DNA of 64,000 nucleotides from Pseudobutyrivibrio sp. OR37. Its GTDB lineage: Bacteria > Bacillota > Clostridia > Lachnospirales > Lachnospiraceae. The position numbers and the translations under genes were made by a program. A model generated the notes under the pieces. It saw nothing but the letters and a program-made list of their open reading frames with translations, did no database searches and was not told the DNA's origin. This document shows, piece by piece, positions 1 to 64,000 of this stretch (positions within the stretch are counted from its first letter, which is position 1; the number at the start of each line of letters is the position of its first letter). The stretch covers positions 1-64,000 of the forward strand of contig NZ_FOQF01000012.1 of NCBI RefSeq assembly GCF_900113655.1, written 5' to 3'.

Positions 1-1
1 C

Positions 2-232
2 ATGGAAGCATGTGAAGATATAAGACAGACCTTAGGTATGAAAGATTTATACTCTCACAGAAAAGAAACCATAGAAAGAATCTTCGGAACAGCCAAAGAG
101 AATCATGGTTTTAGATATACGCAGATGTATGGGAAGGCGCGCATGGTAATGAAGGTTGCGCTTACCTTTGCGTGTATGAATTTAAAGAAGCTGGCAAAGA
201 TACAGCAAGAATGGGATTTAGAAATGGCCTAA
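2..232 (+). mobile_element. Transposase C-terminal fragment (DDE type, IS1182-like)
   Basis: The 76 visible residues are the end of a DDE-family transposase; the reading frame probably continues beyond the left edge of the window. The segment with IERIFGTAKENHG carries the glutamate that normally completes the DDE triad, followed by the conserved region GFRYTQMYGKARM and a tail rich in Leu/Lys (MNLKKLAKI). This pattern is typical of the C-terminus of IS1182-type transposases of Firmicutes. The stop codon is inside the stem of a compact terminator. Whether the element is intact cannot be judged from this fragment. Confidence 0.75.
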
Positions 233-246
233 AGGAAGGCCTTTTT
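226..246 (+). terminator. Intrinsic terminator of the transposase gene
   Basis: A GGCCT/AGGCC stem with a 6-nt loop is followed by five T. The stop codon TAA of the transposase overlaps the stem, so the terminator belongs to this element. Confidence 0.7.
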
Positions 247-282
247 ACATAAAAATCAAAATATAATCTTAGAAAAATGGAA

Positions 283-315
283 AGGATGCTGCAAAACTTA
301 GTTTTGCAGCATCCT
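283..315. terminator. 15-bp perfect hairpin, probable terminator
   Basis: AGGATGCTGCAAAAC and its exact complement are separated by three bases. T-rich stretches lie on both sides (CTTTG on plus, TTTCCATTTTT on minus), so it can end transcription from tpiA (minus strand) and from the transposase. A second hairpin (AAATGCATCAG, positions 332-357) sits between it and tpiA. Confidence 0.6.
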
Positions 316-331
316 CTTTGTCTACACTCTG

Positions 332-357
332 AAATGCATCAGAAAACTGATGCATTT
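332..357. terminator. Hairpin downstream of tpiA
   Basis: AAATGCATCAG and its perfect complement enclose an AAAA loop. There is no clear T run on the minus strand, so it may protect the 3' end of the tpiA transcript, with the stronger hairpin just beyond doing the terminating. Confidence 0.4.
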
Positions 358-388
358 ATAAAAACTTTAGGAGTTTTTTCTTATAAAA

Positions 389-1135
389 TTAAGCATTAAC
401 GATCTTGCCAAAGTCTGGCTTAAGTGAAGCGCCACCGATAAGACCACCATCAATGTTTGGCTTGCTTAATAATTCAGCTGCGTTTGAAGCGTTCATAGAA
501 CCGCCGTACTGAATACGAACAGCCTCTGCTGTAGCACCATCATAAAGCTTAGCAATAAGCTCACGGATGAATGCACAAACTTCTTCAGCCTGATCAGCTG
601 TAGCTGTCTCGCCTGTACCGATAGCCCAGATTGGCTCGTAAGCGATAACAAGATTCTTAACCTGGTCAGCTGTTACGCCTGAAAGGTCCCAAGTAATCTG
701 ACGCTCGATCCACTCCTTATATGTGCCAGCCTTGCGAAGTGCAAGAGACTCGCCACAGCAAAGGATTGGTGTAAGACCAGCAGCGAATGCCTTCTTAACC
801 TTAGCGTTGATGAGGATATCATTCTCACCAAAGATGTCACGTCTTTCTGAGTGACCCATGATAACGTACTTAACACCAGCATCTACAAGCATAGGAGCTG
901 AGATTTCGCCTGTGAAAGCACCCTTATCCTCGATGTAGAAGTTCTCAGCACCAACGTTTACGTTTGTGCCTTTTACAGCCTCTACTACAGGAACGATGTC
1001 GATTGCAGGTACGCAATATACTACATCAACATCATCATTCTTTACTAAATCCTTAAGCTCAGCAACAAGCTTTACAGCCTCAGAAGGTGTCATGTTCATC
1101 TTCCAGTTGCCGGCAATAATTCTTCTTCTTGCCAT
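389..1135 (-). CDS. tpiA: Triosephosphate isomerase
   Basis: Interconverts dihydroxyacetone phosphate and glyceraldehyde 3-phosphate in cytosolic glycolysis. The 248-residue length is standard. Visible family motifs are GNWKMN near the N-terminus (substrate-binding Asn and Lys), GHSERRD (catalytic His), [11 protein letters not shown] (catalytic Glu and the flexible loop) and the phosphate-binding IQYGGS and GGLIGGASL segments. It is the last of three glycolytic genes in the order gap, pgk, tpiA on the minus strand. The 215-bp gap to pgk holds a large imperfect palindrome, so expression may be partly uncoupled from pgk. The start is preceded by GAAGAGGTAAATT, a usable ribosome binding site. 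Confidence 0.97.
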
Positions 1136-1173
1136 AATTTACCTCTTCTCTCGCCATTTCGCCATCAATTTAT

Positions 1174-1286
1174 CAAACACTCTCACAGACACGCTTTCGC
1201 TCTTATTCGCTCATTGCCCTACGTAAGATGCCACTTTCGTGCCATCTAAGTAGGGATGGCTCATCAAGGTCTTTTGAGAGTATTTG
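1174..1286. repeat. Nested imperfect palindrome between pgk and tpiA
   Basis: Outer arms are CAAACACTCTCACAGAC (1174-1190) and its near complement at 1269-1286. They enclose an inner hairpin of about 16 bp with CCCTAC/GTAGGG ends and a TTTC loop (1217-1255). On the minus strand it lies in the transcript between pgk and tpiA. It has no T run suited to a terminator. It could be a small mobile palindromic element or a processing/stability structure. Confidence 0.5.
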
Positions 1287-1350
1287 CTAAATTTCTGACT
1301 CATGGCTACTTAAAATTATTTTAATAATAAAAATATATCGCCTTTACGAT

Positions 1351-2574
1351 TTATTTATCATCTGCTGCGTAAACGCCTGGAAGCTCCTTACCCTCAAGGA
1401 ACTCAAGTGATGCACCACCACCTGTAGAGATGTGGCTCATCTTGTCAGCGAAACCAAGCTGGTTAACAGCTGCTGCTGAATCACCACCACCGATGATTGT
1501 TGTAGCATCTGTATCAGCAAGTGCCTGAGCAACTGCCTTTGTACCTGCAGCAAGTGCTGGGTTCTCGAAAAGACCCATTGGTCCGTTCCAAAGAACTGTC
1601 TTAGCAGACTTAACCTTGCTAGCGTAAAGCTCTACTGTCTTAGGTCCGATATCGCAACCCATCTGATCAGCTGGCATATCCTCGTTGAGGTATGTTGATG
1701 TCTCAACTGGAGCATCGATAGGATCAGGGAATGAACCGATTGTAACTGAGTCAAGTGGAAGAAGGATTTCCTTACCCATATCCTTAGCCTTTGCAAGCAT
1801 CTCCTTGCAGTAATCAAGCTTAGAGTCATCGCAAAGTGATGTACCGATTTCGTATCCCATAGCCTTAAGGAATGTGAATGCCATACCACCACCGATGATA
1901 AGTGTATCGCACTTCTCAAGAAGGTTGTTGATTACGTTAAGCTTATCAGCAACCTTAGCACCACCAAGGATTGCTACGAATGGATGAACTGGATTCTCTA
2001 CAGCGTTTCCAAGGAAATCGATTTCCTTCTGCATAAGGTATCCAACTACGTTAGAACCACCCTTAGCTGAGATGAACTTTGTAACACCAGCTACAGAAGC
2101 GTGAGCTCTGTGTGATGAACCGAAAGCATCGCATACATAATCATCTGCAAGATCAGCAAGCTCCTTAGAGAATGCCTCACCGTTCTTTGTCTCCTCTTCG
2201 CCTCTGAAACGAGTATTCTGAAGAAGAACAACATCACCTTCGTTCATAGCGTTAACAGCAGCTGTAGCAGCCTCACCTGTTACGTTGTAATCTGAAACGA
2301 AGTTTACTTCCTTACCAAGCTTCTCTGAAAGGCTCTTTGCAACTGGTGCAAGTGACTCGCCCTCGTTAGGACCATTCTTAACCTTTCCAAGATGCGAGCA
2401 AAGGATAACCTTTCCACCATCAGCGATAAGCTTCTTGATTGTTGGAAGAGCTGCGTTAATACGAGTCTCATCTGTGATTACTCCACCCTTAAGTGGTACG
2501 TTGAAGTCGCAACGAACAAGAACACGGCGACCCTTTACGTTGATATCATCAACTGTCTTTTTGTTTAATGCCAT
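1351..2574 (-). CDS. pgk: Phosphoglycerate kinase
   Basis: Makes ATP from 1,3-bisphosphoglycerate in glycolysis; a cytosolic monomer of two Rossmann-like domains. The chosen start gives 407 residues beginning [11 protein letters not shown]; an upstream in-frame Met at 2616 would add 14 residues but lacks a ribosome binding site, whereas GGAGGATTTTAAA directly precedes this ATG. Family motifs seen are VRCDFNVPL with the substrate-binding Asp/Asn, [32 protein letters not shown] and the C-terminal nucleotide loop GGGDSAAA. It sits between gap and tpiA, and the gap terminator overlaps its leader, so it is probably expressed at a lower level than gap unless it has its own promoter. Confidence 0.97.
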
Positions 2575-2595
2575 TTTAAAATCCTCCATTATTCT

Positions 2596-2633
2596 AAAAA
2601 AAGGGCCGCGGTCCAATAGGACCGGACCCTTTT
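2596..2633 (-). terminator. Intrinsic terminator between gap and pgk
   Basis: On the minus strand AAAGGGTCCGGTCC pairs with GGACCGCGGCCCTTT around a TATT loop and is followed by seven T. It lies 24 bp after the gap stop and ends within 25 bp of the pgk start, so it partially separates gap from pgk. Confidence 0.8.
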
Positions 2634-2657
2634 AAAGTCGTATTTCGTAAAAACGAA

Positions 2658-3674
2658 TTAAGCTAACTCTGAGAAGTACTTAATTGTACGAACCATCTGT
2701 GATGTGTAGCTGTTCTCGTTATCATACCAAGAAACAACCTGTACTTCGTACTGATCATCAGAGATCTTAGAAACCATTGTCTGTGTAGCATCGAAGAGAG
2801 AACCAAATCTCATACCTACGATATCTGAAGAAACGATTTCATCCTCGTTGTAACCGAATGACTCGTTAGCTGCTGCCTTCATAGCTGCGTTGATACCCTC
2901 AACTGTAACGTCCTTCTTGTTTACAACTGCTGTAAGGATTGTTGTAGAACCTGTTGGTGTAGGAACACGCTGAGCAGATCCGATAAGCTTTCCGTTAAGC
3001 TCTGGGATAACAAGACCGATAGCCTTTGCTGCACCTGTTGAGTTAGGAACGATGTTAACTGCTGCTGCACGTGAACGACGAAGGTCACCCTTTCTCTGTG
3101 GGCCATCAAGTGTCATCTGATCACCTGTGTAAGCATGGATTGTTACCATGATACCAGACTGGATTGGAGCGAACTTGTTAAGTGCGTCTGCCATTGGTGC
3201 TAAGCAGTTTGTTGTACATGAAGCTGCTGAGATGATTGTATCAGAAGCCTTAAGTGTCTCATGGTTTGTATTGTAAACGATTGTAGGAAGATCGTTTCCT
3301 GCTGGAGCAGAGATAACAACCTTTCTAGCACCAGCGTTGATATGAGCCTGTGCCTTTTCCTTTGATGTGTAGAATCCTGAGCACTCAAGAACTACGTCAA
3401 CCTTAAGATCACCCCATGGGCAATTGTTTGCATCTGGGAATGCATAGATCTTGATTTCCTTACCGCAAACGATGATTGAATCGTCTGTAGATGAAACCTC
3501 ATCTGCATGCTCGTACTTTCCCTGTGATGAATCATACTTTAAAAGATGTGCTAACATCTTTGGGCTAGTTAAGTCGTTGATTGCTACTACTTCGTAACCT
3601 TCTGCTCCGAACATCTGACGGAATGCAAGACGTCCGATACGGCCAAAACCGTTGATTGCTACTCTTACTGCCAT
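2658..3674 (-). CDS. gapA: Glyceraldehyde-3-phosphate dehydrogenase, type I
   Basis: NAD-dependent oxidation and phosphorylation of glyceraldehyde 3-phosphate in the cytosol. The protein has 338 residues and begins [17 protein letters not shown], the NAD-binding glycine motif. The catalytic cysteine is in [12 protein letters not shown], the partner histidine region is [11 protein letters not shown], and the C-terminal [14 protein letters not shown] is the family signature. Asp33 in AINDL suggests NAD rather than NADP use. The start is supported by TTTAGGAGGATTTAAAA. First gene of a gap-pgk-tpiA series, followed by a strong terminator. Confidence 0.97.
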
Positions 3675-3740
3675 TTTTAAATCCTCCTAAAGATTCTTTT
3701 AAAATTTTCTAGGACATTATTTGCCCCGTATGCACTTCAT

Positions 3741-3768
3741 TTTATACAAACTTCAAATATAATTCAAC
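3741..3768 (-). promoter_or_regulatory. Possible sigma-A promoter of gap
   Basis: On the minus strand a -10-like TATAAA (3741-3746) is preceded by GTTGAA or TTGAAT about 15-16 bp upstream. The spacing is slightly short, so this is a tentative call. Confidence 0.35.
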
Positions 3769-3893
3769 CCCAAATTCAAATATTGTTAAATTTTTCTCAA
3801 ACTTTATTTATTTATAGCCCCAAAACTAGTTTTAAATTAAGGGCTATGATAGAATTATGGGAAAATTAGAATATTAAAAAATAGGAGGCATAT

Positions 3894-4703
3894 ATGTTTT
3901 GGGACAATCACATGCATTGTAATTTTTCAGGGGATTCCGATGCTGCTCCACTTGATATGATTAATTCTGCCAAGTCAAAGGGACTTAGGGGTATCACCTT
4001 TACAGACCACTTGGATATTGATTACCCTGAACAATTTGGTTTTTTCGAGCTTGATTTAGATAACTACTATCCTACTATCAAAGCTCTTGCAGATGAGAAT
4101 TCAACAGAAGATTTCACCATTTTGACTGGCCTCGAAATAGGTATTCAGCCCCATATTGCAGACAGATGTAACAAAGCCGTTACTGACAAGCCTTACGATT
4201 TTATCATCGGAAGCACTCATATTGTGGATGGATGGGACCCTTATTTCGAAAGCTTTTGGTCTAGGGGCGATGAAGAAGCTCTACTTAAAAGATACTATGA
4301 ATTCATTTTGGAAAATGTTACAGCCTTCACTAATTTTGATACCCTGGGACATTTGGACTACGCCTTTAGATATGCCCCAACAGCACAAAAAAAGCATAAT
4401 ACACACAAGCCTTACGCTGAAATAATCGATGCTATTTTAGAAATTATCATAAAAAATGATAAAGCATTAGAGATAAACACAGCTGCATTCAGAAAAGGAA
4501 TGAATGCCCCAAATCCTGCCCCATCAATCATTAAAAGATACCATGAATTAGGCGGAAAGCTAATTACTCTAGGGGCCGATGCCCACACTCCAGAGGATGT
4601 GGCAGCTGATTTTAACCTGCTTCCAGATTTACTTGAAGACTGCGGCTTCAAAGAATTTGCCGTTTATAAAAACAGAAAGCCTGAGTGTTATCCATTGAGA
4701 TAA
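3894..4703 (+). CDS. hisJ: PHP-domain phosphatase, histidinol-phosphatase HisJ family
   Basis: A 269-residue PHP-family metallophosphoesterase. The metal-binding motifs follow one another as expected: HMHCNFSGDSD at the N-terminus, FTDHLD, GLEIG, GSTHIVDGWDP, GHLDYAFR and GADAHTPEDV near the C-terminus. Histidinol-phosphatase (step 8 of histidine synthesis) is the usual assignment for this length and motif spacing, but related PHP enzymes act on other phosphates and no other his gene is in the window, so the substrate is an inference. The start follows ATAGGAGGCATAT. It is one of few plus-strand genes, divergent from gap and convergent with shikimate kinase. Its terminator overlaps the end of the coding region. 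Confidence 0.8.
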   Translation: MFWDNHMHCNFSGDSDAAPLDMINSAKSKGLRGITFTDHLDIDYPEQFGFFELDLDNYYPTIKALADENSTEDFTILTGLEIGIQPHIADRCNKAVTDKPYDFIIGSTHIVDGWDPYFESFWSRGDEEALLKRYYEFILENVTAFTNFDTLGHLDYAFRYAPTAQKKHNTHKPYAEIIDAILEIIIKNDKALEINTAAFRKGMNAPNPAPSIIKRYHELGGKLITLGADAHTPEDVAADFNLLPDLLEDCGFKEFAVYKNRKPECYPLR

Positions 4704-4717
4704 CACCCAGGCAATTT
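4679..4717 (+). terminator. Terminator overlapping the 3' end of the PHP gene
   Basis: GCCTGAGTGTTAT and ATAACACCCAGGC pair (one mismatch) around the last codons and the TAA stop, then AATTTTTATTTTT follows. The last codons of the protein are therefore also the left arm of the terminator. Confidence 0.75.
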
Positions 4718-5272
4718 TTATTTTTCCAGCTCTGTAAGTGCTGCAACTATATCCTTGCAAATATCTATTTTGCTTTTACCATCTGTTTCTATGGTGATAT
4801 CAGCGGCTGCCAAATATTTATCCATTCTTTTTGACAGCATGTCCTGAATAAATTCCACATTCATATTGTTTTCAAGAAGCGGTCTGTCGTGATTATCCTT
4901 TACTCGTTCATAAATAGTTTCAGGCTTTGCTGTAAGAAGCACTACTTTTCCGTTTTTCTTCATTTCCTGAACATTTACTTCTCTAAGTGGTGTACCTCCT
5001 CCGCAGGATATAACCACATTTCTTTCAGACTGCATTTCCTTCAGTAAATTCGTTTCCGCATTTCTGAAGTATTCTTCCCCATGAACACTAAATATATCTG
5101 CTATGGACATGCCCTCTCGGTTTACTATTTCCTGGTCCATTTCTAAGGTCTTCATGCCAAAGCATTCACTTAAATAGTTAGCAATTGTTGATTTTCCAGT
5201 TCCCATAAACCCAATGAGAACAATGTTGTAGTCGAAGGATTTCCCATTTCTTAATGCTTTTAAGCTTTCCAT
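4718..5272 (-). CDS. aroK: Shikimate kinase
   Basis: Phosphorylates shikimate with ATP in the aromatic amino acid pathway. The 184 residues contain the P-loop GFMGTGKST after an N-terminal extension of about 20 residues, the shikimate-binding EMDQEI region, FRNAETNLL, the glycine triplet CGGGTPLRE and the lid segment NHDRPLLE. The start is supported by AAAAGGAGAATGCT. It is divergent from aroD, which makes the dehydroshikimate two steps upstream, with 82 bp between them, so the two promoters lie close together and may be co-regulated. The remaining shikimate genes are not in the window. Confidence 0.92.
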   Translation of the reverse strand: MESLKALRNGKSFDYNIVLIGFMGTGKSTIANYLSECFGMKTLEMDQEIVNREGMSIADIFSVHGEEYFRNAETNLLKEMQSERNVVISCGGGTPLREVNVQEMKKNGKVVLLTAKPETIYERVKDNHDRPLLENNMNVEFIQDMLSKRMDKYLAAADITIETDGKSKIDICKDIVAALTELEK

Positions 5273-5354
5273 AGCATTCTCCTTTTGCTCTTTTGATGAA
5301 TATGATACACTATTTGATAATAAATGACACTTACAAATTGAAGGGAATTATGTT

Positions 5355-6119
5355 ATGAACACTGTTAAAGTAAAAAACGTAGTTATAGGCCAGGGTACAC
5401 CAAAGATTTGCATTCCTATTATCGGAGCCACTAAGGAAGATATTTTAGCAACAGCCAAAAAGCTTAAAGACGTTCCTCACGATTTAGTGGAATGGCGCGC
5501 TGATTGGTTTGATGATGTTTTTGATTTTGATAGTGTAAAAAAGACTTTAGAAGAATTGCGCAAGATTTTAGGTGAAACACCTATATTATTTACCTTCCGT
5601 ACAGCAAATGAAGGTGGCGAAAAGGCCATTCAAAAGGATGCCTATAAAGACCTTAATAGCTTCGTTATAGCTACAGGCCTTGCAGATATGGTTGATGTTG
5701 AGCTTTTCACTGGAGATGACTATGTAAAAGACATAATTTCTGTAGCCCATTCAAATGATGTAAAGGTGGTTGTATCTAATCACGATTTTGACAAGACTCC
5801 TGAAAAGGATGAAATAATAAAGCGTCTATGCGCTATGCAAGAGCTGGGTGCTGATATTCCAAAGATTGCTGTTATGCCAAACAGCAAAAAGGATGTTATA
5901 ACTCTGCTTACATCAACAGAGGAAATGGTAAGTAATTACGCCCATCAGCCAATAGTTACCATGTCAATGGCATCAACTGGGCTTATAAGCAGATTAAGCG
6001 GTGAAGTCTTCGGCTCTGCAATTACTTTTGGAGCTTTAGAAAAGGCCTCTGCACCAGGACAGATAAACGCTAGCGAACTAAGCCAAGTGCTTAATATAAT
6101 TCACAATTCTATGAAATAG
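5355..6119 (+). CDS. aroD: Type I 3-dehydroquinate dehydratase
   Basis: Converts 3-dehydroquinate to 3-dehydroshikimate through a Schiff base. In 254 residues the family landmarks are VEWRADWFD (substrate binding), FTFRTANEGGE, VVVSNHDFDKTP (catalytic His) and KIAVMPNSKKDV (Schiff-base Lys), with MSMASTGLISRL and SAITFGALEKASAPGQI near the C-terminus. The gene faces away from shikimate kinase and converges on sigH, sharing a bidirectional terminator with it. Ribosome binding site is AAGGGAATTATGTT before the ATG. Confidence 0.95.
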   Translation: MNTVKVKNVVIGQGTPKICIPIIGATKEDILATAKKLKDVPHDLVEWRADWFDDVFDFDSVKKTLEELRKILGETPILFTFRTANEGGEKAIQKDAYKDLNSFVIATGLADMVDVELFTGDDYVKDIISVAHSNDVKVVVSNHDFDKTPEKDEIIKRLCAMQELGADIPKIAVMPNSKKDVITLLTSTEEMVSNYAHQPIVTMSMASTGLISRLSGEVFGSAITFGALEKASAPGQINASELSQVLNIIHNSMK

Positions 6120-6131
6120 ACATATTATGAC

Positions 6132-6167
6132 TTCTTGCTGACCAAACAATGAAATTGTCAGCAAGAA
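6132..6167. terminator. Bidirectional terminator between aroD and sigH
   Basis: TTCTTGCTGAC and GTCAGCAAGAA form an 11-bp stem between two convergent genes. Short T-rich stretches are found downstream on the plus strand (ATAGATTTTT). Confidence 0.6.
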
Positions 6168-6168
6168 T

Positions 6169-6756
6169 CTATAGATTTTTGGCTTTGGCCTTTATACGGG
6201 TTAAGGTATTGTCGATGGATTTTTCTGTTTTTCCAAGCCTGCGAGCTATTTCTTTATAGTCCAAATCCTTCATGTAAAGGTCAAATACCTGGTTTTCCAT
6301 TTTAGAAAGAGCCTGCTTTAATCTATCGATTAAATCCATGTTTTCTTCAGCCTCAATAACAATTTTGGCAGGATCTTCAGCCATATATGCTGGCTCCTCT
6401 AATTCTTCTCCACCCTCATTGTACAAGGAAACATAGGCATTCAGTGGGGAATGCTTTTTTCTATTGCTAGCCTCTATGGCTTTAATCATCTGTCTATCAA
6501 TGCACATCTGGGCAAAATGAAAAAAGGTGACCTCTGAAGTAGTATCATAATCACCTATAGCACCGAAAAGACCAATCATGCCCTCCTGGATTAAATCCTC
6601 GTTTTCTCCACCAACAAGAAAGTATTTCTTGGAGTTTTTCAAAACTAAGGGCTTATACTTTTCGCATATAAAATTCAGGATGGCTTGATCGCCATCCTGG
6701 TACATTTTTACTAGTTCTTCATCAGAATAAGCTGAATACTCAATCTTAGAATTCAT
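6169..6756 (-). CDS. sigH: RNA polymerase sigma factor, SigH/Spo0H-like
   Basis: A 195-residue sigma-70 family protein. Region 2 is seen as LVLKNSKKYFLVGGENEDLIQEGMIG-type sequence with the core-binding DLIQEGMIGLFGAI and the -10 recognition helix around FFHFAQMCIDRQMIKAI. Region 4 at the C-terminus has LSKMENQVFDLYMKDLDYKEIA and a helix-turn-helix ending IDNTLTRIKAK. Position after rlmB and mrnC matches the Bacillus order cysS-mrnC-rlmB-sigH, which supports the SigH name. In spore formers SigH drives the transition to stationary phase; in a probably non-sporulating lineage its target genes are unknown. Only 8 bp from rlmB, so co-transcribed. Confidence 0.85.
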   Translation of the reverse strand: MNSKIEYSAYSDEELVKMYQDGDQAILNFICEKYKPLVLKNSKKYFLVGGENEDLIQEGMIGLFGAIGDYDTTSEVTFFHFAQMCIDRQMIKAIEASNRKKHSPLNAYVSLYNEGGEELEEPAYMAEDPAKIVIEAEENMDLIDRLKQALSKMENQVFDLYMKDLDYKEIARRLGKTEKSIDNTLTRIKAKAKNL

Positions 6757-6764
6757 TTAATCCT

Positions 6765-7514
6765 CTACTTAGTACTATTTATTCTCTGTCTAACAACCTC
6801 ATATGCTAAAACTCCACATGCAACAGATGCATTAAGGGAGTCGATATCACCGTACATTGGAATTGAAGCAACCATATCACAGTTCTTCTTTACTAAATCT
6901 GAAACACCGTGACCTTCGTTACCAATTACAAGACCGATTGAACCTGTAAGGTTAAGGTCATACATGGTAGTGCCGCCCATATCAGCGCATACAAACCACA
7001 TGCCCTGCTCCTTAAGCTCTTCCATAGTCTTGCTGATATTAGTAACCTTGGCAACTGGAGTGTAATTGATAGCTCCTGCTGATGCCTTGGCAACTGTAGC
7101 AGTAAGGCCTACTGCCCTGTGCTTTGGAATAACTACACCGTGAGCCCCAGCCTGATTTGCTGTACGGATAATAGCGCCCAAATTATGTGGATCCTCGATA
7201 TTATCCAGGATGATAAGAAATGGAGCCTCACCCTTTTCCTTGGCACGAGCCATTATTTCATCAAGCTCTACGTAATCGTAGCTTGCAGCATAGGCTAATA
7301 CACCCTGGTGCTTTCCTGTTTCTGAAAGCTGGTCCAAGCGTTCCTTTTTAACAAAGCTAACTACTGTGTCCTTGCTCTTTTTAGCCTCACGAAGGATGGT
7401 CTGAACTGGGCCGTCCTTACAGCCTTCAAGCACAAACAGCTTGTCAATAGTCTTACCACTTCTGAAGGCCTCTAATACTGCGTTACGACCTTCTACAATT
7501 CTACTTTCTTCCAT
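6765..7514 (-). CDS. rlmB: 23S rRNA (guanosine-2251-2'-O)-methyltransferase RlmB
   Basis: SpoU-family (SPOUT) RNA methyltransferase, 249 residues. The N-terminal substrate-binding domain starts EGRNAVLEAFRSGKTI. The catalytic domain has the three SPOUT motifs: ILDNIEDPHNLGAIIRTA, IGLVIGNEGHGVS and IPMYGDIDSLNASVA, which form the knotted S-adenosylmethionine site. The family methylates G2251 in the peptidyl-transferase P loop, although some Firmicutes paralogues modify tRNA or other rRNA sites. It is in a cluster with mrnC and sigH; a palindromic repeat fills the 102 bp between mrnC and this gene. Confidence 0.92.
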   Translation of the reverse strand: MEESRIVEGRNAVLEAFRSGKTIDKLFVLEGCKDGPVQTILREAKKSKDTVVSFVKKERLDQLSETGKHQGVLAYAASYDYVELDEIMARAKEKGEAPFLIILDNIEDPHNLGAIIRTANQAGAHGVVIPKHRAVGLTATVAKASAGAINYTPVAKVTNISKTMEELKEQGMWFVCADMGGTTMYDLNLTGSIGLVIGNEGHGVSDLVKKNCDMVASIPMYGDIDSLNASVACGVLAYEVVRQRINSTK

Positions 7515-7516
7515 TA

Positions 7517-7615
7517 TTACACCTCATCCGCCCTTCGGGCACCTTATCTCGCTTCCCAGCTCGGTCGTTGCTAAACAGGCTCCACTGGAGCCTAGCAACC
7601 CTCAAGGGGAAGGCT
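7517..7615. repeat. Palindromic intergenic repeat, copy 1, with a second palindrome inserted
   Basis: Read on the minus strand, the outer parts AGCCTTCCCCTTGAGGG and AAGGTGCCCGAAGGGCGG plus ATGAGGTGTA match a second copy at 48436-48486. Copy 1 is split by about 54 bp that contain another inverted repeat: GTTGCTA, GGCTCC, AGT, GGAGCC, TGTT, TAGCAAC. The left edge supplies the mrnC stop codon. The overall form (short, palindromic, GC-rich, intergenic or in gene ends) resembles the dispersed palindromic repeats common in gut Firmicutes. Confidence 0.75.
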
Positions 7616-7616
7616 T

Positions 7617-8057
7617 CTATTCTAAAATATCTAAACCTAAAATATTTATACCACGGTTTACCAGCTCACATATACGGTCCATGTCACCTGTAAGATATAG
7701 ATATCCCATTACGGCTTCGAAGCCTGTAGCCTCCAGATAGTCCATGGTACTGGCGTTTTTAGCCTTTGTATGAGGCTTAGAGTTACGTCCTCGTCGATAC
7801 CAATCTTTCTCCTCATCTGTAAGCTCTTCCATGAGTGCCATAATCATGGCAGCCTGAGTGGTGGCCTTGACCACCTGGCTAGCCCTCTGGTGAAGCTTGT
7901 TTACAGGAGTGTTACCCTTGTTTACAAGTATTGAACGTATAACCAAATCGTAAATTGAATCGCCAATATACGCTAAGGTAAGTGGCGAATATGTACGAAT
8001 ATCCTTGGCCTCAATATTGAATTTGTCGTTCAAATATTCATTTAAACTAAATGCCAT
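7617..8057 (-). CDS. mrnC: Mini-ribonuclease 3
   Basis: A 146-residue RNase III-fold protein without a double-stranded RNA-binding domain, the mark of Mini-III enzymes, which mature 23S rRNA ends in Firmicutes. The RNase III signature is present as LAYIGDSIYDLVIRS with the metal-binding Asp, and the second acidic site is in ATGFEAVMGYLYLTGD. The middle motif HQRASQVVKATTQAAMI is typical of this subfamily. It overlaps cysS by 16 bp, indicating translational coupling. The last codon and stop lie at the edge of a palindromic repeat, so the original C-terminus may have been altered slightly. Confidence 0.92.
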   Translation of the reverse strand: MAFSLNEYLNDKFNIEAKDIRTYSPLTLAYIGDSIYDLVIRSILVNKGNTPVNKLHQRASQVVKATTQAAMIMALMEELTDEEKDWYRRGRNSKPHTKAKNASTMDYLEATGFEAVMGYLYLTGDMDRICELVNRGINILGLDILE

Positions 8058-9466
8058 ACTACTCCCTCACGAGTATCTTTAATCTCAACACCTTTTGCTA
8101 AAAGCTCATCACGGATTGCATCTGCTGTAGCAAAATCCTTTGCCTTTTTAGCTTCTGCACGACGAGCGATAGCGTCATTAATATATGCCTCAAGCTCTGC
8201 ATCTACTGATGAACCAGCATCTGCAAGTGCCTTTGCATGACCAACTAAATCAAGTGAAAGCACCTTATCAAAGCTTTCTACTAAAGCAAGCTTTGTTGCA
8301 TCATTTGTGTCGGCCTTTAAAGCATCATAAAGGACTGTTACAGCCATTGAAGTGTTAAGGTCGTTAGATACAGCTTCGAGGAATTTAGCCTCGTATTCTG
8401 CCTTAACTGCCTCATCAACAGTACCTTCAGACTTAAGCTCTGCTACACGCTTTACAAGCTTATTGTAAGCTGTAACTGTGTTGTCAAGATTCTCCCAAGA
8501 GAATACAAGTGGCTTACGGTAGTGTGACTGTAAGCAGAAGAATCTGTAAACAAGTGGATCGTAGCCCTTCTCCTGAAGAAGTGATACTGTAAGGATAGCG
8601 CCCTTTGACTTTGACATCTTTCCTGACTGGTCATTAAGGTGATTGCTGTGGAACCAGTAGTTGCACCACTTGTGACCAAGGTATGCCTCTGACTGAGCGA
8701 TTTCGTTTGTGTGATGTGGGAAGATATTATCTACACCACCACAGTGAATATCCATATACTCACCAAGGTGCTTCATTGAAATGCAAGAGCACTCAATGTG
8801 CCAGCCTGGGTAACCAACACCCCATGGGCTGTCCCACTTAAGAGCCTGGTCTTCGAACTTTGACTTTGTAAACCAAAGAACGAAATCAGTCTTGTTCTTT
8901 TTATTAACATCCTCTTCTACATCATCACGAACGCCTACCTCAAGGGCTTCCTTTTCAACTGATGATGAGAATACATAATAATCCTCAAGCTTGCTGGTAT
9001 CAAAATAAACATTTCCACCTGCAACATATGCGTAGCCCTTCTCAAGAAGAACCTCTACCATATGAATGAATTCGGGAATGCAATTTGTAGCTGGCTCAAC
9101 AACGTCTGGGCGCTTGTTTCCAACTGCATCGAAATCCTTGAAGAAGGCATCTGTATAGAACTTTGCAATCTCCATAACTGTCTTGTGTTCACGCTTTGCA
9201 CCGGCAACCATCTTGTCTTCGCCTGTATCTGCGTCTGAAGAAAGATGTCCTACATCAGTGATGTTCATAACACGCTTTACATTGTAGCCTGCGTATTCCA
9301 AAGACTTAAGTAAAACGTCCTGCATGATATATGTACGGATATTTCCGATGTGTGCGAAATGATATACTGTAGGGCCGCAGGTGTACATGCTGACCTTGCC
9401 CTCTTCTCTTGAGTGAAACTCCTCAACCTGTCTGTCTAATGTATTGTAAAAAGTAAACTTATTCAT
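8042..9466 (-). CDS. cysS: Cysteinyl-tRNA synthetase
   Basis: Class I aminoacyl-tRNA synthetase charging tRNA-Cys. The 474 residues show the zinc ligand Cys in YTCGPTVY, the HIGH-type signature HFAHIGN, the second zinc cluster WHIECSCISMKHLG, the KMSKS loop GKMSKSKG and the helical anticodon domain ending EIKDTREGVVWHL. Length is usual for the family. It starts 2 bp after the ispF stop and overlaps mrnC, so ispF-cysS-mrnC form one operon. There is no room for a T-box leader, so control must come from upstream of ispF. Confidence 0.97.
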   Translation of the reverse strand: MNKFTFYNTLDRQVEEFHSREEGKVSMYTCGPTVYHFAHIGNIRTYIMQDVLLKSLEYAGYNVKRVMNITDVGHLSSDADTGEDKMVAGAKREHKTVMEIAKFYTDAFFKDFDAVGNKRPDVVEPATNCIPEFIHMVEVLLEKGYAYVAGGNVYFDTSKLEDYYVFSSSVEKEALEVGVRDDVEEDVNKKNKTDFVLWFTKSKFEDQALKWDSPWGVGYPGWHIECSCISMKHLGEYMDIHCGGVDNIFPHHTNEIAQSEAYLGHKWCNYWFHSNHLNDQSGKMSKSKGAILTVSLLQEKGYDPLVYRFFCLQSHYRKPLVFSWENLDNTVTAYNKLVKRVAELKSEGTVDEAVKAEYEAKFLEAVSNDLNTSMAVTVLYDALKADTNDATKLALVESFDKVLSLDLVGHAKALADAGSSVDAELEAYINDAIARRAEAKKAKDFATADAIRDELLAKGVEIKDTREGVVWHLV

Positions 9467-9468
9467 TA

Positions 9469-10020
9469 TTATTCTCCTTTATTTCTAGCGCATCCTCCGC
9501 AAGTTGCACAGCTACGTCCGCTGTCGAATACTACGTTGCTGCCATCATAAAATTCGTAGAGCAAACAGACTGCCTGTGAGCTGATGCCCTCCTCGCGGCC
9601 TGTGAAGCCTAAGTGTTCTTCTGTAGTGGCCTTAATATTAACCTGACTAACATCAATACCAAGACACTTTGCAACGTTTTCTTCCATCTGCTCAATGTAT
9701 GGGCGAAGCTTTGGAGCCTGGGCAATAACTGTAGCATCTACATTACCTACCACATATCCTTCATCCATAACAAGCTCTCTGACTTGTTCTAAAAGCTTCA
9801 TAGAATCAGCCCCCTTATATTTAGGATCTGTATCTGGGAAATGTGCGCCTATATCCTTTAAGCCTGCTGCACCAAGAACAGCATCTGCTATTGCATGTAA
9901 AAGTACATCTGCATCGGAATGACCTAATAAACCAAGTGTATGCTCAATCTTTACACCACCGATAATTAAATCACGGCCTTCCACAAGCTTATGTACATCA
10001 TAACCTGTACCTATTCTCAT
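9469..10020 (-). CDS. ispF: 2-C-methyl-D-erythritol 2,4-cyclodiphosphate synthase with Cys-rich tail
   Basis: Fifth step of the methylerythritol phosphate route to isoprenoids; a homotrimer with zinc at each interface. Zinc ligands are in GTGYDVHKL and [28 protein letters not shown] and the nucleotide-binding [15 protein letters not shown] follow. The family is normally about 155-160 residues. This one has 183, with an extra tail of about 28 residues ending [13 protein letters not shown], containing three cysteines spaced CxxCxxC. The role of this tail is unknown. It heads the ispF-cysS-mrnC operon and is separated from the upstream kinase operon's end by a terminator. Confidence 0.95.
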
Positions 10021-10120
10021 GTTGCCTCCTAATCTATGTATAGAGAAAACCTCTAAAATATTACCTATTAAACTACTGTATTATATCAAAAAATCCTCAA
10101 GTTTAATAGGGGCATTTTAA

Positions 10121-10150
10121 TAGCGCCCCACCGGTACAGGTGGGGCGCTA
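10121..10150 (-). terminator. Terminator of the signalling operon
   Basis: TAGCGCCCCACC and GGTGGGGCGCTA form a perfect 12-bp stem with a 6-nt loop, 5 bp after the stop of the large hybrid kinase. The T run is poor (ATTAAAAT), but the very stable stem sits exactly between two minus-strand operons. Confidence 0.7.
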
Positions 10151-10155
10151 ACTCA

Positions 10156-13100
10156 CTAGTCTAGTATCTCTTCCATCTTGTCCCAGTCGAAGAGCTTTAA
10201 GTATTTCTGTAGGTCCTTGAACTTGGCCAGTTCTGCCTCTGGAAGCTTGTAAGCCATTACGTCGTTTATTACCATTTCGGCGCCGTCGTAATCCATCTGC
10301 TGCACAAGCTCCTTTAGGGCCTCGTATGCTCCCAAAAGCTCATCCTCTGGAATTGGTTCCTTGGAAGAAGTGTCCTCATCAGCAGCTTCATCTAATCTTG
10401 CAAAAAGCTCTCTGAAATTTCGGTAATCAGAAAGAAGCTTTGGTGTATTGATGTTGATAATATCAATGTCTTCCTTCTTGCCAGCTTCTTCAAGCTGCTC
10501 TGCAAGGGATGAAAGGTCCATGGCGCCAACTATTCGAGCAGAAGATTTAAGGGCGTGAACCTTAACAGTGTATAGCCTGATATCTCCTGCCTCTAATGCC
10601 TGCTCAATGGTATCTGCGTTCAAATCTATGGTGTCATAAAAGTCCTTGAGACTATGCTCATAAACTGCTATACCTCCACTATTTCTAATGCCATCCTCAA
10701 GAGAAATAGCCTCTATATCCTTTATCCAGCTTAGATATTCAGGCAGCTTCTGTGGTTCATTTTGAACCTGCTCGCTGGCTGGCTTTTTAATAATCTCATC
10801 ACCGATGTGCTTCATGATAGTAGCTTCCAAGTACTTACTATCAATTGGCTTTGCAATGTAGCCTAAGAACCCCTTTGACTTGTAAAATTCATCCGCCTCA
10901 GGCATAGCGTTTGCAGTCAGTGCATATACAGGCAGATTTGGATAAAGTGCCTTTATCTTTCCCATGGTTTCTATTCCATCCATGCCAGGCATCAAATGAT
11001 CTAGAAGGACAATGTGGAACTTTTCCTTTTCCAATATACTTAAGCACTCTTCGCCACTGGCTGCAGTGGTAATATTGATTTCAGTTGGTTTTAACAAGCC
11101 CTTGATAACAGTTAGATTCATTGGGTTATCATCAACCACAAGAATCCTTGCTCCCGGTGCAATAAACTGTGGAGCGTAAAAGCCTGGAGGCACTGTCTCT
11201 ATTCTTTCCTTGAAGGTTCCAATCGGAGTTGGGTCCACAATCTTTTGCTTAAATGTAAAGATAAATTCAGAGCCCTCTCCGTAAACACTTTCACACCACA
11301 GATTTCCACCCATCAGCTGGGTAAATCTGCGGGAAATATCAAGGCCTAAGCCTGTACCCTGGATTCCACTATTTTTCTTTTCATCCAGTCTTTCATAGGC
11401 GGTAAACAGTTTTTCCAAATCCTCTGTTCTTACGCCAATACCTGTATCCTTGACAGAGATTCTCACATTGCAAATATCATCCTCAATACTCTCTATCTTA
11501 ACACTTAAGGTAAAACCACCTTTTTCTGTATATTTAACAGCATTGGTAAGAAGATTAAGTACTATCTGCTTAACCTTGCCGCCGTCGCCATACAATACCT
11601 TTGGAAGATTTTCATCGATATTTACGTCAAATCTCAAATCCTTCTGCTCAGCACGAACTCTAATCATAGTAATGATGGTTCTAAGCTGAGTTTCAGGTTC
11701 ATAATTATCCTCTACTAAATGCATCTTGCCAGATTCTATCTTGGATATATCCAAAATCTCGTTGATAAGAGACAGCAAGGATTCCGTAGCATTCATAATA
11801 TCCATGGCATTATTAATAACCGTCATTAGATATGGCCGTGGCACCCCTTCAGGATTTTCACGAAGAATCATCTCATCCATACCCATGATGGTATTGATAG
11901 GCGTGCGGATTTCGTGAGATATATTTGCAAGAAAACGGCTCTTGGCACTGTTGGCTCTTTCCGCCTCATCCTTGGCCTGCTGAATCTCTATATACTGACG
12001 ACGAATGACGGTCCAAGTCATAACACGCCAAACCAACACACCTGTTATAATTGCAACAAGAAGAACCATGATAACTCTTACTAATGTAAGCTCGAAGAAA
12101 GTAGGCAGCTTGTTAATATCATAGGTATCCTCGCATATTACCTCCATTGTTGATTCATCTAAAATCTGGATATGAAGTACATATTTGCCATATCTCATTT
12201 CTGTAAATTCCAGCGTAGACAGCCCATCCCTATGGATGGTGAAACCAGAATCTACACTGTTTTCTAAGAATACTCTAACAAGAGGATTTGTCATAGAGTA
12301 ATCTAGAACTGCAGGGGTAATAACAATACGCTTGTTAGAGGCAGGAATAGTGTATGCTCCCTTATCATCTGGCACCAAATGAACATCATCGCAGGTGATA
12401 CTGGTTATACCTGTTTTGATTTCAATGTTATCAGCCCTGTAATTATTAATATTTACCCTAGATACGCCTGTCATTCCAGCTATATAAAGATTGCCATCTT
12501 CGTCCATATCACTGTATTCCTGCAATATAGGCATACTGGTCAATCCATTTGACAATGTGTAAAGCTTATAATCTTCAACAGAATCATTAAGCATATCATC
12601 GATTTTTACTACATAGATACCATTTGACGCAAGAACCCATACCTCCTCCTTGTCGTTGCAGAAAATATTGTCATTGTTGTTATAAGGGAAGGTGCTGACA
12701 TCGGTTATCACCCCATCCTTCATATATTCGATACTGTTGGATGTAACTATCCAATAAAGCTGATGCTTTTCATCCCACTTAATTCTATTTATAACATCAC
12801 TGGTAAGACCATCAGCCTTGCCTATCTTTGTTACCACATCACCATCAACTACATATATTCCATCACCATCTGTAGCTATATAATTCTTGCCATCTGCGCC
12901 AACCTGCAAATCAAGAAATACTGTATTCTTAAGTCCAGAGCTACTATCAAATTTCCTTACTACGCTAAAATCCTTAATGACTGCCATGCCGCCATTCGTA
13001 GCCACATAAGCAGTATTATCGTCTGCCACATCAACGCATCTAATCTCGTTACTTGGCATGCCTTCTTCCTTTGTAAAATTAAGAATTTCCCCATCAGTCT

Positions 13101-14412
13101 TCTGACACACCAGTCCCAGACCATTTGTAAAGGTAGATACCCAGATATTTCCTGCAAAATCCTTGGCAACATCCCTGACAATAGAGTCACCAATATATTT
13201 AGTAAGCTCTGTTTCAACAGGATTTTCAAAATTATCCAGTAAATACAGGCCCTCATTGGTGCCCACATAAAGGGAATTCTTGTAAATACAGGTCGAATTA
13301 ACCACGACATCTTTGATTCCAGCATCACCTGTAACATTTTCAAAATTGTTAGCAACAATCTTCATAACTCCCTGACGTGAGGATGCAATCCAAAGATTTC
13401 CCTGATAATCCTCAGTCATCATTTCTATACCGCTGTTAATAGGAAGGTCCTCCAAAACCCGGAATTCACCCCCATCCAAATAACCAAGAGCTGTTTCAGA
13501 AGCAACCCACACTCTTTTGCAAGCGTACATAATCCACTTGACTGTTTTTAGCGGTGCTACAGATACTTCCTTCATATCAGAAAGCTGACTTCCAAACTCC
13601 CCGTAGTACACCTTGTCAGATTTAGTGCCAATGATGACCTTACCTGCGTGCTCCTTATTTGCACTGATGTGTGATATTTCTAATTCTCCTAATGTTCCAT
13701 CGGAATAAAATGCTGATATTTGACATGCGTTAATTGAAAAGACTTCCCCTGACTTTGTATAGCCATAAACTGTGCCATCTGGGCCAGCGTCCATCCTTAA
13801 GATTCGTTTACTATTGATTCTATCATCATCTAATAGATGCAGATTATTAGCGGTATCATAGAATGCGATACCATCAGTTGTTCCTATTAAAATGTTACCC
13901 TTTTCATCCTCTGCAAAGGTGCGAATAGATGAAGATGGAAGGCCCATTTCATCAGTAAGATGTATTGGATTTCTTTTATCGTCAAAATACACTACACCAT
14001 TATCATTGGTGCCAATCCATATTCTTCCCTGAGAGTCCTCAAAAAGTGCTCTTGCACTGGTAAGTCCATCAGTGTTATTAAATCTATAAAAATTGGAACC
14101 ATCGTATCTGATGATTCCACTATATCCTCCAATCCAAATATAGCCCTCGTCTGTACCAAGCACAAAATTAGCCTCCGAGGTAGGAAGACCATTTTTGGCA
14201 TCATACATTTGGGCATAGTATCCCATATTTTTCAATTGGTTTGAAGCGGCATAGCCGCCTCCCATATTTACTTTATCTTCTGAAGCACTAGCAGCCTTTA
14301 CATCCCCTGTATTTGCAAACAAAACTACAAATACCACCAAAAAAGAAATTAGCCAGCACCACCTGCTCCTATTTTTTCCCATGCTAGAATTATATCTATG
14401 AAAATCATACAA
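10156..14412 (-). CDS. Hybrid two-component sensor kinase with propeller sensor (HTCS-like), REC and Hpt
   Basis: A 1418-residue membrane phosphorelay protein. Order: signal anchor ([17 protein letters not shown]), about 14 two-component propeller repeats with motifs such as [10 protein letters not shown] and [11 protein letters not shown] (residues 60-680), a Y_Y_Y-like beta domain (about 690-770), one membrane helix ([19 protein letters not shown]), HisKA with His833 in [10 protein letters not shown], ATPase lobe ([17 protein letters not shown]), receiver with Asp1138 in [11 protein letters not shown], Hpt with His1286 in VHALKSSAR, and a C-terminal helical domain shared with the other two hybrid kinases here. 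In Bacteroides this sensor architecture detects oligosaccharides, but there it ends in AraC; here it ends in Hpt, so phosphate must leave to another receiver. No strong ribosome binding site; GTG/ATG choice is uncertain within the first 11 residues. Confidence 0.9.
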
Positions 14413-14447
14413 ACTGTTACCAAATTATAGTTTTTCTGTGAGGACAG

Positions 14448-15203
14448 CTATCCCATAAAGAAAACCTTAAGCTTATTTAAGAGCTCGTCCTTGCCTATTG
14501 TCTTTAGGAAATATCCCTGTGGATTTAGGGCAAGTACAGCCATAACGCTTTCCTTATCGTCCCTTCCTGTTAAAAACATTACAGGAATATTTTTTGTATC
14601 ATCATCTGCCCTAAGCATTTCAAGCACCTGTGGACCATCGGTAACAGGCATCTCATAATCTAACAAGATTAAATCTACTGTGTTGTTACTGCCCAGCCAT
14701 TTGATGGCACGAAGTCCAGATGTAGCCATAGAAACCTTATAAGAATCCTTTAGCCACTCACGAACAAGACTCATATAGTTTGGATCATCATCAACAATCA
14801 AAATGCTTCGCTTTAGTTCATCTGACGCAGCCTGCTTATTAAAAATGTTTATACAGTCAATATAGTCATCATAAACAAGTGGTCTTGATAGAATCTTATA
14901 AATCAATTGTGAAGGAATACTCGCTGCAACCTCATTAGCATCTACAGGATCCCCTATAAGGATAATTTGTTTATCATCATCCTCCATTTTATCTACCAGG
15001 AATGTACGAATGTCATCGGTAAATCTATCTTCCTTTTCCATGTAGAAGGTAACTAGTGCTGTCTCATCCCAGTGGTCATGAATATCATCTAAATTTAGGG
15101 TTACAAAAAATGCATCGATATCCACATCCTTTAGTTTCTTTAAAAGAACTCTTATGATGAAGGATTCCTTTGCCCCTATAATCATTATCTTATTCTCTTT
15201 CAT
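14448..15203 (-). CDS. Double-receiver protein (pseudo-REC plus REC), no output domain
   Basis: A 251-residue response regulator without DNA-binding or enzymatic domain. Residues 1-120 look like a degenerate receiver: a hydrophobic first strand (NKIMIIGAKES) without the acidic pair, no phosphorylatable Asp at the expected strand, and KILSRPLVY where active receivers have a Lys-Pro. Residues 130-251 are an intact receiver: acidic pair in ILIVDDDPNY, acceptor Asp182 in LLDYEMP, Thr in FLTGRDD and Lys in YFLKTIG. It lies between two Hpt-containing kinases, 16-17 and 35 bp from each, so it is the obvious local phosphate acceptor. A paralogue is encoded at 36267-37082. Output is unknown; protein-protein contact is likely. 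Confidence 0.85.
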   Translation of the reverse strand: MKENKIMIIGAKESFIIRVLLKKLKDVDIDAFFVTLNLDDIHDHWDETALVTFYMEKEDRFTDDIRTFLVDKMEDDDKQIILIGDPVDANEVAASIPSQLIYKILSRPLVYDDYIDCINIFNKQAASDELKRSILIVDDDPNYMSLVREWLKDSYKVSMATSGLRAIKWLGSNNTVDLILLDYEMPVTDGPQVLEMLRADDDTKNIPVMFLTGRDDKESVMAVLALNPQGYFLKTIGKDELLNKLKVFFMG

Positions 15204-15219
15204 AATCTCCTCCGTAAGC

Positions 15220-17733
15220 CTATTTATTCTTTAGTAGCTCTTCCATTTTATCCCAATTGAAGGTCTTTAACGCCTTTTCTATGTCCTTGAAAAGCTTATC
15301 CTCTTCCCCTGGCAGCCGATACTGTTTTATCTCGGATACTATCATCTCTATAGAATCAAAATCCATCTGCGGTGCCAGCTCTTTAATGGCCTCTATAGCA
15401 CCTGAAAGCTCCTCAGGCGGGATTGGCTCCTTATCGCTGTTGTCCCCTTGATTACTAGGATTAAGGCCTGCCAAAATATCTAAATATCCCTGGTACTCTT
15501 CTAACATATCGCTATAATGTCTGTTGATGTAATCCCAGTTGTTCTTTTTACCGGCATCCTCCAACCATTTTGCCTTTTCGGAAAGGTCGTGGGCACCGAT
15601 AATTCTAGCAGAGCTTTTAAGGGCGTGAACCTTTATGGTGAACAGCTTTATATCCTTCTCTTTGTAGGCTGTGTCAATTACTTCACTATTCTCTTCTATT
15701 GTATCCAAAAACAGCTTTAAAGAAAATACAAAACTCTCGGCACCGCCACTATATTTTATGCCGTCATCAACATTGATACCTTCCACATCGTAAAGCCAAT
15801 CATAACCCTCTGGTAATCGGCTAAATTCCGCTATGGCATCAACATCTGCATCCATAACAGCGTCGTCTGGAAGATATAATCTAATCACATTTTCCAAGGT
15901 CTGTCCGTCTACAGGCTTAGGAAGATATCCTGTAAAGCCCTTGGACACATAATACTCCTTACCATTTGCAATGTAATTTGCAGTAAGGGCGATTACAGGC
16001 AAATCAGGATATTTCTCCCTGATTTTAGCCACAGTTTCAAGTCCGTCCATGCCTGGCATCATGTGATCCAAAAGCACAAGATTGTAGTCTGCCTCATCCA
16101 GCTTCACCAAACATTCCTCACCGGAATCAGCAGTTACTATGTACATTTTTGTATTTGCAAGAAGACCTTTGATAACTGCCAGGTTCATAGGATTATCATC
16201 TACTACTAGGATGCTGATATCAGGTGCCACGAATCTAGGGATATATGGTCCCTTTGCAGTCTCCTCTACCTTTTCCTCGAAAAAGCCGATTTCCGTTGGG
16301 TCGATTACTATCTGCTTAATCTGGAAGGTAAAGGTTGCACCATTTCCAACTGAGCTTTCGCAGGAAAGCTTTCCATCCATAAGCTCCGCAAAATGTCTGG
16401 ATATATCAAGTCCCAAGCCAGTACCTTGGATATTGCTGTTTTTAACCTCATCCAAGCCTTCAAAGGCATAGAACACCTTTGACAAATCTTCCGGCTTTAT
16501 GCCAGGCCCGGTATCCTTTACAAGAAATTCTATCAGACAGCTATCCTCATACTTGTGTAGTACTTTAACTCTAAACTCAAAGCCTTTCTCGCCGGTATAT
16601 TTTAAAGAATTATTCAAAATGTTAAGGACAATCTGCTTAATCTTCACCATGTCGCCGTAAAGCTTTCTTGGCAAAGCTTCGTCGATATCAACATCGAATC
16701 TAAGCTCCTGATCGTCACTTCTGGCTCGAATTAAGCCTATTACATCTCGAAGAAGCTCTACTGTATCGTACTCATGCTCCACAAGGCGCATTTTGCCAGA
16801 TTCAATCTGGGAAATATCAAGTACATCATTTATAAGCGAAAGCAAGGATTCTGATGCGTATTCAATATCCTTAGCGCATTTTGTAACCCTTTCATAATAG
16901 CCCTCTGGAACATCTGAATGATCCTCCCTGAGAATCATCTCGTTCATACCCATAATGGTATTTATAGGCGTTCTTATTTCGTGGGAAATATTAGCAAGAA
17001 ATCTTGATTTTGCTGTGTTGGCCTGTTCCGCTTTAACCTTGGCCTCCTGCAAATCGTTCATGTTAAGAATTTCCGAAAAATATAGCTCCACTACCATGCC
17101 TACCATGGTGATATTTGTAAGTGACAAGCCATAAAGGAAAAACTGCAGAATGCAGGCGATGAATGGCAAGCATGTAAACAAAAAAAGTGGTACATACGTG
17201 CGTCTTCTTAGTCTATTTTTATATTGAACAGTCACTGAAAACTGCAGAATTATCATTAACAATGGGAAGACATAGGAAATTCCAATGAATGGTCCTCTCT
17301 GATAATGATTTGTGGAATCAAAGGTGTAATACAATCCTGTAAATTGAGATATTATCAAACAAATAACACCTGCAGTAAATAGCCCCTCGCATACTGCAAA
17401 ACGTTTTGGCAATCTACTCATGTGGGCTTCAGTACGATACATCTCCATCAAATACTGATTAAAAGAATGAGCAAGGGCCAGTGATAAAAAGTACACCAAG
17501 AAATTACCGATACGAACTACCCAATATCCTGTCATGCTCACGTCGCCCCTATATATATACGTCAAACGATCCGCAATCAATAAAAACATTGCTGAAAATT
17601 GCATATATAAAAGTGCGCCACGACGTCTTTTGCTAAGTATATTAGTGTTACCTGTGAGAATTATAAGCACCCCACAGGCGCCACTTAGAAATAGCATTAT
17701 CTGAAGTTGGAACTCTCGTAAGAAATCCATCAT
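15220..17733 (-). CDS. Hybrid histidine kinase with multi-helix membrane sensor, REC and Hpt
   Basis: An 837-residue protein. The first 225 residues contain about seven hydrophobic segments (for example [15 protein letters not shown]-like and [16 protein letters not shown]) as in 7TM-type sensor modules. HisKA follows with His251 in [10 protein letters not shown], then the ATPase domain ([34 protein letters not shown]), a receiver with Asp556 in [11 protein letters not shown], an Hpt with His703 in VHALKSSAR, and a C-terminal helical domain of about 65 residues. The signal path is His251 to Asp556 to His703 and then to an external receiver, probably the double-receiver protein encoded 16 bp downstream. 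Same domain order as the kinase at 37096-39060 apart from the sensor. Confidence 0.9.
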
Positions 17734-17762
17734 AATCTGTTACCCCAAATATCCCTTTCACA

Positions 17763-18998
17763 TTAATCCTTGTATTTCTCCATAACCTTTAATACTTCAT
17801 CCTTGGCTTCAACAAAGACCTCCACACATTTTGGGTCGAAATGGGTACCTGCATCCTTTTGGAGAGTAGCAATAGCATCCTCATAAGACATTGCATCCTT
17901 GTATACTCGTTTAGATGACAGGGCATCAAATACATCTGCAACTGCCATTATTCGTGCAGAAAGAGGAATTACCTGCCCCTTTAAGCCCTCTGGGTAGCCG
18001 GAGCCATCCCACTTTTCGTGATGATAGCCTGCCATATTTCTGGCTTCCTTAAGATAATTCTCACCCTGCACAGCCTTTATCGCCTTTTCGATAATCTTTC
18101 GACCATCTTCTGCATGAGTCTTCATTATTGCAAACTCCTCATCAGTGAGCTTGCCAGGCTTGTTTAAAATAGCATCTGGAATATTAATCTTTCCAATGTC
18201 GTGAAGTGGAGCAGATAAAACAACATCAGAAATATACTTTGGTGTTATCTTTGATGCATAATACCCCTTCTTCTTAAGACCTTCGACAATGATTTTCACA
18301 TAATCAGCTGTCTTTTGAATGTGATAACCAGTATCCTTATCACGATTTTCCACCATGTCCGCCATGGTAATAATCAAACCAGTCTGCATCTGATTGATGG
18401 TCTTGGCCTGATACTGGAGGTCGTTCATCTGATTCATGGAATCCTCTGCCATTTTGCAGATTGCATGATACAGAAATTCCAATTCATCATTTGTCTTTAG
18501 ATTAATAGCTTGCATTTCATCCACAGCTTCTTTAGATATGGAATGATTTTCGGCGTAAGCCATTATATTGTTGGTGCTGATAGCGATGGCATTCATTGGA
18601 TAGACCAGATAATATTTAACAATCCACACGCCTGTATATACGATAAACAACAAATAGCCTGAAAAAATAAGGGTTACTCTGATAAGATATTGCTTTGCAA
18701 AATACACATTTTCTTCAGTAGGCAAATCCTTGCTGGCAAAATTCCAAAAGATGCTCATGCTTATCCATACAATCAGTACTGTTATAAGCACTGCAGCAGA
18801 AATTACAATCACGGTAATTCTTTTTTGCAGATTCCCGCTTCTTTCATCTGAAATTGCATAATCTTTAATTTGCTGCTTTGATAGAGGAGTTTGCTTCCAG
18901 CCTAAATTAGCTATTTCAGTAAGGTTTTCTTCCGGAAGTATGCCCACAAGTCCAAGCACTATAGCGGTAGAAAAGCTCTTATCTACTAAATTCAGCAA
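17763..18998 (-). CDS. HD-GYP domain protein (C-terminal part of a frameshifted gene)
   Basis: 411 residues from the first Met, but the frame stays open upstream to about 19187 and encodes more membrane segments, so this is the 3' part of a longer gene. It has two hydrophobic helices (IVISAAVLITVLIVWI, VTLIFSGYLLFIVYTG), a HAMP/coiled-coil linker and an HD-GYP domain. The latter has NRDKDTGYHIQKTADYV, LHDIGKINIPD (metal HD pair), THAEDGRKI, GYHHEKWDGSGYPEGLKG and DVFDALSSKRVYK, which are the full set for a cyclic-di-GMP phosphodiesterase. It lies 29 bp before the hybrid kinase operon. If not translated from an internal start, the disruption may remove the activity. Confidence 0.8.
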   Translation of the reverse strand: MLNLVDKSFSTAIVLGLVGILPEENLTEIANLGWKQTPLSKQQIKDYAISDERSGNLQKRITVIVISAAVLITVLIVWISMSIFWNFASKDLPTEENVYFAKQYLIRVTLIFSGYLLFIVYTGVWIVKYYLVYPMNAIAISTNNIMAYAENHSISKEAVDEMQAINLKTNDELEFLYHAICKMAEDSMNQMNDLQYQAKTINQMQTGLIITMADMVENRDKDTGYHIQKTADYVKIIVEGLKKKGYYASKITPKYISDVVLSAPLHDIGKINIPDAILNKPGKLTDEEFAIMKTHAEDGRKIIEKAIKAVQGENYLKEARNMAGYHHEKWDGSGYPEGLKGQVIPLSARIMAVADVFDALSSKRVYKDAMSYEDAIATLQKDAGTHFDPKCVEVFVEAKDEVLKVMEKYKD

Positions 18999-19111
18999 AA
19001 AATGAACCAGAACAAAATTAACTGTGAAATTATTAATATATTTTGATGATAAATAACTAGATAATCTATTCAGTATCTCAAACTGAGGTGATCCAAGTAT
19101 TAAAAGCTGTA

Positions 19112-19462
19112 TTATCGACCCAATAACGCCACTAATTGCCGCAATGACAACAACAAATAAAAGAACCGGAACTCCCCGTTCTTTCTTTTACTAGGCAACC
19201 AGGCTCCTGCAATAATAGCTATTAAAATGCTAACTATAGAATAATAAATAGATGATTGATTAAAAATTGCAGAAATTATATTAGTACATAAGGCAACTAT
19301 AAGTGCTGGCATGCCACCTGCGACACAAGCAACACCTATAGTTCCTATAGTATCCATATAAAGTGGGAGGTGAATAAGATTTGCTAAAAACCCAAAGCTC
19401 ACATTTACAACAATACCCCCAACAACAGTAACAAATAACAGTCTCAAATATTTGTCTCTCAT
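19112..19462 (-). pseudogene. N-terminal membrane part of the frameshifted HD-GYP gene
   Basis: 116 residues starting MRDKYLRLLFVTVVGG with three or four hydrophobic helices, including a motif LYMDTIGTIGVACVAGGMPAL that resembles membrane domains of the S-component type. After AWLPSKRKNG the frame breaks and runs 25 residues to a stop at 19112. The -1 frame instead continues as GVPVLLFVVVIAAISG and further helices straight into the HD-GYP protein. A run of four G on the coding strand (plus 19174-19177) is the probable site: five G would restore one gene of about 567 codons. This may be a mutation, phase variation or sequencing error. Confidence 0.7.
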
Positions 19463-19563
19463 GTCCCGTAATTCCCCTATACTAAGGTTTTATACATATC
19501 ACGGACAATATACCACAAAAATATGAACAAAGAGTGTTATGCCATGGCGGAACTATTGTACTG

Positions 19564-20847
19564 TTATTCTAATCCTGCCTTAGAATACTTGTGGGATTCG
19601 CTTTCGCCCCATTCAAGTCCTTCGTCTGTGTAATTTGCCTCAGCAAGAACGATTTCCCCATCCTTAATTTCCTTTATAGATTTGCTGGTTTCAAGCGAAC
19701 CTAATTCTCTGATTCCCTTTGAAACTTCGAATAAGACGATTTTTCCTTCTGCTGAAACAACGATGTAATTACCGTCCTTGGCGTGAACGTATACACCTGA
19801 TGCATATACGTATTCTGATGACTTACGTGTAACGCTGGCGTCACCTACAACAATCTGGTATGATGATTCGCCATCATCTGAAGTCTCATTTAATATACAT
19901 ACATTTTCAAGAGTGCCATCATTGTTTACATCAAACTTTTCATTGAAGCCCTGAATAGATAAATCCTCTGTGTAGAATCCGTTTTCAGGAATATAGGCTT
20001 CGTTGAATTTTTCAAATTCAGTGTATGGAACAGTAAAGCTAACAATACCTGCTGCATAAGGAGCAAGATCATACTGCTGGAACATGAAAGTAATTCCGGT
20101 GTGATCAAGGTAATTCTCTGGGAAGGAACCCTCATCGAAATACTGGTCGATTACCTCTTTGTAAGAGGTTACATCATCGTCAAATAAAGTGGCCTTTGCA
20201 ATATCTGCAGATTCATCAATAGTAGTAAGAATGAAGTTCTTTGATGCTGCTGCAATCTTCTCTTCATTACCAAAATCGCTTACAGTAAGCTGTTTTCCAG
20301 TATTCACATCAAAAGTGAAGCCCTCCAATAGGGAACTGCCATGTGCTCCACCTGTATAATATGATGTGTCAATTACAAAGCTAAGTATTGCCTCGTCTGC
20401 ACAAACCACAGAAACACTTTCATTCTGCTGATATTTAAAAACCTCATATTCAAGACCTTCCTCTTCAGCGTATTGCTCCTGGTCCTCGTTCATCTCCTTG
20501 GCTTCTTTATTCTGCTGCTCGATACCGCCATTGAAAAGAGATACTCTGCCAGAGAAGAATTCATCTAAAGCCTTTGCTAAAGCTTCGTGCTTATCATCTG
20601 TGATTTGTATACATTCTACGCTACCCTCGAAATAATCATAGCCCTCTGCTGCAACTGATGTGATTGCATATTCAGGCTTAGATGGAGCTTCCTCTTCAGT
20701 ATTTGTAGTAGCTTCTGTGCTTTCGCTATCCTTTTTTGTATCAGTGATAGCTGTAGCTTTTGTATCAGTATTATCCTTTTTACCACAACCAAAGCAGGTT
20801 GTAATTGCTAGTGTTAACGCAAGTAAAAGTGCTATTCTTTTTTTCAT
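19564..20847 (-). CDS. Lipoprotein with DUF3298/RsiV-like domain
   Basis: A 427-residue exported lipoprotein: Lys-rich start, hydrophobic LLLALTLAITT and a lipobox ending FGC (TTCFGC), then a Thr/Glu/Lys-rich spacer of about 45 residues. Residues 60-280 contain the pattern SFVIDTSYYTGGAHGSS and FTFDVNTGKQLTVSDF, characteristic of the DUF4163/DUF3298 pair found in anti-sigma factor RsiV and PdaC. The C-terminal 140 residues look like a beta-rich module. RsiV-type domains bind lysozyme or peptidoglycan, but this protein has no cytoplasmic anti-sigma part, so its function is unknown. Start supported by GGAGGTAGGTA before ATG. Confidence 0.75.
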   Translation of the reverse strand: MKKRIALLLALTLAITTCFGCGKKDNTDTKATAITDTKKDSESTEATTNTEEEAPSKPEYAITSVAAEGYDYFEGSVECIQITDDKHEALAKALDEFFSGRVSLFNGGIEQQNKEAKEMNEDQEQYAEEEGLEYEVFKYQQNESVSVVCADEAILSFVIDTSYYTGGAHGSSLLEGFTFDVNTGKQLTVSDFGNEEKIAAASKNFILTTIDESADIAKATLFDDDVTSYKEVIDQYFDEGSFPENYLDHTGITFMFQQYDLAPYAAGIVSFTVPYTEFEKFNEAYIPENGFYTEDLSIQGFNEKFDVNNDGTLENVCILNETSDDGESSYQIVVGDASVTRKSSEYVYASGVYVHAKDGNYIVVSAEGKIVLFEVSKGIRELGSLETSKSIKEIKDGEIVLAEANYTDEGLEWGESESHKYSKAGLE

Positions 20848-20970
20848 TACCTACCTCCAACGTTTAACCAATTCGTTTTCAAGTTCAGTATACATAAACT
20901 CCGTATTATTTCAAGTAGTACAGTTCAAATTTAAGAATTCTTTACATTTATTTAAGAATTACTCAAAAAG

Positions 20971-21004
20971 ATCAGGATTCCCCAACCCCTCGGGGAATCC
21001 TGAT
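20971..21004 (-). terminator. Terminator of phoH
   Basis: ATCAGGATTCCCC and CGGGGAATCCTGAT pair perfectly around a short loop, followed on the minus strand by CTTTTTG. It is 37 bp after the phoH stop. Confidence 0.85.
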
Positions 21005-21040
21005 GAAAGGAGGATTTATTATAACAAAAAAGACAATAAA

Positions 21041-22324
21041 CTATTTAACAACCAAGCGCTTAGCACCTTCTGCTGCAAGTGCACTTCTCACTGTCTCGCT
21101 TTCTTCGAAGGTTATCTGGGCGCAAAGTGTAGAGTCCTTCATTCTCTCTGCTGCAAAGGTAAGTCCATTGTTCTTCCTATCCAGCTTAGGAGAATCAATC
21201 TGATCTGGGTCACCTAAAAGTACTACCTTGGAACCCTTGCCTGCACGGGTGATGATTTCAAGAATCTGACCGATTGTACAGTTCTGGGCTTCATCCACGA
21301 TTACGAAGGAATTGACAAGGGAACGACCTCTCATGTAAGCCAGTGAGCAGATTTCAATGATACCTGTTTCAAACATGTCCTCAATCTGCATTTTTATCTG
21401 GTCCTTCTCCTCGTTCTGTCCCTTTAACAGTACCTGAAGGTTATCCATAAATGGTGCAATAAGAGGAGTCATCTTTTCCTCCAAATCACCTGGTAAAAAT
21501 CCTAAATCATTATCTGAAAGAGTATTGCTTCTTGTAATCATTATTCTGTCAAAGCCACTGTGATAATAGCCCTGCAATCCAGCTGCCAAAGAAAGGAAGG
21601 TTTTAGCGGTTCCTGCGCTACCCTTTAAAATAACAAGTGGTAATTCCTCTGGACTAGCCAAAAGTGCATAAAGTGCGAATCTTTGACCTACATTTCTTGG
21701 CTGACAATATGGAGTGTAATAATCCCTGTCCTTAAGGATGTGCCAGCCATCAGTTTTAAAGGTATAGAGAGCTGAATTGCTACCATCCCGACAAATTCCA
21801 AATTCGTTTTCAATGAATCCCTTATTAAAAGGACTTTCGATATCCTCTGGGGTGATATCTCGTCTACCGGTGTAATTCTCATTGTTGAGAATCATCTCGT
21901 TGTGATAGCCTTGAACCACGCAGCCACACATTGTAGCATTGATTCTCATAGAGATATCATTTGTTACAAGTATTGTCTCTAAATCGGATTTCTTGGAAAT
22001 TCCAAGGACACAATTAATTATTCTGTTGTCAGGCCTATCGAGCGAAAATTCTGCTGGAATCAGCTTCTCATATTCAGATTCTTTTTCAATAATAAAGGTA
22101 CCGCCATTTGGCATTGTAACCCCACTCGCATAATCACCCTCTACGGATTCAATGTTTCTTATGCTTTCACGTGCGCCGTAGCCCACCTCAGCATAGGCTG
22201 TCTTCTTTGAATCTAGCTCCTGCAGAGTAGTCGTTGTGATAATAACGTTATTATCATCAAAACCGAAAAGCGCTGTAGGGCAATGAATCAAAATGTTGGT
22301 GTCTAGTACGTAGTTTTTCTTCAT
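21041..22324 (-). CDS. phoH: PIN-PhoH family ATPase/ribonuclease
   Basis: 427 residues, the YlaK/PhoH2 type. An N-terminal PIN nuclease domain starts YVLDTNILIHCP with the first acidic residue; further acidic positions are in TTTLQELDSKK and LVTNDISMRINA. The C-terminal PhoH ATPase domain (about 215-427) has the P-loop KGSAGTAKTFLS, in which Ala replaces the usual Gly, the Walker B FVIVDEAQN and VLLGDPDQIDSP. Actinobacterial and Bacillus homologues are RNA helicase/RNases with a possible role in toxin-antitoxin-like or stress RNA turnover. The gene stands alone with its own promoter-like sequence and terminator. Confidence 0.9.
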   Translation of the reverse strand: MKKNYVLDTNILIHCPTALFGFDDNNVIITTTTLQELDSKKTAYAEVGYGARESIRNIESVEGDYASGVTMPNGGTFIIEKESEYEKLIPAEFSLDRPDNRIINCVLGISKKSDLETILVTNDISMRINATMCGCVVQGYHNEMILNNENYTGRRDITPEDIESPFNKGFIENEFGICRDGSNSALYTFKTDGWHILKDRDYYTPYCQPRNVGQRFALYALLASPEELPLVILKGSAGTAKTFLSLAAGLQGYYHSGFDRIMITRSNTLSDNDLGFLPGDLEEKMTPLIAPFMDNLQVLLKGQNEEKDQIKMQIEDMFETGIIEICSLAYMRGRSLVNSFVIVDEAQNCTIGQILEIITRAGKGSKVVLLGDPDQIDSPKLDRKNNGLTFAAERMKDSTLCAQITFEESETVRSALAAEGAKRLVVK

Positions 22325-22360
22325 AGGGTCACGCTCCTTTATTAAATTTGATAATATAAT

Positions 22361-22390
22361 TTTATACTAACTGGCCTTCAAGTTCTACAA
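22361..22390 (-). promoter_or_regulatory. Possible sigma-A promoter of phoH
   Basis: Minus strand TTGTAG, 18 bp spacer, TATAAA, located 37 bp upstream of the phoH start codon. Confidence 0.45.
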
Positions 22391-22467
22391 TATTTTGTGC
22401 ATTTCTATGTTTATTGTGTGAATTTTATACTTCATATTGTTTAATTATCACAATATTTCTTAACAGC

Positions 22468-22502
22468 AAAAGCCTCGCATCCGTTAAAGATACGAGGCTT
22501 CC
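22468..22502 (-). terminator. Terminator of the large repeat protein gene
   Basis: AAGCCTCGTATC and GATGCGAGGCTT (two mismatches near the loop) form a hairpin just after the stop codon at 22508 and are followed by TTTGCTGTT on the minus strand. Confidence 0.75.
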
Positions 22503-22507
22503 TTTAA

Positions 22508-25500
22508 TTAATTTGCGAAGCTTCTTGCTTTTATATTAAAGCTAAAGGTCTTCTCTCCGCCATATTCATTTTTTCCTCTAATAACAACAGTAGCTTTTCC
22601 AATCAGCTTGTTGTTGCTAATAGATACGATTTCATAATCAGATGGATCAAGAACGATTGTTGTATTCTTTCCACCCACCTTTTTCTTGTATGAAATCTCA
22701 ATGTCGCTTGCCTTAAGTGGCATAACAGCTTTGCTATCGTTATATGCCAGCTTCTTTAAATCCTTCACCTTCACTGAGAATTTGGAAATGTTTGTAGCGT
22801 TATCGATTACTCGATAATAGCCAGTAAGCACTGTTCCATTTTCAGCAGAGGTGTATGAGCTCTTTTCTGAACATCTTACTGTTAAATTTACCTTGATTAC
22901 TGTTCCTGGTGCCACCTTGTCAGTAGCCTGCACTACAGTACCGGCGTATTTCTTTGTGCCATCCTCAAGTACTGTGTCATAAGCGTAAGTATAGCTGTAA
23001 TCGGTCCTCTTAAAGGCCTCTACATCCTTATTCTTGCCTACTGATATAGCCTTAGCACCATCCATAAGCTTTGGAGTAGCCTTCATAAAGTAACCATTCT
23101 TACCTGATGATTTTGCATTGTAAGCAACATCACTTAAGGTGATTGTTACGCCAGCTATATCTGCCTTTTTGATATTGAAAAATGCCGATGCATTAGCACC
23201 AGTGTAGTTGCCCTTGCCCTTTACAGTAACTGTAGGCTTGCCAGATTTAAGAAGGGTATAGTCTGCAACTATCTTGGTGTTGTTCTTGTAAGCTAATGTG
23301 TAATCTACGCCTTCCTTCAAGGTATTTCCATCAAAGGTAACCTGTACCTGTGGCTTTACACCTGCCTTTGTATAAGTAGCTGGTGTCTCCAATACCTTGA
23401 TTTCCAACTTGCCATCCTTATTGTTCTTAAGGTTAAAGGCCTTTACCGTAACAGTCTTTTTGATGGTTCCTGAATAGCCATTTATACCAGTAAATACAAG
23501 ACTGAATTTACCGATGCTGCCGTTGTTATCCATGGCTACTGTATAGTCTTTATTTTCTACGAGAGGAACATTTGCCTGCTTTTCCTTATCGAATTGATAT
23601 AGAGTAACAGTCTTCCAGGTGCTTTCAAGCTTCTTATCCTTTTCTTTGAATAAATCTGCCATTGTAATGGCCTTGCCTGTATATTCCACTGTTGTAGAAA
23701 GTCCTGCGATTTTAACCTTGTTAAGGCTAGTTCCCACTATCTCAAAGGATAAGGTCTTGGTACCTGCGTAGTTCTTTACCTTGTTTGCAATATCCTCTGC
23801 TGTAAGCGCCTTCTGCAAGCCCTCTACAACAAAGCTATGCTTTCCAGCAGATTTGTAATCTGTGGCAGTTAATGGATTCAGCTTATAGTCCTGACCATAT
23901 ACAAGAATCTTATTACCATCCTTGATATATGCCATCGCTTCCTTTCCATTGCTGTTATCAAACAATGTAGCTAAATCCACTGCTTTAGTAGCATCGTAAG
24001 GAAGCTTGATAGCCTTGCCATTTGCATCAACAGCCTTAAGTCTTGAAGCCATCAAGGTTGTAGTCTTGTCAATCGGCTTTGCCTCAACATAGTTGTCACT
24101 TGTCACCTGACCTTCGAAATTGCTTCCATCCTTGGCAACAGCAACTATATAGTATTTTACTGCTGCGTCATTAACGATTTCCTTTGCAGGCAAAGCCACT
24201 TCATTTACAGCTTCAACAGCATTCTTGTAGTACTTAAGCACATAGTCTTTGTTAAGAGCAAGCTTTTTACCATTGAAGCTGTATTGAGGCTTGGTGTTTG
24301 AAATCTTTACGTTTGCTCCCATATTAACAGCTACAGTGTGCTCTGTTGTTACAGCAGCTGCTGCAAGGCTGGCCTTATTGATAGTAAATGTAAATGGAGC
24401 CTTTGCAGTATAGTTTCCCTTACCTGTGATTGTAACAGTAGGAGCCTTCTTTACATTATCCTGATTAGCAGACACTTTATTTCTTGCGTAGCTTACTGTG
24501 TAATCTCTTTTTTCAACCAGCTTTGTTGTGCCTTGGTAAACCTCCACCTTTTCGTTAAAGGTGATGTTATTACCTGTGTAGGTTTCAGCGTAGGTGGTCT
24601 GTCCGCCCTGGGTGTAGTATTTATCTCTGTCACCGATGATAAACCACATGCCCTGAGGAACCTTTGTAGATACATTGCCAAATAATGGCTGTAAATCAGC
24701 AGGAACATCTCCCCAGTCATTGGTATTTACTGTGTATGTGAAGGTAGCTACTGTACTATCCTTACACTCATCCTTAACTGCTATCGCCTTAATAGTAGTT
24801 GTTTTATTAATAACGATTGCATCTGTATAAAGAGTTGAATCCTTAGTAGGAGTGTCACCTAAAACTGTGTAATAAATATCTGCAAGATATGTATCTGTAC
24901 TAAGCTGTACTTTTGTTCCTGCCTTAACAACGCCAGGAGCTATATCTGCCTTTGGCGCTGCCACATTAAGCTCAGGATAGATTGTAACCTCACAGCTGTC
25001 ACTATATTCCGTTCCTTCAAGTGTGGCTGTAATTTTAACAACCTTCTTTTCTGTGATGTTTGTAGCTGGAGTCAGAATAATAGTATCCTCAAGCATAGAT
25101 TTTCTAGCTGTAGTTAATACTGATGTATTATCAATACTCCACTTAACAGCCTTTGCCAAATTAGCCTTTCCAGCAACAATAGGTGTTAATTCGAAGTTAA
25201 CGCCTTCCTTTGCAGAAAGCACCACTTCATTTGCGCTAAGCTTTATAGGTGAAGCTACGTTTACCTCAAGCTCAGCCTTTGCATTACCTACCTTTGCTGT
25301 TATCTTGGCTGTGCCCTCCTGGTTTTGAGCTGTAATCTTGTTTCCAGCCACCTTTACAATATTGTTGTTGCTGCTAGTAAAGGTTACAGCTGATGCTTTT
25401 TCAGCTGGGAAAACCTCTACAGTATCAAGAGTATATTCTTCACCCTTTACCAGATTAAGCTTGCTAACCTTAAATACTATATTTTCTGCAGCCTTAACAA

Positions 25501-28500
25501 CCTTGATAGAAATCTTGTTAGATACCTTGCCATCCACTGTTGCATGAATAGTGGCATCTCCTGGTGTTAAAGCTGTAAGCTTGCCAGTGTTGTCGATGCT
25601 GATTGAATTTTGGCCATCCTCGCCTGCATTTTTGTCTATAACAAAGCGCACGCCCTCATCTGCATCACTCTTTTCAGCTCTGACATTTATATTAATGGAC
25701 TGCCCAACTGCCAATGTATAGCTATCAGCACCTTCGATAATAATATCTGAATCTACATAATCTCTCCATTTAGCGTAGAGAGTGCCAGTTCCATCGGTAG
25801 GATAATAATATTCCTCACCTGCTGCTGTACAGACTGTTGTAGCTTTTGTTGTAAGATTTGAATCTGTATACCAGCCTGTAAATACACTCTTATCTGTTCT
25901 TGATAATCTGCTTTCATAATATGCAAGATTGATACCACTGCCAGCTACTATTTCTGTAGCTGTAATTTTATAGTCTAAATCTGCCTCACCGGCGAAATAT
26001 CCTCCGTTGGCATCAAGGATTACAGAGCTTGCATAATCATACTTTGCATATAAATTCTTTACAGTTTTTGGCACAGTGAGGTAGCACTTGTCATTCTTGT
26101 AATTAACAGCGCCTTCAAAGGCCTGTGTAAGAGCCGCATCTGTGTACCAGCCGGCGAAAGCTTTTGAAATATCCTTGCTGGTTGGAATTGGACAGCTAAC
26201 TATTTCTTTAGCTTCACCTGTTCGCTCTACTGCATAGGTTACTTTATCACCAGCACCAAAGTATCCTGCATTAGCATATAAATACAATGGTGAATTATCG
26301 TTATATTTACTCCACTTTGCATAAATAGAAGTATTAGCTGATATTACCATATCTGGATTTGCAGGCTGTTTTAATGCAGCATCTGCGTACCAGCTTGTTA
26401 CGTGAGAAGCTGTAAATCCATAAGTGTTATGGCCAAACTTGTACTGTGTGTTGATATCAGATAATAATGTCCCCTTAGCTACAACAACCTTGTATGTAGT
26501 ACCATTGTCTGTAAGCTCTGGGGTATATATTCCTGTATGAAAGTTCTCGGTAAATTCAGTTGTTCCACTTACAAAGGTTACTTCCACGGCATCATTCCAT
26601 ACGGCATATAAATCCATATCACCTGTAGGAACAAAACCTGTTTCTGGCATATATGTTGTATTTACTGTGGAACCAGCCACTTCTCTGATTGCATGGTAAT
26701 TCTGGTTAAAGATGTACTGCTTTCCTGTACCATTTTTGTTGGTGCTATAAATCAGTGTATTACCAGCATCATCTAGGTAAAACATTGGTATCTTACCATA
26801 GTCTCTTTTATCCATGGTAGGGACGTTGAAGACACCACTTGCTTTATAATTGCTGTAAGTGAAAGCCTTTCCCTTTGGCACCTTAACAGCGATAGTTTCA
26901 GAAACACCGTCAAGCCTTGCCCCACTCTTGTTTGAATGGAAGGTGATTGTGTAGCAATCTGAGTAATGAGCATAGTAAGTAACAGCTGTTGTAGCTTTTG
27001 TATTACTTATTGATGATACAGGTGTGCTTATGCAGGACTCATCTTCATACCAACTATCGAAGGCTTTGTTATCATCTGTTTCAGGGATTGGTGCTTTATT
27101 ACCGATTTTGCTGCCCTTAGGCAATTTAATCTGAACTGTATTTTTTCCATCTGCAAAATGACCTTCCTTAGCCTCAAAGGTTACTGTTACTGCATCTTCG
27201 TATTTAGCATAGAATGTAACATCTTTTGTAATTGGGAAATTATTTATGTCATCCTTTTCAATGGCATTAGTGCATGCACTGTCTGTATACCATCCTACGA
27301 ATAGCTTATCGTCTGTAGATGTAGGATTTTCAGGTATACTAAATCCCTCTCGCTTTAGTGTGCTTCCTGTTGAAACAGTATATTCAGTCTTAATATTTCC
27401 AGCAGAATCTGCTCCTTCGCCATAATTAAAGGTTACCTTGTGGCCTTGAATCCATTTTGCGTAGAAATCATAATCCTTAGTGTATTTCTTATCTGCAATG
27501 TAGCCATCACGAGTGATAACCGGCTCAGTGCACTCTTCGTCCATATACCAGCCACCAAAGGTGTAGCCCGTTTTACTTACTTTTACATCAGTGATAGTAT
27601 CTCCACTTGATAAGCCCCAGCCATGTTCATCACCATAGGATACCTGTTTGGTAAGAGTTTTTTCATCGTCACTTAATATATAGCCACCATATCGTTTGGT
27701 GTCAGCACTAAACACTCCATCGTTTCCGTGAAATTTTACAATCCTAAATTTATTAGTGCTACTCCAAACTGGATATACATCAACATTCTCCTTAAAATTT
27801 CCCTCTGCGCCAAACACATCGAAATCTGGTTTAGTTGCGTTATTTGTAAGAGCCCAACCTTCAATACCCTTATATAAATCCTGGCAAAAGATTCCATACT
27901 CAAATACATTATAAAGATGGTCGCTATTATCCTTATAGACATCAAATGTTATTGTATCGCGCTTTTCACCAGTATCCTTGTCAATGAAAAAACCACCTTT
28001 AGACGCATTACCAGCATGATATGTAATAACATAGTTTCCATTTCCAGCTGTTGCATCTGTCCACTCTAAATAAACATCCATGTCCTTGCCAGGAGTCATA
28101 TGAATACCATAGTTTGCTGGCTGTCTTTTTTTAATGTTATTATTATCATAAAAATAATAACTGGCAACTACCCTACTGGCATTCTTATTCTTTGCACTAC
28201 CAACTGCTCCACTTATTCCGAGTGGATAAGGTGCTTCTGATGCAATACGAGCATCTGCAAATGATATTTTATATGTATCTACTTCTTCACCATCTTTAAG
28301 GAAATAAGCGTTTTCAGTAGTGTCATTTTCTGGTCTTGCATGAACTGTAATAACAGTTTTGTCCCTATAATATTTTTTATATAAAGTCATAGGTTCAGTT
28401 ACTCTAAGACCGTCAATATCTATTTCCTCTGACATATCTTCTTTTGTGTAAAATATAGTATAACCATCACTAGAATAAGTACCATTCTCATATTTGGAGT

Positions 28501-29398
28501 TCGCATCTGAATAATGAGGATAGCGCTCTTCATAACAATCTACATTACCTACATAATAATACTCCGTCAGTAATTCCCCTTTAGGAACTCTTAATATATA
28601 TTCTTCAACTGGATTATCAAAATCATTCGCAGGTCTATAAAAACCTAAACCTACTGCGGATTCTCCAGTTGGTTCTGACCCAACATTCATACCAAATATT
28701 AGTTTTACTTCATATGTTTCATCAACAGAAAGCCAACGGGCATACAAAGTCTTCTTGTCATACAATCTAACCATTGCATTATCAGAAGAACCTTCATCCT
28801 CATCTATAAGTTCACATTGTAAACAATCATTACTATCTGCCACAGAAGCTCTAAGACTATCGGTACAATTTGAATCAAAGTACCAACCTGCAAAAAAATA
28901 CCCCTCTCTTGTTGGGATATATCCAATCCTAGTCTTCTTCACATTCCACAATTTAACAAAACTACCGTCATAGAACTTTCCACCATTAGCATCTAGATAG
29001 AAGCCAAAATCAGCCATGTCAAGAAGCTTGCTCTCCTGGGCCTCTTCTTCTACAAGCTCTAGATCCTCTACTTCAACTACAGTCTCGTTTTCACTGCTCT
29101 CATCAGATTCAGCAGCATCTGCTTTTTGAACTTCTACTGTCTCTTCTGCTGTATCTTCTGCAGGCGCAGCTTGCTGTTCTATAGTCTTTACATCATCACC
29201 CTGGGTATTTTCTACCCCATCCTCTGATTCAGTAGCAACTACAGCTTCATTATCTACAGTTTCATCAATGTTTTCTGTCATTTCAATTTCAGTGTTGTCA
29301 CCTATTTCAGCAGCATAAGAATTAAAGCTGCCAAACTGAAATGATGTCAAAATCATTGCTGTCGCCAAAACTGTAGCGATACATTTACGGAATATCAT
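22508..29398 (-). CDS. Very large secreted protein with InlB B-repeats, Big_2 and MBG-like domains
   Basis: About 2296 residues from MIFRKCIATVLA; the longer start at 29419 is less likely because AGGAGG lies 7 bp before this ATG. A signal peptide (ATVLATAMILTSFQF, then YAAEIG) is followed by an acidic stretch of about 95 residues. Residues 150-1215 hold at least seven Listeria-Bacteroides repeats, each with a GWYTD..C/L core and ending LYAKW or FYAKY. Residues 1220-1480 contain three Big_2-like Ig domains (ISIDNTGKLTALTPGDATI). A chitobiase-type module (DIYYTVLGDTPTKDSTLY) follows, then about 700 residues of MBG-like repeats with GKGNYTG motifs. No sortase signal or membrane tail is visible, and no catalytic domain is recognised. 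An adhesin or stalk is a plausible role. Confidence 0.85.
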   Translation of the reverse strand: MIFRKCIATVLATAMILTSFQFGSFNSYAAEIGDNTEIEMTENIDETVDNEAVVATESEDGVENTQGDDVKTIEQQAAPAEDTAEETVEVQKADAAESDESSENETVVEVEDLELVEEEAQESKLLDMADFGFYLDANGGKFYDGSFVKLWNVKKTRIGYIPTREGYFFAGWYFDSNCTDSLRASVADSNDCLQCELIDEDEGSSDNAMVRLYDKKTLYARWLSVDETYEVKLIFGMNVGSEPTGESAVGLGFYRPANDFDNPVEEYILRVPKGELLTEYYYVGNVDCYEERYPHYSDANSKYENGTYSSDGYTIFYTKEDMSEEIDIDGLRVTEPMTLYKKYYRDKTVITVHARPENDTTENAYFLKDGEEVDTYKISFADARIASEAPYPLGISGAVGSAKNKNASRVVASYYFYDNNNIKKRQPANYGIHMTPGKDMDVYLEWTDATAGNGNYVITYHAGNASKGGFFIDKDTGEKRDTITFDVYKDNSDHLYNVFEYGIFCQDLYKGIEGWALTNNATKPDFDVFGAEGNFKENVDVYPVWSSTNKFRIVKFHGNDGVFSADTKRYGGYILSDDEKTLTKQVSYGDEHGWGLSSGDTITDVKVSKTGYTFGGWYMDEECTEPVITRDGYIADKKYTKDYDFYAKWIQGHKVTFNYGEGADSAGNIKTEYTVSTGSTLKREGFSIPENPTSTDDKLFVGWYTDSACTNAIEKDDINNFPITKDVTFYAKYEDAVTVTFEAKEGHFADGKNTVQIKLPKGSKIGNKAPIPETDDNKAFDSWYEDESCISTPVSSISNTKATTAVTYYAHYSDCYTITFHSNKSGARLDGVSETIAVKVPKGKAFTYSNYKASGVFNVPTMDKRDYGKIPMFYLDDAGNTLIYSTNKNGTGKQYIFNQNYHAIREVAGSTVNTTYMPETGFVPTGDMDLYAVWNDAVEVTFVSGTTEFTENFHTGIYTPELTDNGTTYKVVVAKGTLLSDINTQYKFGHNTYGFTASHVTSWYADAALKQPANPDMVISANTSIYAKWSKYNDNSPLYLYANAGYFGAGDKVTYAVERTGEAKEIVSCPIPTSKDISKAFAGWYTDAALTQAFEGAVNYKNDKCYLTVPKTVKNLYAKYDYASSVILDANGGYFAGEADLDYKITATEIVAGSGINLAYYESRLSRTDKSVFTGWYTDSNLTTKATTVCTAAGEEYYYPTDGTGTLYAKWRDYVDSDIIIEGADSYTLAVGQSININVRAEKSDADEGVRFVIDKNAGEDGQNSISIDNTGKLTALTPGDATIHATVDGKVSNKISIKVVKAAENIVFKVSKLNLVKGEEYTLDTVEVFPAEKASAVTFTSSNNNIVKVAGNKITAQNQEGTAKITAKVGNAKAELEVNVASPIKLSANEVVLSAKEGVNFELTPIVAGKANLAKAVKWSIDNTSVLTTARKSMLEDTIILTPATNITEKKVVKITATLEGTEYSDSCEVTIYPELNVAAPKADIAPGVVKAGTKVQLSTDTYLADIYYTVLGDTPTKDSTLYTDAIVINKTTTIKAIAVKDECKDSTVATFTYTVNTNDWGDVPADLQPLFGNVSTKVPQGMWFIIGDRDKYYTQGGQTTYAETYTGNNITFNEKVEVYQGTTKLVEKRDYTVSYARNKVSANQDNVKKAPTVTITGKGNYTAKAPFTFTINKASLAAAAVTTEHTVAVNMGANVKISNTKPQYSFNGKKLALNKDYVLKYYKNAVEAVNEVALPAKEIVNDAAVKYYIVAVAKDGSNFEGQVTSDNYVEAKPIDKTTTLMASRLKAVDANGKAIKLPYDATKAVDLATLFDNSNGKEAMAYIKDGNKILVYGQDYKLNPLTATDYKSAGKHSFVVEGLQKALTAEDIANKVKNYAGTKTLSFEIVGTSLNKVKIAGLSTTVEYTGKAITMADLFKEKDKKLESTWKTVTLYQFDKEKQANVPLVENKDYTVAMDNNGSIGKFSLVFTGINGYSGTIKKTVTVKAFNLKNNKDGKLEIKVLETPATYTKAGVKPQVQVTFDGNTLKEGVDYTLAYKNNTKIVADYTLLKSGKPTVTVKGKGNYTGANASAFFNIKKADIAGVTITLSDVAYNAKSSGKNGYFMKATPKLMDGAKAISVGKNKDVEAFKRTDYSYTYAYDTVLEDGTKKYAGTVVQATDKVAPGTVIKVNLTVRCSEKSSYTSAENGTVLTGYYRVIDNATNISKFSVKVKDLKKLAYNDSKAVMPLKASDIEISYKKKVGGKNTTIVLDPSDYEIVSISNNKLIGKATVVIRGKNEYGGEKTFSFNIKARSFAN

Positions 29399-29523
29399 TT
29401 CCCATCCTCCTGTGCACAATTGTTACATAATAGCATTATTTTACATCTTATACTGATAATATCACGCTATTAGGTAATTTTTGTGAACTCTAAGACTTGT
29501 GAGATATTTTTGGTAAAAGCCAC

Positions 29524-29548
29524 AAAAAAAAGACCCGAAGGTCTTTTT
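29524..29548 (-). terminator. Terminator of the ribokinase gene
   Basis: AAAAGACC, TTCG loop, GGTCTTTT, followed by TTTT on the minus strand directly after the stop codon at 29550. Confidence 0.85.
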
Positions 29549-29549
29549 A

Positions 29550-30437
29550 TTAGTCTATATTGAATAACTCCACTTCTGACATAAATGGAATGGATTTGGC
29601 TGCGCCATCCTTTGTAACTGCCAAGGCCGCTGCCTTTGATGCAGTAATTAAAATATCCTTTACCGGAAGCTTTTTATATAAGCCAGCCACGAAATATCCT
29701 GTAAAAGTATCTCCTGCGGCTGTGGTATCTACAGCCTTCACTTCAAAGGCTGCCTGATACAGCTCCTCATCTCCTTGATGATAAATGCTGCCGCCCTCAC
29801 CTAAGGTAAGAACAATCTTAGCGTTTGAATAGCTGGCTGCCATGGCAGCAACAATAGTGGCCGGGGTAGTCATTCCCGTCATCTGCTGCCCCTCAGTCTC
29901 ATTCAAAAGGAACACCGAAATCTTACCTAAATCGCATTCCTCCAGCCTCTCATCATAAGGTGATGGATTTAAAACAATTGTCATGCCCTTTGCAAAAGCC
30001 TGATCTATCAAATATGGTAGCTCGTTAATTTCGTTTTGAAGAAGGATGATATCTCCAGTATCGAAATTCTTAAGAACCTCATCAACATATTCCTTGGAGT
30101 TCTTCTGATTGGCTCCACCAAACAAAACAATGCTATTCTGTCCCTTTTCATCCACCTGGATGATGGTGTGACCGCAACGTCCAGTGACTGTTTTCATGTA
30201 ATCCGTTTTGATACCGTAGGTCTCGCAGGCATCATAAAAATCCAAGCCCTCTTCCCCAACAAGGCCTGCATGATAGCATGAAATTCCTGCTCTTGCCAGG
30301 GCAACAGACTGATTAAAGCCCTTGCCACCAAGATTCAAACCAACCTCCTTGGCAAGAATAGTCTCACCCTCTCTAACAATGTGAGAAACCTGATACGTAT
30401 AGTCCAAATTTAGTGAACCAAAATTCAGTATCTTCAT
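29550..30437 (-). CDS. rbsK: PfkB-family sugar kinase, ribokinase
   Basis: 295 residues of the ribokinase/PfkB fold. The N-terminal signature is GLNLGGKGFNQSVALARAG (ribokinases usually have GGKGAN here), preceded by GSLNLDYTY. The ATP/anion-hole motif is DTTAAGDTFTGYFVAGL, where GAGD has become AAGD; the catalytic Asp is kept. VLNPSPY and LTLGEGGSIY are also typical. Ribose is the likeliest substrate but other sugars or nucleosides are possible, and no transporter or ribose operon is adjacent. It lies 36 bp after mgtE and ends at a terminator, so both may share the mgtE transcript. Confidence 0.8.
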   Translation of the reverse strand: MKILNFGSLNLDYTYQVSHIVREGETILAKEVGLNLGGKGFNQSVALARAGISCYHAGLVGEEGLDFYDACETYGIKTDYMKTVTGRCGHTIIQVDEKGQNSIVLFGGANQKNSKEYVDEVLKNFDTGDIILLQNEINELPYLIDQAFAKGMTIVLNPSPYDERLEECDLGKISVFLLNETEGQQMTGMTTPATIVAAMAASYSNAKIVLTLGEGGSIYHQGDEELYQAAFEVKAVDTTAAGDTFTGYFVAGLYKKLPVKDILITASKAAALAVTKDGAAKSIPFMSEVELFNID

Positions 30438-30473
30438 AAATACCCCCCGTTAATAGCGCTCTACCTAATAAAA

Positions 30474-31862
30474 TTAAATATGACCTACTAACAATAATCC
30501 TGCCAATCCATAGTATGTAACAACTGCCACTAAATCGTTAACAGTAGTGATAAGTGGACCAGATGCAACTGCAGGATCTACTTTAATCTTGTGGAAGAAT
30601 ATTGGAATAATTGTTCCAATAAAGCTTGAAACTATCATAGCAATAAATAGTGAAAAACCTACGATAGCTGATACCTTAAAGGCAATATACCATACATAGG
30701 CCTTAAACACATGCAGGTAAAGTGCTACGAAAAATAGTGCAAGCACTCCTAATATAAGTCCATTTGTTCCACCAACGCGCATTTCCTTGAGAACGAATTT
30801 GGCCTTTTCAAGACCTGATATTTCCTCGTCCATAAGCACTCGAATGGTGACAGCCAGTGACTGTGTTCCAACATTACCAGCCATATCAAGGATAAGTGAC
30901 TGGAATACAACTACGATTGCTACTGAAGCAACTACCTTATCAAATATGCCTATTACCGAGCTTGTCACAAGGCCAAGGCCTAGTAACAATAACAGCCAAG
31001 GAATACGCTTTTTGATACTCTCTGGTAAGCTTTCGTTCAAATCCTCTTCAGCAGTCAAACCAGCCAACCTAGCGTAGTCTTCACCCATCTCATCATCTAC
31101 GGCCTCGATGATATCCTGTGATGTGATAGCACCGATAATCTCGTCATTAGGATTAAGTACTGGAATAGAATCCTCAGCGTAATCCTTTAAATCTTCGATA
31201 GTTTCAGAGATTAATGCATCAGCCTTAACACTTGGGTAGCTGTGACTGATAATATCATCAAGTGGTGTGTAATCACGGGCAAGAATCAAATCTCTAAGCT
31301 CGATAGCACCGTAATATTTATCCTCTGTATCTACTACATAGATAGTGTTGATATTATCGTTATCCTTTGATTGAGAAATCAAAGAACGCATTGCCTGCTT
31401 AACTGAAAAATTCTGCTTGATGACAATGAAATTTGTAGTCATCATACTACCAACTTCATCTTCATCATAGGAATTGATAAGTCGTACATCTGCAGATGCT
31501 TCCTTATCCATCAAAGAAATCAGCTGCTCTCTTTGAGCCTCATCCTCGATATCCTCCAAAGCATCTACCGCATCATCGGCATCCATGTTCTCTAAGACAT
31601 CAGCCGCCTGCTCTGGTGTAATCTCTGCTAAATATTCACCTACATCCTCAATATATGGGAAAATTTCTGATAGACGTTCGGCACCTAGAACTCCGAACAA
31701 TCTTCTACGGTCCTCTGTATCTAAGGCCTCGTATGCCTCGGCAATATCATTCTCATGATAATCGTCAAGAGCCTCCATTAAAGCCTCGGCACCTAGATTA
31801 GAGCGTAGCAAATCGATAATCTCTTGGATTTTGTTATCCTCTAAAATCTCTTTTGTTTCCAT
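30474..31862 (-). CDS. mgtE: Magnesium transporter MgtE
   Basis: A 462-residue Mg2+ channel. The cytoplasmic N domain (residues 1-130, with repeats such as IEDVGEYLAEITPEQAADVLENMD) and two CBS domains (IYVVDTEDKYYGAIELRDL and IPVLNPNDEIIGAITSQDI) form the Mg2+ sensor that closes the pore. The C-terminal membrane domain has five helices and the signature SLILDMAGNVGTQSLAVTIR-like pore region and the conserved Asp in MIVSSFIGTIIPI to PAVASGPLITT. GGAG lies 9 bp before the ATG. It is preceded by an intrinsic terminator and a leader ORF that look like an attenuator, so its synthesis is probably controlled before the coding region is reached. Confidence 0.95.
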   Translation of the reverse strand: METKEILEDNKIQEIIDLLRSNLGAEALMEALDDYHENDIAEAYEALDTEDRRRLFGVLGAERLSEIFPYIEDVGEYLAEITPEQAADVLENMDADDAVDALEDIEDEAQREQLISLMDKEASADVRLINSYDEDEVGSMMTTNFIVIKQNFSVKQAMRSLISQSKDNDNINTIYVVDTEDKYYGAIELRDLILARDYTPLDDIISHSYPSVKADALISETIEDLKDYAEDSIPVLNPNDEIIGAITSQDIIEAVDDEMGEDYARLAGLTAEEDLNESLPESIKKRIPWLLLLLGLGLVTSSVIGIFDKVVASVAIVVVFQSLILDMAGNVGTQSLAVTIRVLMDEEISGLEKAKFVLKEMRVGGTNGLILGVLALFFVALYLHVFKAYVWYIAFKVSAIVGFSLFIAMIVSSFIGTIIPIFFHKIKVDPAVASGPLITTVNDLVAVVTYYGLAGLLLVGHI

Positions 31863-31878
31863 GTTCTTTCTCCGCTAT

Positions 31879-31912
31879 AAAAAAAGAATGTCATGTTTAG
31901 ACGATGACATTC
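31879..31912 (-). terminator. Intrinsic terminator in the mgtE leader
   Basis: RNA reading: GAAUGUCAU, 9-nt loop, AUGACAUUC, then seven U. It ends 17 bp before the mgtE start codon, too close for a promoter between it and mgtE, so it must act by regulated readthrough. Its 5' arm plus loop (31900-31912) is complementary to 31970-31981 inside the leader ORF. Confidence 0.85.
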
Positions 31913-31936
31913 CTTGCACATGAAAACTAAGCTCTT

Positions 31937-32017
31937 TTATCTAAAAGAACAGCTACTCATCTGTATATCGAATGTCTCGTCGCAGCATAATCGCCCATGA
32001 CTGTCTGATTTGTCCAT
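31937..32017 (-). CDS. 26-residue leader peptide of mgtE
   Basis: ATG to TAA of 27 codons, beginning MDKSDSHGRLCC and ending MSSCSFR. GAAAGGAG lies 7 bp before the ATG, a stronger ribosome binding site than most genes in the window have. The ORF has acidic residues at positions 2, 5, 13, 14 and 17 and adjacent Cys codons 11-12. Codons 13-16 (31970-31981) can pair with the 5' arm of the terminator in front of mgtE, and codons 21-24 (31946-31955) are a perfect complement of the sequence across its own ribosome binding site and start (32017-32026). Arrangement suggests regulation through translation of this peptide; the peptide itself is probably not functional as a protein. Confidence 0.75.
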   Translation of the reverse strand: MDKSDSHGRLCCDETFDIQMSSCSFR

Positions 32018-32026
32018 AGCTGTTCT
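31946..32026 (-). promoter_or_regulatory. Attenuator pairing segments in the mgtE leader
   Basis: Segment A AGAACAGCUA (32026-32017, overlapping the leader ORF ribosome binding site and start) and segment B UAGCUGUUCU (31955-31946) are perfect complements. Segment C GACGAGACAUUC (31981-31970) pairs with GAAUGUCAUCGUC (31912-31900), the 5' half of the terminator, as 12 bp with one bulge; this is longer than the 9-bp terminator stem. These are the elements of a terminator/antiterminator switch. Confidence 0.75.
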
Positions 32027-32063
32027 CCTTTCTTTTCTCTTAAATTAGAAATTAATTGTTTGA

Positions 32064-32069
32064 ATTGTA
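32064..32069 (-). promoter_or_regulatory. Likely -10 box for the mgtE leader transcript
   Basis: TACAAT on the minus strand, about 47 bp upstream of the leader ORF start in an AT-rich stretch. No good -35 was found at 16-18 bp (the best is a T-rich TTTTTG), so the call is weak. Confidence 0.3.
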
Positions 32070-32133
32070 CACAAAAAACATAACACAAAAATTAACTCTT
32101 TGTAAACCCCATTTAGCAAATAAAATGCTGTAT

Positions 32134-32985
32134 TTACAAATATTTTTTCTGTTCTGTAAAGCCTCTACCCTTAACCTCGGAAACGCGGCTTACAATGATA
32201 AATGCTTCTGGATCAATTTCATGAACCAGCTTCTCTGTTCTGGCTAATTCTCTAGTGGAAACTATAGAAAGATTAATCTCTGTATCCTTTCCAAGATAGC
32301 CTGTTCGGCCGTATATTACAGTAACGCCTCGGTCGATATCCTGAAGAATTGCTCTTCTGATTTCCTCGCTTTTTTTGCTTACAACCTTTATCTGAGTCTT
32401 TGCCTTACCAAGTATCAGCATTCTATCTAATACATTAGTATAAATAATGACCATCAAAATGCCGTAAAGCACTAAGGTCTTTTCTGCAAATAATGCCTGT
32501 AAAACAAGTATGCAAATATCAAAGGCCCACATCATACCTGATATAGGAGTTCCGAAGAATTTGTTGAGTACGATAGGTGGTATATCCATTCCACCTGTAG
32601 ATGCACCAGTACGAATAACAATACCTAAGCTGGCTCCGATAATCATTCCACCAAACACTGTGCAAAGCACTATATCATCTGTTGGGGCAAACCTAACGGC
32701 AAGAAGCTCGGCTATATGTAATTCCACTGGAAAACAGAATGTTGAGAGTAAGGTGTTGGCGGCAAAACGGCGACCCATGATACGCCAGCCAACAAAAAAT
32801 AGAACTGTATTTATAACAAATGCAACATGTACTGTATTAAAACCAAATATACGGTGGAAGAATAAAGCCAGACCTGTTCCGCCGCCAGTAATAAGCCCTG
32901 ACGGCTCTATAAAGAACGCAACAGCAATTGCGTATGCAAAATTTCCTAAAATAACTATCAATGCTGTTTTTAATATCTGCTTCAT
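32134..32985 (-). CDS. YitT family membrane protein (DUF161/DUF2179)
   Basis: About 283 residues from MKQILKTALIV; a GTG four codons upstream is possible, but GGTGGA is better placed for this ATG. Five hydrophobic helices cover residues 5-190 (VILGNFAYAIAVAFFIEPSG, GTGLALFFHRIFG, TVFGGMIIGASLGIVIRTG, TGGMDIPPIVLNKFFG). The C-terminal 90 residues form the soluble DUF2179 domain (GVTVIYGRTGYLGKDTEINLSIVSTRE). This is a widespread Firmicutes family of unknown transport function. It follows prfA by 19 bp, so it belongs to the rpmE-prmC-prfA operon. Confidence 0.85.
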   Translation of the reverse strand: MKQILKTALIVILGNFAYAIAVAFFIEPSGLITGGGTGLALFFHRIFGFNTVHVAFVINTVLFFVGWRIMGRRFAANTLLSTFCFPVELHIAELLAVRFAPTDDIVLCTVFGGMIIGASLGIVIRTGASTGGMDIPPIVLNKFFGTPISGMMWAFDICILVLQALFAEKTLVLYGILMVIIYTNVLDRMLILGKAKTQIKVVSKKSEEIRRAILQDIDRGVTVIYGRTGYLGKDTEINLSIVSTRELARTEKLVHEIDPEAFIIVSRVSEVKGRGFTEQKKYL

Positions 32986-33004
32986 TATTCCACCCACTTA
33001 AATC

Positions 33005-34078
33005 TTATTTATCGTTCATCTTTGCAAGCTTTGCAGCCTGATCAGCTGCAATAAGTGCATCCAAGATTTCCTGGATATCACCATCCATAATCTTATCAAG
33101 CTTATAAAGTGTAAGATTAATTCTATGATCTGTAACACGTCCCTGTGGGAAGTTGTATGTACGAATCTTTTCTGCTCTATCGCCAGTACCAATCTGTGAA
33201 CGACGCTCTGCTGCTTCAGCATCCTGCTGCTTCTGAAGCTCTAAATCATATAACTTTGCACGTAAGAGTGCGAAAGCCTTTTCCTTATTCTGAAGCTGTG
33301 ACTTTTCAGTCTGGCTATAGATAACAATACCTGTTGGATAGTGAGTAAGACGTACAGCTGAATCAGTTGTGTTGACACACTGACCACCGTTACCAGATGC
33401 ACGCATAACGTCGATACGGATATCCTTTTCTTCAATCTGTACATCTACTTCTTCTGCCTCTGGCATAACTGCTACAGAACATGTAGATGTCTGAATACGT
33501 CCCTGTGATTCTGTCTCTGGGACACGCTGTACACGGTGTACGCCTGATTCGTACTTAAGGATTGAGTAAGCACCTGTTCCCTTAACCATGAATTCGATGT
33601 TCTTCATACCACCGATGCCTGTTTCATCTGCCTCAAGAAGCTCAACCTTCCATCCACGAGACTCAACATAATGTACGTACATACGATAGATTTCAGCTGC
33701 GAAAAGTGCTGCTTCCTCTCCACCTGCACCTGCACGGATTTCTACGATAACGTTCTTATCATCATTAGGGTCCTTTGGAAGAAGTAAAATCTTAAGCTCC
33801 TGCTCAAGTCTTTCAACCTCTGCCTTTGACTCGTTTAATTCTTCCTTTGCAAGCTCCTTCATTTCTTCATCTGTCTCTTCCTCAAGAAGGGCAAGTGAAT
33901 CCTCAATATTCTGCTTGTGAGCGCTGTACTCCTTGTATGCTTCAACGATAGGCGCAAGCTCGGCCTGCTCCTTCATAAGGCTTCTGAATCTTGCATTATC
34001 ATTAGCCACATCTGGCTCTGATAAAAGGTTCATAACCTCTTCATATCTCAAAACTAAATCTTCTAATCTATCAAACAT
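33005..34078 (-). CDS. prfA: Peptide chain release factor 1
   Basis: Class I release factor recognising UAA and UAG, 357 residues. The codon-recognition domain carries [19 protein letters not shown] with the PxT-type motif (PET). The catalytic motif is [17 protein letters not shown], with the GGQ loop; Gln is the methylation target of PrmC. The sequence around it, NGGQC instead of the common AGGQH, is a variant frequent in clostridia. It lies 14 bp downstream of prmC, its modifying enzyme, in the usual order. Confidence 0.96.
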
Positions 34079-34091
34079 AATAACCTCCTGT

Positions 34092-34922
34092 TTATAGATG
34101 CCCTTTTACTACTCGATTATTTCCGGCCAAATCGTTTACAACCTCAACATCCTTGAAGCCATTTTCCACAAATAAAGCATATACATCTGGCCCTTGATCA
34201 TATCCTATTTCAACTAATAGCCAGCCATCGCAGGCAAGATAATCTGCTGCATGACCTACTATTTCTCTATAGAAAAACAAGCCGTCCTCTGTACCATCTA
34301 AAGCAATAAGTGGCTCATGATCTTTAACTTCTTCTGCCAATCCATTAATATCCTCGGTGCGGATATATGGTGGATTAGAAACGATTGTGTTGTATTTACC
34401 AAGTACTGGATTCCATAGATTTCCCTTGATGAAATCTATTCTGCCTGGGGCAAGCCTATTTCCATTATCCCTTGCAACTGCAATGGCTTCATCAGAAATA
34501 TCTATTCCTGCACCGGTAATCCCCTGTCCTAAAACAACAAGAGAGATAATAACACATCCGCTGCCAGTACACAAATCTAAAACATGACTTCCTGAAGGGG
34601 TAACCTTAAGTGCCTCCTCTACAAGAGTCTCTGTATCCTGGCGTGGAATAAGAACGTGTTCATTTACCCAGAAATTAATTCCCATGAATTCCTGCTCTCC
34701 AGTAATATGCTGAAGAGGTACACGCTCTGCTCTTTTAAGTAAGGCTTCCTTGTATTTAAACAAAGTAAGCTCATCTATTTCTTCATTTTGAACAAGAAAA
34801 TATTTAGCCTTTGTAAGCTGGCTAACAAACGAAAGCAGGTACCACGCATCGATTTTTGCGTCGACGATTTTTTCTGTTTCCAGTAATTTGATTCCTTTTT
34901 CTAATGCTTGTTTAAATGTCAT
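34092..34922 (-). CDS. prmC: Release factor glutamine methyltransferase
   Basis: Methylates the GGQ glutamine of release factors 1 and 2. Start chosen at [10 protein letters not shown], giving 276 residues, because AAGGAG lies 10 bp before it; the longer frame to 34967 has no ribosome binding site. Motifs: [15 protein letters not shown] in the N-terminal helical domain, [13 protein letters not shown], the S-adenosylmethionine glycine loop [15 protein letters not shown] and the catalytic NPPY in [13 protein letters not shown]. It overlaps the DUF1385 gene by 11 bp and precedes prfA, an arrangement conserved in many Firmicutes. Confidence 0.94.
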
Positions 34923-35850
34923 TTGAAAAACACTCCTTATTTTTCTCCTGGAAATCCTTCCAATCAAAAACTGCCTCTACAGAAGCGATTCCAACTTCAA
35001 TCATATCATCATCTGGTTCCATAACTGTAAGCTTTTGAAGCCATAAGCCTGGCTTTGAAAAGCTATTGACAATAGCATTGTCGTATCTGCCTGCCAGTCT
35101 GATGAATTCATAGGAAATACCGGCGATAACTGGGATTAAAAGAAGCCTGCACAAAAGCTTCAACCACATATTATCAAAAGTAATAAACATAAAAACAAAT
35201 ACTGAAATTATAAAAACAATAAAAATGAAGCTTGTTCCACATCTCTTGTGGAAGCGAGTGGAACGTCTAACATTTTCCACGGTAAGTGGTAAGCCTGTCT
35301 CTACGCAATTAATACATTTGTGTTCAGCCCCATGATACATAAAGGTGCGCTTGATATCTTCCATTTGGGAAATAACCATTACATAGGCAATAAATATCGC
35401 TATGCGAAGAAGCCCCTCAACAAATGCAATCACAGCCTGTGATAAACCAAAACGATTCAATCCAAGTGCTATGAAATATGGAAGTGCGAAAAATATTCCA
35501 AGAGCAAGAACGAAGGAAACAAAAAGAGTACCTCCCATTTCTGCCTTTTCTTTTTTCTCAAGCTTCTTAAGCTCTTCCTCTGATAAGGTAGATTTATCTA
35601 CGCTGTCTTCATCCTCGAAAAAGCTAGCTGAATACATTAATGTGCTAAGACCTATAACAAGAGAATCAATAAATGCTACTACACCTCTGATGATTGGAAT
35701 CTTATGCCAAATATTATTTATGTCCCTTGTGTTTTTTACATCAACCGTTATTTCCTTATCCGGCTTTCTGACTGCCACGGCATATTTATCACCGTTTCTC
35801 ATCATAACGCCTTCCATAACGGCTTGACCACCAATACCCGAATACTTCAT
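34912..35850 (-). CDS. DUF1385 membrane protein (YqhQ-like)
   Basis: 312 residues from MKYSGIGGQAVMEGVMMRNG, the family's N-terminal signature; GGAGAATAATA precedes this ATG while an upstream Met (35895) has no such site. Several helices (FVSFVLALGIFFALPYFIALG, IFIAYVMVISQM, FIFIVFIISVFVFMFITF) and conserved motifs HGAEHKCIN and RFHKRCGTSFIF are visible. Function is unknown; it is almost always next to rpmE, prmC and prfA in Firmicutes. An acidic insertion (DEDSVDKSTLSEEELKK) lies between the first helices. Confidence 0.85.
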   Translation of the reverse strand: MKYSGIGGQAVMEGVMMRNGDKYAVAVRKPDKEITVDVKNTRDINNIWHKIPIIRGVVAFIDSLVIGLSTLMYSASFFEDEDSVDKSTLSEEELKKLEKKEKAEMGGTLFVSFVLALGIFFALPYFIALGLNRFGLSQAVIAFVEGLLRIAIFIAYVMVISQMEDIKRTFMYHGAEHKCINCVETGLPLTVENVRRSTRFHKRCGTSFIFIVFIISVFVFMFITFDNMWLKLLCRLLLIPVIAGISYEFIRLAGRYDNAIVNSFSKPGLWLQKLTVMEPDDDMIEVGIASVEAVFDWKDFQEKNKECFSNDI

Positions 35851-35874
35851 TATTATTCTCCAATTAACGTAATA

Positions 35875-35900
35875 AAGGGCTGAGACGAATCTCAACCCTT
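35875..35900 (-). terminator. Hairpin after rpmE
   Basis: AAGGGTTGAGA, TTCG tetraloop, TCTCAGCCCTT on the minus strand, between rpmE and the DUF1385 gene. T run is absent (TATTACG), so it may be a weak terminator or mRNA stabiliser that reduces downstream expression relative to rpmE. Confidence 0.55.
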
Positions 35901-35918
35901 AAGAGTCCATATAACAAA

Positions 35919-36125
35919 CTACTTTGCGTCAATGCCGTACTTCTTATTGAACTTGTCAATACGTCCACGTGCCTGTGTAGCCTTCTGCTGGCCTGTGTAG
36001 AATGGATGGCACTTTGAGCAAATTTCTACGTGGATGCTCTCCTTTGTAGAACCTGTTACAAATGTGTTACCGCAGTTGCAAGTAACTGTAGCCTGATAGT
36101 AATCTGGATGGATACCCTGTCTCAT
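35919..36125 (-). CDS. rpmE: 50S ribosomal protein L31
   Basis: 68 residues from [10 protein letters not shown], the usual L31 start; GAGAGGTG lies 8 bp before it. It is the zinc-containing form: CNCGN and [12 protein letters not shown] provide four Cys/His ligands. The C-terminus [10 protein letters not shown] is also typical. It has its own sigma-A promoter about 100 bp upstream and a leader with a 9-bp perfect hairpin. Confidence 0.95.
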
Positions 36126-36185
36126 CTTATTCACCTCTCATTTAATAAACTTTACAATTTCCAACTGTAAGTAATAATGCCGTTC

Positions 36186-36206
36186 AAATACGAGGTACTC
36201 GTATTT
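36186..36206 (-). ncRNA. Hairpin in the rpmE leader, possible ribosomal protein leader
   Basis: AAATACGAG, GTA/TAC loop, CTCGTATTT, a perfect 9-bp stem in the 5' untranslated region of rpmE about 60 nt upstream of the start. L31 leader RNAs are known in Firmicutes; whether this belongs to that class cannot be decided by eye. Confidence 0.4.
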
Positions 36207-36228
36207 CATCCCGATTAACAGCTTCACT

Positions 36229-36257
36229 AGTATAGCATGGCATAATATAAATATCAA
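36229..36257 (-). promoter_or_regulatory. Sigma-A promoter of rpmE
   Basis: Minus strand TTGATA, 17 bp, TATACT, ending about 103 bp upstream of the rpmE start and just after the stop of the double-receiver gene. Confidence 0.75.
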
Positions 36258-36266
36258 GTATTCTAA

Positions 36267-37082
36267 CTAACTTTCATCAAAAATTGCAGTTGTTTCCCTG
36301 TGGCGTTTGAAAAAATCTTCCATTTTATCCATCAGCTCCTTCTTGGAAACTGATTTAAGTATATAATCTTCTGGCCTCATGTCAACAGCCTTTACTACCA
36401 AATCCCTGTCGTTTTTGCCGGTAAGGAACATTACCGGAATATTTCTGGTAGCTGCATCCTCCTTAAGCATGCGAAAAACAGTAGGCCCGTCCATGGATGG
36501 CATTTCATAATCAAGAAGAATCAAATCGATACCTGAGTTATCCATAAGCCAGTGAATAGCCTTTCCTCCCGAATCTAACATGGTGATTTGGTAGCGCTCC
36601 TTCATCCACTCGTGAATCATTCGAAGATAGGTTACATCATCATCGATTATTAATATATGATGCCTTTTAGCAGGAGCTATTTCTCCATTTAACGCTCTTT
36701 GAACGGTTGCCAGCAAGGCATCCATATCTACTGGCCTTGAAAACCAATCCACAATAGCTGATTTTGGTATAGTTTCAAGGGCTGTTTCATATTCAGCCTG
36801 CTCTCCCACCAGTATTACAAGCCTCTGCTGTTCAAGACACAGATTCTTTAGTTCGTTTAAAAAATCCGCACCTCTTATGGTGTAAATATCATCATCAAGA
36901 TAGTATATGATGGGATCTGTCTCCTCAACAGCCTCATCCAGCTGGAACACACTTGGTCCAACATGGATTCCCTCGATACCTGCTTCCTGTAGCTTTTTCT
37001 TAATCCCCATTACCGAAAAGCTATCTTTTGGGCTGACGATTGCGACCTTGCTTTTTTCCAGTGGTGATTTAAAAAAATCCAT
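36267..37082 (-). CDS. Double-receiver protein (pseudo-REC plus REC), no output domain
   Basis: 271 residues, a paralogue of the protein at 14448-15203. Residues 1-130 resemble a receiver without acidic pocket (KVAIVSPKDSF as strand 1) and with VDWFSRPVDMDAL where active receivers have Lys-Pro. Residues 140-260 are a complete receiver: ILIIDDDVTY, Asp191 in LLDYEMPSMDG, FLTGKNDRD and YILKSVSKKEL. The C-terminal 10 residues are a short tail. It lies 13 bp after the hybrid kinase at 37096-39060, so it is its likely phosphate acceptor. No DNA-binding or enzymatic output is present. Confidence 0.85.
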   Translation of the reverse strand: MDFFKSPLEKSKVAIVSPKDSFSVMGIKKKLQEAGIEGIHVGPSVFQLDEAVEETDPIIYYLDDDIYTIRGADFLNELKNLCLEQQRLVILVGEQAEYETALETIPKSAIVDWFSRPVDMDALLATVQRALNGEIAPAKRHHILIIDDDVTYLRMIHEWMKERYQITMLDSGGKAIHWLMDNSGIDLILLDYEMPSMDGPTVFRMLKEDAATRNIPVMFLTGKNDRDLVVKAVDMRPEDYILKSVSKKELMDKMEDFFKRHRETTAIFDES

Positions 37083-37095
37083 TTTTGCCCTCCAA

Positions 37096-39060
37096 CTAAT
37101 TATTTAGCATTTCTGTGGCAGCCTTTGAAACTGCCTCATAATCCATTTGTTGCAGCATACCTCTAATCTCATTAATCTTTACTTTGATATCCTCTGGAAT
37201 ATCATATTCATCCAACGTATTCAAAACCATTTCGGTGGATGTGAAATCGCATACATTAGCCATTTCTATGATGGAATACAAAGCATCCTTTAAATCACTT
37301 TTATCAAAAGGCTTCTTCTCCTGCGTCTCTCCTTCGTAGGCATTTCTAATACTAAGATATTCTTCTATAAGCTCATCATGATGGGCGTTAATGTAATCCC
37401 AGTCGCCTGCATTTCCAGCCTTCTCCAGGGCCTCCGCCTTTTTTGAGATAGACATTTCTCCGATAAGACGCGCCGTACTCTTTAAGCCGTGAACCTTGAT
37501 GGTATAGTTTTTAATGTCTCTATCTGACTTAAACTCATCCAGCTTTTTTGCGCTTTCATCAATGGTAGAAACGAAAATTTTGATAAGAGCCTTTCTTTCA
37601 TCATCATTTGAGGTAAGAGTTTTATTATTCTTAACATCGCTTATGGCCTTTTTAAGGATCTTCTTTTTAGGGATATACTTCATCAGCATATCCTCCAAGG
37701 CTTCAGCATCAATAGGCTTTGTAAGATAATCGTCAAAGCCCTTTGAAATATAGTATTCCTTGGCACCTGCTATGGCATTGGCGGTTAGGGCGATGACCTT
37801 TGTTCTATCAGTAATATAGCCATTTTTATGGATGATATCCATCGTCTCGATACCATCCAAATCTGGCATCATGTGATCCATGAAGATGATATCGTACTCC
37901 TTCTCCTCCACCCTGGTAATAGCCTCCCTGCCAGATTCCACTAAATCAGGGATGAAATCGTAGACCTTCATAAGATTCTTGGCTACCATCAGGTTCATCT
38001 CATAATCATCTACCACCAGTACCTCTGCATGTGGCATAGATGGGAAAGTGTATTTATTTCGTCTCTTATAGCTGCGCTTAATTCGCTTTTTATAATCTCC
38101 AACAGGCTCATCACTGACGATTCCCTGGCGAAGCACAAAGGAAAAGACGGAGCCCACCGTGTACTTACTATCCACCTGAAGCTCGCTTCCCATCAGATGC
38201 AACAGCTGAATTACAATAGGAATTCCAAGGCCTGTTCCTTCTATATTTCTGTTGTGTTCTTCATCTATACGCTTGAAAGAAACCGCAAGATTCTCCAAAT
38301 CCTCCTCACGAATTCCAATTCCTGTATCCTTTACCTTTACTTCTATTTCCACACTATTATCAAATCTATTAAGCTCTGTCATGGAAAAATTGATTTCCCC
38401 GGCATCGGTATACTTTATAGCATTTGTAAGAAGATTGGCAATTATCTGGCTGATTCTTACGTCATCCCCAAGCAATGTCATAGGCAGATTTTCATCTACA
38501 TTTACAATAAAGTTAAGCCCCTTAGATTTGGCTCTAGCCGAGGTGCTTGAAACCAGACCGTTTACAAGTCCCGCCAAATCGTACTCTACATCAAAGATTT
38601 CCATCTTGCCTTCTTCAAGCTTGGAATAATCCAATATACCATTTACCTGAGCAAGAAGTGACTTACCAGCTTGCTTTATATTTGTGGCGTATTCAACTAT
38701 CTGCTCATCGTTAGACTCCCTGATAATCATCTCATCCATACCCAAAATGGCATTGATAGGAGTTCTAACCTCGTGGGACATATTTGCAAGGAAGGTACTT
38801 TTCGCCTTGTTAGAAGAATTAGCCGCCTCTGTCTGTTCATCAATCAATCTCAGCAGCCACTTCACCACAAAGCCTGCAAATAACAGCCCTAAAAGCAGCG
38901 CCACAATAAATGGAACAAAAAAATAAGCCGCAAATATGACAGCATCTTCTGAATCTAAGACGCTAAATGTCATAAATGCGACTATTAATAATACTATTGC
39001 CTCAACAAATACTACAAGAGATGCTATCAAAAGCATCATTCTTGTTCTCACTGATTTCAT
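37096..39060 (-). CDS. Hybrid histidine kinase with REC and Hpt
   Basis: 654 residues. Two membrane helices (MMLLIASLVVFVEAIVLLIV and AAYFFVPFIVALLLGLLFAG) leave almost no extracellular loop, so the stimulus is probably in the membrane or cytoplasm. HisKA has His96 in ANMSHEVRTP, the ATPase lobe NLLTNAIKY, VKDTGIGI and GTGLGIPIV, the receiver Asp395 in FMDHMMPDLDG, and the Hpt His524 in VHGLKSTAR. A C-terminal helical domain of about 65 residues matches that of the kinases at 10156 and 15220. It is followed after 13 bp by the double-receiver gene. ATG is preceded by a weak GGGGTGAGCT site. Confidence 0.9.
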   Translation of the reverse strand: MKSVRTRMMLLIASLVVFVEAIVLLIVAFMTFSVLDSEDAVIFAAYFFVPFIVALLLGLLFAGFVVKWLLRLIDEQTEAANSSNKAKSTFLANMSHEVRTPINAILGMDEMIIRESNDEQIVEYATNIKQAGKSLLAQVNGILDYSKLEEGKMEIFDVEYDLAGLVNGLVSSTSARAKSKGLNFIVNVDENLPMTLLGDDVRISQIIANLLTNAIKYTDAGEINFSMTELNRFDNSVEIEVKVKDTGIGIREEDLENLAVSFKRIDEEHNRNIEGTGLGIPIVIQLLHLMGSELQVDSKYTVGSVFSFVLRQGIVSDEPVGDYKKRIKRSYKRRNKYTFPSMPHAEVLVVDDYEMNLMVAKNLMKVYDFIPDLVESGREAITRVEEKEYDIIFMDHMMPDLDGIETMDIIHKNGYITDRTKVIALTANAIAGAKEYYISKGFDDYLTKPIDAEALEDMLMKYIPKKKILKKAISDVKNNKTLTSNDDERKALIKIFVSTIDESAKKLDEFKSDRDIKNYTIKVHGLKSTARLIGEMSISKKAEALEKAGNAGDWDYINAHHDELIEEYLSIRNAYEGETQEKKPFDKSDLKDALYSIIEMANVCDFTSTEMVLNTLDEYDIPEDIKVKINEIRGMLQQMDYEAVSKAATEMLNN

Positions 39061-39088
39061 AGCTCACCCCGAAATACGCATGAAGTTG

Positions 39089-39604
39089 TTAGTTCATAAG
39101 TATATCCATTATAGAAGCGTATACCTCATCGCTTCTAACCTTCCAATTATTACAAAGCGTTTCAGCCTGCTCCTTAGAGCCTACATGGAAACTTAAATCC
39201 AAGGCTGGAACATCATTTTCAGTGATGCGAAGCTGCACCACGAAGCCACCTCTATCTGCCTTGAAATAAGTAGCTCTGTAGGAATTTTCTGCCTTCATAG
39301 AGATAGAATTAACCTTGAGATACTTATCAATATCCTTAGACAAGGCTGGAGAAATTTTCTCCTTAAAAAGCTCAAGTGTCTTCTGGCCCTCATCTGTAAT
39401 AGAGTAGGTTGTATTATTGTGATTTGTCTTGGATACGATTAGATTAGCTTCCTCATCATCGCTAATAGCTTGCTGAGCAGTAAAATAATCGGTTAAATTA
39501 CCCTCTAAAAAGAAATCTGTAATCTGACTATTACTAAGTGGGAAACCACTACGATGCAATAATTCAAGTATAGTAATTTTGTAAATCAAATTAGGTTCTG
39601 CCAT
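39089..39604 (-). CDS. DUF4364 family protein, winged-helix type
   Basis: 171 residues. The N-terminal half (YKITILELLHRSGFPLSNSQI to YSITDEGQKTLELF) reads as a winged helix of the PadR/MarR type, and the rest (SYRATYFKADRGGFVVQLRI) as a beta sheet domain. DUF4364 is a conserved protein of Lachnospiraceae and relatives with no assigned function; DNA binding is inferred from the winged-helix pattern. It lies 32 bp after rho and 28 bp before the hybrid kinase, so all may be co-transcribed. Confidence 0.75.
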   Translation of the reverse strand: MAEPNLIYKITILELLHRSGFPLSNSQITDFFLEGNLTDYFTAQQAISDDEEANLIVSKTNHNNTTYSITDEGQKTLELFKEKISPALSKDIDKYLKVNSISMKAENSYRATYFKADRGGFVVQLRITENDVPALDLSFHVGSKEQAETLCNNWKVRSDEVYASIMDILMN

Positions 39605-39636
39605 AATTTCCTCACTTCATATAACTTACGTAAGGG

Positions 39637-41085
39637 TTAAATTACCCTCTTTCGAATAATCATATCGATATATTCATCATTATTCTTGGTGTGGGCAAAC
39701 ATATTAAGGATGGTTTCTACTGCATCCTCTTTTCTTGCGCCATTAATTGCCTTGCGCATGATTTCCATGGCATCAAGCTCTTTTCTTGAAAGGAGTAAAT
39801 CCTCTCGACGTGTACCTGATCCTGTAATATCGATTGCAGGGAAAATTCTCTTTTCTGAAAGCTTTCTATCAAGGATAAGCTCCATGTTACCTGTTCCCTT
39901 GAATTCCTCGAATACTACATCATCCATTTTTGATCCTGTATCAACAAGTGCTGTTGCAAGGATTGTAAGAGATCCGCCTTCACGCATGTTTCTAGCTGCA
40001 CCAAAGAATTTCTTTGGCATGTGAAGTGCTGCTGGATCCAAACCACCTGAAAGTGTACGACCTGAAGGCTGTACTGTCAAGTTGTAAGCTCTAGCAAGTC
40101 TTGTGATTGAATCAAGAAGAATCATAACATCCTGACCATGCTCAACAAGGCGCTTAGCACGCTCGATAACCATTTCAGAAACACGCTTGTGGTGCTCTGG
40201 GCTCTCGTCGAAGGTAGAATAGATAACCTCTACATTTTTGCTATTACGCATAGTATCCTTCATATCTGTAACTTCCTCTGGACGCTCGTCGATAAGAAGA
40301 ATAATAAGATGCATATCTGGATGTGAATAATTAACTGAAGTAGCAACTTCCTTTAACAGTGTAGTCTTACCTGCCTTAGGCTGTGAAACGATCATACCAC
40401 GCTGTCCCTTACCAATTGGGCTAACCAAATCTACGATACGCATAGCAACTGAGCTGCGCTGTCTCTCTAATCTGATTCGCTCATTAGGGAAGATAGGTGT
40501 TAAATCCTCGAAATTAGGACGTCTGCATGCTGCTTCTGGCGAATAATTATTGATTGAATCTATAATCATAAGAGCGGCAAACTTATCTGTTGGATTGTTG
40601 AAACGCTTCTTACCAACGATAATATCACCTGTCTTAAGATTGAATTTCTTGATTTGTGACTGAGATACATATACGTCATCTGTACCTGGCATATAGTTAT
40701 CACAACGAATGAAACCGAAGCCATCACCCATAACCTCTAAAATACCACTGGCTGGCATAAGATTATCCATTGGGATATCTGCTGGGATTTCAGTCTTTTC
40801 TGCTCTCTCAGTTCTTTCTGGTCTTTCAACTCTTCTAGGACGCTCTGTTTTCTCTGGGCGCTCCTCTTTCACTGCTTCTTTAACATTTTCCTTAGGAGCA
40901 CGTTTTGGAGAGCTTTCTGTAGAAGGAGTCTTGTCGGTAGAGTCGTTCTGCTTATCGATTTCGTCTTGCGCAAGCATAGCCTCTACTAAATCGGCTTTCT
41001 TCATAGCGGATGTACCTTTTATGCCCCTAGCTTTTGCTAAGTCGCGCAAAATTGTCACCGATAAACTTTCGTATTTTTCTCTCAT
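39637..41085 (-). CDS. rho: Transcription termination factor Rho with disordered insertion
   Basis: 482 residues from [16 protein letters not shown] lies 6 bp before this ATG. Hexameric RNA-DNA helicase. Order: Rho N-terminal SAP-like domain ([21 protein letters not shown], residues 8-40), a charged low-complexity stretch of about 65 residues rich in E, K, R, P and T (about 41-105, with [14 protein letters not shown]), the cold-shock RNA-binding domain ([14 protein letters not shown]), the P-loop [12 protein letters not shown], Walker [12 protein letters not shown] and the Q/R loop regions. The insertion makes it about 60 residues longer than E. coli Rho. Separate promoter upstream; followed by DUF4364. 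Confidence 0.95.
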
Positions 41086-41171
41086 GTAAATCTCCTTAAC
41101 ATAATACAAATAATAACTTCGTGGAATATAAAAGCCGAATCGACTAACGAATTAACTTTGATAGTAAGGTC

Positions 41172-41200
41172 ATTATATACTCAAAATCAATTTCTGTCTA
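41172..41200 (-). promoter_or_regulatory. Sigma-A promoter of rho
   Basis: Minus strand TAGACA, 17 bp, TATAAT, about 85 bp upstream of the rho start and just after the znuB stop. Confidence 0.7.
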
Positions 41201-41205
41201 TATTT

Positions 41206-42015
41206 TTATCTATCTTTGCCGTAAACGTATGTGGCAAAGTAAATCACGCTAGCTATTATTACAATCATAGGACCTGTAGCCATATCTGTGAAATATGAAA
41301 CGAACAAGCCAACCACACCAGAGAAAATACTAAATATAATCGATAAGTAGGTGTACTCTCTAAAATTATCGGAAATATTACGACTGCTGGCAGCTGGAAG
41401 AATCAACAACGCATTAATGAGAAGGATTCCAACCCATTTTATAGAAAGCATAACAAGCAACGCAATAAGGACTGCAAAGGCATCCTCCATTATTCTTACA
41501 GAAATGCTTCGGCTCTTTGCAAGGGTTGTGTGAATGCTGATAGCTGTAAGTCTGTTGATGCTAAAGCACCAGAACACCAGGATGACAGCGAACAATACAA
41601 TAAGCTGAAGAATTTCAGTATATGTAATAGAAAGAATATCTCCTACAAGGATTGCGGAATAGTTGGCAAAGCTTCCACCCCTGGAAAGTATAGCAAGACC
41701 AAGTGCTGTAGCGCAGCTTGCAAATACCGAAATAAGAGTGTCGGAAGAGCTTAACCCCTTTCTGCTGATATAATTAAGAAGTAAGGCAAAGCAGATTCCA
41801 AAGATAATCATTGAAACTGTAGTGTTGCCAATTCCCATAATCACACCTGCCGCGATGCCAGTAAGTGCTGAATGTCCTAAGGCATCACTGAAATATGCCA
41901 TCCTCTTTTGAACAATCATTGTACCTACCATACCAAACAGCGGTGAAATTAAAAGGATTGCTATTGTGGCTCTAACCATGAAGGCGTAAGAAAACATTTC
42001 ATTAAACATTTGCAT
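41206..42015 (-). CDS. znuB: Metal ABC transporter permease (ZnuB type)
   Basis: 269 residues with about eight hydrophobic helices, the ABC-3 family of zinc/manganese importers. Typical stretches are LGHSALTGIAAGVIMG, which is the EAA-like ATPase contact region after RMAYFSDALGHSAL, and ILLINALLILPAASSRNIS. It overlaps znuC by 14 bp and completes the binding protein, ATPase and permease set. Zinc is inferred from the His-rich binding protein. Confidence 0.9.
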   Translation of the reverse strand: MQMFNEMFSYAFMVRATIAILLISPLFGMVGTMIVQKRMAYFSDALGHSALTGIAAGVIMGIGNTTVSMIIFGICFALLLNYISRKGLSSSDTLISVFASCATALGLAILSRGGSFANYSAILVGDILSITYTEILQLIVLFAVILVFWCFSINRLTAISIHTTLAKSRSISVRIMEDAFAVLIALLVMLSIKWVGILLINALLILPAASSRNISDNFREYTYLSIIFSIFSGVVGLFVSYFTDMATGPMIVIIASVIYFATYVYGKDR

Positions 42016-42763
42016 TCACCTCCACTTCTCCTGCTGCCCCCTTGCCAAAGACATTTTTAAAGGCATCTGATTCAAATACCTGCTTTGGCTTTCCCGCCGC
42101 AGTAACTGTTTTATCGATGAGGATAACATTATCTGCATACTTGTAAACATAATCCAGGTCATGGCTTACAAGAATGATAGCAAGGTCGTGTGTCTCCTTA
42201 AGATACAGCATCTTTTCGTAGAAAGCATCCATACCATTCTTGTCGATGCCTGAAACTGGCTCATCCAAAAGCAAAAGGTTTGGTGTATCGTGTACAGCCA
42301 TTGCAAGAAGCACTCTCTGTAATTGGCCACCAGAGAGAGTGCCAACAGGCTGGTCTATAAGATTTTCAACATCGAACTCTGCCAAGGCTGCCTTAACATG
42401 GTCATGCTCCTTTTTTGTCTTTATCAAAATTGGAAGCTTACCAGTAAAGCTTTGGAACATATCATACACTGAAAGTGGTGTCGATCTATCAATATTAACT
42501 GTCTGTGGAACGTAGCCAATACGAAGCCCTTGCATGGTATTGTCCATTTTATTCTTAAACAGGATTTCACCTGTATGTGGGACCTCGTCTAATATTGCTC
42601 TTACAAAGGTAGACTTACCAGCTCCATTTCTACCTATCACTGCTGAAATCTGCCCGCAGTGAATATGTAGATTGATATTTTCAAGAACCTGCTGGTCACC
42701 AAAGCTTACGCCCAAATCTTTAATTTTTATACAGTGGAATCCACATGCTATGATTTTCTTCAT
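42002..42763 (-). CDS. znuC: Metal ABC transporter ATP-binding protein (ZnuC type)
   Basis: 253 residues. Walker A is GRNGAGKSTFVR, the Q-loop YVPQTVN, the ABC signature GTLSGGQLQRVLLA, Walker B NLLLLDEPVSGID and the switch His in LVSHDLDYVYKY. It belongs to the metal importer group with a short helical domain. Between znuA (7 bp upstream) and znuB (14 bp overlap). Confidence 0.92.
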   Translation of the reverse strand: MKKIIACGFHCIKIKDLGVSFGDQQVLENINLHIHCGQISAVIGRNGAGKSTFVRAILDEVPHTGEILFKNKMDNTMQGLRIGYVPQTVNIDRSTPLSVYDMFQSFTGKLPILIKTKKEHDHVKAALAEFDVENLIDQPVGTLSGGQLQRVLLAMAVHDTPNLLLLDEPVSGIDKNGMDAFYEKMLYLKETHDLAIILVSHDLDYVYKYADNVILIDKTVTAAGKPKQVFESDAFKNVFGKGAAGEVEVNANV

Positions 42764-42770
42764 TTTCTTC

Positions 42771-43754
42771 TCACTCTACAGCGTTTTTTATAGCTAAATA
42801 ATTCTTATTTAGAACATTTATATAATCGTCGTTTTCGTATGTGCCATGAACTAAGGTCTCAAGATAAACCACCTTGGCATCTGTCTGCTCCTCAATAAGC
42901 TTACCCATTGCATGGCCATAATCATATTCTGCAAAGACTACCTTTACATCATTATCATTTATTATATCGATAAAATTGCTGACTTCGCCTGCACTAACCT
43001 GACGCTCCTCATCCAAATCCATGGTAGCTACAACCTCAGCTCCAATAGATTGAGCCACATAGGCAAAAGCCTCATGAAGCACAGCAACATGCTTTCCTGC
43101 CAAAGCATCCTCAAGCCCGCACTTATCAATATGAGAATTCATAACTTCGTTAAAGCTATTGGCATTAGCCTTGAAAGCCTCAGAATGAGCCTCGTCAATA
43201 TCTGCCAGGCCATCTGCTATTGCAAGCACCTGACCAGAAAAGATTTCCTCACTCATCCAGATATGACTATTGAACTCGCTGTCATGATGATGATGCTCTG
43301 ACTCCTCGCCGTGAGTGTGCTCCTCTTCATGCTCTTCTTCATGTTCGTCTTCTGAATTTCTGATAACAGGATATGTATCCTCTACCGCCTCAAATGTATC
43401 TATCACCTTAAGCTTTGGATAGGCAGCAATTACATCATCAAGATAGCCTTCCATGCCACCACCATTTACAATAAGTACATCAGCAGAAGCCAGATTTTTC
43501 ATATCCTCTGTTGTAAGAGTGTAGTCATGTAAACATCCAGTGGTTGGCTGAGACAAGTTTTCCACAATTACACCATCTATATCCCCTACTACACCTGTGG
43601 TAGCAAGATAAATAGGATTGCAGCTGGTCATAACTAGCATGTCATTTCCTGCAACATCCTTTGTATTCTGTTTTACATAAAAAAATGTGCTGCAAAAGCT
43701 AACAACACTAATTGATATAAGCAATAGCAGCACAAATAAATACTTATTTTTCAT
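42771..43754 (-). CDS. znuA: Zinc-type ABC transporter substrate-binding protein (ZnuA)
   Basis: 327 residues, cluster A-I binding protein. N-terminal hydrophobic segment YLFVLLLLISISVVSFCST has a Cys that could be a lipobox (SFCS) or only a membrane anchor. A His/Glu/Asp-rich loop (HEEEHEEEHTHGEESEHHHH, around residues 138-160) is characteristic of zinc rather than manganese binding proteins. NSHIWMS, HEAFAYVAQ and the final Asp/Glu segment FAEYDYGHAM give the metal-site ligands. Its ATG overlaps the engB stop by one base (TAATG), so it is translationally linked to the clpX-engB operon, an unusual genomic setting. Confidence 0.88.
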   Translation of the reverse strand: MKNKYLFVLLLLISISVVSFCSTFFYVKQNTKDVAGNDMLVMTSCNPIYLATTGVVGDIDGVIVENLSQPTTGCLHDYTLTTEDMKNLASADVLIVNGGGMEGYLDDVIAAYPKLKVIDTFEAVEDTYPVIRNSEDEHEEEHEEEHTHGEESEHHHHDSEFNSHIWMSEEIFSGQVLAIADGLADIDEAHSEAFKANANSFNEVMNSHIDKCGLEDALAGKHVAVLHEAFAYVAQSIGAEVVATMDLDEERQVSAGEVSNFIDIINDNDVKVVFAEYDYGHAMGKLIEEQTDAKVVYLETLVHGTYENDDYINVLNKNYLAIKNAVE

Positions 43755-44374
43755 TAATCGAGATCCTCTACATCAGTCAAACTAGCTTCGTTTTCGATTA
43801 CCTGGTCTAAAAAATCCTGGATTGTATCAAGGCCCTGCTTTGTTTGAGACGAAAATGGAACGATAATAGTCTCTTTAGTAGCGCCTAAACCTTCTCGCAA
43901 GATTTTAATTTGCTTGTCCAGCTGACTTCTCTTGATTTTATCAGCCTTTGTAGCAATGACGATTGGATCATATCCAACATAATCCATCCACTCAAACATC
44001 TGCTTATCATTGGCTGATGGAGCATGTCTGATATCTACAAGCAAAAATACAGCTCTAATCATATCTGATGAATTCAGATATGTTTCAATCATTTTGCCCC
44101 ATCTCTCTCGCTCCTTTTCAGAAGCCTTGGCAAAGCCGTAGCCCGGCAAATCCACGACATAAATTTCATCATTGATATTGTAGAAATTTATTGTCTGGGT
44201 CTTGCCCGGCTGAGCTGATACTCTTGCAAGAGCTTTGCGGTTCATAACCGCATTTATAAGTGATGATTTACCTACATTCGACTTACCTGCGAATGCAACC
44301 TCTGGAAGATCGTTCTTAGGTAACTGAGATGTAGGACCACATACTGTTTCAAGATTACACGATCTGATAACCAT
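43754..44374 (-). CDS. engB: Ribosome biogenesis GTPase EngB (YsxC)
   Basis: 206 residues, TRAFAC GTPase needed for assembly of the 50S subunit. G1 is GKSNVGKSSLIN, G2 region PGKTQTINFY, G3 VDLPGYGFAK, G4 ATKADK and G5 FSSQTKQG. Its start overlaps the clpX stop and its stop overlaps the znuA start (TAATG), indicating tight translational coupling. Order clpX-engB (with or without lon) is common in Firmicutes. Confidence 0.95.
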   Translation of the reverse strand: MVIRSCNLETVCGPTSQLPKNDLPEVAFAGKSNVGKSSLINAVMNRKALARVSAQPGKTQTINFYNINDEIYVVDLPGYGFAKASEKERERWGKMIETYLNSSDMIRAVFLLVDIRHAPSANDKQMFEWMDYVGYDPIVIATKADKIKRSQLDKQIKILREGLGATKETIIVPFSSQTKQGLDTIQDFLDQVIENEASLTDVEDLD

Positions 44375-45657
44375 TACGCACTCTTTTCCTTCTTGTCCTC
44401 GATCGAAACAACACTGCCTTCCGCATCCTTATCGATAAGAAGAAGATTGTCATCAACCATTTCCTTGGTGACTGTAATCTCTGTGATTGACTCGTCAGAT
44501 GGTACATGGTACATATAATCCATCATAACGTTCTCAACGATTGCGCGAAGACCACGTGCTCCTGTCTTTCTCTCGATAGATTTCTTAGCAATCTCACGAA
44601 GTGCATCATCTTCAAAATGAAGCTTAACTCCATCCATCTTAAAGAGTGCCTCGTACTGCTTTGTAAGAGAATTCTTTGGCTCTCTAAGGATTCTAATCAT
44701 ATCGTCCTCTGTAAGTTCCTTAAGAGATACATTGATTGGCACACGTCCAATAAACTCAGGAATAAGACCGAATTTGATGAAATCCTGTGGAAGAACCTGC
44801 TGAAGCAAATCATCTACCTTCTGTTTATTCTTATCCTTAACATCAGCGCCAAAACCAATCTGGCTAACATCTGTACGCTGAGAAATGATTTTATCTAAGC
44901 CTTCAAAAGCACCACCGCAAATGAAAAGAATATTCTTTGTATCGATAGCGATTGTCTCCTGCTGTGGATGCTTACGTCCACCCTGTGGTGGAACATTAGC
45001 AACTGTACCCTCGATAATCTTAAGAAGTGCCTGCTGAACGCCCTCACCTGAAACATCACGTGTAATTGAAACGTTCTCAGATTTCTTAGTAATTTTATCT
45101 ATCTCATCAATATAAACAATACCGATTTCTGCCTTTTTAATATCGAAATCAGCTGCCTGGATAAGCTTAAGTAAGATGTTTTCAACATCCTCACCAACAT
45201 AACCTGCTTCTGTAAGTGTTGTAGCATCTGCAATGGCAAATGGTACACCAAGTACTCTGGCAAGTGTCTGTGCAAGTAGTGTCTTACCTGAACCAGTAGG
45301 TCCAAGCATAAGAACGTTACTCTTCTGAAGCTCAACATCAATATCATCTGGATTAGCCATAATACGCTTATAGTGATTATAAACTGCTACAGATAAAACC
45401 TTCTTTGCTTCATCCTGACCAATAACATATTCATCAAGGAAAGCCTTCATGTCTTCTGGCTTCTGAAGATTGATTTCGATTGAATCCTTCTCCTCTGTAG
45501 GGCCAAAGTCTTCAAGCTCCTCAACAATTATTTCCTGACAGATATCAACGCACTCATCACAGATAAATGCCCCATTAGGACCTGCAATAAGCTTGCGAAC
45601 CTGATTTTGTGTCTTTCCGCAGAAAGAGCAACGAATTTTATCATCGTTTCTTGCCAT
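44374..45657 (-). CDS. clpX: ATP-dependent Clp protease ATP-binding subunit ClpX
   Basis: 427 residues. The N-terminal zinc domain has [14 protein letters not shown] and ICDECVDIC (four Cys). The AAA+ core has Walker [13 protein letters not shown], pore loop [10 protein letters not shown], Walker [11 protein letters not shown], arginine-type and sensor motifs ([19 protein letters not shown]). The ClpP contact loop IGF is seen in SQIGFGAD. It unfolds tagged proteins and feeds them to ClpP, encoded 54 bp upstream. Ribosome binding site GAGGTAGAT. Confidence 0.97.
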
Positions 45658-45711
45658 ATCTACCTCATTAACTCTCTAATTAATAGTCCCCTATAATATA
45701 TCGGCTACTAA

Positions 45712-46296
45712 CTAATTTTTCTTTGTAATAATTTCGTCGATAAGACCATAATCAAGTGCTTCCTTAGCATCAAGCCAATGATCACGCTCTGTATCTGCGC
45801 ATACCTGCTCGTATGGCTTACCTGTATTTTCAGCAAGCATACGGTTTAACTTTTCTCTTGTCTTTAAAATGTTCTTTGCAGCGATTTCGATCTCTGTTGC
45901 CTGTCCCTTAGCTCCACCAAGTGGCTGATGAATCATAACCTCTGAGTTAGGAAGTGCAAATCTCTTACCCTTCTGACCACCTGCAAGAAGGAAAGCACCC
46001 ATTGATGCTGCCATACCAATACAGATAGTAGAAACATCGCATTTGATGTACTGCATAGTATCATAAATAGCCATACCAGCTGTTACGCTACCACCTGGGC
46101 TATTGATGTAAAGATGAATGTCCTTGCTAGGATCCTCTGATTCAAGGAAAAGAAGCTGCGCAACTGTAAGAGATGCAGTAGTTTCATTGACCTCCTCACC
46201 TAAGAAAATAATACGATCCTTTAATAGTCTAGAATAAATATCATAAGAACGCTCGCCGCGAGAATTCTGTTCAATGACATAAGGAATTGTTGCCAT
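45712..46296 (-). CDS. clpP: ATP-dependent Clp protease proteolytic subunit
   Basis: 194 residues from [16 protein letters not shown] lies 8 bp before this ATG, and the 20 codons upstream to 46356 fall in the leader hairpin. Catalytic triad: Ser in [14 protein letters not shown], His in [13 protein letters not shown] and Asp in [10 protein letters not shown]. The [10 protein letters not shown] strand is also conserved. It follows tig after about 155 bp and precedes clpX, the standard tig-clpP-clpX order. Confidence 0.97.
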
Positions 46297-46339
46297 TATT
46301 ATGTCCTCCTGTAGCAAAAATTTAGTGTGTTTTAAATAG

Positions 46340-46372
46340 ACACTAAGCCCGAGCATAAGCCCAGGCTAGTGT
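46340..46372 (-). promoter_or_regulatory. Long hairpin in the clpP leader
   Basis: On the minus strand ACACTA and GCCUGGGC pair with GCUCGGGC and UAGUGU (two wobbles, one bulge) around UUAU, a 14-bp stem 44 bp upstream of clpP. It lacks an immediate U run, so it may be a weak terminator after tig or a structure controlling clpP. Confidence 0.45.
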
Positions 46373-46452
46373 GTGACTTCGATATTTATTATATATATTT
46401 TGAGAGTCTCTGTCTCTGATTTTACAAAAAGTTAATAAAATCTTAACACTTA

Positions 46453-47847
46453 TTACTCTTCTGTAGACTCTTTCTTAGTAGACTTCTTTGTAGTCTTCTT
46501 TGCTGGCTTTTCTTCAGCTTCAGTAGCTTCAGCATCATCAGCCTTCTTTGTAGCCTTCTTCTTAGCTGTTTCCTTAACGTTGTCCATGATAAGCTCGATA
46601 GCCTTTTCGATAGCGATATCCTTCTTCATAGACTCCTTCTCGTTCTCGCCAACAAGGTTCTTGATTTGCTCAAGTTCCATGCCGTACTGCTTAGAAAGCT
46701 CTTCAAGCTTAGCATCAACATCAGCGTCAGTTGCTTCGATCTTCTCAGCCTTTGCAATAGCCTCAAGTACAAGTGAAGACTGTGTACGGCTAAGTGCGTC
46801 TGGACGAACCTGATCACGGAAAGCATCCATTGTCATGCCTGTGAACTGCATGTACTGCTGAAGTGAAAGACCCTGCTGTGCCATGTTGTTAGCGAAATCG
46901 TTAATCATGTTTTCTACCTGGTAATCAAGCATAGCGTCTGGGATTTCCATCTCTGAATCCTCAACGATCTTAGCGATTGCTTCGTCTTCCTGTGCACGAC
47001 GGCCTTCTGCCTTCTTATTGTTCTCAAGACGTTCCTTAACAGAAGCCTTGTACTCATCTACTGTTTCAAAATCTGTGTGATCTGATACATACTCATCATC
47101 AAGCTTTGGAACATCCTTACCCTTTACTTCGTGGATGTGGCACTTGAATACTGCTGGCTTACCTGCAAGATCTTCCGCCTGATAGTTCTCTGGGAATGAA
47201 ACCTCAACATCAACATCCTCACCAGCCTTGTGACCGATAAGCTGATCTTCAAAACCAGGAATGAATGAACCTGAACCAAGCTCAAGATCATAGTTCTCAC
47301 CCTTACCACCTTCGAATGCAACACCGTCAATGAAGCCTTCGAAATCGATAGTAGCTGTATCACCCTTAGAAGCCTTGCCTGTCTTTGTAACCATACGAGC
47401 ATCTCTCTCAAGCTCAGCCTTGATTGTGTTGTTAACTTCTGTAGCTGTAACCTTTGAATCAATCTTTGTTACAGAAACGCCCTTGTACTTACCAAGCTTA
47501 ACTTCTGGCTTAACAGCAACTTCTGCTGTGTAGATGAAATCCTTGCCCTTTTCAAGCTGTGTAATGTCAATCTTAGGCTGTGATACGATATCAAGCTTTG
47601 ACTCTTCATAAGCTTCTGGATAAGTATCCTGCATAATGATATTAGCAGCGTCCTCATAGAAAATCTCTGCACCATACATCTTCTCGATCATGTGCTGAGG
47701 AACCTTACCCTTTCTAAAACCAGGAACAGAAATGCTGTTCTTCTGCTTGTTATATGCCTTTGTAATAGCCTTTTCTAGCTCAGCTGCATCAACTGTGACT
47801 GTAAGCTTTGCCATGTTCTTCTCAAGATTTTCTACCTGTACGTTCAT
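46453..47847 (-). CDS. tig: Trigger factor
   Basis: Ribosome-associated chaperone and prolyl isomerase, 464 residues. The ribosome-binding motif is VPGFRKGKVPQHMIEKMYG. The FKBP-type domain spans about 150-245 (GDTATIDFEGFIDGVAFEGGKG, SGSFIPGFEDQLIGHKAGE). The helical arm follows. The C-terminal 45 residues are an Ala/Lys/Glu/Thr-rich tail (KKATKKADDAEATEAEE, KKTTKKSTKKESTEE) that is absent from E. coli Trigger factor. First gene of tig-clpP-clpX with its own promoter. Confidence 0.97.
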   Translation of the reverse strand: MNVQVENLEKNMAKLTVTVDAAELEKAITKAYNKQKNSISVPGFRKGKVPQHMIEKMYGAEIFYEDAANIIMQDTYPEAYEESKLDIVSQPKIDITQLEKGKDFIYTAEVAVKPEVKLGKYKGVSVTKIDSKVTATEVNNTIKAELERDARMVTKTGKASKGDTATIDFEGFIDGVAFEGGKGENYDLELGSGSFIPGFEDQLIGHKAGEDVDVEVSFPENYQAEDLAGKPAVFKCHIHEVKGKDVPKLDDEYVSDHTDFETVDEYKASVKERLENNKKAEGRRAQEDEAIAKIVEDSEMEIPDAMLDYQVENMINDFANNMAQQGLSLQQYMQFTGMTMDAFRDQVRPDALSRTQSSLVLEAIAKAEKIEATDADVDAKLEELSKQYGMELEQIKNLVGENEKESMKKDIAIEKAIELIMDNVKETAKKKATKKADDAEATEAEEKPAKKTTKKSTKKESTEE

Positions 47848-47898
47848 TTACTAATATTCCTCCTCTAATTCTTATATCAGGTAAGGGAATTACCCTAT

Positions 47899-47927
47899 AA
47901 TATACGTGATAACCTCACATAGACCAA
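47899..47927 (-). promoter_or_regulatory. Sigma-A promoter of tig
   Basis: Minus strand TTGGTC, 17 bp, TATATT, about 52 bp upstream of the tig start codon. Confidence 0.6.
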
Positions 47928-47942
47928 AAAATTATAGCAGAA

Positions 47943-48389
47943 CTACATTTCATTTTCAATAGCTGAAATCATATCAATTCTCTGCTGATGTCTTCCGCCG
48001 CCTTCAAACTCGGCCTCAAGGAATGATTTAACAATATCCTTTGCAAGTTCTGAACCAACAATTCTTGCACCAAAGGCAATCATGTTGGCATTGTTGTGCT
48101 GCTTGATAAGGCGAGCTGTTGCTGTATCTGAGCAAACTCCACATCTAATTCCCTTTACTTTGTTTGCAGCAAGTGAAATGCCTACACCTGTTCCACAGAT
48201 AAGTACACCACAATCTACTTCGCCAGAAGCAACCATATCAGCAGCCTTCTTACCATATTCAGGATAATGACAGCTATCATGTGAATCTGTGCCGATATTT
48301 ATTACCTCGTGTCCAAGGCTCTCAATGTACTCCTTTACCTCAAATTTTAAATCTGTTGCTGCATGATCATTTGCAATTACGATTTTCAT
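47943..48389 (-). CDS. rpiB: Ribose-5-phosphate isomerase B
   Basis: 148 residues. Interconverts ribose 5-phosphate and ribulose 5-phosphate. Motifs: ANDHAATDLKFEV at the start, GTDSHDSCHYPEYG, CGTGVGISLAANKVKGIRCGVC with the catalytic Cys, and HNNANMIAFGARIVG. RpiB is the usual isomerase in clostridia. It is upstream of tig and downstream of yqeG on the minus strand; 95 bp and a promoter separate it from tig. Confidence 0.94.
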   Translation of the reverse strand: MKIVIANDHAATDLKFEVKEYIESLGHEVINIGTDSHDSCHYPEYGKKAADMVASGEVDCGVLICGTGVGISLAANKVKGIRCGVCSDTATARLIKQHNNANMIAFGARIVGSELAKDIVKSFLEAEFEGGGRHQQRIDMISAIENEM

Positions 48390-48435
48390 TTTATATGTCC
48401 TCCATTAACTTTATTTAGATTTGCATTCTACTGTC

Positions 48436-48486
48436 TGCTACACCTCATCCGCCCTAAGGGGCACCTTTTCTCCAAGAGAAAGGCTA
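48436..48486. repeat. Palindromic repeat, copy 2, inside the end of yqeG
   Basis: On the minus strand AGCCTTTCTCTTGGAGAAAAGG, followed by TGCCCCTTAGGGCGG and ATGAGGTGTA, gives two adjacent stems. It matches the outer parts of copy 1 at 7517-7615, without the inserted palindrome. It contributes the last codons (SLSLGEKVPLRADEV) and the stop of yqeG. Confidence 0.75.
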
Positions 48487-48995
48487 TGAGTCATTTTATA
48501 TATTTTATAGCCTAGCAGAATGATGGCCTCTAAGAATCTTTTTAGAATGATTTGTGGCTCTTCCTTCCATTTTAGTACGGGTTTTACCATAACTGAGCGG
48601 ATGCCGGCACGGTTTGCACCCCATACATCTGTGAGAATCTGGTCGCCTACGAAGATGGTGTTAGATTCGTCTGTGCCCATCTGTGCCATGGCTTTTTTGT
48701 AGCCAGCTACGCCTGGCTTGCCAGCCTTGTAAATATAGGTGCAGTATGTGGCAGCCTCCTTAAAAGTCTTTACACGAGGTTCCTTGTTATTAGACAAAAG
48801 AAGTGCCTGGAAACCTATTTCGTGTAATTCCTTAAAAAGAGCCTTGGCTCTGTCGTCAGCTGGGGCATTGTGTGGTACCAGAGTGTTATCAACATCAAAG
48901 ATTACACCTCTGTAGCCCTGCTCGTATAATTTTTTAAAATCGATAGCGTATGTGCTATCTACATAGTCTTTTGGATATAAATTTCTTTTACTCAT
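48438..48995 (-). CDS. yqeG: YqeG family HAD-type phosphatase
   Basis: 185 residues, HAD superfamily subfamily IIIA. Motif I is FDVDNTLVPHN with both nucleophile and acid Asp; motif II is LLSNNKEPR; the Lys/Asp motifs are KPGVAGYKKAM and FVGDQILTDVWGANRAG. The natural substrate of YqeG is not established. The last 15 residues are encoded by an intergenic-type palindromic repeat, which has probably replaced the original C-terminus. Located between the giant surface enzyme and rpiB. Confidence 0.88.
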   Translation of the reverse strand: MSKRNLYPKDYVDSTYAIDFKKLYEQGYRGVIFDVDNTLVPHNAPADDRAKALFKELHEIGFQALLLSNNKEPRVKTFKEAATYCTYIYKAGKPGVAGYKKAMAQMGTDESNTIFVGDQILTDVWGANRAGIRSVMVKPVLKWKEEPQIILKRFLEAIILLGYKIYKMTHSLSLGEKVPLRADEV

Positions 48996-49015
48996 AGAGT
49001 CGATTTTAGCACAAA

Positions 49016-49044
49016 AATAGGAGCATGAAAACCATGCCCCTATT
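49016..49044 (-). terminator. Terminator of the giant surface enzyme gene
   Basis: AATAGGGGCATG, short loop, CATGCTCCTATT (one mismatch) followed by TTTG on the minus strand, 22 bp after the stop at 49067. Confidence 0.75.
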
Positions 49045-49066
49045 TGTCCTTTTCTTTCAGATTATT

Positions 49067-52000
49067 TTAAAGCTTTCTTTTTCTTGAAAATACAATTGCG
49101 CCGATTGCTGCCATGACAGCTGCCATAGCTGCAAGAATTCCAATTATAAAGCCTGTCTTTGATGATTTCTCCTGTTCATCAACAGCCTCTGGAACTTCTT
49201 CATCGGCAATTGTTTCAACATCCTCTTTAGCATCTACTGTAGCTTCCTGTTCAGAGGATTCTACTACCTCAGAAATAGGCTCATCATTAGTCTCCTCTTC
49301 AGCCTCTACTGGCTCCTGCTTCTCAGTCTTTGCAGACTGTGTTGCTTTGACAGCCCTAGTATCCTTTGGCTTTTCAGCTGATACTTCCTTGCCTGCAAGT
49401 GGTGTCGCAACATCTGCGATAGTTGTTGTCTGCTGTGCAGGTGCTACTGCAGGTCCAGCAGATGTGCTGGCATTACCAGATGATCCCGAATTACCAGATG
49501 TTCCAGGATTGCTTGGTGCGCTAGGATTACTTGGTGTGCTAGGATTGCTTGGAGCTGGGACAACAGGCTCATCAGCCTTTTTCTCAAGGTCGTTCTTGAC
49601 AACTGCTATCCAGCTAAGAACTCCATCAGGATTTCCAGTCTTTGAAAGTGATACGGTAACGCTTGCTGCCTTTTCAAGAGCAAACTCAACTATCTGCTGA
49701 TTTTCTGTATCACTAGATTTAAGTGTGAAATCCTTTGTAGCAATCTCGCCATCCTCTGTCGAAACAGTGATTTTAAGTGGTCTTGTTGTATTCCACCATT
49801 CTGATAAACCTAAGTTAACAGTATATTTGCCAGCCTCTAAGTCAAATCTGTAATCGATATTCTTGTTATTTCTTGCCCAGAAGCCATGTCCCCAGATATC
49901 ATCTGAAGCATACTTTACACCAAGGTCATCTGTAAGGTTTCCTGTATATCCTGCATGATTATCAGCTGTGTAAGCCTGATCAGTTACCTCATTTCGAAGT
50001 GGTGAATCCTTCATATACCTAACTTCTCTAAAGTAGCCATTGTCAATCACCTGATCATCAGCATTAGTAGAACCACAGTCGAAGAAGTAGATTGTTTTTT
50101 CATTTACAACAGTAGCTATAAATATGACAGTTCTGCCGTTTTCAAGAGTCCCCTTCACTTCGATATTGCCGATGGCGTTATCATCAGCCTGTACTGAATT
50201 CCATGTCACAGGTATCTTTACTGTACCATCCTCTCCCTCATACTGATATTCAATCTCAGTTGGAAGCTTTTCCTTTAATTCCTTTACGCTTGAAACTAAA
50301 GTTGGTAAATCTGTAACCATTTTCTGTGGCTTTAAGGTTTGGAAAGATGATAAATCCCAATCCTTAAAGTTGTAAATTGCAATTTCACCATTTGAATTGA
50401 ACTGGATTGGAAGCCATACATATCTTGAATCACGAAGGAGATATCCCTTGTCAGGATTTGCCCAACGGTCTCCCATGTACATGAATCTGTCGTTACCCAA
50501 ATCTACCACGCAGGTGCTTTGTGTACTGTAGGTTGTTTTTTCTTCATCAGCTGGGCAAGGATTTCCCTTTACCGTCCATTTGCCTAGCATTGAATCTGCC
50601 ACTGCATACTGAGCAGCGTTTGGAGCCCAGCCTGTGCAACCAGAAGTGATAAGGTAATATTTACCATTTCTCTTAAATGGTGCAGGAGCTTCACGGCTTG
50701 CGCCTACAAAGTTTACAGTATAATCTGTTCCTTCTACGCCTACAGGCTTGCCATTTTCATCTACTCCGCTCATTGCAAGACCTGTGTAGCTGTCATTAAG
50801 CTTTGCAATGTACATATTTGCATTTCCATCTGATGAGTAGATTACATAAGCTGTTCCATCATCATCCTTGAAAACGTTCATATCTCGAACATGGCCGTTT
50901 TCATTATCCCAGCTACTATCATAGCCTGTGTTTGTATGAAGCAGATATGTGCCAAGAAGCTTGTATGGTCCGTTCACCGAATCAGCCACTGCAATACCAA
51001 GCTTTGCCTTGGCATAGTTAGATGATGAGTCAGATGAATATGGGCTGTTTCCATCTGCGTGGAAGAACAATACATACTTACCCGTCTTGTCATTGTAGAG
51101 CATCTTTGGACGCTCGATTACACAGCCTGAATTTGAACTTCCTGCCCACAAATCTGTGTAAATCTTCTTTTGCTCCTCTGAAAGCTCACCGTTATTTCTA
51201 CCACCATAAAGCGCCTTGAAATATTCGTTGTCGAAATCACTTTCAGAAGTCATGGTGCGAAGCACAAGTCCCTCATCATCCCAGTTGTATAGGTCTGTTG
51301 AACTGTACATGTGCACACCTGGGCAAGGTCTGTAATCGTTAGTCTTATCCTCGCCTATCCAGTAGTATTTTGTAACTCCATCAATTGTGAGCTTTTGGAT
51401 TTGTCCGCCGTGCGCCTGGATTACATTACCATTTGTATCAGTGTACACTGCCCCATTCACACCACTGAATGATGAATAGATTGTAATTTCTTTTTCCGTC
51501 TTTGCTCTGTAAAGTTTGATTTCTGCGATATTAGCGCACTGTCCGTCTGCTGGCTCGTATTTGAAGTATCTGTACTTTCCGCCAGTTTTTTCGAATTCCT
51601 CTGCAAATACTGTAGTAAGTACATCTGCCTCTGGTGCCTCTGTCGAAGATATCTCGTGAAGCATTACATACTTTTCGCCATCAACAGAGCCATAGAAGGC
51701 GCCACCAAGCATTCTTGATGTATAGCCCTTTCTAGGAGCAAATGAGAAGGCTTTGATTTCAGTTGCTTCACCTAAATCAACTGTAAGATATCCACCCTCT
51801 AATCCATCGAAGAATGTGCTTAGGTTTCCATCAATTGTTTTATCTACATCTGCATTCTTATCATTGTTCCAAGGTGCAGAACCAGAAAGCATATCCTTCG
51901 TAAGCTCAATTTCCTCAAGCTTAGACATGTCGCGGTCAATAACTGGCTTATCCTCACCAGCTTCACCACTGCCCTTTCCAGAGTAATGAACACCCTCGAT

Positions 52001-55000
52001 GATATAGGTAGTGATTGAATTAGCAAGAAGATTTGCGTAAACTGCTGCATCCTCACTGCTTACTGTGATTGAATCCTCGTTAGAAACATCTGCCCAGTTT
52101 TCCCCATCAGCAAGACTTCCGCTGGTTCTAATTGCAGTAACCTTTGTCTGCTTTGTAAGAGTATCAAAACCTGATATATCAATCTTTGCCATCTTATCAT
52201 TCTTGTTTGAATTGATAGCAACTACTACCAGCTTGTCTTCCTTAGGGTCGTAAGCTGCAAGTGTGCTGCCGTTGGCACCGATGATTGTCATGCCTGGTCT
52301 GATGTATCTGGTGTACTGACCAAAGCCGTAATATTTCTTTGAAAGAATCAGCTTTTCGTTGTCATGGTCTGCAGCTGCAACGCCCCAATAACCATTTGCT
52401 GTTCTGGACTTCCAAGCCTTTTCCATATCAGAAGCTGAAAGGTAATCGTTGTCAGAGCCCTTCTTTACCCAAGCCTGACCTGCTTTAGAGCTGTCAACAT
52501 GCATATCTACTGCATTCCACATTATCCATGCTGTGCAATCCAAGCCCTTGATATCTGTGGCAATTCTTCCGCCCATACCAATAGCTGCTGACATTTCACC
52601 TGCGCTTTGTCCGCCAGTGAATACTCCGTCCACCTCTGACATCCAAAGGTTTTCCTTACCTGCAGCTGCTGTCTTTGCCAATTCTGATCTCTTAGAACCG
52701 CTGTAGGTATGTGTGTCGATACGAGTAACAACATCCTTTGCCTCATCTGATAAAGCCTTGTAAGAAGTGATTGCTGTATCGATTGATGTCTCGTCAGATG
52801 CTGAGATAATGATATCGATTCCCTTCTTCTTAAGCTCATCGTTAAGAGCAACCAAGATTCTTGACTGAGATTCACCAAGGTCGAAGTGGCAGCCCTCCTG
52901 CTTGTTTGAATTTGCCTGCCAATAGTTGGTGTATGGCTCATTCATAGGTGTTGTGCTCTGGAACTTCACACCGTTTTCTTCATTATTAATGTGCTCGATT
53001 ACATCTGCCATGTAGCAAGCAAATGCCTCTACACAATCCTCTCTCAGGTTGTCCTTGTTTGCATCGGTATTTCCTGAAGAACATCCGCTGACTGTCATGA
53101 AATATGGTGGTGAATTAGAGAAGGCCTCTGCAATGAAATCATCTCCTGATGCCTTTGCAGCTGCAATCAAAATATTCAGCTGATTTTGATCTGCTGACCA
53201 ATCGTAATTCCATGCATATCCACTAGTCTTATCAGCTCTGTCGAATTTCTCTTTGTAGTAGCTAAGGTTATGCTTGTCCAAATCCATCTTTGTTACATCC
53301 ACACAATATCCAGGAACACCTGAATCAGAGCGGATGATATGGCTAGGATGATTCTTTTCATCTGGATCATCGCCGCCACCTACGTTGTATCTGCCGATGT
53401 TAAGGTTAAGTCCCTCATCGCTGAAGAATGCCTTTGCAGCCTCCTTGGTAAGCTTCTCGCTATATCCAAGTTTGTTTGCCCACCAGCAAAGTGATGTGCC
53501 CCAGCCCTGGAACTCACCAAAGCTGTCTCCATCTGTGTCGTTGAATCTGGTGTTGGTAGATGGTGTAAGCTTGATAGTTGTATCGTAATCTACCTCTTTT
53601 GTGCTTTCAGGCTGAGCTGTTCCTGAAATCATAAGACCTGAAATAACTGGGTCTGAGCTTCCATCCTTTTCTGTGATGAAATGAACCTCTGTAGATTTTG
53701 CAACATCCTCCACCTTAAAGCTTAAAGTTACCATTGTTCTTGGAGTGCTTCCTGAAACAGTAACCTTCTTTGCTTCTGTTTTAACCTGCTTACCTTCATC
53801 GTTTGTGTAGGTAACATAGAATTTCATAGGTCTTGTTACGCTCCACCATTCATTGTAGATAGCAGTTGCTTTGTATTCGCCATTTGCAAGAGGTACGATG
53901 TATTCGCAGTTCTTGCCGCCTCTTGCCCACCAGCCATCTGAATAAACATCATCTGCATCGGAATTGTATCTGCCATCGTTTGTTTCGCCTTCGTTTACGA
54001 TACCCCATGTGCCCTCTTCATAGATTTGGTCTGGAGCTTCATTTAAAAGCTTATGCTTCTTGTTGATTTCATCATACTTAGAGCTTGAATCTGCGCCTGA
54101 ATCGATGAAGTAAAGAACATCATCTGGAACCTTGATTTCTGTAGGGTCCTCTTCAGGCTCCTTGATTCCGTAATGGTCTACAAGTGCTTTGTATTCATCT
54201 GATGTGATGTTCAAAACAGTACCATGTCTTGGTGCCTTTGGAAGGCTGTATTTTGATGGTACCTCGAACTCGCCCTTTGCAAGGTCTGTAGTTACAACTG
54301 GCGCATAGCCCTTTCCTCCAAAGTGGTCAAGAAGTACACACCAGGTATCCTCATCAGCATCATCTGAATTTAGCTTGAAGGATGTAGGGCCCTCAACTCC
54401 ACCGATTTTTTCTAAGGATGGAGACTCAACCTTTGACCAGGTTCCAAACAAGCTCTTAGCACGCTCCATGTAAACTGTAGAGCCTGTAACCTTTGTGCCA
54501 TCCTCAAGTGTTGCGTTGCCCTCATTCTTTGAAATTCTGTAAAGATATCCATCATTTCCAGCAATTATTGTTGTATCAATAGTAGATGCTGTCTTTCTAT
54601 CAATCCATACCTGTGGCTTTGTAAATGTGTTAAAGTCTCTTGTTTTGCTGTAGTAAATTCTCTGCAAGCTGTAGTTGTCATCAGCAATCTTTGATGCCCA
54701 GAAAACTACATACTCACCAGTGATTTCATCATAGTAAGCCTCTGGAGCCCATGTACATCCAGCATCAATACTGTCTGTAATTGTTACCATTCTCTGCTTG
54801 CTCCAGTTTATTAAATCTGTTGATTCCCATACCATAATAGCCTGGCTGCCGGAATTCTGTGCTCTTCCCCAGTCACCGTTTCTTCCGATGCTAAGGTCTG
54901 TTGCTATCATGTAGAACTTGTCGCCTTCATGACTGCGCATGATATATGGGTCTCTCAAACCCTTCTCACCTTTTTCAGATGTAAGCACATAGTCCCCGCC

Positions 55001-56416
55001 ATTTAACTCGTCATAATTAAAGCCATCCTGCGATGTAGCAAAATAGATGTTTTCACCAGTAACTGTGTTGCCTGTAAAGTAAGCAAAAAGATAATCTGTA
55101 GTCTTTTCCTGCTTCTTCAAAGCCTTTACTGTAACCTCAAATTCCTTTGTCTTTTCCTCTCCATCGAAGCTTAATGTAGCAGTAAGTTTAACCTTTTCAT
55201 CAGATGTGCCACGCTTTACAACACCCGCTGGTGTGTCAGCATATCCATCATTTGATGAAGCCTTGTCAGTGATTACATCTGTGTTGTCAGATTTCCATTT
55301 AATCTTCGAACCGTACTTACCTTCGCTAGGAAGTGATATGTTGCCACGGATGTCTGAGGCGTTGAATATCTCAAGTGCATCAAAATCTGCCTGAAGCGCA
55401 TCATCAATCACCTCAACCTTCTCTACAAGCTTGTCCTTCTTAAGCTCATAAAGCTCCTTGACCTGCTCTGAGGTCATGGCTCCGCTGTAAATGTTGTAAT
55501 CATCAATATATCCTTCGAAAAATTCCCCTGAATTCCAATTGGCCTTACCAATCTGTAGAATGCTTGAATCTCCCAAAAGCTTTTTAACATCAATATCATG
55601 AGTATAATCAGCCTTTGAGCCGATATTATCCCCATTTACAAATACTGATGTTCCATTCTTTCCTACTACAACTGTAACCATCTCCCACTTTTTGGTACCG
55701 CCCTTTGCGGTGAGCTGAGATGGTCTGTCCTGATCATCAGAATTATATCTTTCAACTAATTTGCTAGAGCCTGAATCAAGCACGCCAATGTACTTTTCTG
55801 ATCTATATGTTTGTCTGTCAGTGTTTGGCGCAGCATAGAATGTCCAGCCTGTACCCCCATCTATCTGGCGCAGATAAGAAATGGTGAACTCTTCCTCACC
55901 TGAAAGGAGGCTTCCACCATCTTCCTTTTCTACAGAAAGATAATCATCCTTTCCATCAAAATGAGCTACATTCTTGATTAAATCAGTATCTGCAACTGTA
56001 ACTCCATGATTAACGGCCTTTGCTCCAGCCCCTGAAAATCCAGTGTCTTCATCATCAAAATCAAAAGACGCTATAAGCTTTACTTCCTTTTCATCCTCAT
56101 CAGAATCCTTTAGCAGATCCTTCTCTTTGGCTTCTTGTTCCACAAGCTCTTCTGATTCTGCCTCTGTGGAATCCTGTTCCTCAGCGAATTCTTCGCCTTC
56201 TTCACCAGCTTCTTCATCCGCTTCCTCGGTGGTTTCCTCTTCAGACACTTCTTCCTCAAGGTCTTCAGATTCTTTTTCAGCATCTTCCAGTAGCACATCT
56301 TCGTCCTGCATTACCCCTTCAGCATTAGCTATCATGGAAATATCATTTCCAACGGTAGTAAATGCCATTGCAGAACATAGTGCCACCGACACTATTTTCC
56401 CTTTAACCCCTTTCAT
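49067..56416 (-). CDS. Cell-surface multi-domain glycosidase (GH43, GH30, GH43_24-like), likely arabinogalactanase
   Basis: 2449 residues. Order: signal peptide; acidic spacer; LamG-like domain (110-330); Ig-like; GH43 (about 440-755; GLRDPYIM, WAPEAYYD and Glu675 in VEGPTSF); malectin-like module (765-930); GH30 (945-1435; acid/base Glu1160 in MNEPYTN, nucleophile Glu1261 in MSEVDG); Ig/linker; F5/8C (CBM32-like, about 1500-1640); GH43 resembling subfamily 24 exo-beta-1,3-galactanase (1650-2020; Glu1768 in IERPKM, Glu1909 in SREAPAPF); Ig-like; second malectin-like module (2110-2275); Pro/Ser/Asn linker; SKTG-type sorting motif, hydrophobic helix and RKRKL tail. The set fits one-chain breakdown of type II arabinogalactan, as separate enzymes do in bifidobacteria. 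GGAGG precedes the ATG. Family subgroups are inferred from motifs. Confidence 0.9.
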   Translation of the reverse strand: MKGVKGKIVSVALCSAMAFTTVGNDISMIANAEGVMQDEDVLLEDAEKESEDLEEEVSEEETTEEADEEAGEEGEEFAEEQDSTEAESEELVEQEAKEKDLLKDSDEDEKEVKLIASFDFDDEDTGFSGAGAKAVNHGVTVADTDLIKNVAHFDGKDDYLSVEKEDGGSLLSGEEEFTISYLRQIDGGTGWTFYAAPNTDRQTYRSEKYIGVLDSGSSKLVERYNSDDQDRPSQLTAKGGTKKWEMVTVVVGKNGTSVFVNGDNIGSKADYTHDIDVKKLLGDSSILQIGKANWNSGEFFEGYIDDYNIYSGAMTSEQVKELYELKKDKLVEKVEVIDDALQADFDALEIFNASDIRGNISLPSEGKYGSKIKWKSDNTDVITDKASSNDGYADTPAGVVKRGTSDEKVKLTATLSFDGEEKTKEFEVTVKALKKQEKTTDYLFAYFTGNTVTGENIYFATSQDGFNYDELNGGDYVLTSEKGEKGLRDPYIMRSHEGDKFYMIATDLSIGRNGDWGRAQNSGSQAIMVWESTDLINWSKQRMVTITDSIDAGCTWAPEAYYDEITGEYVVFWASKIADDNYSLQRIYYSKTRDFNTFTKPQVWIDRKTASTIDTTIIAGNDGYLYRISKNEGNATLEDGTKVTGSTVYMERAKSLFGTWSKVESPSLEKIGGVEGPTSFKLNSDDADEDTWCVLLDHFGGKGYAPVVTTDLAKGEFEVPSKYSLPKAPRHGTVLNITSDEYKALVDHYGIKEPEEDPTEIKVPDDVLYFIDSGADSSSKYDEINKKHKLLNEAPDQIYEEGTWGIVNEGETNDGRYNSDADDVYSDGWWARGGKNCEYIVPLANGEYKATAIYNEWWSVTRPMKFYVTYTNDEGKQVKTEAKKVTVSGSTPRTMVTLSFKVEDVAKSTEVHFITEKDGSSDPVISGLMISGTAQPESTKEVDYDTTIKLTPSTNTRFNDTDGDSFGEFQGWGTSLCWWANKLGYSEKLTKEAAKAFFSDEGLNLNIGRYNVGGGDDPDEKNHPSHIIRSDSGVPGYCVDVTKMDLDKHNLSYYKEKFDRADKTSGYAWNYDWSADQNQLNILIAAAKASGDDFIAEAFSNSPPYFMTVSGCSSGNTDANKDNLREDCVEAFACYMADVIEHINNEENGVKFQSTTPMNEPYTNYWQANSNKQEGCHFDLGESQSRILVALNDELKKKGIDIIISASDETSIDTAITSYKALSDEAKDVVTRIDTHTYSGSKRSELAKTAAAGKENLWMSEVDGVFTGGQSAGEMSAAIGMGGRIATDIKGLDCTAWIMWNAVDMHVDSSKAGQAWVKKGSDNDYLSASDMEKAWKSRTANGYWGVAAADHDNEKLILSKKYYGFGQYTRYIRPGMTIIGANGSTLAAYDPKEDKLVVVAINSNKNDKMAKIDISGFDTLTKQTKVTAIRTSGSLADGENWADVSNEDSITVSSEDAAVYANLLANSITTYIIEGVHYSGKGSGEAGEDKPVIDRDMSKLEEIELTKDMLSGSAPWNNDKNADVDKTIDGNLSTFFDGLEGGYLTVDLGEATEIKAFSFAPRKGYTSRMLGGAFYGSVDGEKYVMLHEISSTEAPEADVLTTVFAEEFEKTGGKYRYFKYEPADGQCANIAEIKLYRAKTEKEITIYSSFSGVNGAVYTDTNGNVIQAHGGQIQKLTIDGVTKYYWIGEDKTNDYRPCPGVHMYSSTDLYNWDDEGLVLRTMTSESDFDNEYFKALYGGRNNGELSEEQKKIYTDLWAGSSNSGCVIERPKMLYNDKTGKYVLFFHADGNSPYSSDSSSNYAKAKLGIAVADSVNGPYKLLGTYLLHTNTGYDSSWDNENGHVRDMNVFKDDDGTAYVIYSSDGNANMYIAKLNDSYTGLAMSGVDENGKPVGVEGTDYTVNFVGASREAPAPFKRNGKYYLITSGCTGWAPNAAQYAVADSMLGKWTVKGNPCPADEEKTTYSTQSTCVVDLGNDRFMYMGDRWANPDKGYLLRDSRYVWLPIQFNSNGEIAIYNFKDWDLSSFQTLKPQKMVTDLPTLVSSVKELKEKLPTEIEYQYEGEDGTVKIPVTWNSVQADDNAIGNIEVKGTLENGRTVIFIATVVNEKTIYFFDCGSTNADDQVIDNGYFREVRYMKDSPLRNEVTDQAYTADNHAGYTGNLTDDLGVKYASDDIWGHGFWARNNKNIDYRFDLEAGKYTVNLGLSEWWNTTRPLKITVSTEDGEIATKDFTLKSSDTENQQIVEFALEKAASVTVSLSKTGNPDGVLSWIAVVKNDLEKKADEPVVPAPSNPSTPSNPSAPSNPGTSGNSGSSGNASTSAGPAVAPAQQTTTIADVATPLAGKEVSAEKPKDTRAVKATQSAKTEKQEPVEAEEETNDEPISEVVESSEQEATVDAKEDVETIADEEVPEAVDEQEKSSKTGFIIGILAAMAAVMAAIGAIVFSRKRKL

Positions 56417-56559
56417 ACCATTCCTCCATTTTCCTAAAATTGAAGATATATTCTCCTACTATTTTTCATGATAGGTTTTCTGAAATTATAAGTAAATAGA
56501 ATTTCTTCACACTTTTTCCACACATTATCGTAAATTTTTACCCCTTGACAAAATACTGT

Positions 56560-56579
56560 TTTACTAAAATATTAGTAAA
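56560..56579. promoter_or_regulatory. Perfect palindrome upstream of the giant enzyme gene
   Basis: TTTACTAA, AATA, TTAGTAAA. It is about 145 bp upstream of the start codon, next to a minus-strand TTGTCA, 16 bp, GATAAT promoter candidate. Size and position suit a dimeric repressor operator. Confidence 0.45.
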
Positions 56580-56585
56580 TTCCAA

Positions 56586-56615
56586 ATAAAAAACCTAGGT
56601 CAAATGACCTAGGCT
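56586..56615 (-). terminator. Terminator of the small gene at 56635
   Basis: CCTAGGTC, ATTT, GACCTAGG then TTTTTT on the minus strand, 20 bp after the stop codon. Confidence 0.85.
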
Positions 56616-56634
56616 TACTAGAACTAACTATATA

Positions 56635-57036
56635 TTATAATGAAAAATCCTCTGTTCCTCTAACCTGCTGGCTGTTACCGCCTTCGGTTTTCTTGCTTTG
56701 TACAAAATACTGATAACGATGGATAGCTGTATCCTTTTTCATATCGCTAACAGCTTTTTCTACGTCTAACTTCTTAAGGTCGCTATCTGCACCCTTTAAC
56801 TCGTGAGCTTCACCTGGCTTGTACTGGCTGGCGAAATCGTAAGAGCCGAAGGTTTGATTCTTTCTAGCCTCTTCTACTGCCTTTTCGGTAAGTTGAACCT
56901 GATAACCCTCTGCTTCTGTGCCATTATCCTCTGCTGCCTTTGAATCCTCTGTGATGTCTAGGCCAAGCTCTTGTTTGAATCTTATTGAATTTTGATCATA
57001 AAACCCACTGGATGGGCGGATGCCTGATATATTCAT
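56635..57036 (-). CDS. Conserved hypothetical protein, possibly motility-associated
   Basis: 133 residues, no signal peptide or membrane segment. The start MNISGIRPSSGFYDQNSIRF is a pattern I associate with small Lachnospiraceae proteins near flagellar genes, but I cannot verify this here. The middle is acidic and polar, with helix-rich segments (KLDVEKAVSDMKKDTAIHRYQYFVQ). Upstream the sequence TAAA, 14 bp, TTCGATAT resembles a SigD/sigma-28 promoter (57068-57093), which would fit motility control. GGAGAAGG lies 5 bp before the ATG. It has its own terminator, so it is a single-gene transcript. Function unknown. Confidence 0.6.
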   Translation of the reverse strand: MNISGIRPSSGFYDQNSIRFKQELGLDITEDSKAAEDNGTEAEGYQVQLTEKAVEEARKNQTFGSYDFASQYKPGEAHELKGADSDLKKLDVEKAVSDMKKDTAIHRYQYFVQSKKTEGGNSQQVRGTEDFSL

Positions 57037-57067
57037 AGAACCTTCTCCATATTTGCTTATATTATAT

Positions 57068-57093
57068 ATATCGAAGAAGTAAGCAAATATTTA
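57068..57093 (-). promoter_or_regulatory. Possible sigma-28 (SigD) promoter
   Basis: TAAA, 14 bp, TTCGATAT against the SigD consensus TAAA-N15-GCCGATAT. An 11-bp inverted repeat (ATATTTGCTTA and TAAGCAAATAT, 57049-57090) spans the same region. Confidence 0.4.
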
Positions 57094-57114
57094 ACCCTTC
57101 ATAACGAATTAGAA

Positions 57115-57567
57115 TTATTTATCCAAGACTCTCTTAAGCTCGTCCATGAATGTGTTAACATCCTTAAACTCGCGATAAACTGAGGCAAAACGTACATAAG
57201 CAACTGGATCAACTGTCTCAAGGTGCTCCATAACTATCTCGCCAATTTTTGTGCTTGGGATTTCTTTCTCTTCAAGAGAGAAAATCTCTGTTTCGATTTC
57301 ATCTACAACCTTTGATATCTGAGCTGCTGAAACTGGACGCTTTCTGCATGCGATAAGAACACCCTTTTCGATTTTGGTTCTATCGTATGGCTCACGGTTA
57401 TTATCCTTTTTAATAACGATAAGTGGAATAGTCTCAACCTTTTCATAAGTAGTGAAACGCTTACCACACTCTGGACATGAACGACGTCTTCTAATGCTAG
57501 TATTATCGTCTGCTGGTCTTGAATCGATTACGCTAGTATCATTGCTTCCACAAAATGGACACTTCAT
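57115..57567 (-). CDS. nrdR: Transcriptional repressor NrdR
   Basis: 150 residues from MKCPFCGSNDTSV; GGAGG precedes this ATG by 5-6 bp, better than the TTG at 57579. Zinc ribbon with CPFCGS and CPECGKRF, then an ATP-cone domain (VIKKDNNREPYDRTKIEKGV, KRPVSAAQI). It represses ribonucleotide reductase genes when (d)ATP is bound. No nrd gene is in the window. It follows the PFOR gene, separated by a terminator. Confidence 0.95.
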   Translation of the reverse strand: MKCPFCGSNDTSVIDSRPADDNTSIRRRRSCPECGKRFTTYEKVETIPLIVIKKDNNREPYDRTKIEKGVLIACRKRPVSAAQISKVVDEIETEIFSLEEKEIPSTKIGEIVMEHLETVDPVAYVRFASVYREFKDVNTFMDELKRVLDK

Positions 57568-57641
57568 AGCAACCTCCAATAGTTATTTTTCGTAACACAA
57601 TATCTAGTATTATCTTAACAAAACAGACACAAGAAATCAAC

Positions 57642-57677
57642 AAAAAAAGGGCTCCCGCAAAAATGCGGGAACCCTTA
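57642..57677 (-). terminator. Terminator of the PFOR gene
   Basis: AAGGGTTCCCGCA, TTTT, TGCGGGAGCCCTT and seven T on the minus strand. Confidence 0.9.
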
Positions 57678-57690
57678 TGGTATTTATATT

Positions 57691-60600
57691 TTATGAATAT
57701 AAATCTACAAGCTTCTTAAGGTGAGCATATCTCTCCTTAGCTGTCTCCTCGTTGAGTGCGAAGAGTCTATCAGCACGCTCTGGGAATGCCTTCTTCAAAC
57801 GTGAGTAACGTGTCTCGTTTGCAAGGAAGTCCTGATACTTGCTGTAGTCACCTTCCTTAGAAGTAAGTGTGAATGGATTCTTTCCTTCCTTCTTAAGGTC
57901 TGGGTTGAATGAGAAGAGGTTCCAGTAACCAGCTTCAACAGCCTTCTTCATCTCATCCTGGCAGTGGTTCATACCACCCTTAACACCGTGGAGCTCACAT
58001 GGAGCGTATCCGATGATAAGTGATGGACCGTTGTAAGCTTCTGCTTCAGCAAGAACCTTAACAGCCTGTGCCATGTTAGCACCAAGAGCAATCTGTGCTA
58101 CATATACATAACCGTATGACATAGCGATTTCAGAAAGAGACTTCTTAGAAACCTCTTTACCTGATGCAGCGAACTGGCAAACTTCACCGATGTTAGAAGC
58201 CTTAGATGCCTGTCCACCTGTGTTAGAGTACATCTCTGTATCGAATACCATAACGTTTACGTTCTCGCCAGATGCAAGTACGTGATCAAGACCGCCGAAT
58301 CCGATATCGTATGCCCAACCGTCACCACCGAAGATCCATACAGACTTCTTAGCGAGGTAATCCTTAAGAGCAAGTGCAGCCTTAGCATCTGCTGAGCCGT
58401 CCTTCTCAAGTGCAGCGATAAGAGCATCTGCTGCTGGGCCATTCTCTCTTGTAGAGTTAACTGTCTCTTCGAACTTAGCGAATGCATCCTTAAGATCAGC
58501 TGAACCAGCCTCTGCTGCCTTTGAAGCAGCTTCGATAGCACGGTCACGTAAGTACTTCTGTCCTACTTCCATACCCATACCATGCTGAGCGTTGTCTTCG
58601 AAGAGTGAGTTACACCATGCTGGACCCTTCTTAGAATCCTTGTTTACTGTGAATGGTGATGTAGCTGCAGGACCACCCCAAATTGAAGAACATCCTGTAG
58701 CGTTTGAAATATACATATGCTCACCAAAGAGCTGTGTAATAAGTCTAGCGTATGAAGTCTCTGCACAACCTGCACATGATCCTGAGAACTCAAGGAGTGG
58801 CTGGTTGAACTGTGAGCCCTTAACTGTAAGGTCAGAACCTGCTGCTTCCTTACGTCCAACATTAGCTACTAAGTAGTTGAATACTGGCTGCTCGTCTGCT
58901 TCCTCTGCCTGTGGAACCATTGTGATAGCACCAACAGGACAAACTGTTGTACACTCACCACATCCCATACAGTCAAGTGGAGAAACTGACATTGTGTACT
59001 TAAGGTCAGAAGCCTTTGGCTTTGTATCAGCAAGCTTGATGTTTGCTGGAGCTGCCTTAACCTCATCCTCTGTAAGAAGGAATGGACGGATTGTAGCATG
59101 TGAACATACGAATGCACACTGGTTACACTGGATACACTTTGTCTCATCCCATGTAGGAACTGTTACGGCTGTACCACGCTTCTCGTATGCAGAAGCACCA
59201 AGTTCGAACTGTCCGTTAGGGTTCTCTGTAAATGCAGAAACTGGAAGTGAATCACCATCCATCTTAGAGATAGGCTCAAGGAGATTCTTAACCATCTTAA
59301 CGAGCTCTGGACGACCTTCAAGCTCAGCCTTAGGAGCGTCTGGAGTAGGATTCTTCCATGAATCTGGAACATTTACCTTATGTACAGCATCAACACCAGC
59401 ATCGATAGCGTTGTAGTTCATCTGAACAACATCGTCACCCTTCTTGCCGTATGACTTCTTAGCAGCTGCCTTCATGTATTCAACAGCCTGGTCGATAGGC
59501 ATTACATCAGCAAGCTTGAAGAAAGCTGACTGAAGGATTGTGTTTGTACGCTTACCCATACCGATTTCGATAGCCTTGTCGATAGCGTTAATTGTGTAAA
59601 GCTGAATGTTGTTGTCAGCGATGTACTTCTTTGCCTCAGCGTTAAGGTGCTGCTCGAGCTCCTCATCTGACCACTGGCAGTTAATCATGAATACTCCGCC
59701 TGGCTTAACGTCCTGAACCATCTTCATGCCCTGTGTAACGTAAGCTGGGTTGTGGCAAGCAACGAAGTCAGCCTGATTAATATAGTAAGGAGACTTGATT
59801 GGGTTATCACCAAAACGAAGGTGAGAAATTGTAACACCACCAGTCTTCTTTGAATCATACTGGAAGTATGCCTGGATGTACTTATCTGTATGGTCACCGA
59901 TGATCTTTGTAGAGTTCTTGTTAGCACCTACAGTACCATCACCACCAAGACCCCAGAACTTGCACTCCTTTGTACCAGGAGCTGATGTAATAGGAGCTGG
60001 CTTAACCTCTGGAAGTGAAAGGTTTGTAACATCATCAACGATACCGATTGTGAAACGGCTCTTTGGAGCATCCTTCTCTAATTCCTTGTATACAGCGAAT
60101 ACTGATGAAGGTGGAGTATCCTTTGAACCAAGACCGTATCTACCACCGCAAATAACGATGTCGTTAAGACCTGCTTCACGAAGTGTTGTAGCAACATCAA
60201 GGTAAAGAGGATCAGCAAGAGCACCTGGCTCCTTTGTTCTATCAAGGATAGCGATCTTCTTAACTGTCTTAGGAAGTGCTGAAAGGAATGCCTCTGAAGA
60301 CCATGGTCTGTAAAGACGTACCTTAAGTACACCAACCTTCTCTCCGTGTGCGTTTAAGTAATCGATAACTTCTTCTGCAACGTCGTTGATAGAACCCATA
60401 GCGATGATGATTCTGTCAGCATCAGCAGCACCATAGTAGTTGAAAAGCTTGTAATCTGTACCAAGCTTTGCATTAACCTTGTCCATGTACTTCTGAACAA
60501 CTGCTGGGAAGTTATCATAAGCTGTGTTGCAAGCTTCTCTATGCTGGAAGAAAACGTCTCCGTTTTCGTGTGATCCACGCATTGTTGGGTGCTCTGGGTT

Positions 60601-61224
60601 AAGAGCGTTTGCTCTGAACTCGTTAACAGCATCCATGTTAACCATTTCCTTGAGATCTGCGTAATCCCACTTTTCAATCTTCTGAATTTCGTGTGATGTA
60701 CGGAAACCATCAAAGAAGTTAAGTACAGGTACCTTACCCTCGATAGCTGCAAGGTGAGCTACTGGAGCAAGATCCATTACTTCCTGTGGATTTGTCTCAG
60801 CCATCATTGCGAAACCTGTCTGACGACAAGCGTATACATCGGAATGATCACCGAAGATGTTAAGTGACTGTGTAGCAACTGTACGAGCTGATACATCGAA
60901 AACACAAGGAAGCTGCTCAGCAGCAATCTTGTACATATTAGGGATCATAAGAAGAAGTCCCTGTGAAGCTGTAAATGTAGTTGTGAGTGCACCTGCACCA
61001 AGTGAACCGTGAACGGCACCTGCAGCACCTGCCTCAGACTCCATTTCTACAACCTTTACCTGATTTCCAAAAATATTCTCTAGGCCTGCTGCTGACCACT
61101 GGTCAACGAAATCGGCCATTGGGCTGGATGGTGTAATAGGATAAATTGCAGCAACATCTGTAAACGCATAAGCTACGTGTGCTGCAGCCTGGTTTCCATC
61201 CATAGACTGTTTTGCTCTTGGCAT
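57691..61224 (-). CDS. nifJ: Pyruvate:ferredoxin (flavodoxin) oxidoreductase
   Basis: 1177 residues from MPRAKQSMDGNQAAAHVAYAF, preceded by TAAGGAGG; the longer frame to 61302 is unlikely. Homodimeric single-chain PFOR: domain I with AIYPITPSSPMA and ARTVATQSLNIFGDHSDV, domain II, domain III (GLGGDGTVGANKNSTKII), domain V with two 4Fe-4S clusters (CIQCNQCAFVCSHA and CMGCGECTTVCPVG), and the thiamine diphosphate domain with CSGCAETSYARL and FGGDGWAYDIGFGG, DTEMYSNTGGQ. Oxidises pyruvate to acetyl-CoA and reduces ferredoxin, the central reaction of clostridial fermentation. Single transcript with its own promoter and terminator. Confidence 0.97.
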   Translation of the reverse strand: MPRAKQSMDGNQAAAHVAYAFTDVAAIYPITPSSPMADFVDQWSAAGLENIFGNQVKVVEMESEAGAAGAVHGSLGAGALTTTFTASQGLLLMIPNMYKIAAEQLPCVFDVSARTVATQSLNIFGDHSDVYACRQTGFAMMAETNPQEVMDLAPVAHLAAIEGKVPVLNFFDGFRTSHEIQKIEKWDYADLKEMVNMDAVNEFRANALNPEHPTMRGSHENGDVFFQHREACNTAYDNFPAVVQKYMDKVNAKLGTDYKLFNYYGAADADRIIIAMGSINDVAEEVIDYLNAHGEKVGVLKVRLYRPWSSEAFLSALPKTVKKIAILDRTKEPGALADPLYLDVATTLREAGLNDIVICGGRYGLGSKDTPPSSVFAVYKELEKDAPKSRFTIGIVDDVTNLSLPEVKPAPITSAPGTKECKFWGLGGDGTVGANKNSTKIIGDHTDKYIQAYFQYDSKKTGGVTISHLRFGDNPIKSPYYINQADFVACHNPAYVTQGMKMVQDVKPGGVFMINCQWSDEELEQHLNAEAKKYIADNNIQLYTINAIDKAIEIGMGKRTNTILQSAFFKLADVMPIDQAVEYMKAAAKKSYGKKGDDVVQMNYNAIDAGVDAVHKVNVPDSWKNPTPDAPKAELEGRPELVKMVKNLLEPISKMDGDSLPVSAFTENPNGQFELGASAYEKRGTAVTVPTWDETKCIQCNQCAFVCSHATIRPFLLTEDEVKAAPANIKLADTKPKASDLKYTMSVSPLDCMGCGECTTVCPVGAITMVPQAEEADEQPVFNYLVANVGRKEAAGSDLTVKGSQFNQPLLEFSGSCAGCAETSYARLITQLFGEHMYISNATGCSSIWGGPAATSPFTVNKDSKKGPAWCNSLFEDNAQHGMGMEVGQKYLRDRAIEAASKAAEAGSADLKDAFAKFEETVNSTRENGPAADALIAALEKDGSADAKAALALKDYLAKKSVWIFGGDGWAYDIGFGGLDHVLASGENVNVMVFDTEMYSNTGGQASKASNIGEVCQFAASGKEVSKKSLSEIAMSYGYVYVAQIALGANMAQAVKVLAEAEAYNGPSLIIGYAPCELHGVKGGMNHCQDEMKKAVEAGYWNLFSFNPDLKKEGKNPFTLTSKEGDYSKYQDFLANETRYSRLKKAFPERADRLFALNEETAKERYAHLKKLVDLYS

Positions 61225-61314
61225 TTCTAAATCCTCCTTATTAACTAGGACATTTATAGTTACAGAGACGGGTAATTTATAAACCGGATTCCCGTCCCAC
61301 AATGTCTTAGATTA

Positions 61315-61343
61315 ATGATAGAACTATTGAAAAATTTTTTCAA
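61315..61343 (-). promoter_or_regulatory. Sigma-A promoter of the PFOR gene
   Basis: Minus strand TTGAAA, 17 bp, TATCAT, about 91 bp upstream of the start codon. Confidence 0.6.
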
Positions 61344-61563
61344 CTGACCTAAAGGGCTTTTCTGTTCATTTTTGAGTACAAATTTGTTAAATAATTTTGA
61401 TTTATTGTATAATATTGCTAAAAAATTAACAATCTAATACATTTTGTGGACAAAGACCCGCCTAATACCGCCTGTTGCGCACACTTGTCTTTTTCCCGTG
61501 TACATGTCAAAAAAACAGCATTATACCCGAAAAAAATTGTCACTTTTGATTTTCTTCTTTTCA

Positions 61564-61592
61564 TTGACAGAAAACTTTTTGTTAAATATAAT
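61564..61592 (+). promoter_or_regulatory. Consensus sigma-A promoter of guaB
   Basis: TTGACA, exactly 17 bp, TATAAT, a full match at both boxes, about 45 bp upstream of the guaB ATG. Confidence 0.9.
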
Positions 61593-61597
61593 TTTAA

Positions 61598-63094
<1,497 letters not shown>

Positions 63095-63114
63095 TTCAAT
63101 ATTAATAATAAAGA

Positions 63115-63141
63115 AGAACCAGTACGTAATGTACTGGTTCT
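63115..63141. terminator. Bidirectional terminator between guaB and the next gene
   Basis: AGAACCAGTAC, GTAAT, GTACTGGTTCT followed by ATTTTATT on the plus strand and a shorter T run on the minus strand. Confidence 0.8.
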
Positions 63142-63155
63142 ATTTTATTACTTTT

Positions 63156-63884
63156 CTATAAATCGAATTCCTTTGTAACTGATTCGTCCAATTCAGGAAT
63201 ATCTACATCGGCAGATTCAAGCCCCTCGCGAATCAGCTTCCAGTTTCTTAAAAACCATACTGTCTGGGCAGGATGCTTGTAAAGTGAAAGCATCTGGGCT
63301 CCTTCATATTTATACGGATATACAAGAGGAATGTTTGTGGTTCTGGCTGTGGTAAAAAATACTGTGTATTTGAATAGATGCTTGGTAATGGACTCAGGAT
63401 TTACACAGTAATAAATGTTTTCCCCAAAATCATCTGTATAGAAAAATTTCATACTTGTCTGATTTACATCCGAAGGCTCCATGTTCTTCACTTCAAATTC
63501 GTTTACACGAAGGGATTTCATATCAAAATCTATATTATCCTCCTCTTTTGCCTTCCTAATGGCTTCCTTCCATTTTTTAGCCTCCAAAGGATTCATCAAG
63601 CCTGCAAAGAATTTGTCTTCCTTTTCAAATTTCTCATTCTCCTCCTCTGATTCATTAGGATCCTTGCCAGTTTTTAGCCAATAGTTAATGGTATTAAGAT
63701 TTTTATTTAACTGGCTAAGATAAGGGGTGTACTGCTTATCTAAACGTACTAATTCCTTTAAGTTTTTCTCGATTTCCTTTTTAGCTGCCTCCAAGGTATT
63801 TTTCTTTCCAAAATAAAAAGGGAGACTGATTAAAAGGAATATTCCCGTGAAAATTACAAAAATGTTTATAATAAGCCAATCCAT
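63156..63884 (-). CDS. Unknown membrane-anchored coiled-coil protein
   Basis: 242 residues. N-terminal membrane helix (LIINIFVIFTGIFLLISLPFYFG), then a helical stretch rich in Lys/Glu/Leu (TLEAAKKEIEKNLKELVRLDKQY) that could form a coiled coil, an acidic segment (SEEENEKFEKED), and a C-terminal domain with beta-type sequence (VFFTTARTTNIPLVYPY). No family is recognised. It is downstream of a small membrane ORF that continues past the window edge. AAGGAG lies 10 bp before the start. Confidence 0.7.
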   Translation of the reverse strand: MDWLIINIFVIFTGIFLLISLPFYFGKKNTLEAAKKEIEKNLKELVRLDKQYTPYLSQLNKNLNTINYWLKTGKDPNESEEENEKFEKEDKFFAGLMNPLEAKKWKEAIRKAKEEDNIDFDMKSLRVNEFEVKNMEPSDVNQTSMKFFYTDDFGENIYYCVNPESITKHLFKYTVFFTTARTTNIPLVYPYKYEGAQMLSLYKHPAQTVWFLRNWKLIREGLESADVDIPELDESVTKEFDL

Positions 63885-63911
63885 ACTTTTTCCGCTCCTT
63901 ATTCATACTAA

Positions 63912-64000
63912 TTAAAATAGAATGGAGTATCCAACTAGTACAACAACTACTAATATTAAAAACGTATTTACGATAGAAAGAACTGTTAATGCCTTTATAT
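63912..64000 (-). CDS. C-terminal part of a small membrane protein (cut by window edge)
   Basis: The minus-strand frame reads ...KALTVLSIVNTFLILVVVVL-type sequence ending GYSILF and a stop at 63912-63914. It is one hydrophobic helix and a short tail. 27 bp before the next gene, likely co-transcribed with it. The rest is outside the window. Confidence 0.5.
   Translation of the reverse strand, partial: IKALTVLSIVNTFLILVVVVLVGYSILF

Follow-up and report, generated by a model that had tools for sequence, protein, structure and literature searches.

A putative ribosome-sensing leader upstream of the magnesium transporter gene mgtE in gut and rumen clostridia

Introduction

Short leader ORFs are found before magnesium transporter genes in enterobacteria. 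In Salmonella, the uORF mgtQ precedes mgtB and has acidic residues at positions 2 and 5, Asp2 and Glu5, as well as Pro4 (PMC8092293). Alternative stem-loops involve this ORF, and early ribosome trouble switches the transporter on. Substitution of the acidic residues with Ala raised mgtQ translation and lowered mgtB expression, while loss of one L31 protein had the opposite effect (PMC8092293). The mgtQ ORF lies between two genes of an enterobacterial operon and acts on mgtB translation. MgtL, the leader of mgtA in E. coli and Salmonella, also has early acidic residues, Glu2 and Asp4 of EPDP, and low Mg2+ favors ribosome loss on it (PMC11282234; Gall 2016 and Zhao 2011 as cited there). MgtL controls mgtA at the level of transcription through a Rho-dependent terminator. 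It is reported that di-acidic residues alone are not sufficient (PMC11282234). In bacteria, peptide leaders that sense Mg2+ through the ribosome are known only from enterobacteria.

In Firmicutes, mgtE-type genes are controlled by the M-box (ykoK) Mg2+ riboswitch, RF00380, and a uORF studied in M. tuberculosis also concerns an M-box (PMC12810186). Another structured RNA before mgtE, the mgtE motif SRC-65-1, has been reported only in Thioalkalivibrio (PMC11109978). It is a riboswitch candidate that includes the mgtE Shine-Dalgarno sequence, and no leader peptide was seen described for it; its consensus was not compared with the leaders described here. In the classical attenuators, trp and his, the position of a ribosome on a leader ORF chooses between an antiterminator and an intrinsic terminator. 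The leader described here differs from these in having no run of codons for one amino acid, in a computed boundary at a conserved CGA after an acidic N-terminus, and in preceding a cation transporter gene.

The sequence examined here, referred to as the window, is a stretch of 64,000 nucleotides from Pseudobutyrivibrio sp. OR37 (NZ_FOQF01000012.1, positions 1 to 64,000). A sequence-only reading of the window had proposed a leader-peptide attenuator without an M-box in front of mgtE. In many gut and rumen clostridia, mgtE is preceded by a tiny conserved ORF of this kind, and RNA folding predicts that how far a ribosome gets along it decides whether the importer is switched on, possibly as a sensor of low magnesium. 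Literature searches on leader peptides, upstream ORFs, ribosome destabilization and attenuation for mgtE, on MgtL and acidic leaders, and on destabilization in B. subtilis listed no description of this leader among open-licence papers. It seems to work like MgtL and mgtQ, although homology to them was not tested. It differs from them in preceding a different transporter gene, mgtE, and no conserved CGA codon was seen mentioned for mgtQ. It also has an intrinsic terminator where MgtL has a Rho-dependent one; Rho dependence was not examined here.

Features of the leader

On the minus strand, a gene for a YitT-type membrane protein is followed by the leader and then by mgtE, which has Pfam MgtE_N, CBS, and MgtE domains. 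The nearest named mgtE relatives are Pseudobutyrivibrio. The leader contains a 26-codon ORF (MDKSDSHGRLCC...) with a strong Shine-Dalgarno sequence, a start-site hairpin (P1), an antiterminator (AT), and an intrinsic terminator (Table 1). The arrangement that had been read from the sequence was confirmed, and it also occurs outside the window. An additional pairing, helix X, had not been noted in the sequence-only reading. A simple terminator scan did not list the terminator, as its loop of 9 nt exceeds the limit of 8 in that scan. The T-run ends 16 nt before the mgtE ATG.

Table 1. Features of the mgtE leader region in the window.
Feature	Position	Strand	Sequence or property
Possible promoter	32077..32106	-	TTTACA-18-TATGTT with TG before the second hexamer; consensus scan only, number of such sites in the region not above chance
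Shine-Dalgarno of leader ORF	32025..32029	-	AGGAG; invariant in the 26-sequence alignment of the genus
P1 5' arm	32017..32026	-	AGAACAGCTA; overlaps ribosome binding site and start codon; perfect 10-bp inverted repeat with the P1 3' arm
Leader ORF	31937..32017	-	26 codons, MDKSDSHGRLCCDETFDIQMSSCSFR*
Codons 2-5	32003..32014	-	Asp-Lys-Ser-Asp; acidic residues at positions 2 and 5
Helix X 5' arm	31996..32001	-	GTCATG (codons 6-8)
Codon 9	31991..31993	-	CGA (Arg); conserved codon at the computed switch boundary
Antiterminator 5' arm	31970..31981	-	GACGAGACATTC (codons 13-16); 12 pairs and one bulged A with the 3' arm
P1 3' arm	31946..31955	-	TAGCTGTTCT (codons 21-24)
Antiterminator 3' arm	31900..31912	-	GAATGTCATCGTC; overlaps the terminator 5' arm, shared bases 31912-31904
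Intrinsic terminator hairpin	31886..31912	-	9-bp stem 31912-31904/31894-31886, 9-nt loop
Helix X 3' arm	31890..31895	-	CATGAC, in the terminator 3' arm
T-run of terminator	31879..31885	-	T7
Shine-Dalgarno of mgtE	31870..31873	-	GGAG
mgtE	30474..31862	-	462 aa; ATG at 31862

The sequence-only reading had named three findings that would count against it, and each was looked for. The first was a significant M-box match. No Rfam family matched the window at gathering scores, and at E<=10 only two implausible eukaryotic families matched the leader. None matched the leaders of ten relatives. With fast filters, the M-box was found in 0 of 29 genomes of the genus and in 4 of 61 genomes searched in all. 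The second was a promoter between the terminator and mgtE, for which 16 nt leave no room. The third was a lack of conservation or covariation of the ORF and helices in relatives. This was not the case, as the ORF is conserved and the helices are conserved and partly covary.

Conservation of the leader ORF

A search with the 26-residue peptide found a leader in 28 of 29 genomes of the genus, each time just before mgtE. The remaining genome (G015, 83% complete) has only a chance match. The first 9-10 residues are nearly fixed while the rest varies. Outside the genus, the same kind of ORF precedes mgtE, with peptides beginning MDSCDSHGRS, MDSCDSNGRS, MDNCDSTGRS, MDSCDGSYRR, MDSPDGDYRS, MDSCDGNGQH, and MDPDSNYRSS. 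The consensus of this wider family is MDSCDSxGRS. By one peptide pattern, 62 of 80 close mgtE homologues carry the leader, and 24 of these are the genus-type loci (numbered L002-L025; leader and mgtE loci are given L numbers and genomes G numbers). The controls gave 0 of 79 on the opposite strand, 0 of 80 downstream of mgtE, and 7 of 1580 shuffles. This pattern was written after looking at the first loci. It was applied unchanged to a family-wide sample, in which 52 of 170 genomes have an mgtE of this kind at E<=1e-60. Of 55 matches, 51 upstream regions were used; those left out were the window's own, G021 of the genus, G297 at a contig end, and a tandem copy in G362. The leader was found in 17 of 51, with 0 of 51 on the opposite strand. 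Seven of the 51 are loci already among the earlier mgtE matches (L120, L121, L123, L127, L129, L133, and L135), and L126 is close to L054. Without these eight regions, the leader was found in 12 of 43.

The other 34 of the 51 mgtE genes lack the leader by this pattern, although one, L121, has a variant. This locus (L031/L121) starts MDSCGSDGR, which the pattern misses. Its start was corrected in the shuffle tests, the folding simulations, the pairing analysis, and the final counts. It was left out of the codon counts and was uncorrected in the strand and downstream controls (a count of 89 there, 88 after correction). None of the 34 regions has an M-box either, so mutual exclusion of leader and M-box is not supported. 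One of the mgtE genes without the leader, L160, has a Clostridiales-1 RNA (RF01699) upstream at 376-540.

A DNA pattern for codons 1-9, derived from known leaders but not from mgtE, was also used. It gave 10 hits in 397 genomes of the family and none for the reversed pattern. All 10 hits lie 174-355 nt before mgtE; four of them (L173, L174, L175, and L177) had been met in the family-wide sample. This pattern finds only the commonest form. A looser pattern at the order level gave hits in 4 of 246 genomes, of which one (G146) precedes mgtE and three (L116, L117, and L119) do not. The reversed control gave 2, so that pattern is at chance level there. A class-level scan with CGA gave 1 of 391, the same G146 locus, in a sample that holds few Lachnospiraceae. 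Forms in other clostridia and in Floccifex came only through mgtE. A search of viral contigs gave nothing. For several loci outside the genus, the mgtE position is where the tblastn match begins and distances are approximate. Small ORFs and short inverted repeats are common by chance, but a chance arrangement or a decayed gene is already contradicted by the conservation in the genus, the second set, the pattern scan, the covariation, and the shuffles.

Codons of the leader

The 91 family records hold 86 distinct leaders, as five pairs are identical from -20 to the stop. Of the 91, 88 have D/E at position 2 and at 4 or 5, although the search pattern favored this. In 86 records with the regular layout, 30 of them from the genus, Asp2 and Asp5 use both codons (GAT/GAC 45/41 and 36/50) and Cys4 uses both (TGT/TGC 35/11), as expected of a translated ORF. 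Start codons vary between ATG, GTG, and TTG (75/8/3). Together with the strong Shine-Dalgarno sequence and the conservation of the ORF, these observations would fit translation of the leader, but in the absence of expression data they do not settle whether it is translated.

By contrast, Arg9 is CGA in 74 of 74 records (45 of 45 outside the genus). Ser is AGT in 41 of 44 at position 3, 62 of 64 at position 6, and 22 of 23 at position 10, whereas Ser at position 4 uses mainly TCN codons. Gly8 is GGG in 46 of 59. CGA makes up 5.7% of Arg codons in the window's long ORFs and 8.1% in mgtE genes outside the genus, and AGT makes up 11-14% of Ser codons. In the remaining 12 of 86 records, codon 9 is not Arg (CAG 4, CAA 3, CCG 2, CAT 2, AAA 1). 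Codons 9 and 10 are not especially paired in the folded leaders (mean 0.57 and 0.38 over 76 leaders), so base pairing as the reason for CGA and AGT is not supported. Among the 57 tRNA matches of the organism's own genome, ARAGORN names Arg anticodons ACG, CCG, CCT, and TCT but not TCG; one weak match got no ARAGORN call. CGA is then presumably read by ACG as inosine.

The strong nucleotide-level conservation at certain Ser and Arg codons could also indicate an RNA-only sensor, in which the conserved GAYAGTTGYGAYAGT...GGGCGAAGT is a ligand-binding RNA and the ORF is incidental. This appears unlikely given the mixed third positions, the varying start codons, and the lack of an Rfam match. A conserved fold of the motif itself was not searched for beyond mean pairing. 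Ordinary amino-acid attenuation, with the leader sensing a charged tRNA for Arg, Cys, Ser, or Asp, is very unlikely. Codons for these amino acids are conserved, with Cys often among them, but there is no run of codons for one amino acid. Position 4 is Cys in only 46 of 86 records, Arg9 is replaced in 12, and the gene behind the leader in the pattern scan is a Mg2+ transporter gene each time.

Pairing of the leader RNA

The leader of the window folds at z=-2.68. In this leader (L082), P1 and AT each reach p=0.02 against 100 dinucleotide shuffles, and over the 30 genus records p<=0.05 was reached in 30 for P1 and 26 for AT. Over the 91 records, p<=0.05 was reached in 61 of 91 for P1 and 53 of 90 for AT, against 7 of 90 for codons 1-8 used as a control. 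Without the genus and the rumen MDSCDGSYRR clade, the figures are 20 of 45, 19 of 44, and 6 of 44. Outside the genus the arms have unrelated sequences and still match, which is stronger evidence than the changes within the genus. The antiterminator and terminator of the window share bases and exclude each other.

Within the genus, P1 pair -6 is A-T in 13 and G-C in 17 of 30 records with no mismatch. Other P1 pairs show single mismatches, and the last pair fails in 7 of 30. The P1 3' arm has nearly the same sequence in two reading frames (18 against 12 records), giving unrelated peptides (SSCSF, VAVLL, and AALF). Thus, further on in the ORF the constraint is on RNA. In helix X, the variable pair, between the third base of codon 7 and the terminator 3' arm, is T-A in 11, T-G in 1, C-G in 14, and C.T in 2 of 28 scored of 30. 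These changes largely follow two subgroups, so they are few events, although L025 combines the P1 type of one with the X type of the other. The genus alignment holds 26 of 30 records (L011, L020, and L024 were left out for insertions and L088 as a near-duplicate) and does not align helix X between subgroups, so pairs were counted by script; no covariance model or structure prediction was made. A hairpin of the P1 3' arm with downstream sequence was found in 13 of 30 genus records and 3 of 31 others.

Predicted direction of control

The transcript up to the T-run was folded codon by codon with 29 nt around the P-site held single-stranded. The assumed reach of about 14 nt agrees with the 12-15 nt quoted previously (PMC3641672). 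For the window, the terminator probability is 0.00-0.02 with the P-site at codons 1-8, 0.36 or 0.45 in two runs at codon 9, and 0.99 at codons 10-20. It is then 0.54, 0.20, and 0.0 at codons 22, 24, and 26. The direction of control had been left undecided in the sequence-only reading; folding predicts antitermination with the ribosome on codons 1-8 and termination at 10-20 for this leader.

The simulation used 86 loci, with five near-duplicates left out. Of these, 57 have a T-run by the script's definition and 34 have a terminator with probability 0.7 or more, so 52 of 86 show no T-run or no clear terminator. In 17 of the 34 (11 of 13 in the genus and 6 of 21 others), the probability rises by at least 0.5 between early and middle codons, against 1 of 136 controls with the AT stretch shuffled. 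The other 17 do not reach this step, and nine of them show almost no change (L033, L044, L051, L062, L063, L125, L148, L171, and L172). This even split, and the reliance on equilibrium folding, leave undecided whether ribosome position chooses between the two structures. In the 17 that switch, the largest step lies at codons 7-8 (3), 8-9 (10), or 9-10 (4), at or within two codons of the conserved Arg.

The held-ribosome and no-ribosome states differ between loci. With no ribosome, most genus leaders are antiterminated (0.0 in the window), but the terminator is favored in L055 (0.96), L176 (0.99), and L076 (0.87) and partly in L030 (0.62), L014 (0.58), and L061 (0.54). In these loci, drop-off alone would not switch mgtE on. 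A ribosome on codons 2-7 gives the on state more generally than ribosome loss does. With the P-site at codon 8, the terminator is already favored in L020 (0.70), L076 (0.98), and L176 (0.81); in L076 the Arg is codon 8. The short-form leaders L012 and L016 show no clear switch. Co-transcriptional folding with a moving ribosome and RNA polymerase was not run, and whether loci without an equilibrium switch have a kinetic one was not examined.

It is also possible that the polarity is the opposite, with complete and frequent translation of the ORF promoting mgtE expression and failure of translation repressing it. A ribosome at the last codons or the stop leaves the antiterminator arm free, and antitermination is then predicted in the window and most genus loci, while L055, L076, and L176 favor the terminator without a ribosome. 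However, ribosomes at codons 10-20 favor the terminator and the window leader is also predicted on without a ribosome, so in this leader translation could only lower readthrough. This polarity is considered unlikely. Masking of the mgtE ribosome binding site, as in a translational platform, was seen in 1 of 21 loci tried (L079). In at least L039, L042, L046, L078, and L152, the mgtE position used is not the true start codon, so those say little.

Possible mechanism

The best explanation, held with moderate confidence, is a ribosome-controlled transcription attenuator of mgtE. In this view, while the foremost ribosome is on codons 1-8, codons 13-16 and codons 6-8 can pair with the two arms of the terminator, and RNA polymerase reads through into mgtE. 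When the ribosome has passed codon 9 and covers codons 10-20, the terminator would form and mgtE would be off. P1 pairs the leader's own ribosome binding site with late codons, and it may stop reloading after a ribosome is lost. The acidic residues at 2 and 5 (MDKSD, MDSCD, and MDSPD) would make the ribosome unstable or slow when Mg2+ is scarce, as reported for mgtQ (PMC8092293) and MgtL (PMC11282234), and the CGA codon would lengthen the time at risk. Low Mg2+ would thus raise mgtE transcription. The MDSPD leaders L028 and L036 also share Pro4 with mgtQ, and L076 begins MDPD. The present analysis establishes the conservation, the association with mgtE, the pairing potential, and the position of the switch by equilibrium folding, whereas the Mg2+ step is inferred from precedent; translation, termination, Mg2+ response, and Mg2+-dependent ribosome loss were not measured. 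Two Asp spaced by two residues is a modest acidic motif. In addition, destabilization does not predict the strict CGA and AGT codons.

The earlier interpretation is partly supported. A translation-sensing attenuator of mgtE without an M-box is supported, but the Cys-Cys-Asp-Glu codons, which had been suggested as a possible pause site, are not supported as the sensor. They vary or are absent in relatives (L012-type leaders read MDKSDSHGRLCN...), and Asp13 and Glu14 lie in the antiterminator arm. What is conserved is codons 1-9. The suggested Mg2+-dependent instability on acidic residues was not tested.

The strict codon choice suggests, more tentatively, a codon-reading sensor. The ribosome would be held, not lost, at codon 9 because CGA has to be read by tRNA-Arg with an ACG (inosine) anticodon through a weak I-A wobble that gets slower when Mg2+ is low, or when that tRNA is short. 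The held ribosome would leave the antiterminator stretch free. The CGA and AGT codons, the lack of unusual pairing at codons 9-10, the tRNA set of the genome, and the folding switch near this codon agree with this possibility. However, 12 of 86 records have no Arg at codon 9, the terminator is already favored in L020 and L176 with CGA in the A site, and Asp2 and Asp5 are not explained by it alone. No data on Mg2+ and CGA reading were obtained, and CGA may only lengthen the dwell time. A speculative combination of both, which would be new, is also possible though doubtful. The Asp2/Asp5 nascent peptide would weaken the ribosome and the inosine wobble reading of the nearly obligatory CGA codon 9 would be the Mg2+-sensitive step. 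Together they would place the ribosome a few bases before an antiterminator whose sequence is free to diverge between species. Codon-anticodon pairing itself would then be the metal sensor.

A separate family of such leaders in clostridia, on a different transporter family and with an intrinsic terminator, would show that translation itself is used as a magnesium gauge in distant bacteria. It would also suggest how part of the Lachnospiraceae mgtE genes are regulated without an M-box. The fixed CGA codon at the computed switch point lends itself to a specific and cheap test of whether codon reading, peptide chemistry, or both form the sensor.

Variation near the terminator and other features

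In L009-L022 (genus subgroup B, not L014), mgtE has no recognizable Shine-Dalgarno sequence in the last 25 nt before it (for example TAGTTCATGTGAAACTATG). The start codon lies in a small ATAGTT...AACTAT repeat, unlike the GCGGAG of the window's subgroup. The short-form leaders L012, L015, L016, L021, and L022 lack the GACGAGGCAT antiterminator stretch but keep P1 and the GTCAC/GTGAC pairing directly before the T-run, so the long-range pairing may itself act as the terminator. L011, L020, and L024 have insertions of several tens of nt between the ORF and the T-run that appear to contain their own hairpins near the terminator. In L033, L051, L125, L172, L177, L180, and several subgroup B loci, the T-run is followed by ATGCC(C/T). 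In some of these it is complementary to a stretch just upstream (for example GCATAAA...TTTATGC in L033), so the T-run can sit inside a second hairpin. Elsewhere in the window, a 2303-aa ORF (22508-29419, minus strand) has many repeated stretches containing GWY motifs, judged by eye, and is probably a large secreted or surface repeat protein.
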